From: a virus
Virus record (IMG/VR): IMGVR_UViG_3300021475_000042
Span: 1 to 30,202 of that record
DNA: 30,202 nucleotides
Direction: 5' to 3' (one strand)
Part shown: positions 1 to 30,202 of the stretch, in pieces
How the letters are laid out: each line of letters opens with the position of its first letter
Position numbering within the stretch: position 1 is the first letter of the stretch
Program-made: the position numbers and the translations under genes
Notes under the pieces: model-generated
Told to the model about the DNA's origin: nothing
The model's input: the letters and a program-made list of their open reading frames with translations, nothing else
Databases searched by the model: none

Positions 1-95
1 AGCAACGTGATGCCCTCGATCACCTCATTCCAGCGCGCGGCCGGCAGGGTGATCGTCACCGGCTGATCGGGGCGGAGCGGCGGTATCGCGTTCAT
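1..95 (-). CDS. Small fibre-linked protein, truncated by window edge
   Basis: An ATG at 95 opens a frame that runs off the left edge. The 31 visible residues begin MNAIPPLRPDQPVTITLP and continue through AARWNEVIEGITL. The start overlaps the TGA of the preceding gene as ATGA, the junction used across the whole operon, which supports a real start. The visible part looks like the N-terminus of short conserved proteins found after tail-fibre genes in alphaproteobacterial phages (pattern: hydrophobic strand, then an 'A.WN.V..gl' helix). Function is unknown. The C-terminal part lies outside the window, so size and domain content cannot be judged. Confidence 0.6.
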   Translation of the reverse strand, partial: MNAIPPLRPDQPVTITLPAARWNEVIEGITL

Positions 96-364
96 GCTGG
101 CGGCTCCAGGTTCGCGAAATTGGCGGTGATGGCGTAGGGCAGCAGCACGGCGGCAAGGTTGTCCTCGGTATCAATCCGCGTCGTTGGATCGAACCCGCGT
201 TCTGCCTCTTGTGCGGCCTGCCACGCAACATAGGTTTCATCGGTCGAGGGCACATAGCCGTTGCGCGCGGAACTGAAGCGGCGCGACTCGTCGCCGGTGA
301 ACGGCTCATGCGGACCATCGCCACCAACGATCCAATACCAGTCGAGCGGGTTGTATCGCGACAT
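92..364 (-). CDS. Small tail-fibre-associated protein (90 aa)
   Basis: The protein begins MSRYNPLDWYWIVGGDGPHE. The start is an ATG at 364 with a GAGGAA ribosome site six bases upstream; an in-frame extension above it lies in the fibre gene and has no such site. It carries the pattern 'DWYWIVGGD...FSSARNGYVPS...TRIDTEDNLAAVLLPY', which I recognise from short proteins that follow tail-fibre genes in many alphaproteobacterial phages and prophages. A role in fibre assembly or as a fibre accessory is inferred from position only. It lies 16 bases after the beta-helix-like fibre gene and is coupled by ATGA to the next, truncated gene. No membrane segment or catalytic motif is visible. Confidence 0.65.
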   Translation of the reverse strand: MSRYNPLDWYWIVGGDGPHEPFTGDESRRFSSARNGYVPSTDETYVAWQAAQEAERGFDPTTRIDTEDNLAAVLLPYAITANFANLEPPA

Positions 365-370
365 AGTTGG

Positions 371-376
371 TTCCTC
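371..376 (-). promoter_or_regulatory. Ribosome binding site for the 90-aa gene
   Basis: GAGGAA on the minus strand sits six bases before the ATG at 364. It fixes this start in preference to the upstream in-frame codons. Confidence 0.6.
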
Positions 377-380
377 GCAG

Positions 381-1433
381 CTAGACGTATTGGCCGCCCA
401 AGCCCACCGATCCGACGGCATCCCCGGGGAAATAATTAGCGCCACCGCCGTTGGTATTGATCACCCCATTGAGGGTTGCCACGTAACGCGGCCCGGTCGC
501 CGACCCGACAAATGTGCAACCTCCGGCGTCTATGGTGCCGCATTCACCCGCGACGATGAATCCGCCGGTCAAAGCCAAACCCGTGACAGTAACCGTCGCA
601 CCCGGCATCCAGATGTAACCACCGTTGCTGGCGAAAAGCGCATACGGTGTTGAACCTGTGAACGTCACGGCCGAGCCGGTTACCTCCGCGATCCCGCCAG
701 TAAAGACGTTCACCTGCACGCTGCCACAGCTTCCAAACCGGCAGCTTTGTATGTCGAGGTTTGCACCTGATCCTACGCTCGCGCCGTAGCCTTGCACCGA
801 GGAAGGCGTGAGAACGTTACCGGTCGCCTGGAAAGTGATTCCCCGCACACTTAGCGGCACATTGAGCATGCTCAGGCAGTTGGCATTTGTCGCGTTGATG
901 ATGACGTTGCCGGGGGAACCGATGTTTCCCATCAGCGTGAAGATTCCTTGCATGCCAAATGGAATGCCGTTGAACCCCGCCGCATATCCATTGGTAACGG
1001 CGTAATTGTAAGTGCCGTCCGCGAGTTGGATCGTGCAGCCGTGAGAGTTCCAGTCATAAGATGAATACACCGCATTGATCGCTGCCTGGATCGTGCGAAA
1101 CGGTGCACCCGCAGTCAGTCCGTTGTTGGCATCATTCCCGGTCGTCGGGTTGACATAGATCGTCATATTGGTTGTCACCTTGGTGCGGGTGACAAACAGC
1201 GAGCGCAGCGCCGCGAGCAGTTGCGCGTTGTTGGTCTTGGAAAGCGTGATGCCGGCGGCTTCGACAACGTTGGCGATTTCCTCTTGCTGCGTGTTCGCCC
1301 AGTCGCGGTCGACCGTCGTTGCCTTCTGTCCGGTCGAGGGGTTGCCACTCTGGAAAAACCCATGAGGCACCGGCCCCGGCGCGAGCGGCGTCGGCAGTGT
1401 GCTGGTCGCGTCGGCGTTATCGATGCGATACAT
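381..1433 (-). CDS. Tail fibre or spike with beta-helix-like C-terminus (350 aa)
   Basis: The N-terminal ~85 residues have a phage fibre-attachment pattern: 'PHGFFQSGNP', 'DWANTQQEEIANVV', 'AAGITLSKTNNAQLLAAL'. From about residue 90 ('MTIYVNPTTGNDANNGLTAG') the protein changes to short Gly/Thr/Val-rich repeats. The entry motif 'NDANNGL....PFRTIQAAINAV' is typical of right-handed parallel beta-helix proteins of the pectate-lyase/tailspike type. No catalytic acids can be assigned by eye, so it may bind or cleave surface polysaccharide. It follows the long fibre gene by 10 bases, which suggests the two are made together, perhaps as shaft and tip or as alternative receptor-binding proteins. Confidence 0.75.
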   Translation of the reverse strand: MYRIDNADATSTLPTPLAPGPVPHGFFQSGNPSTGQKATTVDRDWANTQQEEIANVVEAAGITLSKTNNAQLLAALRSLFVTRTKVTTNMTIYVNPTTGNDANNGLTAGAPFRTIQAAINAVYSSYDWNSHGCTIQLADGTYNYAVTNGYAAGFNGIPFGMQGIFTLMGNIGSPGNVIINATNANCLSMLNVPLSVRGITFQATGNVLTPSSVQGYGASVGSGANLDIQSCRFGSCGSVQVNVFTGGIAEVTGSAVTFTGSTPYALFASNGGYIWMPGATVTVTGLALTGGFIVAGECGTIDAGGCTFVGSATGPRYVATLNGVINTNGGGANYFPGDAVGSVGLGGQYV

Positions 1434-1443
1434 GCGAACCTCC

Positions 1444-3132
1444 TTATGCGCTGCTGGTGTCAGCGATCAGGCCGTAGCTCACCAGCGCGGCGCATAGCGA
1501 CGCCAGCGCGGTGTTGCCGGCTTTCGCGCCGGTCACCGTGGGCTTGGCGATCGGTGTTGCCGCGTTGAAGCCGAGCGGCATGGTGGCGAATTGCAAACCG
1601 CCCGTGCCACTGAGGCCGAGTGTCGCGATGCCGGCCGTGCCTGTGCCGCTCGCAAAGTTAAACGCGTTCCGCGTCGTATCGCCGATGCGTAGCGCTGGCC
1701 CCACCATTGTATGCAGCGCAGCCGCAGCAGCCGTTGTCCAAAAGATTTCCATCCTTGCGCCGACTGGGATGGTGAACGTCGCGCCGCTGCCAAAACCGAC
1801 GATGATATTGAAGCCGCCCGTAGTGCCATTCCCTATGACCCAGCAGCGCTGATTGCCGGTGGTCGGCAGGGTGATGTTGCGATCGGCAGTTGTCGTGCCG
1901 GTAATAACGAGATTGCGGATCGATGCTTGCGCCATCGTCAGCACTGTGTCGGCGTCGCTGATCGCCACCGAGCCGTAGCCCTGCGAGAACCGCGTCACAA
2001 ATGCCGTGCTTGCGAGCGCGGTGTTGTCGGTGCCTTGCGCCGGAGTGATCGTGTTGGCGGTGATGCCGCTGCTGTTGAACGTGGCCACGTCGGTGCCACC
2101 GATATTCACCATAACGGCCGACGAGGAGGGCGAGACAATGTTAAGTCGGCTACTTGTGACATTGAACCCATACAGATTTTGGAACAATGCAATCCCGCGA
2201 GACAGATCGGTGACACCACCCGGCGCCAGCGTGTTGCCGAGCGATAGGCCGGCGCTCATCGTCACGGCGCCTGCGAACGTCACGGGGCCTGAATACGTGT
2301 GAGTGCCCGAGAACGTGCCCGCGAACGAGCCGCCATTGGAGAGAGTCAACGCGCCGGGGATTGTCGTGGCGCCCGTGCTTCGGATGATGGAGAACGCACT
2401 CCCCAGCGACGTTCCGGTATCGTCATACCGAAAGAGGTTAAAGTCGGAACCAACATTGCCGCCAGATTCGGCCGTCGCAGTTGCTTGCATTATCCATCGG
2501 CTAGATGAAGCTGACCGAAAAAGAATTTGTTTCCCCAAACCAGCGGGGCCATTGAGGGTAAACTGAGCGGTAATGCCGGTGTCCTGGCCTAAAGTGGTAT
2601 TTCCAAGCGATGCGCTGATTGTCACGACTCTCGTCGCACGATTGCCTACGATCAATGGGCCAGCATACGCCCCGGCGTCGTTGAAAGCACCAATGATCAA
2701 ATTAGAACCGGCATTGGCGCCTGACTCGGCTGAGGTATCTGCAAAGAAACTCCAGCGGGTGAGCGAAGCGGTTCGAAAAAGAAGTTGCCGCTGGGCGCCA
2801 ACGGCACCATTGATGGTAATGTTGGACGCTGCTGACGTTGCCGTGTCTAAACCAACGGACAACGGGCCGCTGAACCGCCCGCTGCCCGCCACATCGAACG
2901 TAAAGCCGGCACCCCCCGCCGTCCCGACGTTCAGCGCGCCATCGACTTGCAGATTGCCGGTGATTTCGCCGCCGACGATCGGCAGGAACGGCCCGTTGGC
3001 TGTCGCGGCTTGCAAGGCGGTGACGGCGGCTTGCAAGGTGGTGATTTCATCATGCGCGGTTTGAAAGTTACCGCGCACGCTCGCGGTGGTCGGGAAGCCG
3101 TAGACCGGCACCGTCGGGTCGATTGCTGACAT
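1444..3132 (-). CDS. Long tail fibre protein (562 aa)
   Basis: Residues 1-45 (MSAIDPTVPVYGFP..., with 'EITTLQAAVTALQAA') form an attachment segment with a short coiled coil. The rest is low-complexity Gly/Thr/Ser-rich beta sequence typical of fibre shafts. Two internal repeats are visible at about 104-170 and 190-257, sharing 'Q.LFR.AS..RW', 'SAESG.N.GS' and 'D.G'. A 'GTDNTALASTAFV' element and the closing 'AGNTALASLCAALVSYGLI' are common in phage fibre C-termini. It sits directly after the last Mu-like baseplate gene, the usual fibre position. Its N-terminus is clearly related to that of the 159-aa protein at 17797-18276. Likely role: host receptor contact at the baseplate. Confidence 0.85.
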   Translation of the reverse strand: MSAIDPTVPVYGFPTTASVRGNFQTAHDEITTLQAAVTALQAATANGPFLPIVGGEITGNLQVDGALNVGTAGGAGFTFDVAGSGRFSGPLSVGLDTATSAASNITINGAVGAQRQLLFRTASLTRWSFFADTSAESGANAGSNLIIGAFNDAGAYAGPLIVGNRATRVVTISASLGNTTLGQDTGITAQFTLNGPAGLGKQILFRSASSSRWIMQATATAESGGNVGSDFNLFRYDDTGTSLGSAFSIIRSTGATTIPGALTLSNGGSFAGTFSGTHTYSGPVTFAGAVTMSAGLSLGNTLAPGGVTDLSRGIALFQNLYGFNVTSSRLNIVSPSSSAVMVNIGGTDVATFNSSGITANTITPAQGTDNTALASTAFVTRFSQGYGSVAISDADTVLTMAQASIRNLVITGTTTADRNITLPTTGNQRCWVIGNGTTGGFNIIVGFGSGATFTIPVGARMEIFWTTAAAAALHTMVGPALRIGDTTRNAFNFASGTGTAGIATLGLSGTGGLQFATMPLGFNAATPIAKPTVTGAKAGNTALASLCAALVSYGLIADTSSA

Positions 3133-3145
3133 CAGTCGACGCCCT

Positions 3146-3835
3146 TCATATTAGGTTCGCGTGCGTGTCCCAAGGCGACGCGCCGTTGTCCCAAACTGAT
3201 TGATCCTCCGGCCCCTGCCAGTCCCACAGCGAGCCGTCAGTCGAGGCAAAGATGATCTGCGTATGTGCGGGCTTGAGGCTTTCGAGCAGGCATTGGATGG
3301 CGCTGTTGCCGAACGTTTGCAGCGGTTCGTCGACAGCGCTTTCGTCGACCCGAAAATACACGACCGAGCCAACGTTCGACACGCTGACCAGCCACACATA
3401 GGCCCATTGTTCGTCATACAACGGATCGTCGACGCGCCCCTCGCTGGCATAGAACGGGCGGAACGTGGTGATCGCGATCGGTGTGCCGAACGCGGCGGCA
3501 AGGTCCATGAAGTATTGCGCGGACTGTCCACCGCGCGCGGCGAACTTGGCGCACACCGCAGCCTGCCGTTGCTGGATCGTCGGCAGTGTCCCGGTGCAGG
3601 GATCAGGCAGGCCGAGCGTCGCCTCCCATTCGGGCAGCAATTCGTTCGTGCTGCATGGGAACGTCTCGCGCAGCACATCGATCGCGCGCTGATTGAGCCG
3701 CACAGTCTGCGGCAACAGCGTGAGGATGTCCTCGGCCTGCACGGTGCCCCAGCCACGATGCCAGATGCGGCCGCGCGGAAGCAGGCGCTGGAATTGCCAC
3801 AGGTAATCGGTGACGGTGTAAAGCGGTGCGAACAT
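3146..3835 (-). CDS. Baseplate wedge protein, Mu gp48/DUF2313-like
   Basis: The protein has 229 aa. The N-terminal ~190 residues match the gp48/YmfQ (DUF2313) family: 'LLPRGRIWHRGWG', 'TNELLPEWEATLGLPDPC', 'QQRQAAVCAKFAARGGQS..YF...AAAFG', and 'LLESLKPAHTQIIF' at the end of the core. In Mu-type tails this protein follows gp47 and helps anchor the fibres. The ATG at 3835 shares one base with the stop of the gp47-like gene. Oddly, a Trp/Asp-rich tail follows the family core (about residues 203-225: 'LWDWQ', 'SVWDNG', 'SPWDTH'), resembling the tail of the DUF2635 protein at 19389-19634. Confidence 0.85.
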   Translation of the reverse strand: MFAPLYTVTDYLWQFQRLLPRGRIWHRGWGTVQAEDILTLLPQTVRLNQRAIDVLRETFPCSTNELLPEWEATLGLPDPCTGTLPTIQQRQAAVCAKFAARGGQSAQYFMDLAAAFGTPIAITTFRPFYASEGRVDDPLYDEQWAYVWLVSVSNVGSVVYFRVDESAVDEPLQTFGNSAIQCLLESLKPAHTQIIFASTDGSLWDWQGPEDQSVWDNGASPWDTHANLI

Positions 3836-4956
3836 CAGAGCGGCGGGAACGTCACCGTGCCGGCGACAGGAAGGCCCCCAGGCGGCGCGGGCACCGGCGT
3901 CGTGGGATTGTCCACCGCGAAGTGGATCACCCCAGGCGTCGCCTGGATCGCGGCGTAAATGTCGCTCGGATACATCGTGCCGCCGACCTCGGCGCGCGCC
4001 AGGAACATGTCATCGATCGATGACACGATGGCAGCCTGCATGTCGGCGGTGTTTGGTTCCAGACCGATGATGTCGATTGCGATCGGCGAGGGCACCGGCG
4101 CGGCGACCCACACCAGCGCGGTCACCGGCTGCACCGGCCAGATATACTCGGCGATGGCAAGCTGATCGCCGGTCGCAGTGGCGGCGCGCGGTTCCTCGCT
4201 GGCGGCGCCATCGGTGCCGATCGGGAACCCGCCGTTGGCGGCGTTGGCGTCATCGAACATCGGATATATCACCACCGATCCGGCGCCGTAGCCTTGCGGC
4301 TGTATCCAGGCGCGTGTGCACCCCGGGACCGAGGTTGCCCATTCGATGTAATCAGCTTGAGCGCCGCCCTGCGGGGGTGCGGCGTAGCGCGCCAACATGC
4401 GCGTGCGGAACTCGTCTTGTGTTTCCTGGTCGGTGCCGCCTTGCGTCGGGCCAACCGTCAGGCCCCCGGCGTTCACCCCGGCCGGCGGCGTGTCGAGGCT
4501 GATCGGCGTGCCGGCCGCGCAATCGGTCGCGGCACCGTTCACCGCAGACTCGAAAGGCACCAGCACGTTGCCGGTTCCGTCAACGGCGGCGTCGGCGGTA
4601 GAGGTGTAGGGCGTGCCGTCCTGGCGCGTCAGCGTGGAGCCGTTGAGGACGACCACGCCCGGTGTGCCACCGGTGAACTGCGCCATGCCGGTCGCGGGCG
4701 TGCTGTCCTTGGGAAAGACCCCGACCAGGGCGCCCCAGGCATAGAGGTATTCATCGGTCGAGGTGAAGGGCACGCCCTCCATCGCGATCCAGTCGAGGAA
4801 CCCATAGAGCGAATAGGTGAACCCCGCCATCACCCAGGCGAGGACGGGCATCACGGCGTTGCGCAACAGCCCGTTGAGGCCCGGCACGCCCGAGGTCGTT
4901 ATGTCCTCGATCGCCTGATTGCGCAGCGCGGTGAGAGTCGAGCGGGCGAATGGCAT
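3835..4956 (-). CDS. Baseplate protein J, Mu gp47-like (373 aa)
   Basis: The start chosen is the ATG at 4956 (MPFARSTLTALRNQAIEDI), which shares one base with the upstream stop; the frame stays open further up but that part is inside gp46. Family hallmarks are the N-terminal helix 'L..L...A..DI......G.....R.AVM.V.A...AG....LYG.LDWIA', the 'ATG.AQFTG' strand, 'GTDQETQDEFRTRML.RY..PPQGG...DYIEWA' in the middle, and a repeated C-terminal fold ending 'YPSDIYAAIQATPGV'. Baseplate J proteins form the wedge ring that clamps the spike and passes the sheath contraction signal. It lies between gp46- and gp48-like genes in the same order as in Mu. Confidence 0.92.
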   Translation of the reverse strand: MPFARSTLTALRNQAIEDITTSGVPGLNGLLRNAVMPVLAWVMAGFTYSLYGFLDWIAMEGVPFTSTDEYLYAWGALVGVFPKDSTPATGMAQFTGGTPGVVVLNGSTLTRQDGTPYTSTADAAVDGTGNVLVPFESAVNGAATDCAAGTPISLDTPPAGVNAGGLTVGPTQGGTDQETQDEFRTRMLARYAAPPQGGAQADYIEWATSVPGCTRAWIQPQGYGAGSVVIYPMFDDANAANGGFPIGTDGAASEEPRAATATGDQLAIAEYIWPVQPVTALVWVAAPVPSPIAIDIIGLEPNTADMQAAIVSSIDDMFLARAEVGGTMYPSDIYAAIQATPGVIHFAVDNPTTPVPAPPGGLPVAGTVTFPPL

Positions 4957-5501
4957 CAGGGCAACCGTAGCGTCGCGAGGTTGTCCCAGGCCCAGCCGAA
5001 GGTGAACCGGGTCGAGGAACCATCCGGCTTGAGGATCACCACGCGGATACCAAGCATGGTCGACCCCGCCGCGCCGAGCCATTGCGTGTCGACGGTCACC
5101 GACTTGGCCACGCCGTCATCGACCAGCCACTGCAACGCGTCGGATGCGTAGCGGCGCGCGAGGCCGAGCGTGTCGCGGGTTTTCTTGGCGCGATCGAGTT
5201 GCCAGAGGTTCGAACCGAGCGGCTGGTCGAGGTAAGGATCAGCCCACCAGCCGCGCAGGTCTGACGTGCCATCGGTCGGCACGAAGTCTGGCGTCGCCAG
5301 TTTGTCGGTGAACAGCGACACCAGACAGGCGGTTTCTAAATCCTGCCCGGTCTGGACATCCCCGGATGCAAGCACCCAGTCGCCGATGGTGTTGACGTTA
5401 TCCCACTGCACCAGGATGTCCCCGGCGAGCGTCGCGGGCGGCAGCGGGTCGAGGCTGATCACCAGTGGCAACCCGCTGTCGACGATCCAGCTATCGGTCA
5501 T
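4956..5501 (-). CDS. Baseplate protein, Mu gp46-like
   Basis: The protein has 181 aa. The GP46 family pattern is visible: 'DILVQWDNVN..GDWVLASGDVQTGQDLETACLVSLFTDKLA', then 'DLRGWWADPYLDQPLGSNLWQLDRAKKT', which is the conserved 'GWW.D....lGS.LW.L.R.K' block, followed by 'A..Y..DALQWLVDDGVAKSVTV'. It is related to the T4 gp25/P2 gpW wedge role, though the sequence families differ. Its ATG overlaps the spike gene's stop by ATGA, and its stop overlaps the start of the gp47-like gene by one base. Confidence 0.88.
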   Translation of the reverse strand: MTDSWIVDSGLPLVISLDPLPPATLAGDILVQWDNVNTIGDWVLASGDVQTGQDLETACLVSLFTDKLATPDFVPTDGTSDLRGWWADPYLDQPLGSNLWQLDRAKKTRDTLGLARRYASDALQWLVDDGVAKSVTVDTQWLGAAGSTMLGIRVVILKPDGSSTRFTFGWAWDNLATLRLP

Positions 5502-6022
5502 TGTGGCACCGTTGGTGGTGATGTGGTGCCGCCACCCGGCTCCACGTCGCCGTGCTCATGTTCGTTGTAAATGTTGCGCATGTCCTGCACCGTGTGCGGC
5601 TGATCGTCGCAGTGATCGATGATGTCCCCGGTCACTTCGAGGCGCGGTGTCACCAGCCGAACCTTGGTCTGGCAATTCACCTCGATAATCTTGCCGCGCG
5701 ACAGTTTCACGTAATCGCCTTCGTCGGTGTAAAGCGCGACCTCGCCGGGCTTGAGGTTGCGCATTCGCGCGCCCTGGTTGTTGGTGGCAACGATCACCGC
5801 GTTCGATCGGTCACCGCTGACGAACAGCGCCATCGCGTCGCTGCCCGGCATCGCGTGCGAGGCCACGCCGTAAAGCTGCAACACCGCGACGTTATCGATT
5901 TGCTCCGGCGCCATGGCGCGCACCTGGGCGCGGTGCACCGGGCCGGTGTCATCGGTCGCGGTGATCTTCACTGGGGCCAGCATCATCTGGACGCGACGAT
6001 AAAGGCGATCTGCCACGCTCAT
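5498..6022 (-). CDS. Baseplate spike, Mu gp45 / gpV-like
   Basis: The protein has 174 aa. An OB-fold-type start ('RLYRRVQMMLAPVKITATDD.G..HRAQV') is followed by 'QLYGVASHAMPGSDAMALFVSGDRSNAVIVATNN' and 'LKPGEVALYTDEGDYVKLSRGKIIEVNC', the Mu gp45 family signature. Near the C-terminus 'YNEHEHGDVEPGGG' holds a His-X-His (H155, H157). In this family an HxH apex binds a metal ion at the membrane-piercing tip. The protein should form the trimeric central spike. It is coupled to the hub gene upstream and gp46 downstream by ATGA overlaps. Confidence 0.92.
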   Translation of the reverse strand: MSVADRLYRRVQMMLAPVKITATDDTGPVHRAQVRAMAPEQIDNVAVLQLYGVASHAMPGSDAMALFVSGDRSNAVIVATNNQGARMRNLKPGEVALYTDEGDYVKLSRGKIIEVNCQTKVRLVTPRLEVTGDIIDHCDDQPHTVQDMRNIYNEHEHGDVEPGGGTTSPPTVPQ

Positions 6023-7212
6023 GTTTGCGCCGTCTGCTTGGGCGGATTGAAGGTGTTGTCCGGCTTGGTCGGGTTGTTGCCCTGCGTGTCCCCGATCATC
6101 GGCGGGATGTTCTGCAACGACAGCGGCTCCGGATCGAATGCCTGTTTCGGCATCAGGGTTAGCGCGGCGTGCTGGCCGTTTTCATCGCGCAGGTAGCTGA
6201 CGCTGGCGATCACCCAGACATCATCATTGGGCGCGGGAAGCTTCAGCGCGGTGGCCTGGATCGGCGCGAGGTGGTTCGGCGCCCACAGCGCACCGGCGGC
6301 GTCGCGCCAACTGTCACACACCACGTTGAAGACCTGCGAGCGGCCATAGCGGCGATTGCGTTCCCACACCGCGCGGTCATACGCGATCGGGCGACCCAGG
6401 ATCGTTTGCTCACTGACGATGTAGCGTTTGCGAAAGCGGGGCACGCCATCGTCCTTCACAATCTGGCCGATCGTCGGCGAGTTCACCCCGGCGTCGGTGC
6501 CGAACGCCATCGTTGACAGGAAGTGGGCTTCATACTGGGAAAACCGTTCGTCCATCGAATAGCTGACATCGGCGTGCTCGACGTTGGAACCGAGCGCGAA
6601 GCCGCTGGCCATCTGTTCGCTGCCGGCCTGCGCCATCACCATCGAGCCGTCCGGGAGGTCATAGGCGACCAGCTTCGAATAGCGGGTCACGCGATCGATG
6701 ATTTCCCAGGCGGTCTCCCCCAGGTTGATGTTGAATTGCGGGATCGTGGCGCCGTCGCCGGCAAGGCTGGTGATGGTCACGCCGTAGGGCTTGGCGAGAC
6801 CTTGCGCGATGGCGAGGGCGGTCCCGTTCAGCTTCTGCATCCCCGGCTGATTGCCGCTGGTATCGAACAGCGCCGAGCAATCCACCAGGTCCTCGCTCAT
6901 GCTGCGCCCGGCGATGCGCACGGTGTGGTCGCCGGCCGCGATGCTGGCGGTGTAGCGGTCGACGTAGCCGGTCAGCACGAGGTCGCCGCCGATCGAGACC
7001 GTGCACGGTGCCCCCGGCTTTACATCGATGTCTGGCGCCAGGGGGTATTTTTCCGTCACCTGGATGTCGAATGAGGCGGGCACGCTGTCCATCGAGCGGA
7101 TCACGCTGACGCGTTGCCAGCCGGTCAGGTTCTTGCCGCCCACCTTGAGCGTGAGGGTGTCGGTGGCACCTTGCGGCGCCCCACGCGGTGGCACGCCATG
7201 CGCAGCGCTCAT
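6019..7212 (-). CDS. Baseplate hub, Mu gp44 / gpD-like (397 aa)
   Basis: The start is the ATG at 7212 (MSAAHGVPPRGAPQG), forming an ATGA overlap with the upstream gene; the longer open frame above it overlaps that gene and is not protein-like. Motifs of the Mu gpP/P2 gpD hub family are 'LTLKVGGKNLTGWQRVSVIRSMDSVPASFDIQVTE', 'VSIGGDLVLTGYVDRY', 'VRIAGRSMSEDLVDCSA' and 'GETAWEIIDRVTRYSKLVAYDLPDGSMV'. The protein connects the tail tube to the spike. The C-terminal 50 residues are Pro/Asn/Gln-rich and probably flexible. Confidence 0.9.
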   Translation of the reverse strand: MSAAHGVPPRGAPQGATDTLTLKVGGKNLTGWQRVSVIRSMDSVPASFDIQVTEKYPLAPDIDVKPGAPCTVSIGGDLVLTGYVDRYTASIAAGDHTVRIAGRSMSEDLVDCSALFDTSGNQPGMQKLNGTALAIAQGLAKPYGVTITSLAGDGATIPQFNINLGETAWEIIDRVTRYSKLVAYDLPDGSMVMAQAGSEQMASGFALGSNVEHADVSYSMDERFSQYEAHFLSTMAFGTDAGVNSPTIGQIVKDDGVPRFRKRYIVSEQTILGRPIAYDRAVWERNRRYGRSQVFNVVCDSWRDAAGALWAPNHLAPIQATALKLPAPNDDVWVIASVSYLRDENGQHAALTLMPKQAFDPEPLSLQNIPPMIGDTQGNNPTKPDNTFNPPKQTAQT

Positions 7213-7772
7213 TGGTTGAGCGCCGGGAACGTCGGCGGGAGGAATAGCGGATTGGACGGTTCCGCCGAACCGACCAACCCAGGCTCGCGCGTCGTGTCCT
7301 GGTAGAGCGTCCAGGCTTCGGCGAGCGATGGCATCGGCGCGGCGGTGGCAATCTCCACCAGCCACGCGAGGTTGGCGCCGCGCAGCGCGAGGTCGAGGGC
7401 GACGGTCCAGCGCAGATCGCGTAGCGCCGCATACACCGCGTCCCGACCATCGTCGGCGGCGCGGGTCGCTTCGGCGTCCAGGGCACCGCAGACGGCGGCG
7501 CGGACGCTCATGGCGTCTTGGTAGCTGATCGGCTGATACGCCCCCGCAGCCCCGCCCAGGGCGGCGCAGGCGGCGCAGCGCAGGTTGCTGGCGATGGCGT
7601 CCAGCGCGATCTGCGCATTGACCGCGAGCGGCCCGGTTCCGCGCACGGGCGGCGGCACCCAGGCGCACAGCGGCAGCAGGAGCCGGATCGCGTCGGCGGG
7701 ATCGTTCGCGGCGGCGGCGAGGGCGTCGGCGAGCTGCACCGAGGCGTCGGCGAAGGCGTCGGATTGGCTCAC
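7209..7772 (-). CDS. C-terminal half of a Mu gpN-type DNA circularisation/tail protein
   Basis: The start assigned is the GTG at 7772, which makes a GTGA overlap with the gene upstream; an upstream ATG in the frame would sit deep inside that gene. The 187-aa protein begins with an Ala-rich helix and then shows what I recognise as the C-terminal pattern of Mu gpN proteins: 'AACAALGGAAGAYQPISYQDAMSVRAAVCGALD', 'AALRDLRWTVALDLALRGANLAWLVEI', 'MPSLAEAWTLYQD' and 'SNPLFLPP'. In most relatives this region is fused to the N-terminal domain encoded next door. Despite the family name, a structural role near the hub and tape measure is likely. Confidence 0.7.
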   Translation of the reverse strand: MSQSDAFADASVQLADALAAAANDPADAIRLLLPLCAWVPPPVRGTGPLAVNAQIALDAIASNLRCAACAALGGAAGAYQPISYQDAMSVRAAVCGALDAEATRAADDGRDAVYAALRDLRWTVALDLALRGANLAWLVEIATAAPMPSLAEAWTLYQDTTREPGLVGSAEPSNPLFLPPTFPALNQ

Positions 7773-8629
7773 AGGAGCGAGGCCACGTGGTTGACCAGAC
7801 CGATGCTCGAGTTGACCAGGGTCCGCGCCGTCGTGGCGGCGTTCAGAGCGGTCTGGACGGTCGCGGTGATGGGCAGGAGGGTTGAGCGGGACCCCGTCGA
7901 GAACCGCCCGAAAAACCCTGTCAGGCCCCGCACGGCACCGAATACGCGCGAGGCGTCGTTGACCATTGTCCCGGCGATCGAGGTGAACTGCCCGACGGCG
8001 CCGGTCACCTGATGCACCGAGGAGGTGACGGAGGCGAGGACGCCGCCCAGGTCGCCCTTGCTGGCGGCATTGAGCGCGGCACTGGCCGAGGTGATCGCGT
8101 CGCCGGTGTTGAGCGCGGTGCCGGGATACAGCACATCCCCGGCGAGAATGAACGCGAGCGAGACCTCGACATACCGCCCACGTTCGCGGCGATCGGTCAC
8201 GGTGAAATCGAGCAACACGCATTGCACGCTGCCCAGCGTCGGATGCACCAGCGTGCCCGGCCCCGGTTGCTCGCACGCGGCGAGCATGGCGTCGCGCTGC
8301 TGATACACGTCATCGCCGGTCAGGTAGGCTTCGACCGAGAAGCGGCGCGGCAGCAACCCCAGGTCCTCGGGCCATGCGGTGTCGCGGTAGGGGTATTCAT
8401 GGATCGCGACGCGGCGTCCGGCCTTGGTCTGGCCGGCGTCGAGGACGAACCCCACCCCGCGCCAGGAGCCGGGCTGTAGCTGCTGCCACCATGAGCCGCC
8501 GGTAAACGACAGGCCGGAATTGTCGACCTCGAGCGCTCCCCCGGCGAGTTGCCCGATCCTGGCAACGTCGGTGACGACACTGCCGGCGGTCTGCACCGCC
8601 CCGACGATCGGCGCGAGGAACCCGCTCAT
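7769..8629 (-). CDS. DNA circularisation N-terminal domain protein (Mu gpN-like)
   Basis: The protein has 286 aa. The conserved N-terminal domain is clear: 'PGSWRGVGFVLDAGQTKAGRRVAIHEYPYRD', 'WPEDLGLLPRRFSVEAYLTGDDVYQQRDAMLAACEQPGPGTLVHPTLGSVQC', then 'RGRYVEVSLAFI'. After about residue 170 the sequence turns Ala/Ser/Thr-rich and helical. It lies between the tape measure and the hub, as in Mu. In contractile tails it is thought to be a structural protein joining tube, tape measure and hub. The usual C-terminal part of the family is on the next gene, so this looks like a split form. Confidence 0.88.
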   Translation of the reverse strand: MSGFLAPIVGAVQTAGSVVTDVARIGQLAGGALEVDNSGLSFTGGSWWQQLQPGSWRGVGFVLDAGQTKAGRRVAIHEYPYRDTAWPEDLGLLPRRFSVEAYLTGDDVYQQRDAMLAACEQPGPGTLVHPTLGSVQCVLLDFTVTDRRERGRYVEVSLAFILAGDVLYPGTALNTGDAITSASAALNAASKGDLGGVLASVTSSVHQVTGAVGQFTSIAGTMVNDASRVFGAVRGLTGFFGRFSTGSRSTLLPITATVQTALNAATTARTLVNSSIGLVNHVASLL

Positions 8630-10692
8630 ATGTCGGCCAGTGCCGCGTGCTCGACGCGCGGCGGTGCGACGTTGACGGAACCCGATCCGGTCGCGGTCAC
8701 GGCGGAATTAGGCGGCGGGTTGCGATGCGTGATTTCCACGTCGACCGAGCCGTTGACGGGTGGCGCGGCTGGCGGCATCGCGGCGGGCGGTGCGCTGGCG
8801 ACGGGCGGCGCCATCGCGGGCGGTGTGGGGGGGAGCGGCAGCGCCGTCTTGCGCGCGGCGTCGAGATTGGCCTGAAGTTCTTTCGCCCACCCCGGCGCGT
8901 TGGTCGAGGTCCAGGTCGGTTGCAGCACGCTGGCGATGTTCTGTGCCTGCGACGGGTCCTTGAGGTCGACCGTCAGGTCGCGGCCGGTGCGACGGTGATA
9001 ATCGGTCTGCGCGAGATACCACGCGGCGCGATCCTGATTGGGCTTCGAAAAGTCGGTGATGTCGGGGCGCGCGCGCTGCACCCCGGCGAACGTGCCGGGC
9101 TGGAATTGATAGGCACCGGCGGCGTGCGAATTGTCGAGGCCAGCCCATTGCGGGAACTGGTTTCCGGCGAAGTGTCCGCCGCCATAAAGCACGTTGTAAT
9201 CGCCGCGCGATTCATGCGCCGCGATCGTCGTAAGCAGCCCCTTCCCCTCGGGCGTCAGTTCCGGCGCGGTCGGTGTGAAGCTACCCGGCGTCGCCTGCCC
9301 ACCCGGTTGGTCAGGTCCGAACATCCAGCGTTGGGCGTCGCTGCGGCCGGCGGGTCGCCCCTGGCGTTTCAGCATGTCCTCGTAAGACAGGTCCTCGCCG
9401 GTGGTCGGGTTGTGAAAGGTTGGCATCCCGAACCAGCCGCCCGACTTCTGTTCAAACCCCATACCCTTGGCTTGGTCCTCGATCGATTGCTGCGCGAGCT
9501 TGTTGCCGGTGTAGACGCCGGCAATGGCAGCGATCGCACCGGCGACAACGGAGACAGTTCCGAGCGCACCGAGCAACCCGGTCCCGCCCACGGCGCCGAG
9601 CGCGGTCACCACCTGCGCAATCGAGGCGACCACGCCGACGCCCCACTTCACCGCGAACAGGATCGCGATGTCCTCCGCAACGCGCACGATCGTGTCGAGG
9701 TGGGTGATCAGGTATTGCAGACCATCGATCGTTTTGGTGATGCCGTCGCCGATGTTCTTCCACATGTCCGGGTTATCGAGCCACGCGGCGAAGCGCGCGG
9801 ACAGTTCGTCAACGGCGGCGATGATCTGCGGTTGATGCGTCGTCACGAACTCGGACAGGTGATTGAACAGCGGGGTAAAGTTCTTTGCCAGCACAGCCGC
9901 GACCTGCTGCCCCAGGTGATCGAACGCAACGCCCAGGCGCCCTTGGGCCTGTTCATACTTGATCATGTCCTGTAGCTGCGCCTGCGTCAGTTCGGTGAAC
10001 TTGCTGGCGTCCGTCATCCACTGGCCGAGCGCCTGACCGCTGACGCGCAAACTCTCAACCAGCTTCATCCCCGCGCCGCCCAGGAGCGCGGTGGCGAGGC
10101 GCGCGCGGTCGGTGGGGTCTTTGATGTCCTCCAACTTCTGCATCACCTCGGGCAGCAGATCGGCGGTGGATCGCATCTGGCCGTTGGCGTCGCGCAGGTT
10201 GACGCCAAGCTGATTGAAGTATGCGAGTGTTTGCGGGTCCTGGCCTTCCAGCGCGCGCACCGTGGCGTCGTGCAGGCCCTGGAGGCTTTGCGTCATGTCG
10301 TCAGCGCTGCCACCGGCGAGGCGTGCCGCGTCCTCGAATTGCTGCAACTTCTGCGACGACATGCCGATCTGATCGGCGTTGATCGAGAGTTGCCGACCCC
10401 AGGCGGAAAACGAGTTCACCAGCTTGACAATGCCGGCGATGGTGGCGGCCGAGGTGATCGCGCCGAGCACCGGGACGATCGCGATCATCGCGCGGAACGC
10501 GGTGGCGGCGGCGCGCGCGATCCAGCCGAAACCTTCCGCGACCTTGCGCAAACCCGACACGTCGACGAACCGGCTGATCGAGCGCGACATGCGGTCCATC
10601 GGCGCGCGCATCTGAGCGATGCGGCGATTGATCGCATCGATCTGCTTCGTTGCGTTATCAACGACCGTATAGGTGACGGAGTAGCCGGCCAT
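8626..10692 (-). CDS. Tape measure protein with a lambda R-like lytic transglycosylase domain (688 aa)
   Basis: The N-terminus (MAGYSVTYTVVDNATKQIDA) starts a helical, coiled-coil-prone protein. Hydrophobic stretches lie at about 64-95 and 345-395, typical of tape measures. A hydrolase-like domain follows at about 485-612: 'LLTTIAAHESRGDYNVLYGGG', 'NSHAAGAYQFQPGTF', 'DFSKPNQDRAAWYL' and 'IASVLQPTWTSTNAPG'. The order resembles phage lambda R lytic transglycosylase (E..., 'GAGRYQ', 'SPKSQDAVAL', 'WASLPG'), making E494 the likely catalytic acid. The last 70 residues are Pro/Ala-rich. Roles are setting tail length and local peptidoglycan opening during DNA entry. The start shares one base with the stop of the chaperone extension. 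Confidence 0.9.
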   Translation of the reverse strand: MAGYSVTYTVVDNATKQIDAINRRIAQMRAPMDRMSRSISRFVDVSGLRKVAEGFGWIARAAATAFRAMIAIVPVLGAITSAATIAGIVKLVNSFSAWGRQLSINADQIGMSSQKLQQFEDAARLAGGSADDMTQSLQGLHDATVRALEGQDPQTLAYFNQLGVNLRDANGQMRSTADLLPEVMQKLEDIKDPTDRARLATALLGGAGMKLVESLRVSGQALGQWMTDASKFTELTQAQLQDMIKYEQAQGRLGVAFDHLGQQVAAVLAKNFTPLFNHLSEFVTTHQPQIIAAVDELSARFAAWLDNPDMWKNIGDGITKTIDGLQYLITHLDTIVRVAEDIAILFAVKWGVGVVASIAQVVTALGAVGGTGLLGALGTVSVVAGAIAAIAGVYTGNKLAQQSIEDQAKGMGFEQKSGGWFGMPTFHNPTTGEDLSYEDMLKRQGRPAGRSDAQRWMFGPDQPGGQATPGSFTPTAPELTPEGKGLLTTIAAHESRGDYNVLYGGGHFAGNQFPQWAGLDNSHAAGAYQFQPGTFAGVQRARPDITDFSKPNQDRAAWYLAQTDYHRRTGRDLTVDLKDPSQAQNIASVLQPTWTSTNAPGWAKELQANLDAARKTALPLPPTPPAMAPPVASAPPAAMPPAAPPVNGSVDVEITHRNPPPNSAVTATGSGSVNVAPPRVEHAALADI

Positions 10693-10880
10693 TACCTACG
10701 CCGTGCCTCTGCGGCTTCGCGTTCGCGCGCGGCAATGCGGTGCGTCTGATCGAGCCACCACATCAGTTCCGTGCCGGTCAACGACCATGCGTCACGCGGC
10801 CCCCAGCCCCAGAACCGCGTCAGGTCGGCTATGATATCGCGCCAATTACTTGGCCAGCCGGCAACAGCTTTAGTAGAAAA
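10692..10880 (-). CDS. Tail assembly chaperone extension, probably made by -1 frameshift
   Basis: This frame overlaps the end of the chaperone gene in the -1 frame and continues about 137 bases past its stop. It encodes 'STKAVAGWPSNWRDIIADLT' followed by a helical segment with 'WGWGPRDAW', 'TGTELMWWLDQTHRIAARE' and a basic end. The 'W....L.WWLDQA..IA' pattern is typical of the second half of Mu-like and P2-like chaperone fusions (gp41-42, GpE+E'). I see no convincing start codon or ribosome site for it alone; its first ATG (in LMWW) is too late. A shift near the TTTT run would give a fusion of about 161 aa. It ends at the tape-measure start, as expected. Confidence 0.7.
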   Translation of the reverse strand, partial: FSTKAVAGWPSNWRDIIADLTRFWGWGPRDAWSLTGTELMWWLDQTHRIAAREREAAEARRR

Positions 10881-11176
10881 TCCCAGGCACGCGCGATTTG
10901 TCCTATGGGCATCCCCTCGACCACCTCGCGGGGCACCTTGGCGACCGCTGCTATCAACGTTATCTGTGCGCGGCGGAGCGAGTAGGAGTTGACCCCACCC
11001 TGCAATTCCATCTCGCACCGTTCCATCATCTTGCCCGTGGGTTCTTCCAGGTGGAGCGTGGCGAATGGTTTCTTCTGGAACATGACCGGCGGATCAAGCT
11101 CCAGGTCGAGGACGCGCGGCGTTGCGGCTTCCTCTTGCTGATCCATCTGATCAGCGATCGTCATGCCATCCATCAT
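10829..11176 (-). CDS. Tail assembly chaperone, Mu gp41-like (115 aa)
   Basis: The start ATG at 11176 overlaps the tail-tube stop as ATGA; a further in-frame ATG lies five codons in. The protein has the compact profile of phage tail assembly chaperones: an acidic N-terminus, then 'LDLELDPPVMFQKKPFATLHLEEPTGKMME' and a helical half 'SLRRAQITLIAAVAKVPREVVEGMPIGQIARAWDFLLK'. These proteins coat the tape measure while the tube polymerises. The position between tube and tape measure, and the -1-frame extension, fit the family exactly. Confidence 0.85.
   Translation of the reverse strand: MMDGMTIADQMDQQEEAATPRVLDLELDPPVMFQKKPFATLHLEEPTGKMMERCEMELQGGVNSYSLRRAQITLIAAVAKVPREVVEGMPIGQIARAWDFLLKLLPAGQVIGAIS
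10877..10883 (-). other. Candidate -1 ribosomal frameshift site
   Basis: The minus strand reads G GAT TTT in the chaperone frame. The TTT codon at 10879-10877 is preceded by another T, so a Phe tRNA could slip back one base and keep full pairing. The upstream GAT codon would re-pair poorly, so this is not a canonical X XXY YYZ heptamer. Another site in the overlap (10829 upward) is possible. Confidence 0.4.
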
Positions 11177-11544
11177 GCGAACGTCTCGCTTACGTCGACG
11201 CCATCGAAGCGCACTTGGAAGGTGCCTTCGGCAGCGCGCGCTTCAACCGCGGTGACGCACCACATGTTCGCGCCACCGACCACCTTGCCGTTCGCGAGCG
11301 TCACCTGGACCTCGACGCACCGCATGTCGTTGAAGTCCCCCACGGTGATGTCCGAGCTATCGCGCAAGGTTGCCTCGACGAACCCGGCGGCGGGCACCTC
11401 ACTGAAACCGTGCACGCTATCGAGGCCGAGCAAGGTCTCGCGACGCCAGCGCACCGGCGACCACGTTACGTCGGAAACCACCATGTAAGCGTTCCCGTCG
11501 ATCGTCAGGCCGGTGATACCGGCCAACGGCACACAAGAGGCCAT
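11173..11544 (-). CDS. Tail tube protein, Mu gpM-like (123 aa)
   Basis: The sequence 'PLAGITGLTIDGNAYMVVSDVTWSPVRWRRETLLGLDSVHGFSEVP', followed by 'GFVEATLRDSSDITVGDFNDMRCVEVQVTLANGKVVGGANMWCV', matches the Mu-type phage tail tube family (roughly 115-125 aa, beta-rich, with the 'G.v.G..E...p..ieat..d' core). It should polymerise into the inner tube inside the sheath. A GGGAG ribosome site precedes the ATG at 11544. It sits immediately before the chaperone/tape-measure block, as expected. Confidence 0.9.
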   Translation of the reverse strand: MASCVPLAGITGLTIDGNAYMVVSDVTWSPVRWRRETLLGLDSVHGFSEVPAAGFVEATLRDSSDITVGDFNDMRCVEVQVTLANGKVVGGANMWCVTAVEARAAEGTFQVRFDGVDVSETFA

Positions 11545-11545
11545 C

Positions 11546-11815
11546 TTATGTCGCTCCCTTCGGAAGTTGCTGCGGCACGCGCGGTGCGGTTTTGGTGGTT
11601 ACCACCATGTCATCGCCGGTCCGTTCCTCGGTCCATTCGCCACCGCACGCATCGCACGCGAAGTCGTTGGCGTATGTGTTCGGATCGGAATTGAGCATCA
11701 CGCCGTTGCCGTCATAGACCGGCGTCCAGTCCATGGCGGTGGCCATCATCGCCCCCACCAATCGGATGCGGCAGTCGGCCGGGTCGTTCGGGCATTCAGG
11801 ATGTAGCGGCGGCAT
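11546..11815 (-). CDS. Small Cys-containing protein of unknown function (89 aa)
   Basis: I do not recognise a named family. The protein has two cysteine pairs, 'CPNDPADC' (C8, C15) and 'CDACGG' (about residues 54-59), which could form a small zinc-ribbon-like site. A polar N-terminal part and a basic, Pro-rich C-terminus surround them. It has a strong GGGAGGG ribosome site before the ATG at 11815 and lies 11 bases after the sheath gene and just before the tube gene. Lying between sheath and tube, the two proteins made in greatest number, it is probably well expressed and might assist tail assembly, but that is inference. Confidence 0.6.
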   Translation of the reverse strand: MPPLHPECPNDPADCRIRLVGAMMATAMDWTPVYDGNGVMLNSDPNTYANDFACDACGGEWTEERTGDDMVVTTKTAPRVPQQLPKGAT

Positions 11816-11826
11816 CCGTCCCTCCC

Positions 11827-13299
11827 TTAGCTCTTGCGGAATTGCAGCAGGATCGCGATCTGCCGCAGTTGGTTCACCAGATCGACCGGCGCGAGGATTT
11901 TCACCAGCCCGTTGCCGGCGTTCTCCACCACGGTGGTCTTGGCGAACGTGTCGGCGTTCTGCACGTAGCCCGCCGCCTGCAGGGCGCGATACTCATTCAC
12001 CACGCTGGCCTTGATCATCGGCGCGTTGACGCAGTTGGAACCGGCGAGGATAGGCGTCGTGTCGCTCACCAGTTTCTTGCGCGCGTAGCGGGTCAGCAGG
12101 AAGTTGGAGAGGTCGCGCGCGACGAACATCAGCCCATACATCGTTTCTACATCGAGGTATGAGTTGTCGACCGCACCGGCGGCATTCTTCTGATACGTCG
12201 TGCACATGCGCTCGATCAGCACGGTGTTGTCCTGCTGTTCGCGTAGCGTGCTCATGCCGTCATACAGCAGCGTGTTGCGCTCCCCGAGGGTCCATCGCAG
12301 CGGCACCGGTGGGGCTTGGAGTGTGGTCGCGATGTATTGCAGCGGTAGGCCGGGATCGACCCGCAGGCTGGCGGCGCAGGAGGCGGTAATTTCAGCGGTA
12401 ACGATCCAGGCGGGATCAGGCATCCCTTGATAGGCGACCACCGACATGTGCTGGTCGTTGCGCGCGAGGCCAAACGCGGTGCACTGGCCAAGCGTGCCTT
12501 TGAAGGCCGAGAAGCAGCCGCCATAGATCATCTGTTCCCACGACCAGCGGCCAACATCATCGGCGAGGAACGTCTCCATCGCATTGAGCGAGGTTGTGTC
12601 GGTGTAGGGCAGGCCGATGAAATCGAACGGCACGCTGGACAGGTTCGCCAGTCCGTTGGTCAGGATCGGGTTAGCGGTGCCCCCCGACATGGCGACGATG
12701 GCCACGGTCACCCCTGGCACGTTGAACTCGCCCCCAGGTGCGCCCTGGTAGTTCATTTGCAGGTCGATGCCGTTGCCCGCCTCGCCCTTGTTGAGCGCGG
12801 TCAGGGTGATGACACCCGCCGCAGCGGCTTCACTCACGGGCAGGCTGGTCATGGTCGCAATCGCCGCCAACAGGTTCGCCGCGATGACGGTCGCGGTGTC
12901 TCCACTGGTGACCACGGATTGCACGCGTTGCCCGGCAATATAGAGGTTGAGCGTGCCGCTGGCGGTCGCGGTGCCGGTGATGGTCACCGTGCCATGCGCG
13001 GCGACGCCGGCCGGGTTGTCGGCGAGGGGCAGCAGATACAGCGTGCCGAACGGATCGCGCGCGAGGTAGCGCTCCGCCATCGCGTCGAGCATGGAGCCGG
13101 CGCCGCACGCCGCCTGCACCTGTGCCACGCTTTCAACGATGAAAGGCTGATCGGGTGTTGCGGACCCGGCAGCGGTGATCTGACCGAACAGCAGCGTCGT
13201 TTGATTGGCGACTCCGGTATTCGCCTGCGACGGGTCCATTTCGACATAGACGCCGGGAACCCGGTTGCTGGTCTGGTAGTAGGTGAAATTGATGCCCAT
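11827..13299 (-). CDS. Tail sheath protein, Mu gpL-like (490 aa)
   Basis: The N-terminus 'NFTYYQTSNRVPGVYVEMDPSQAN' and 'LLFGQITAAGSATPDQPFIVESVAQVQAACGAGSMLDAMAERYLARDPFGTLYLLPLAD' are the classic contractile sheath start. An inserted domain follows ('GTVTITGTATASGTLNLYIAGQRV...', about 107-205, the domain usual in the Mu-like subgroup). The polymerising core ends 'YLDVETMYGLMFVARDLSNFLLTRYARKKLVSDTTPI' and 'VKILAPVDLVNQLRQIAILLQFRKS'. Its presence makes this a contractile-tailed phage. The DUF2635 gene ends four bases upstream. Confidence 0.95.
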   Translation of the reverse strand: MGINFTYYQTSNRVPGVYVEMDPSQANTGVANQTTLLFGQITAAGSATPDQPFIVESVAQVQAACGAGSMLDAMAERYLARDPFGTLYLLPLADNPAGVAAHGTVTITGTATASGTLNLYIAGQRVQSVVTSGDTATVIAANLLAAIATMTSLPVSEAAAAGVITLTALNKGEAGNGIDLQMNYQGAPGGEFNVPGVTVAIVAMSGGTANPILTNGLANLSSVPFDFIGLPYTDTTSLNAMETFLADDVGRWSWEQMIYGGCFSAFKGTLGQCTAFGLARNDQHMSVVAYQGMPDPAWIVTAEITASCAASLRVDPGLPLQYIATTLQAPPVPLRWTLGERNTLLYDGMSTLREQQDNTVLIERMCTTYQKNAAGAVDNSYLDVETMYGLMFVARDLSNFLLTRYARKKLVSDTTPILAGSNCVNAPMIKASVVNEYRALQAAGYVQNADTFAKTTVVENAGNGLVKILAPVDLVNQLRQIAILLQFRKS

Positions 13300-13303
13300 C
13301 GCT

Positions 13304-13483
13304 TTAGGCCCCCTTCACAGTTTCTGGCGGCGGATCAGGATCAGCGGGCACCACATCGCCATCGCGTAAGCGACGCGCCCAATAGAGGTCGTGCTCGTTT
13401 ACCTCGCGGCCCTCTGGGGGCACCAAGGCGCCGGAACGTGGATCGCGCACCTGACGATCGGGCGCGCCGGGAATGACTTTCAT
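13304..13483 (-). CDS. DUF2635 protein before the sheath (59 aa)
   Basis: The start is the ATG at 13483 with AGGAGA upstream. The 59-aa product starts MKVIPGAPDRQVRDPRSGAL and contains 'PPEGREVNEHDLYWARRLRDGDVV', the full DUF2635 pattern (Mu gp38-like: 'RdP.tg..Lp.eGreV.....YW.RRL.DGDV'). In Mu-like phages this tiny gene lies directly before the sheath gene, exactly as here. Biochemical function is unknown; a role in sheath folding or assembly is plausible from its constant position. A second, diverged copy lies at 19389-19634. Confidence 0.85.
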   Translation of the reverse strand: MKVIPGAPDRQVRDPRSGALVPPEGREVNEHDLYWARRLRDGDVVPADPDPPPETVKGA

Positions 13484-13490
13484 CGGTGGC

Positions 13491-13496
13491 TCTCCT
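13491..13496 (-). promoter_or_regulatory. Ribosome binding site for the DUF2635 gene
   Basis: AGGAGA on the minus strand abuts the stop of the 1300-aa gene and lies seven bases before the ATG at 13483. It decides the short 59-aa start. Confidence 0.65.
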
Positions 13497-16400
13497 CTAA
13501 ATGACCATGCGGCCCATTCGCCCCAGCAACAGATGGTTGTTGTTGATGCGAAGCTGATCGTGCCTGCCGGCGTAACCGAAGCCCGGTGGCACGGTGTCGG
13601 TGCCGAGGCGGAACACGTCGGCGACCACCGCCGCTGCCACGTTGGCGTCGGGAAAGGTCTGGCTGTAGTTCCCGAACGGCCCTTGATTGGAGGCGCCGTC
13701 ATAGCGGCCGATATAGCCAACGTCCCACATGCCGGAATACAGATGCACACCGCCACCACCGAGGCGGATCACGGTGTTGCAGAAGTCGCGCATTTCGTTC
13801 GCGCTCTGCTTCACGTCCTCCCATTGCGGCGGTCCCGTGCGCAGCCCCAGCCATATCTTGATGTTGGGGAAAAGATCGTGGAACGACCGGAACCCGGTGC
13901 GCGGGTCATAGGTGTTGCCCGCGTCATAGGTCATCGCGTGGATGCCATCGAGGCACGCCATCGCGGCGGGATCGAGCGATACGCAGATGTCATAGCCGCC
14001 ATTTTGCCCCACCGGCGGCGCATACACGTAGTCACCGATTGCGTATGCACCGACGTGTATACCGTCGAGATAGAGCAGCAACGGGCGCGGGATGCCGGCG
14101 CGCAGTGTCTTGATCGTCTGCACGAGTTCAGCGTCGGTGTAGCAGGTCACCGAACCGTCGGGATTGATGGTGCAGCGGTGATCAGGATCGAGGTTCGCTG
14201 ACAGGCACTCGTAATCGAGCACCACACCGTCAAGCGCCATGTCCTGTATGAACTTCAAGGTCGAGGCGACATTCGTCGCGTCCATGCCGCCCCACCCGTT
14301 GGGATCATATGGCTCGTTGTGCGCTTCCTCCGGGGTGTTCTGTTGCATACACACTAGAATTTTGATGCCAGGGGAGCGGGCGCGCAGCAGATCGAGCGTG
14401 GCGCGAAGCAATCGCGCATCGCCGGGGAAGTTCAGTCCGGTGGTCGGCTTCAGCGGGCTGTCGAGGTCAACATAGGTAAAGCGCGGGATCGCGAATGACA
14501 GCGCGACATGAGTGATTACGGTGGGGATGCGCGCCAGATAGAAATCATCGGGCACCAGTGTCGCCGGGTCCTTATTCGGCACGTCCTCCCAGGTTTCCCA
14601 ATACACGTGGAAGTCTTGTCCGTTCGGCACCAGCCTGCCCAGGTTGCTCGCGTTGCCGGCGCCCACGTCGGCGAGCTGCGCCGCCGCGCCGTTGCCGATC
14701 TTGTTCGGCACCGTCGTTACCTCGACCTGCATTTCAAGGATGACGCCGGCCATCGCGGCGTAGCCGTCCGCCGCAAGCAATAGGTTCTGCCCAGGCCCGC
14801 CGTAGGCTTGCCACATCCAGGCGTTGATTGACGGGCTGAGTAAGTTCTCCTCGATCAGCGACCAGCCATAATTCGGCGTCACGTTGCGTTTCGGAAAGAT
14901 GGCCGAGGCGAACGCGAGCAATAGCGAGCCGGGCACCGAGTCGCCGAAGCCGAAGTTTGCCGAGGTGCCGGAGACCGGGAGGGAGACACGCGCACCGACC
15001 ACGCCGGACAGCGATTTCAGCCCGATCAGATATACGGTTGTATAGCCCCAGTATCCGGTATGCCCCGAGACATACAGGGTCTGCGGGCCGTCCGGCGGGC
15101 GCGCAAGGAAGGCGATTTCCATCGCGGTCGACGTGTCGCTGTTGCGGACATCGAGGGCGTCACGCATCGCGAGAGGCACGTTGCCGTAGCGATAGGTGGC
15201 TGGGCCGAAATAGCTGTTATTGGTCCGCGCGGCGCACACGATCAGCAAGTCCGCGCCCTTGGCGTCGAATGTCGTGGTGCGGGTTTCCAACCCGATCGTG
15301 CCCATATCAACCAACGAGTGATTGGTGATCACCACCGAGCTTTTGGGCGCGGACACGCCCTTAAACAGCACCTCATAACCCATGTTGATCAGGTCAAAGT
15401 AAACCGTGTCTGAACTGAGGGTGATCGTCGCGGCGTCGCCGTCATTCGCGACCGGTGCGGTCAGGTGATAGGCAAAGATCGATTGATTGGCGCCGCTCGC
15501 GAAGCCGTCGTCAGTCCATCCGGCACTGTGCTGCAATGTCGCGAGCGTGTTGCCGAACAGCGTTCCGCCGACGAACGCAACCGCCGATTTGGCTTTCAAT
15601 CCGGGGATTGTCGCGGTGCCGGTGTTCACCCCGGCGTCATGCGCGCCGAACTCGCTGGGTTGCATCTCGCCCATGACGCCAGCGGAGTTGCCGAACGAAT
15701 GAACCGCGATCGAGGTGTAACCGTTGTAATTCGGATTGCAGTCGACAACGATGTTGCGCGCCCCGACCACGGCGTCTGCCAGCGGCAGCACCCATAGCGC
15801 GACGGCACCATTCGGCCCCGAGACCAGCATCGGCGAGGCGACCAGTTGCATGATCACGCCATCGAACGTGATGGTTGCGGGCGTGAGCGGGTCGGATGAC
15901 GCCCAGGCCAGCGTGACGACCAGCAGATCGGCTTGCTGACCCGGATCGAATGAGACCGTCTGGGGACTCGCGGCGTTGATGACGCCGAGCACAGCGGCGT
16001 GCGTGTTGATCACCTTGACGCCATCTTGTGGCAGCGGCGTGCCGGCGAGCACTTCATACGCCAGCACCAGCATCGTCCAGTAATTCGTCGGGTCGGTGAA
16101 GGTGCAACTCAGCGTGCCGGTTCCGCTGCTTTCGGCGACCGTCACGCTCTGGTCGGGTGCCGTCTTGGCGTCGGCGCGTGTCCAACTCGCACCGGTGACA
16201 GCGATGGTCGAGGGCGTGCCGCCGAAGAACGTATCGCCGACCACGCAACAGAGTGAGCCGACGTTGCCCGTGGTGATTTGCGTCGTGCCGGTGTTCACCG
16301 CTGCATCGTGCGTGCCGTATTCGTTGATGACGATCGGTGCCAATCGCTGATTGGTGCCGGCATAGGCGGCGATGCTGACCTGCGTGTTGCCGAGATAACC

Positions 16401-17399
16401 CGATGGCTGCACCACGAAGTGGCGCGCGGCGTTGTCCGGGCTGTAGAGCGGCAGCGTGTAAAGCGACAGGGCGCCGACTCTCGGGTCAACGCTTTGCGTC
16501 TGGTTGAGCGTCAGCGGTTCGCCGTCACAGGTGACCACCGGCGCATCGGGCACCTGATAGAGCGTATTGGCCCACCGCGTGAACCCGTTCGGCACAGCAC
16601 CGACGAAAGCCACGCTGTCATCGTCGCCCCAGTTTGTCGTGCCCAGTTTGGTGTTACCCTGACACAGCGCGGCGTCGCTACAGATCACCGGATACAGCAC
16701 GGTTGAGGATAGCCCGGAGGTGTCGAGGCCACCGGCGCCGGTGGCAGGATTGGCGGCGGGGTTGTTATTCCAGGTCGCGCCGTTGGTGACGTTGCGGAAC
16801 CACACGCGCTGCGCATTGGCGTCATAGGCGATCGCGATGACATCATTCGGTGCAAGCGTGTAATCGAGCCGTCCGATCGCTGCGCCATTCTTGACGATGT
16901 TCGGTGCACCGCCCCCAGGCGACAATCCGTTGCCGACGTAAAGCACCGCGTCCCATGCGGTGCACCAATAGTCGTTGGTCCCGGTGTCTTTCTGCACCAT
17001 GCCAACGGTGCCACTGGGGGCGCCGGTGACGCCGACAGCGAACTCCGCTGCGGCGGTGCAAAGCCCGATCATGAGGGCGTTAACCACCGCCTTGAACTCG
17101 AAATAGAACCTGCCTTCGTTGGTCCCCTGCCCAGCGCGGATGCCGCCGGCGGAAACCGGCGTCGCCCACGGATTGGCGCAATAGACGTCCCGGCCATTGT
17201 TCAGGAGGTTCCAGGTGCCGCCACCGTAATCGGTCGGCGACCACGCGTTGACCGGCCCAACGCTCGACTGGGCTTGATAGCCGACCGTGACCACGGCCAA
17301 TTGCGCGGCGGCGGTCGGGCTGAACGCGATGGAGAGTGGCGCGCCGACGCCGACCCCGATTGCTGTCGCGGTCAGGAGCGCAACGCGGCTGACCGCCAT
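13497..17399 (-). CDS. 1300-aa adhesin with SPRY-like insertion, beta-sandwich repeats and GH18-like glycosidase domain
   Basis: The start is the ATG at 17399, sharing one base with the upstream stop; the open frame above it is shadow. Three related beta-sandwich repeats lie at about 21-451, 452-678 and 708-890. They share 'F.p...adLlVVt', 'ALWVLPL....ar..vv...Y.G.t.iav' and 'E.G.HDA.VNTGT'. The first is interrupted by a SPRY/concanavalin-like domain (about 51-280: 'GRFYFEFKAV', 'IGLCTAA', 'NDVIAIAYDANAQRVWFRN'). The C-terminal ~370 residues resemble glycoside hydrolase family 18: 'IKILVCMQQN', 'DGVVLDYE' (D1057, D1062, E1064), 'GIHAMTYDAG' (1152-1161) and 'KIWLGLRTG'. The second Asp of the DxxDxDxE motif is Val1060, so activity is not certain. 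Likely a virion glycan-binding or glycan-degrading protein. It sits between the neck and sheath genes, not with the fibres. Confidence 0.75.
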   Translation of the reverse strand: MAVSRVALLTATAIGVGVGAPLSIAFSPTAAAQLAVVTVGYQAQSSVGPVNAWSPTDYGGGTWNLLNNGRDVYCANPWATPVSAGGIRAGQGTNEGRFYFEFKAVVNALMIGLCTAAAEFAVGVTGAPSGTVGMVQKDTGTNDYWCTAWDAVLYVGNGLSPGGGAPNIVKNGAAIGRLDYTLAPNDVIAIAYDANAQRVWFRNVTNGATWNNNPAANPATGAGGLDTSGLSSTVLYPVICSDAALCQGNTKLGTTNWGDDDSVAFVGAVPNGFTRWANTLYQVPDAPVVTCDGEPLTLNQTQSVDPRVGALSLYTLPLYSPDNAARHFVVQPSGYLGNTQVSIAAYAGTNQRLAPIVINEYGTHDAAVNTGTTQITTGNVGSLCCVVGDTFFGGTPSTIAVTGASWTRADAKTAPDQSVTVAESSGTGTLSCTFTDPTNYWTMLVLAYEVLAGTPLPQDGVKVINTHAAVLGVINAASPQTVSFDPGQQADLLVVTLAWASSDPLTPATITFDGVIMQLVASPMLVSGPNGAVALWVLPLADAVVGARNIVVDCNPNYNGYTSIAVHSFGNSAGVMGEMQPSEFGAHDAGVNTGTATIPGLKAKSAVAFVGGTLFGNTLATLQHSAGWTDDGFASGANQSIFAYHLTAPVANDGDAATITLSSDTVYFDLINMGYEVLFKGVSAPKSSVVITNHSLVDMGTIGLETRTTTFDAKGADLLIVCAARTNNSYFGPATYRYGNVPLAMRDALDVRNSDTSTAMEIAFLARPPDGPQTLYVSGHTGYWGYTTVYLIGLKSLSGVVGARVSLPVSGTSANFGFGDSVPGSLLLAFASAIFPKRNVTPNYGWSLIEENLLSPSINAWMWQAYGGPGQNLLLAADGYAAMAGVILEMQVEVTTVPNKIGNGAAAQLADVGAGNASNLGRLVPNGQDFHVYWETWEDVPNKDPATLVPDDFYLARIPTVITHVALSFAIPRFTYVDLDSPLKPTTGLNFPGDARLLRATLDLLRARSPGIKILVCMQQNTPEEAHNEPYDPNGWGGMDATNVASTLKFIQDMALDGVVLDYECLSANLDPDHRCTINPDGSVTCYTDAELVQTIKTLRAGIPRPLLLYLDGIHVGAYAIGDYVYAPPVGQNGGYDICVSLDPAAMACLDGIHAMTYDAGNTYDPRTGFRSFHDLFPNIKIWLGLRTGPPQWEDVKQSANEMRDFCNTVIRLGGGGVHLYSGMWDVGYIGRYDGASNQGPFGNYSQTFPDANVAAAVVADVFRLGTDTVPPGFGYAGRHDQLRINNNHLLLGRMGRMVI

Positions 17400-17800
17400 C
17401 AGTCGCCCATCGGCACGGTGTAGGTGAACGACATGACCTCGACCACATCGCCGAATAGCAACGCGGGATTGTCGACGATGATTTCCCCGCCGCCACCGGG
17501 GCCGCTGACGATCACCACCAAATAGATCGTGTTGCCGTGATCGCGGAACCGCCCCCAGGTGGCCAATCCAGCCGCAACCGTGGTGCCGAACCACTGCCCC
17601 GCAAGCGTCAACACACCGTTCACCGCCGCGCCGTAGGCTGCCATTGGCAACTTCATAGTCGCGAGCAACGTCCCCTTGCTGACATCCTCCGGGGTGTCAC
17701 CGGGCGAGCCGCCATAGAGGTCGAGGTAACCGTCGTTGAATGTCGTTGCGATGGTGTTCGCCAGTTGGTTCGCCAGCGTCGCCGATAATTTTTGCGTCAC
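17399..17800 (-). CDS. Small beta-rich virion protein, putative fibre-associated (133 aa)
   Basis: The start is the GTG at 17800, giving a GTGA overlap with the gene upstream. The protein reads 'TQKLSATLANQLANTIATTF', then 'DLYGGSPGDTPEDVSKGTLLATMKLPMAAYGAAVNGVLTLAGQW', then 'WGRFRDHGN' and 'PALLFGDVVEVMSFTYTVPMG'. I recognise this as a widespread short phage protein: helix, 'l.iytG..p...d....GtlLat..lp', 'agWfR.yd', and a closing 'G..vtitsft.t.p'. It often sits with tail-fibre genes. Its biochemical role is unknown to me. It lies in a cassette with a fibre-like protein upstream and the 1300-aa adhesin downstream. Confidence 0.7.
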   Translation of the reverse strand: MTQKLSATLANQLANTIATTFNDGYLDLYGGSPGDTPEDVSKGTLLATMKLPMAAYGAAVNGVLTLAGQWFGTTVAAGLATWGRFRDHGNTIYLVVIVSGPGGGGEIIVDNPALLFGDVVEVMSFTYTVPMGD

Positions 17801-18276
17801 GGCGGCGCCTGCAACGCGATGGCGGCGAACCACGTGGCGCCAGCGTCAAGCGTGCTGATCTGCACAATGTCGGTGGACCCCGGCACGAGACTCAACGAGG
17901 GCGCGAACCCGCCTTGCCAGCGGAAGGATGCCGGGAAGGTCATATCCCGCGATCCGGTGGCGTCCTGCGTGATCGCGATCAGGCCGGTGACAAGCACCCC
18001 GGGCGCCGTGCTGGTGTCGACGGTCAGGGCGATTGTCGGGCTGGCAATCGTCAAGGCGTATATGCGCGTCGTGGTGAAATCGAGAGTGAGCGTTGCGGCG
18101 GTCACGCTGCCGAGTGAGTCGACCTGCGGGTTGATCGTGCCATACGCGGCTTGCAGTGACGCCATCGATGCCTGCAACGCCTCGATCTCGGCTTTCGCTG
18201 CCGCGAAATTGGCGCGCATGTCGGCGGTGAAAGCGTGCGTCGTTGTCGGCTTGGTCGGATCAATCGCGCTAACCAT
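17797..18276 (-). CDS. Short fibre-like protein with coiled-coil attachment segment (159 aa)
   Basis: The start is the ATG at 18276, overlapping the tail-terminator stop by eight bases; the ribosome site is weak. The N-terminus MVSAIDPTKPTTTHAFTADM continues as 'RANFAAAKAEIEALQASMASLQAAYG', a coiled coil that matches the start of the 562-aa tail fibre. The C-terminal part 'LVTGLIAITQDATGSRDMTFPASFRWQGGFAPSLSLVPGSTDIVQI' is a small beta domain found at the ends of many phage fibres. It probably trimerises. It opens the adhesin cassette at 18.3-13.5 kb and could attach it to the virion (inference). Confidence 0.75.
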   Translation of the reverse strand: MVSAIDPTKPTTTHAFTADMRANFAAAKAEIEALQASMASLQAAYGTINPQVDSLGSVTAATLTLDFTTTRIYALTIASPTIALTVDTSTAPGVLVTGLIAITQDATGSRDMTFPASFRWQGGFAPSLSLVPGSTDIVQISTLDAGATWFAAIALQAPP

Positions 18277-18871
18277 TGGGCCACGGACCATCGGTTGCTG
18301 GCGGATACGGTGGATCCCCGGTGGGCACGCGGATGACGGCGGGCGGCGTGTCGCCCGGCTGCACCGGCGCCTTGAAGATGTCCACCTCGATCGCGGCGAG
18401 TGGGATCGATTGGACCTGGACGCCATCTTGCGAACCGAGTTGCCAATCGAGGCCATACTCAAATTGGTAAAACGAGCGAGCGCGGTCGAGTTCGAGCCAA
18501 CGGGCGGTGCGGGTATAAACGCCCTTCGACATGCGGGGGCAGTGGTCCCGCAGGATCATGTTGAGCACCGAGGCGTTTAGCTGTTCCTCGATCAAGTCCA
18601 ACTGCATCGCGGGTGCCTGACCGCGTCGGTCGGTTTGCGCGTCCAGCTCGACGATGATGCCGACGTATTTGTGCACAATCTGCAAGAGGTCGCCGCCCAA
18701 TCCTATGTTTTCGTCGGCCTCCTGACCCAGCGGGACCACATAGGCGGCAGGCAGCGCAAGCGACGTATTGTAATTCTTCAGCCCGGCATTGAACTCGGCG
18801 GCGCCTGCGACGCGGCCGGCGAACAGCGGCGCGTTGGCGCGTATCTGCAAAATGAATGTGTCGATAATCAC
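18269..18871 (-). CDS. Tail terminator/completion-like protein (200 aa)
   Basis: The start is set at the GTG at 18871 because it makes a GTGA overlap with the upstream stop and gives 'IIDTFILQIRANAPLFAGRVAGAAEF', the typical beginning of phage tail terminator proteins ('I...L...l..l.grV.Gaae...a......lPaayV.P'). 'LPAAYVVPLGQEADEN' and 'IVHKYVGIIVELDAQTDRRG' continue the pattern. A GTG at 18886 is an alternative. The protein should cap the tail tube and form the joining surface to the neck. The C-terminal 40 residues are Pro-rich. It follows the gp10-like gene, as in many head-tail modules. Confidence 0.75.
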   Translation of the reverse strand: MIIDTFILQIRANAPLFAGRVAGAAEFNAGLKNYNTSLALPAAYVVPLGQEADENIGLGGDLLQIVHKYVGIIVELDAQTDRRGQAPAMQLDLIEEQLNASVLNMILRDHCPRMSKGVYTRTARWLELDRARSFYQFEYGLDWQLGSQDGVQVQSIPLAAIEVDIFKAPVQPGDTPPAVIRVPTGDPPYPPATDGPWPNG

Positions 18872-19392
18872 TTGGTCTGCTTCCACGTCAGCGACTTGGC
18901 GAACGCCTCGCGGAGCCGGCGGGTGATGTTCGGCGCCTCCTGGTCCATCACGCGATCGAGGAACGGGCGAGGTTCCAGCACGCGCGTCGTGTAGACGCCC
19001 TTGGCGCGCATCCTGCGGCCGGTGCGGCGGTTAATCGGCTTCACTGAACGGGACCCCGGATTGCCACCGCCCCGCGCGCCGACTTCGAGGAACAGCGCAT
19101 AGAACTGACGGGCGCGGACGGCGAAGCCCTCGGCGCTCTTGAATACGTAAGTCTTGAGGGACCCGCGTAGCCGCCCTGTGGGCCTCACTGGCGGGTTGCC
19201 CGGCATCGAGGCGCGATAGGTTCCGCGACCGGCCGGAAGGCGGTAGGTGCGCCCCCCGCCGTCGCTGGCGTTGATCAGGCGGGATGTCTTGGTCCGCACA
19301 TCGTTGCCGGCGGCACGCATCAGCGCGCGCATGGGCTTCTTATCGATCGCGACCTCGCCCCAGCTTGTCACCGTCAGCTTGAGGTCGCTCAC
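18868..19392 (-). CDS. HK97 gp10-like head-tail/tail component (174 aa)
   Basis: A GTG start at 19392 overlaps the upstream stop as GTGA. The protein is strongly basic. It shows 'GEVAIDKKPMRALMRAAGNDVRTKTSRLI', 'PVRPTGRLRGSLKTYVFKSAEGFAVRARQFYALFLEVGARGGG' and 'VLEPRPFLDRVMDQEAPNITRRLREAF'. The 'GrLr.Sl', 'YA.flE.GtR' and 'arPFL...' elements are those of the HK97 gp10/neck protein family. An unusual insert of Arg and Gly residues ('RSVKPINRRTGRRMRAKG') lies between them. Expected to sit in the neck between head-closure and tail-terminator rings. Confidence 0.75.
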   Translation of the reverse strand: MSDLKLTVTSWGEVAIDKKPMRALMRAAGNDVRTKTSRLINASDGGGRTYRLPAGRGTYRASMPGNPPVRPTGRLRGSLKTYVFKSAEGFAVRARQFYALFLEVGARGGGNPGSRSVKPINRRTGRRMRAKGVYTTRVLEPRPFLDRVMDQEAPNITRRLREAFAKSLTWKQTK

Positions 19393-19634
19393 GGGGCGTC
19401 CCAGTCGGTGGCGTCGCTGTCCCAGTCGGTCGGGGTGTTCGGCTGTGCCGGGAAGTAATTGTCCCAGATGGCCCCGGAGGCGTTGGCGATCACATCGCCG
19501 TCGCGCAGGCGACGCGCCCAGAACAGGTCATCGTCCGGCACGGTCAAGCCTTCGTCGGTGAGCAGTCGCATCGTCGGCGGATACCGCACCTCGCGGCCGG
19601 GCGCGGGAGTGATGAAAAGCGCGGCGGTGGTCAT
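19389..19634 (-). CDS. Second DUF2635-like protein with Trp/Asp-rich tail (81 aa)
   Basis: The ATG at 19634 overlaps the head-closure stop as ATGA. The core 'ITPAPGREVRYPPTMRLLTDEGLTVPDDDLFWARRLRDGDVI' has the same layout as the sheath-linked DUF2635 protein, with 'WARRLRDGDV' identical in both. The protein then adds a tail with 'AIWDN', 'TDWDSD' and 'TDWDAP'. DUF2635 genes normally occur once, next to the sheath; here a copy sits in the neck region between head closure and the gp10-like protein. It may be a duplicated assembly factor that became a neck component (inference). Confidence 0.7.
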   Translation of the reverse strand: MTTAALFITPAPGREVRYPPTMRLLTDEGLTVPDDDLFWARRLRDGDVIANASGAIWDNYFPAQPNTPTDWDSDATDWDAP

Positions 19635-20077
19635 GGCGTGTAGGGTTCCGTCAGTTCGGCGTTGCGCGTGGCGTCGGTGTCGTCGACGGTCGTTTTGCTG
19701 TGCTCAAGCTCGCATTCCATTTGCAGGAACCGCTTGCGGCCGGCGACCTCTTTCGTCCGGCGCACCCGGTAGAGTTCAGTCCGTTGCGTGCCGTCCGGTC
19801 GGTGTGTGCTGCGGATCACGACATCGATGGTCGCGGGATAGTCGAACCAGCGCACGTTGATCATGTGCGTGATCGGGGTATCGACCTGCGTCGATTGATA
19901 GAACGTGCTCGCATAGGTCGGTTGAATGTCGGCGTGCACGATCGCGATGGGGACCAAGTTTTCCTGCAACGCGAGGTCATCGGCGGGAACCTGGTCCCGG
20001 CGATACAACGTCACCAGCCAGCGCAACGAACCGATGCCGATCGGCGAGGGCAATTGCCCCGAGGCGTTGTCAGGCAC
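19631..20077 (-). CDS. Head closure / head-tail joining protein (148 aa)
   Basis: A GTG start at 20077 follows the preceding TGA directly. The pattern 'IGSLRWLVTLYRRDQVP', '...PIAIVHADIQPTYASTFYQSTQVDTPITHMINVRWFDYPATIDVVIRST', 'ELYRVRRTKEVAGRKRFLQMECELE' is that of the phage head-tail joining family (SPP1 gp16/HK97 gp7-like: 'G.l...v......', 'thxi.iRy', 'yrV..v.d...r..~l~l.c.e'). It forms the ring plugging the connector after packaging. It lies three genes after the gp6-like connector, separated from it by a small membrane-protein gene. Confidence 0.75.
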   Translation of the reverse strand: MPDNASGQLPSPIGIGSLRWLVTLYRRDQVPADDLALQENLVPIAIVHADIQPTYASTFYQSTQVDTPITHMINVRWFDYPATIDVVIRSTHRPDGTQRTELYRVRRTKEVAGRKRFLQMECELEHSKTTVDDTDATRNAELTEPYTP

Positions 20078-20248
20078 TCACAAGCGCCCCGTCAGCACGA
20101 GGATCAGCACCACGACAATGACCACGGCGAGCAGCCCGCCGCCGTAAAACGGATATGCCGTGCCGGTGTAGTAGCCCCTGCGGTAGCCGTAGCCGCCGCC
20201 GAACAGCAGCAACACCAGCACGATGACCAGGATCAGCAACGGGGACAT
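20078..20248 (-). CDS. Small two-segment membrane protein, DUF3309-like (56 aa)
   Basis: The start is the ATG at 20248 with AGGAGG upstream. The protein has a hydrophobic helix ('LLILVIVLVLLLFGGG'), a Tyr/Gly/Arg-rich loop ('YGYRRGYYTGTAYPFYGGG') and a second helix ('LLAVVIVVVLILVLTGRL'). This layout resembles the DUF3309 family of tiny membrane proteins common in Rhizobiales and other Proteobacteria. Function is unknown. A membrane peptide inside the connector/head-closure gene block is unexpected, since no virion membrane is involved. It could be a moron acting on the host envelope, or a lysis or entry-exclusion factor; the sequence does not decide. Confidence 0.75.
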   Translation of the reverse strand: MSPLLILVIVLVLLLFGGGYGYRRGYYTGTAYPFYGGGLLAVVIVVVLILVLTGRL

Positions 20249-20254
20249 GGCGCG

Positions 20255-20260
20255 CCTCCT
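20255..20260 (-). promoter_or_regulatory. Strong ribosome binding site for the small membrane protein
   Basis: AGGAGG on the minus strand lies six bases before the ATG at 20248. It lies in the 10-base gap after the connector gene and fixes the 56-aa product against a longer upstream reading. Confidence 0.7.
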
Positions 20261-20891
20261 ACCCGGCGAATGTCCACAAACGATAGGGCGCCATGAGCGC
20301 GCGCGCGGTCGCGGGCATGTCGCCCCCGGCATCGCCCCTTTGCTCATAAAGGAACGCGGTCAGGAACAGGATGCCGTGGAGGATCGGCGTCGGAATCGCG
20401 GTCGGGTCCGCGTCGCTGTAGCCCGAGGTGTAATTGATCGACATCGATTGCTGCGGGATGCGCGGCAGAAGCTGCGGCTTCACTGCGATATACCCCGGCT
20501 CGACCAGCAGATTGGTATCGTAATCGTCCGGGTCTGCCGCCTGCATATTATCGATCGGCCCCCAGGTGATGCCCTCGACCGAGACCGTTGGCGCGCGCGG
20601 TAGCTCGATCGGTCGCTTTACCAGGGGCGGCCAGTTGAGCGGGAACACGATCAGCGATTGCGGCACCAGTGGCGTGGCAGTCGGTGGCGGCGACCATGTG
20701 ACGTTGAATTGCAGCTTTTGGGTGAACAGCGCGCGGTTGAGCCACGTTTCCGCCCAGGTGCGCGCGCTGGTCAGATACATGGTCACCAGATCGTCGTCAT
20801 AGTCGTTATCGATGCGGCAATGCCGCTTCGCCTGATCGAGCGTCACCGGCTCGCTCGCGGGCGGATCGAGGATACGCAGCGCGGCATACAT
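20259..20891 (-). CDS. Head-tail connector, HK97 gp6 / phiE125 gp8-like (210 aa)
   Basis: The N-terminal block 'EPVTLDQAKRHCRIDNDYDDDLVTMYLTSARTWAETWLNRAL' is the signature of gp6-like connector proteins ('p.tLdeaK.hlRid...dD..i..li.aA...~e.~tgr.l'). The C-terminal 'SINYTSGYSDADPTAIPTPILHGILFLTAFLYEQRGDAGG...PATARALMAPYRLW' is the family's second half. It should form the dodecameric ring under the portal. It is the first gene of the neck module, six bases after the third small head protein. Confidence 0.88.
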   Translation of the reverse strand: MYAALRILDPPASEPVTLDQAKRHCRIDNDYDDDLVTMYLTSARTWAETWLNRALFTQKLQFNVTWSPPPTATPLVPQSLIVFPLNWPPLVKRPIELPRAPTVSVEGITWGPIDNMQAADPDDYDTNLLVEPGYIAVKPQLLPRIPQQSMSINYTSGYSDADPTAIPTPILHGILFLTAFLYEQRGDAGGDMPATARALMAPYRLWTFAG

Positions 20892-20897
20892 GCGGCG

Positions 20898-21122
20898 TTA
20901 CTTGCGCACCAACGATGGCGGCGAGCGCGTCGGCGTGGCGTCTGCCGGCGGGGACTCTGGCGAGGTGACGGGCACCATGATCGCAAGCGGTTGCGCGAGG
21001 CGTCGCATGGCGAGGTCCTGTGCCTGATTCATCGGCACCGCGATGACATCGCCAATCGTGTAGTGGGCAAAGCGGCGCGCGATCCGCATTTGCACCAGCG
21101 TGCCGGGCGCGAGGTCGCTCAT
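20898..21122 (-). CDS. Small head-region protein, third copy of the shared module (74 aa)
   Basis: The ATG at 21122 overlaps the Ig-like gene's stop as ATGA. Residues ~12-45 ('MRIARRFAHYTIGDVIAVPM', then 'NQAQDLAMRRLAQPL') align without gaps to the N-terminal modules of the two genes before it ('VTFA.Q..SY..GE.AAF....A..L...GV'). The C-terminus is Pro/Ser/Thr-rich and ends in basic residues. This is the most diverged of the three. Function is unknown; position between the capsid gene and the connector suggests a head-completion or decoration role. Confidence 0.6.
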   Translation of the reverse strand: MSDLAPGTLVQMRIARRFAHYTIGDVIAVPMNQAQDLAMRRLAQPLAIMVPVTSPESPPADATPTRSPPSLVRK

Positions 21123-21529
21123 GGGGGTGTCTCCACAATGACGCCGTTAGACACCGGCGCAGGGGTTGAGCCGTGGGCATTGGTCGCGGTCACCACGCAG
21201 GTCGCGGTTTCCCCAACCATTGGCCCTGTGACTGCCAAAGTGTCGCTGTTGGTGCCGGCGTTGACGGCATTAATTTTCCATTGGAACGCGTAGCTGGTCG
21301 GCTCCCCCGTCCAGTTGCCGAGCGTGCAATTCAGCACGCTTCCGTTTTGCGTCACGTGGGGAATGTCGACGTTGGCGGGCGGCACCGCTGGGGGTTGCAA
21401 CACCCCCAGGGCGCCGAGTGCTTCAACTTCGTCGGCGGTGAACGCCGCGACCTCGCCAGGGAAATAGCTGGCATATTGCGCGGCGAAGGTCACCGGGCTG
21501 TCGCGTGGCGGAATACCTTCGACTGGCAT
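21119..21529 (-). CDS. Head-associated protein: shared module plus Ig-like domain (136 aa)
   Basis: After the ATG at 21529 (GGGGAG upstream), residues ~12-45 carry the shared module ('VTFAAQYASYFPGEVAAFTA', then 'DEVEALGALGVLQPP'). A Pro-rich linker leads to an Ig-like beta domain: 'GSVLNCTLGNWTGEPTSYAFQWKIN', 'TLAVTGPMVGETATCVVTATNAHGSTPAPVSNGV'. The 'W.G.P.sY.yqW..........t...vG....C.VtAtNa.Gs' pattern is the Ig-like fold found on many phage capsids and fibres, where it is thought to bind surface glycans weakly. A decoration protein is the best guess. Confidence 0.7.
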   Translation of the reverse strand: MPVEGIPPRDSPVTFAAQYASYFPGEVAAFTADEVEALGALGVLQPPAVPPANVDIPHVTQNGSVLNCTLGNWTGEPTSYAFQWKINAVNAGTNSDTLAVTGPMVGETATCVVTATNAHGSTPAPVSNGVIVETPP

Positions 21530-21546
21530 CGCGGCGTTCTCCCCTG

Positions 21547-22002
<456 letters not shown>

Positions 22003-22017
22003 CGTGCGTCCTCCCTG

Positions 22018-23535
22018 TTATGCCGGGTCCTTGAGCGTCGGCGGTGCGTTCGCGCCGGTCGCCAGGGCTGGCCTGATGGCGGCGGCCTGCGACCACGTGG
22101 GATTGAGCGGTTGCGTCGAGTAAGGCGCCCCAGGCGAGCCTGGAACCCCGCTGAAGCCCCAATCCTGCGTCAGCAGCACCACCAGCGACTGAAGGTGCCG
22201 CATGTTGACGTCATGCTCGGCGATGACGCGGAACAGCGACTGATCGCGCTGGAATGACGACACCATGCCGGTCCCGTCGTTGTAGGCCGCGACATCAGAG
22301 GCATCGACCACCACGTTGTAGGTGTCGGCGATGATGAAATCCGCCATATCCACGAAGTAGATTTCGCTCGCCTTGGTAAAGGTGGTCATCACCAAGTTGG
22401 TCGGGATTTGCTGCGTGAGGCGCACCGGGTAGCCCTCAAACATGCCGCGCGCCATTTCCTCCTTGAAGTAAAACCCGCCGACCTGATCGCGGGCGGTCGA
22501 GATGAACCGCGCGAGCGTCGGCGCCATGATCCAGGTCGGGCGGATCATCCGGCTCATGCCGTTCTGCAGGGCGAGGATCGCGGCCGAGGCGCCGGCCAGG
22601 ATCGCGGTCAATTGGTCCCCCGGCGCGGGCGTCGCGGGCATCGCGGTGACGGTGATCAGGTTCGCCGGCAGCACAAGGTGACGCATTCCGATCGGCCCCT
22701 TGTCGGTGCCGTCGCCGCGCAGGAAGGCAAGGTCCTCACGGCGCGCAACGGTCTGCACCAGATCGTCACGCACGATTTCCTCGACGCCGATCGGCGAGCG
22801 TCGGATCAGGTCGTTGCTCACCGGAACCATCGCGGTCAGCTTCTTGGCCACGAGGTTCACATCGTCGAACCGCTCTTGCGAGATGCCGATATCGTCAAGC
22901 TCGTTTTGATAGGCGGCGGTCGCGCCACCAGCGAGGCGCGGAATGGTCAGGTTGCCCATCGGCATTCCGACCTCCATCGGGCCGGCGCCGCGCACAGCGG
23001 TCATCGCGCGAAGTAGCTCGATCAGGTCGGCCATGAAATCCTGCGGAATCAAGGCGCCGCCCTCGCCGGTCACCCCGGCATTGAGCGCGCGTGCCACGAT
23101 GTCATCGCCGAAGCGATTGGCGACGAACTCCGCGGCCTTTTCGAGCGAGACCTTGTTGAAGCTGGCATGCATGAGGCCAAGCACGTAGCGCGCGGCCTTG
23201 ATGCCCCGCTTGTCCTTCAGTCCGGCGTCGGGATCACGCTTCGCGGTCGCCATCGGGATACGCCAGCCCTGGCGGCGCAGGCCCTTGTCGTCCGCGTCCG
23301 AGTCCGGGTCGTCCGCGTCCTGTGCGCCCTCGGCAGCGGCCTGCATGGCAGCGGCGACGCGTTGCAGGCGCTGATCGATCGCGGCCAGTGAGGCGGCGAG
23401 TTCGTCGAATGTGTTCGTCTCCTCCTCGCTCGCCGGCTTGTCGTCAGAGTCTTCCTTAACGATGGCGCCCATCTTGGCGACGATTTCAGCGCGCCGACGC
23501 TTTAACTCTCGATGCTTCTCGGAAAGTCCAGCCAT
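22018..23535 (-). CDS. Major capsid protein, HK97-fold, with N-terminal scaffold domain (505 aa)
   Basis: Residues 1-~105 are helical and highly charged ('ELKRRRAEIVAKMGAIVKED', 'ELAASLAAIDQRLQRVAAAM'), the delta/scaffolding domain seen in HK97 gp5 precursors. It would be removed by the protease encoded upstream. The mature part shows 'GGALIPQDFMADLIELLRAMTAVRGAG', 'LTIPRLAGGATAAYQNELDDIGISQERFDDVNLVAKKLTAMVPVSNDLIRRS', 'EEIVRDDLVQTVARREDLAFLRGDGTDKGPIGM' and 'YPVRLTQQIPTN', all standard HK97-type capsid motifs. The C-terminal ~45 residues (Pro/Ala-rich after 'VVLLTQDWGF') extend past the usual fold. Confidence in family is very high. Confidence 0.96.
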   Translation of the reverse strand: MAGLSEKHRELKRRRAEIVAKMGAIVKEDSDDKPASEEETNTFDELAASLAAIDQRLQRVAAAMQAAAEGAQDADDPDSDADDKGLRRQGWRIPMATAKRDPDAGLKDKRGIKAARYVLGLMHASFNKVSLEKAAEFVANRFGDDIVARALNAGVTGEGGALIPQDFMADLIELLRAMTAVRGAGPMEVGMPMGNLTIPRLAGGATAAYQNELDDIGISQERFDDVNLVAKKLTAMVPVSNDLIRRSPIGVEEIVRDDLVQTVARREDLAFLRGDGTDKGPIGMRHLVLPANLITVTAMPATPAPGDQLTAILAGASAAILALQNGMSRMIRPTWIMAPTLARFISTARDQVGGFYFKEEMARGMFEGYPVRLTQQIPTNLVMTTFTKASEIYFVDMADFIIADTYNVVVDASDVAAYNDGTGMVSSFQRDQSLFRVIAEHDVNMRHLQSLVVLLTQDWGFSGVPGSPGAPYSTQPLNPTWSQAAAIRPALATGANAPPTLKDPA

Positions 23536-23573
23536 GACCTTGGTCCTTGTGTGTGGGGTTAAGGGCGCGCGGA

Positions 23574-24263
23574 TCAGTCCGCCATCGCCATAGCCAGTTG
23601 GAACACGCGTCGGCGGCGTGCTCGTGCTCTTATTCGTTCTTCATTAAGAGCGGTCACTTCCTCGCCGCTCGTCGGGTTTGGTGTGGCAATCGCGGTGCCC
23701 TCACCGGGCAATGGTTCGTCGACCAACGCCTCGGGATTGGCGGGAACGGTGACGATCGACAGCTCGACCAGCTCCTGTTCCTCAAAGTCGATGCCGGGGA
23801 ACCAATCGTCGGCCCCGCGCTCCTTGTCGGTCGAATAGGTCCACTTCAGCGGGCGGAACCCGACCGAGGTCGCGGCGATGAACCCGGAGCGCGCGAGGCG
23901 ATACACGCTATCGGCGAACGCGCCGCCTTCCGGCATGTCGGCAGGGATGAACTCGACCGACGCCTTGAGCGCGCCGTCCTCAACAGCGACATCGAACCCG
24001 CGCCCGATCGGCAATAGCGACGAGTCATGCCCCCACAACACGACCGGGTTTTTCCGGTAGTTCGCGAGGTCCCAACCGCCGATGGCGATGGTGTCTTGCT
24101 CGCGATCCACCGAGGCGGTCGAGATCGTGAAGCGCAGCGCGCGCTTGTCGCTTTCGATGATGTCAGCGGGGGCGATGATCTGCTTGCGCACGCCGAACGC
24201 GGCGGCGGCGGAGCGACGGTTGCGGTTGAGCAGCTTGAACCGCGTCGCGCTAACGATCTGCAT
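23574..24263 (-). CDS. Prohead maturation protease, HK97 gp4-like (229 aa)
   Basis: The start is the ATG at 24263, with GGAGGTGA upstream and a 14-base overlap with the portal gene. Family motifs are 'DKRALRFTISTASVDREQDTIAIGGWDLANYRKNPVVLWGHDSSLLPIGRG' with H79, and 'SVYRLARSGFIAATSVGFRPLKW' with S133, the likely catalytic His/Ser pair of the U35/S78 herpesvirus-like protease fold. 'EQELVELSIVTVPANPEAL' completes the core. It should cleave the capsid delta domain during head maturation. The C-terminus ends in an Arg-rich stretch. The MCP gene starts 38 bases downstream; I see no terminator or promoter in that gap. Confidence 0.93.
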   Translation of the reverse strand: MQIVSATRFKLLNRNRRSAAAAFGVRKQIIAPADIIESDKRALRFTISTASVDREQDTIAIGGWDLANYRKNPVVLWGHDSSLLPIGRGFDVAVEDGALKASVEFIPADMPEGGAFADSVYRLARSGFIAATSVGFRPLKWTYSTDKERGADDWFPGIDFEEQELVELSIVTVPANPEALVDEPLPGEGTAIATPNPTSGEEVTALNEERIRARARRRRVFQLAMAMAD

Positions 24264-25575
24264 CGTCACCTCCCACTGTCGCGGGTTGCTTCGGCCCGGC
24301 CTGCTGACCGAGGGTTTCCGGCTTTGTCGGGTCGCCGGTGTTGAGCGGCACGCGGTAATCATCGCCGGTCCCGTCATCGATCGGGTCGAGGTTCTCGCGG
24401 GCGCGGACCTCGTTGCGGGACAACCAGCCGTTGAGCGTGCCGATTTGGTATGCCTGATACCGTTCCAGCAGCGGACCGCGCGTCATGTCGTCAAAGCTGA
24501 ACTTACATTGCAGCGTCATCCGTTCATCCTCGAATAACAGATGACGATCGAACAATTGTTCAATTGACCGCACAGTTGGCTTTAGTGCGCTGTCGACATA
24601 TTGCTGATTTTGTTGCTCTATGTTATTAAGCGTGGCCTTGTCGAGTTCGCCAACGCGGTGTGGTGGCACTCCATAGAGGCGGCAAATATCGACCACCTGG
24701 AACCGTCGCGTTTCGAGGAATTGCGAGTCCTCGTTGGTCATCGCGATCTTTTCAAAGTCCATACCTTCCTCAAGCACGGCGACCTTGTGCGAGTTCTGCA
24801 CACCGCTGTGCGTATCGCGCCATGAGTTGGCGATGCGCTCAGCGGCCTCTTTCGACAGTTGCCCCGGATGCTTGATCACGCCACCAATCTGGCCACCCTG
24901 GCGGAACAGGATGCCGCCGTGTTGCTGGGTTGCGAGCGCGAGGCCGATCACGTCCTGCGCGCACGCGATCGGCGATACGCCCACGTAGCTGTCCATCGAC
25001 ATGTTCTTAATGTGGATCATGTCGTCCGGCGGGATGACCAGCCCGTAGCCGAGGCGGCGCGAGTTGATGCGATACCAAAGCTCACCGTCCTCAGTGAGCA
25101 TCATCGTCACGCGATCCGGCGCGATCGGCACTAGCTCGATCGGATTACCGGCGCCGTCGCGATCGACCACGATAAACGCGTTGCCGCGCAGGCAGAGGGA
25201 GGTCAACGCGTAGGAAATGAGTTCAAACCACGTCTGCCAGCGGTTCGGCGCGGCAAACAGCCGGTTGAGCGGATGACGTGTCTCAATCTTCCATTTGAAA
25301 TTGGGCAGGCGGCGGCGAACGAACGGATCGAGCATCGCGATGTCCTGCGACACGCACCGCACGCACCCATAGAGCGCGGCCGACTGCAAGGCGGTAAACG
25401 GGGTAACGGGAACGCCGGTATTGCTGGCATAGCCGCCGAGCGCGGCATACAGCATCGGCTGCGGCCACCCCAGGCCCCCAAGGGTCGAGGTCGGGCCGCT
25501 GGCATCCTTCACAACGGCGGGGAGCGTGAGGCGAGGCTCACGCGGCGTGCCTTGCAGCACGCCGTATGCACGCAT
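24250..25575 (-). CDS. Portal protein, HK97 gp3-like (441 aa)
   Basis: The pattern 'ALQSAALYGCVRCVSQDIAMLDPFVRRR', 'HPLNRLFAAPNRWQTWFELISYALTSLCLRGNAFIVVDRDGAGNPIELVPIAPDRV', 'DDMIHIKNMSMDSYVGVSPI' and 'LETRRFQVVDICRLYGVPPHRVGELDKATLNNIEQQNQQYVDSALKPTVRSIEQ' is the full HK97-type portal signature. Twelve copies should form the DNA channel at one vertex. The ATG at 25575 has no obvious strong ribosome site; it starts four bases after the Pro/Gly-rich gene. The last 60 residues ('NLDPIDDGTGDDYRVPLNTG...') are the common polar tail. Confidence 0.95.
   Translation of the reverse strand: MRAYGVLQGTPREPRLTLPAVVKDASGPTSTLGGLGWPQPMLYAALGGYASNTGVPVTPFTALQSAALYGCVRCVSQDIAMLDPFVRRRLPNFKWKIETRHPLNRLFAAPNRWQTWFELISYALTSLCLRGNAFIVVDRDGAGNPIELVPIAPDRVTMMLTEDGELWYRINSRRLGYGLVIPPDDMIHIKNMSMDSYVGVSPIACAQDVIGLALATQQHGGILFRQGGQIGGVIKHPGQLSKEAAERIANSWRDTHSGVQNSHKVAVLEEGMDFEKIAMTNEDSQFLETRRFQVVDICRLYGVPPHRVGELDKATLNNIEQQNQQYVDSALKPTVRSIEQLFDRHLLFEDERMTLQCKFSFDDMTRGPLLERYQAYQIGTLNGWLSRNEVRARENLDPIDDGTGDDYRVPLNTGDPTKPETLGQQAGPKQPATVGGDDADR
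24266..24273 (-). promoter_or_regulatory. Ribosome binding site for the prohead protease
   Basis: GGAGGTGA on the minus strand lies two to three bases from the ATG at 24263, inside the end of the portal gene. It decides this start over an in-frame upstream reading that overlaps the portal. Confidence 0.65.
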
Positions 25576-25579
25576 GAGC

Positions 25580-26074
25580 TTAGACGGGCTTGGGCGCCGG
25601 TGTCGGCGGCGTCGGCGCGATCGGATGCGAGACCGTCAGCGACGGGTCGACGCACACATAGCGCCAGCCCACACCAGGGATGCCGGCGACGATCCAGAAC
25701 GTCTTGGACGGCAGGCCCTGATCAGGTCTGACAGGTCGCGTGCCGCCCCCAGGCAAGCCCTGGTCAGGCGCGGGAGGACTACCGCCCCCAGGCAAGCCCT
25801 GGTCGGGATGGATGGGTCCGCCCACGGGCGGCCAGATCGTCCCAGGCGGCACCCCTGGTGCAGGCTGGATCGGATGCGAGGGCGTCAGCGGTGGAAACAC
25901 CCCAGGCGGCGGGCGCGGCAGTCCGTTGTCGGGTCCAATCCCGCCGCCGACCGGCGGCAGGCCGTTGTCGATGCCGGCGCCGTCGCCCACGCCGAAACCC
26001 GGATCAACCGGCCCTTCGATCCCGTCGCGGGTTTCCACGTTCAGATATCCGCCGGTGATTCTAACACGCGTCAT
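25580..26074 (-). CDS. Pro/Gly-rich repeat protein between terminase and portal (164 aa)
   Basis: The start is the ATG at 26074, seven bases after AGGAGA. After 'TRVRITGGYLNVETRDGIEG' the protein is dominated by repeats of 'DNGLP' and 'PDQGLPGGG' in Pro/Gly-rich sequence. The C-terminus has a short ordered-looking segment, 'TFWIVAGIPGVGWRYVCVDPSL'. I recognise similar proteins (PDQGLP/DNTLP repeats plus 'W.v.GiPG.GW.Y.CVDPSL') from alphaproteobacterial phages, where they are annotated as hypothetical. No enzymatic motif is visible. Its place between terminase and portal suggests a structural or packaging-related role, perhaps a flexible multivalent linker; this is inference. Confidence 0.7.
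   Translation of the reverse strand: MTRVRITGGYLNVETRDGIEGPVDPGFGVGDGAGIDNGLPPVGGGIGPDNGLPRPPPGVFPPLTPSHPIQPAPGVPPGTIWPPVGGPIHPDQGLPGGGSPPAPDQGLPGGGTRPVRPDQGLPSKTFWIVAGIPGVGWRYVCVDPSLTVSHPIAPTPPTPAPKPV
25743..25804 (-). repeat. 23-bp direct repeat pair in the Pro/Gly-rich gene
   Basis: Identical 23-base copies lie at 25743-25765 and 25782-25804, 39 bases (13 codons) apart. They encode the PDQGLPGGG units. A degenerate third copy begins near 25712. The repeat period keeps the reading frame. Confidence 0.85.
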
Positions 26075-26081
26075 AGGCAAC

Positions 26082-26087
26082 TCTCCT
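26082..26087 (-). promoter_or_regulatory. Ribosome binding site for the Pro/Gly-rich gene
   Basis: AGGAGA on the minus strand lies seven bases before the ATG at 26074. It favours this start over the TTG two codons upstream. The 54-base gap after the terminase gene (26075-26128) holds nothing else that I can identify. Confidence 0.7.
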
Positions 26088-26128
26088 GGTTTCAGATGAA
26101 TCGATAGGCACGAGGTGCAAGGCCATCG

Positions 26129-27856
26129 TCAGCCAAGCGTCATTAGCCCGCGTGTTTCGTAAATTGACGATGTAGATACGTTCGTCATGGCGCGGGCAAT
26201 GCACATGATCAGCGCCACGGCGGCGTCAATCTTGTTCTCTGGTCGAGCTTTGCGCGGAAAGACGTTGCCCCGCGCGTCATAGTGTCCGACCACGTTGCCG
26301 ATGCACCACGTCAGCGGGCCGTTGCCGTCGTGACGGATGCGACCGGAGCGGATCGAGGCTTCGAGTTCCTTGGTCGGCTCGCTGAAATTTTGCGTGTTGC
26401 TGCGGAACTCGACCATGGGCACGCGTTCGGCCTGGAGGCGTTGCGCAAGCTGGGTTGATCCCCACGGATCGTAGGCCATCGAGAGCACGTTGAAGCGGCG
26501 GCAATAGTCGACGCAATCGGCCTCGATCACGCCGAAGTCGGTTTCATTTCCGGGCGTGATCACCAACTCATTGGCGTTCGCCCAGGCGGGATAGGACGGA
26601 TTGCGCGCCTCCATCATGGCGGCTTCGTTCAGGTAGCAGCGCGAGAACGCCACGTAACCGAGTCCGTCCGGGAATAGCGCGACCACGGCGGCGAGGTCGG
26701 ACTTACTGGCGAGGTCGAGGGCGAGGTGACACTCGCGACCTTCGAAATCCTCGATCCGCAGCGACGGATCAGCGCACGCGGTCCATGCGCGGGTCGAGAA
26801 CAGCGCTTCGTCGGCACCGATCCAGATGTTGAGGTGACGGGTGCGCGCGGCGGCTTCCAGCGCGGGGTTGTTCCTGGCCTGTCGCATGATGGCGCGGATC
26901 GCGTCGGGCTGGACGGCGAGGCCCCAACCGGGATTGGCCTTGATCCAGGTCGCTTCTTCCCACGGATCATCCGTATCGTCGACGGAATAGATGATGCCGA
27001 ACAGGCGATCGTCCTGTTGCGTGTCTAAAACGACGCGGAGCACGTAATCCCAGATTTGCCGACCGATGCCCGAGCTATTGGCGGTCGCCGTGCTGATCGA
27101 GAGCAGGAACGGCTGGCGCCGCTTGCCCATCGAGGTCGTTAACACGTCGTAAACCTCGCTGGTGCGGTGCGAGGCGATTTCATCGCACACGGCGACGGTG
27201 ACGTTGTGTCCGTCCAGCGCTTTTGCGTCGGAACTGATCGGAACGAACTTCGATGCACTCTCATTCTGGAATATCGCGTTCGCGGTGACACCGACGCCCC
27301 ATTCGCGTCGCATATCGGGTGATCGGCGCACCATGTTTTGCGCGGTATCGAACAGAATGCGTGCTTGGTCCCGTGTCACGGCGGCGGCGTAGCCCTCGGC
27401 ACCGCCTTCGCCCTCGCCGAAGGTCATATACATCGCGAGCGGCGCGGAGATGGTGGTTTTACCGTTGCCCTTGGGGACGAACACCGCGCCTTGACGAAAG
27501 CGGCGGGTCGAGGTGCCCCGTTCCATGAAGCCGAATACGTTCGTATATACCAGCTTCTGCCAGTCCATCAGATGGATCGGCTTTCCGGCCTCTGGCCCTT
27601 TGATGTTCGGCATTTGCTGCGCGAACAGCATGGCGAGGATCGCGGCGTCCTCATCGAACGACCAGGGCGAGTCTTTCCGGGTCGCCTCGGCATAATCACG
27701 GATGAAACGCTCGCAGGCGGTGCGGGCGTGGATCGAGGCGGACGTTGGATCGTCAGCGGTGCGTTGCGCGTAGGCCAGCGCGTCCTGGACGTAGCGGCGT
27801 GGATCATCGGCGGAGAGCGAGGGCGGTGCCCCACCGCCCTTAGCCCGTTTTGCCAC
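26129..27856 (-). CDS. terL: Terminase large subunit (575 aa)
   Basis: The start is a GTG at 27856 inside the end of the small-subunit gene (17-base overlap). The ATPase domain has Walker A 'VPKGNGKT' (127-134), Walker B 'VTVAVCDE' (219-226) and a coupling region 'LLSISTATAN' (251-260). The nuclease domain has three conserved-type acids: D381 in 'HLALDLASKSDLAA', D463 in 'MAYDPWGS' and D544 in 'NKIDAAVALIM'. This is the HK97/P27-associated terminase family. It packages DNA into the prohead through the portal and cuts concatemers. Length and motif spacing are normal, so it looks functional. Confidence 0.96.
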   Translation of the reverse strand: MAKRAKGGGAPPSLSADDPRRYVQDALAYAQRTADDPTSASIHARTACERFIRDYAEATRKDSPWSFDEDAAILAMLFAQQMPNIKGPEAGKPIHLMDWQKLVYTNVFGFMERGTSTRRFRQGAVFVPKGNGKTTISAPLAMYMTFGEGEGGAEGYAAAVTRDQARILFDTAQNMVRRSPDMRREWGVGVTANAIFQNESASKFVPISSDAKALDGHNVTVAVCDEIASHRTSEVYDVLTTSMGKRRQPFLLSISTATANSSGIGRQIWDYVLRVVLDTQQDDRLFGIIYSVDDTDDPWEEATWIKANPGWGLAVQPDAIRAIMRQARNNPALEAAARTRHLNIWIGADEALFSTRAWTACADPSLRIEDFEGRECHLALDLASKSDLAAVVALFPDGLGYVAFSRCYLNEAAMMEARNPSYPAWANANELVITPGNETDFGVIEADCVDYCRRFNVLSMAYDPWGSTQLAQRLQAERVPMVEFRSNTQNFSEPTKELEASIRSGRIRHDGNGPLTWCIGNVVGHYDARGNVFPRKARPENKIDAAVALIMCIARAMTNVSTSSIYETRGLMTLG

Positions 27857-28358
27857 CCCGGATCACTTTGAGAGCGGACCACGGATTGGCCACGATGTCA
27901 TCACCGCCCTTGTCCGCGTCGGGAACGTCGGCGTGCAGGCGCGGGCGTGCGGCGGGCGTAAAGCCCAGGTCCTGCGCGACGCGGATCATGGTCTTGGCCG
28001 TCTTGTCGAGGATGTCGTTGTAAGGCGACGGCATCAGGCCCATCGGTCCCTTGACCAACAACTTTAGTTTCGTATCTTGATCGATCATCGCCTGCATGAG
28101 CCGGGCGGTGTTCCAGCGGTCGCGGGCCTCGACCCAGACCATGAGGATGTCGCGATCAATCAGCTTGATCAGGCCGCGCGGCATGTGCGCGACGGCGTAA
28201 CGCCAGACCGCTTCCTGGTTGTCGGTCAGGTCCGAAGGCGGTTCGTCGAGGTCGCCGAGTGCGATCGGCTCACGCTTGCGGTCGCGGCCATGCTTGGTCG
28301 CGTTGAAGGTGCCTTGCACGTGATGCAGTGCGGTGGGCTTCGGGCGGCGTCCGGCCAT
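27840..28358 (-). CDS. terS: Terminase small subunit, P27 family (172 aa)
   Basis: The N-terminus MAGRRPKPTALHHVQGTFNA with 'KHGRDRKREPIALGDLDEPPSDLTDNQEAVWRYAVAHMPRGLIKLIDRDILMVWVEA' is the P27-type small terminase pattern. 'KGPMGLMPSPYNDILDKTAKTMIRVAQDLGFTPAARPRL' is the family's conserved C-terminal motif. It recognises the packaging site and regulates TerL. The ATG shares one base with the stop of the glycosyltransferase gene, so terminase translation is coupled to the upstream accessory genes. The short tail after 'ARPRL' is longer than in many relatives and overlaps the TerL start. Confidence 0.92.
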   Translation of the reverse strand: MAGRRPKPTALHHVQGTFNATKHGRDRKREPIALGDLDEPPSDLTDNQEAVWRYAVAHMPRGLIKLIDRDILMVWVEARDRWNTARLMQAMIDQDTKLKLLVKGPMGLMPSPYNDILDKTAKTMIRVAQDLGFTPAARPRLHADVPDADKGGDDIVANPWSALKVIRGGKTG

Positions 28359-29107
28359 TAGTTGATAATCTCAATCGCCCAGTCGTTGGTGGAGCGTTCC
28401 ACCGCGCGGATCACGCCGGGATAGGCGCGGGTCAGGCGGCGGATCGCGTCGCGTTCCATCGCTTGCGTGCGGTAATCATGACAACCGCCCTTGTCGTGCC
28501 AGTGCGAGTTTTGCCAGTAGAGGTAACGGGCGGCGACCACGCCCCCGTCCTCGCTGATCAGGCGGGCACAGAGTTCGTAATCCTCTTTCACCGGATACGC
28601 CTCATCGAACAGCGTGCGGCCGTCGTTGATGATGCCGCAGCACGAGGCGGTGATGTAGCTGCGGAAGCGGAAGGGGAAATACGGATACCAAGCGCGCAAC
28701 GAGCTTTCGGTCGACACGCCCCACACGCGGTAGTTCATCTGTTCGGTCACCTCGAACAGCTTGGCGAACTCGGTCAACCACGTGGCTTCGTCCAGCGGCG
28801 TTTTCAGCGAGGAATGGTCGAACACCTGGATCCAGCCCTGTTCGCGCACGTCGTCATCGATCATCACCACGCGCGGCGTGTCGGTGTGGCGGAGTATCCA
28901 GTTGCGGGTCGCGGTGATGCCACGGATCGCGTCGGGGACGGGCACCACGCTGCGGGCGCCTGCGTTGGCGTAGGCGGCGACCTCGAGCGCAGGGCAGTAG
29001 ACGGTGGCGGACGGCAGCACGTCCAGCGTATGCACCTTGCCGGCCCTCCCCTTGGACGGTATCGCGATTACCATCGGTGCGGGGGCGACGCGCGGGCGGC
29101 GTGTCAC
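28358..29107 (-). CDS. GT-A glycosyltransferase, TET-associated-like (putative DNA base glycosylation)
   Basis: A GTG start at 29107 makes a GTGA overlap with the gene upstream (249 aa). The GT-A fold start 'MVIAIPSKGRAGKVHTLDVLP' is followed by 'GITATRNWILRH' and 'RVVMIDDDV', the last giving the metal-binding DxD. A later 'FDEAYPVKEDYELCARLISEDGGVVAARYLYW' and 'HWHDKGGCHDYRT' complete the pattern. I associate this pattern ('IPS.GR....T...LP', 'GI..tRNWIL', 'mIDDD', 'KEDYElc.r') with the TET-associated glycosyltransferases that sugar-modify oxidised bases in phage DNA. No TET/JBP dioxygenase is in the window, so the acceptor could be another DNA base or a virion/cell-surface component. Confidence 0.65.
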   Translation of the reverse strand: MTRRPRVAPAPMVIAIPSKGRAGKVHTLDVLPSATVYCPALEVAAYANAGARSVVPVPDAIRGITATRNWILRHTDTPRVVMIDDDVREQGWIQVFDHSSLKTPLDEATWLTEFAKLFEVTEQMNYRVWGVSTESSLRAWYPYFPFRFRSYITASCCGIINDGRTLFDEAYPVKEDYELCARLISEDGGVVAARYLYWQNSHWHDKGGCHDYRTQAMERDAIRRLTRAYPGVIRAVERSTNDWAIEIIN

Positions 29108-29307
29108 TTGGCGATGCTCGCACGCACAGCGGCGTCTTTGGCTTCCAGGAGCTTGCGGAGCGCGGTGGAGCGTTCGGCGTTGCGCGGTAGGGTCGACATC
29201 AGTTCCAGCGCGAGGCGGTGGAAGCGCGAGGACACCAGTTGCAATTCGTTGGGGAGGTGTCCGAACTCGAAAAACTGCATGATCGGTTCATGGGTCGGGT
29301 CAGGCAT
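29104..29307 (-). CDS. Acb2/Tad1-like helical hairpin protein (putative anti-CBASS/anti-Thoeris sponge, 67 aa)
   Basis: The start is the ATG at 29307, preceded by GAGGG and overlapping the upstream gene by eight bases; a TTG further up has no such site. The protein 'MQFFEFGHLPNELQLVSSRF', then 'HRLALELMSTLPRNAERSTALRKLLEAKDAAVRASIAK', is a predicted two-helix hairpin. The 'HLP..LQ.vS..F..LA......LPrn.ER..ALRKLLEAKDAAVRA' pattern is a widespread phage family. It resembles the Acb2/Tad1 hairpin group ('p.SRE.sLAlt.LEEa...A.aaIAR'), whose members trap cyclic-nucleotide signals of CBASS and Thoeris. The link is by pattern only; a structural helper role is the alternative. Confidence 0.55.
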   Translation of the reverse strand: MPDPTHEPIMQFFEFGHLPNELQLVSSRFHRLALELMSTLPRNAERSTALRKLLEAKDAAVRASIAK

Positions 29308-29536
29308 ATCGTGCCCTCGGATCAATGATCACCGCCACGTCCCAGTCAGGTTCAAGCAGCAGCATTCGGACACCGGGAGCGATCACCCCGGCGAGCATGG
29401 CGCGGATGCGGTCGACGGCTTCCAGCGAAAGGTGATGGCCGCACTTCACCACGAGGATGTCACCCGGCAGAAGTTCCAGCTTGGCGATGTTCAGATCGAG
29501 GTCACGGACAGCGATGTGCGGGTCGCGTTCGGTCAT
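29300..29536 (-). CDS. Conserved small protein of unknown function (78 aa)
   Basis: The ATG at 29536 overlaps the ParB-like gene's stop as ATGA. The protein reads 'HIAVRDLDLNIAKLELLPGDILVVKCGHHLSLEAVDRIRAMLAGVIAPGVRMLLLEPDWDVAVII'. The alternating strand-helix-strand pattern ('L.L.pGDiLVvk....ls.e...ri...l.....pg...lvle.....') is known to me from small hypothetical proteins in many phages near structural or packaging genes. No function is established. It is tightly coupled to both neighbours. Confidence 0.65.
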   Translation of the reverse strand: MTERDPHIAVRDLDLNIAKLELLPGDILVVKCGHHLSLEAVDRIRAMLAGVIAPGVRMLLLEPDWDVAVIIDPRARYA

Positions 29537-30180
29537 CGTTCGATCAGCGCCAGGAGGTCGGCAGCGGCCACGACGCGTTGCGTGCCCACGTCATCGAACA
29601 TCGAGCCTTTCTTGTAACCACCCCGGCGGACGGGCGTCAGCGATAGCGCGACCTTGAGGCGTTCCCATTCGTCGGCGTCGGCGCAGACGATCAGGGCATA
29701 CTCGCGGGCGGGAGCGAGTTGCAGCGCCTTGGGCAGCGTATCGATGCCGGTGGCGTCGTGCTTCTCGGCGTCGGCGGCGTCGAACCCGATGGTTTGCAGG
29801 TCGAACCCTTGCGAGGCGAGATCAGCGAGTTCCACGTGAAGCAGTTCCTTGTTCCACGCGGAACTCAGCGCGGATTGATTGTCCGCGATGGTGTAAGCGC
29901 GCTTCTGCGCTTCCGACCAGTTGCGCGCGACGATCACCGGCACGTCGGGGATGCCGAGTTGATGCGCGGCGAGTGTGCGCCCGTGTCCGGCGATGATGCG
30001 GCCGGTGTCATCGATCAGCACCGGCATCGTCCAGCCAAACTCGCGGATCAGTCCGGCAATCTCGGCGATCTGGCCCGGCGAATGTTTGCGCGGGTTGCGC
30101 GCGTAGGGAATGAGTTCAGCCACCGGCCGGCGCTCGATCTGATCGGCGGGCCAAGGCGTCGCGGCCGGAGAATTATTCAT
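29533..30180 (-). CDS. ParB-like N-terminal domain protein (215 aa)
   Basis: Residues ~14-100 form a ParB/sulfiredoxin-fold domain: 'RRPVAELIPYARNPRKHSPGQIAEIAGLIREFGWTMPVLIDDTGRIIAGHGRTLAAHQLGIPDVPVIVA', with 'GHGRTLAA' as the nucleotide-binding GxxR-type motif. 'EAQKRAYTIADNQSALSSAWNKELL' continues as in phage ParB-like proteins that are often fused or adjacent to DNA methyltransferases. The C-terminal ~70 residues ('REYALIVCADADEWERLKVAL', 'RRGGYKKGSMFDDVGTQRVV') replace the methylase domain. It heads the coupled set leading to the terminase. Only 22 bases upstream are visible and they hold no clear ribosome site. A DNA-binding or modification-related role is more likely than plasmid-type partition. 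Confidence 0.82.
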   Translation of the reverse strand: MNNSPAATPWPADQIERRPVAELIPYARNPRKHSPGQIAEIAGLIREFGWTMPVLIDDTGRIIAGHGRTLAAHQLGIPDVPVIVARNWSEAQKRAYTIADNQSALSSAWNKELLHVELADLASQGFDLQTIGFDAADAEKHDATGIDTLPKALQLAPAREYALIVCADADEWERLKVALSLTPVRRGGYKKGSMFDDVGTQRVVAAADLLALIER

Positions 30181-30202
30181 TTCGGAAGGCAGAAAAATCG
30201 GT

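Follow-up and report, generated by a model that had tools for sequence, protein, structure and literature searches.

What would a contractile soil phage do with a chitinase-like domain encoded between its neck genes and its tail sheath? The question is raised by a 1300-aa protein in the window, by which we mean the whole analysed stretch of 30,202 nt of the IMG/VR virus record IMGVR_UViG_3300021475_000042. Translation of the minus strand gives an open reading frame that starts with the ATG at 17399 and ends with a stop at 13499-13497 (Table 1). The frame stays open 5' of this ATG, up to 17594, but the ATG at 17399 shares a TGATG with the stop of the preceding gene, which supports it as the start, and the homologue in the prophage L120 begins with the same overlap.

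Table 1. Features of the window referred to in the text, all positions being those of the whole stretch.
Feature	Position	Strand	Description
1300-aa GH18-type protein	13497..17399	minus	N-terminal beta-sandwich repeats with SPRY-like insert, C-terminal GH18-type domain
GH18-type domain	13575..14624	minus	aa 926-1275; supported by alignments with L004, L252, L120 and bacterial GH18 proteins, PDB profile and low-confidence (beta/alpha)8 model
DGVVLDYE	14208..14231	minus	aa 1057-1064; predicted catalytic strand beta-4, Val1060 replacing the second Asp
GIHAMTYDAG	13917..13946	minus	aa 1152-1161; predicted beta-6 (MxYD)
Tandem beta-sandwich-like repeats	14685..16544	minus	aa 286-905; common to L004, L252 and L120; type inferred from sequence
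SPRY-like (possibly lectin-type) domain	16545..17261	minus	aa 47-285; phrog_10080 E 2e-5; SPRY sub-threshold, E 0.098
p144 partner protein	17399..17833	minus	phrog_3758, virion structural protein
159-aa adaptor	17797..18276	minus	tail-fibre N-terminal anchor motif and C-terminal beta domain
205-aa neck-region protein	18269..18886	minus	left slot edge; orthologues used to size the slot
DUF2635-type small gene, 59 aa	13304..13483	minus	right slot edge; also before the sheath in relatives; named after annotated phages
Tail sheath	11827..13299	minus	phrog_165 E 9e-157
Canonical distal tail spike	1444..3132	minus	phrog_29706; N-terminal anchor akin to the adaptor's, E 0.0034

Relatives and family of the C-terminal domain

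The earlier note, made from the sequence alone, placed DGVVLDYE and GIHAMTYDAG in the C-terminal part of the protein, with D1062 and E1064 present and Val1060 at the second Asp of the GH18 motif. The residues are exactly so, D1057 is present as well, and each peptide occurs once across the six frames. The domain recurs at 75% identity in two soil phage contigs (L003 and L004), at 44% in a different phage (L252), where the second Asp is once more Val (DGIVIDYE), and at 39% in L120, which is a prophage in a sequenced isolate and has the canonical DGVDVDYE. The comparison set comprises four phage lineages, the two closest being near-identical to each other. D1062, Y1063 and E1064 along with the MTYDAG core are retained in L003, L004, L252 and L120, down to the 39% level, and as the domain is also under purifying selection the motifs exceed what chance would give. 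D1057 is Gln in L003 and L004, hence this Asp is not conserved, and an alignment of six proteins shows no variation at Asp1062 and Glu1064 of the catalytic D-x-E or at the Tyr of MxYD.

Searched alone against the Pfam GH18 model PF00704, the domain scores 14.3 bits (E 0.032), below the curated cut-off of 29.6 bits. The L120 protein with its canonical motif likewise falls under this cut-off, and the Azospirillum proteins described here do so narrowly, hence the model misses this branch of GH18. With L120 as query, GH18-annotated Dolichospermum and Azospirillum plasmid proteins surfaced. The Dolichospermum protein, itself a clear Pfam GH18 match (5e-16), aligns with the window domain over about 340 aa, nearly the full length, at 24% identity (E 8e-35), and the Azospirillum protein aligns nearly full length at 28% identity (E 4e-31); it should be noted that both E-values are those of single comparisons. 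A three-sequence profile run against all PDB sequences had GH18 enzymes as its best six matches, with the class III chitinase 7xmh on top (E 2e-6) and 4rl3 and 3co4 also among the best. Judged by its sequence relatives, which settle the matter, the window domain is a distant relative of GH18, and the GH18-like label of the earlier note now has behind it full-length bacterial alignments, a canonical motif in L120 and the PDB profile.

AlphaFold run on the domain with four sequences gave a weak model (pLDDT 51, pTM 0.52); a single-sequence run reached a pLDDT of 33 and was set aside. The weak model has the alternating strand and helix order of a (beta/alpha)8 barrel of the TIM type and puts DGVVLDYE, MTYD and GGVHLYSGMWD on strands 4, 6 and 8, respectively. 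Foldseek searches of the PDB with this model returned plant and bacterial GH18 chitinases first, with TM-scores of about 0.3, hence we treat the fold as supporting and not decisive evidence. The earlier note had made its case depend on a TIM barrel; the predicted order is that of such a barrel, but at the confidence of this model.

Searches of annotated phages with the domain, the whole protein and p144 gave no match, and neither did peptide-pattern scans of species genomes, a method that reaches close relatives only. Scanning viral contigs for the motifs gave some 160 loci, nearly all of them chance matches, polymerases included; the new GH18 candidates were L120 and L136 only, and L250 was obtained via a second motif. 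L136, another soil virus contig, encodes a true GH18 protein that is apparently secreted, and was excluded from the folding alignment as it was misaligned.

The structural operon, the cargo slot and the partner genes

Read from right to left on the minus strand, the operon runs through terminase, portal, protease, head protein, connectors, neck protein and the 205-aa protein, continues with adaptor, p144, the GH18 protein, the DUF2635-type gene, sheath and tube, and ends with tape measure, hub, baseplate, spike and fibre. The neck-sheath interval named in the earlier note is hence the true placement of the gene.

The distance from the 205-aa gene to the sheath was determined in the 44 close relatives having both genes. 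In 29 of the 44 it does not exceed 351 nt, in six it is 0.7-1.0 kb and in nine 1.9-4.8 kb. In the large inserts lie anchored fibres, a ceramidase-like protein and spikes of the pectate-lyase or beta-helix kind, one of which carries an S74 chaperone. As the slot is empty in most relatives and holds varied inserts in others, we regard it as an exchangeable cargo slot. A beta-helix gene in L023 lies upstream of the neck gene, outside the slot, and was left out of the count. The middle gene of L012, by eye a TIM-barrel glycosidase, was dropped as a candidate as it was without family or PDB support.

The anchor of the adaptor, MVSAIDPTKPTTTHAFTADMRANFAAAKAEIEALQ, is common to most fibres of the slot and has a weaker match to the tail spike of the window. 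L004 and L010 likewise encode the anchor as a small gene of its own; in most other cargo it forms the N-terminus of a large fibre. L004 has the C-terminal domain of the adaptor again 5' of p144, and by eye so does L252, where the gene before p144 has this adaptor-like end but a different beginning with a weak LtfC-like match. For p144 itself, homology suggests a true start nearer 17797. Homologues of p144 lie directly 5' of the GH18 gene in L004 (9e-66), L252 (1e-36) and L120 (2e-19), so that in each of the four lineages the GH18 gene comes after p144. The neighbours of L252 include a head-closure protein, and in L120 the GH18 protein, which has a weak match to the EndoS TIM barrel, carries the phage domain phrog_8917 fused at its C-terminus and is encoded behind a tape-measure gene. 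From these homologues and contexts in L004, L252 and L120 we conclude that the p144-GH18 pair is carried by three phage types.

Given the structural operon, the cargo slot and the p144 partner, the 1300-aa protein is very probably a virion component, as the earlier note had it. A reading as neck appendage was dropped, as gene order does not fix a place in the particle. The N-terminal anchor of the partner adaptor is of the same type as that of the distal tail spike.

The remainder of the protein was assigned by sequence inspection and weak matches. The SPRY-like domain sits within the first beta unit; L004 is without it and aligns on both flanks. The L252 protein has 841 aa. The comparison suggests a core of beta-sandwich-like repeats plus enzyme domain, to which the window protein would add extra repeats and the SPRY-like insert.

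The valine at the second Asp and competing explanations

Val occupies the second Asp position in the window, L003, L004 and L252, and Asp is found in L120 and the bacterial relatives. The second Asp of the GH18 motif has been termed the stabiliser assistant (PMC3701571), and in ChiB mutation of D140, D142 or E144 strongly reduces activity (PMC7334433), hence weak or absent hydrolysis is possible for the window domain. Between the window and L004, the GH18-type domain has a dN of 0.19 and a dS of 1.56, which is near saturation, and a ratio of 0.12, compared to 0.33 for the beta-repeat region. We read this purifying selection as the mark of a functioning domain with altered catalysis, and not of decay.

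The main rival to an enzymatic role is that of a lectin, where a weak or dead barrel would bind an amino-sugar receptor uncut, as chitolectins do, and the protein would be a receptor-binding appendage. The loss of the stabiliser-assistant Asp in two phage lineages (the window with L003 and L004, and L252) fits such a role, as does the beta-8 position, which is Trp in chitinases and reads Tyr in the window domain. Chitolectins such as YKL-40, on the other hand, lose the catalytic Glu, while E1064 is invariant and the adjacent Asp and the Tyr-Asp of MxYD are retained in all the phage homologues; further, the GH18-type domain is the most constrained part of the protein, and other cargo of the slot appears enzymatic. 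We consider the lectin role unlikely.

Two further explanations concern where the protein would act. Some GH18 enzymes act on peptidoglycan-type substrates, and a tail-associated hydrolase of the YaaH/SleL-like type might open the cell wall for DNA entry; the depolymerase of phage TP-84, as far as its published description goes, also resembles the YaaH superfamily. The tape-measure protein of the window already matches an endolysin family (phrog_90), so a murein role for the GH18 domain is less needed, and the gene at the tape-measure position of a related phage is annotated as tail lysozyme. Moreover, the contents of the slot are fibres and spikes, not murein hydrolases, and the bacterial relatives lie within an exopolysaccharide locus, and we find the cell wall a highly improbable target. 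We give very little credence to a lysogenic-conversion or auxiliary gene, the product of which would be a chitinase-like enzyme secreted for the host, outside the virion. The first 34 residues superficially resemble a signal peptide and the protein of L136 is apparently secreted, but the N-termini of L004 and L252 are not signal-peptide-like and match an internal repeat. The gene also sits within the structural operon in translational overlap with the virion gene p144, and the L120 homologue is fused to a phage protein domain behind the tape measure.

Proposed role and known systems

The explanation we favour, with a probability of roughly 60%, is a virion-associated modular depolymerase of GH18 type, anchored via p144 and the adaptor, which cuts an N-acetylamino-sugar polymer of the host envelope. 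A stalk of beta-sandwich repeats, with the SPRY-like module as a putative sugar binder, would bear the C-terminal TIM-barrel glycosidase, and p144 and the adaptor, the N-terminus of which is the tail-fibre anchor of this group, would hold it on the particle. At adsorption, exopolysaccharide, capsule or O-antigen would be cut by the substrate-assisted retaining mechanism of GH18, E1064 being the predicted acid/base and D1062 and Y1158 the residues that would position the N-acetyl group. With the stabiliser-assistant Asp replaced by Val1060, reaction rate or pH profile is expected to be unlike that of chitinases. We infer virion assembly, activity and substrate; the docking of adaptor, p144 and enzyme is deduced from gene order. 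The Azospirillum relatives adjoin exopolysaccharide biosynthesis genes, and by this analogy we favour exopolysaccharide over chitin as the substrate; nothing points to the nodulation factors. In short, the swap slot and the same small partner gene in three phage types indicate that the protein is probably a swappable device with which the phage cuts its way through the bacterial sugar coat. More tentatively, and with less confidence than doubt, we speculate that adaptor, p144 and the beta-repeat GH18 protein form a mobile cassette which moves among unrelated tailed phages, fitted by anchor change or fusion, and that its Val-bearing enzyme is active on a non-chitin amino-sugar exopolysaccharide.

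The earlier note considered a GH18-type enzyme on a contractile phage unusual, and this stands in part only, as Geobacillus phage TP-84 is described as having a virion capsule depolymerase of about 112 kDa, with a GH18-like C-terminus, that acts on the host capsule (PMC10131341). Both are large phage proteins with a C-terminal GH18-like domain, the virion location of the window protein being deduced from operon, slot and p144. By description, TP-84 differs as a siphophage of a Gram-positive host with a YaaH-type depolymerase, and in the part of PMC10131341 available, beta repeats, a p144 partner and Val at the second Asp were not found reported.

GH18 class III-type chitinases and the EndoS/EndoE side have the same TIM-barrel order, with D-x-E on beta-4 and MxYD on beta-6, while the window protein differs in its Val at the second Asp, an extra loop after beta-3 and its multidomain phage architecture. 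The Dolichospermum and Azospirillum plasmid proteins (L241-L243) share near-full-length homology, a Cys pair after beta-4 and the C-terminal part, but they stand alone, are 313-349 aa long and keep Asp at the canonical second position. Modular tailspike depolymerases likewise combine an N-terminal anchor or adaptor with an exchangeable enzyme, and the slot of the relatives holds anchored fibres and beta-helix spikes, but in the window a gene of its own encodes the anchor, and the enzyme is of the GH18 barrel type instead of a beta-helix. In the megatron of RcGTA, a TIM-barrel-like domain has been assigned to a tail protein of alphaproteobacterial particles (PMC8601537); that protein is a baseplate protein and not an appendage, and a Pfam scan of the window protein, covering families with E up to 1, gave no GTA_TIM match. 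New here are a GH18 branch whose second Asp is Val, the conserved partner p144, an anchor encoded separately and the slot for exchangeable cargo.

The locus offers a candidate GH18-type depolymerase with an altered catalytic motif that is open to testing, and it belongs to a branch of GH18 that escapes standard Pfam thresholds. The conserved small partner p144 may be the route by which the enzyme is loaded. The slot by the tail sheath is a place where soil phages exchange receptor-binding and sugar-cutting proteins, and it is relevant to phage adaptation where the exopolysaccharides of the bacteria vary.

Cargo of the exchangeable slot

At locus L010, a relative, two genes fill the slot between the neck-region gene and the sheath: the first encodes a separate fibre anchor of 87 aa, the next a protein of 650 aa in which Pfam recognises a neutral/alkaline ceramidase domain (1e-8). 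Such an enzyme was not expected in a phage appendage. The slot of relative L012 is occupied by three genes, encoding an anchored fibre and two further proteins; no family match was found for these two, and one of them was judged by eye to be TIM-barrel glycosidase-like.

Coordinates of the features
Sequence	Position	Strand	Feature
Window	16545-17261		SPRY-like domain
Window	28358-29107	-	Glucosyltransferase-like gene
L010	2943-5230		Slot cargo
L012	5245-9375		Three-gene slot
L136	510-3293	-	GH18 protein

Sheath loci

Two distinct sheath loci (L048 and L050) lie on the single 83-kb viral contig IMGVR_UViG_3300046536_000173, the slot being empty in one and holding a fibre in the other. In L002, L029, L030 and L045 the DUF2635-type gene and the sheath are set apart by an additional gap of roughly 500 nt, large enough for a gene, which may be a second insertion point.

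GH18 proteins and a glucosyltransferase-like gene

The first beta unit of the 1300-aa window protein is interrupted by a SPRY-like domain, an insert that its soil phage relative L004 lacks. The soil virus contig L136 encodes a 928-aa protein whose GH18 domain is canonical (Pfam 4.6e-26). This protein also has what looks like a signal peptide and may be an auxiliary enzyme that is secreted. Adjoining the small terminase subunit gene in the window is a gene matching the alpha-glucosyltransferase family phrog_842 (E 1.6e-20); possible targets of its product are the phage DNA and sugars on the host surface.
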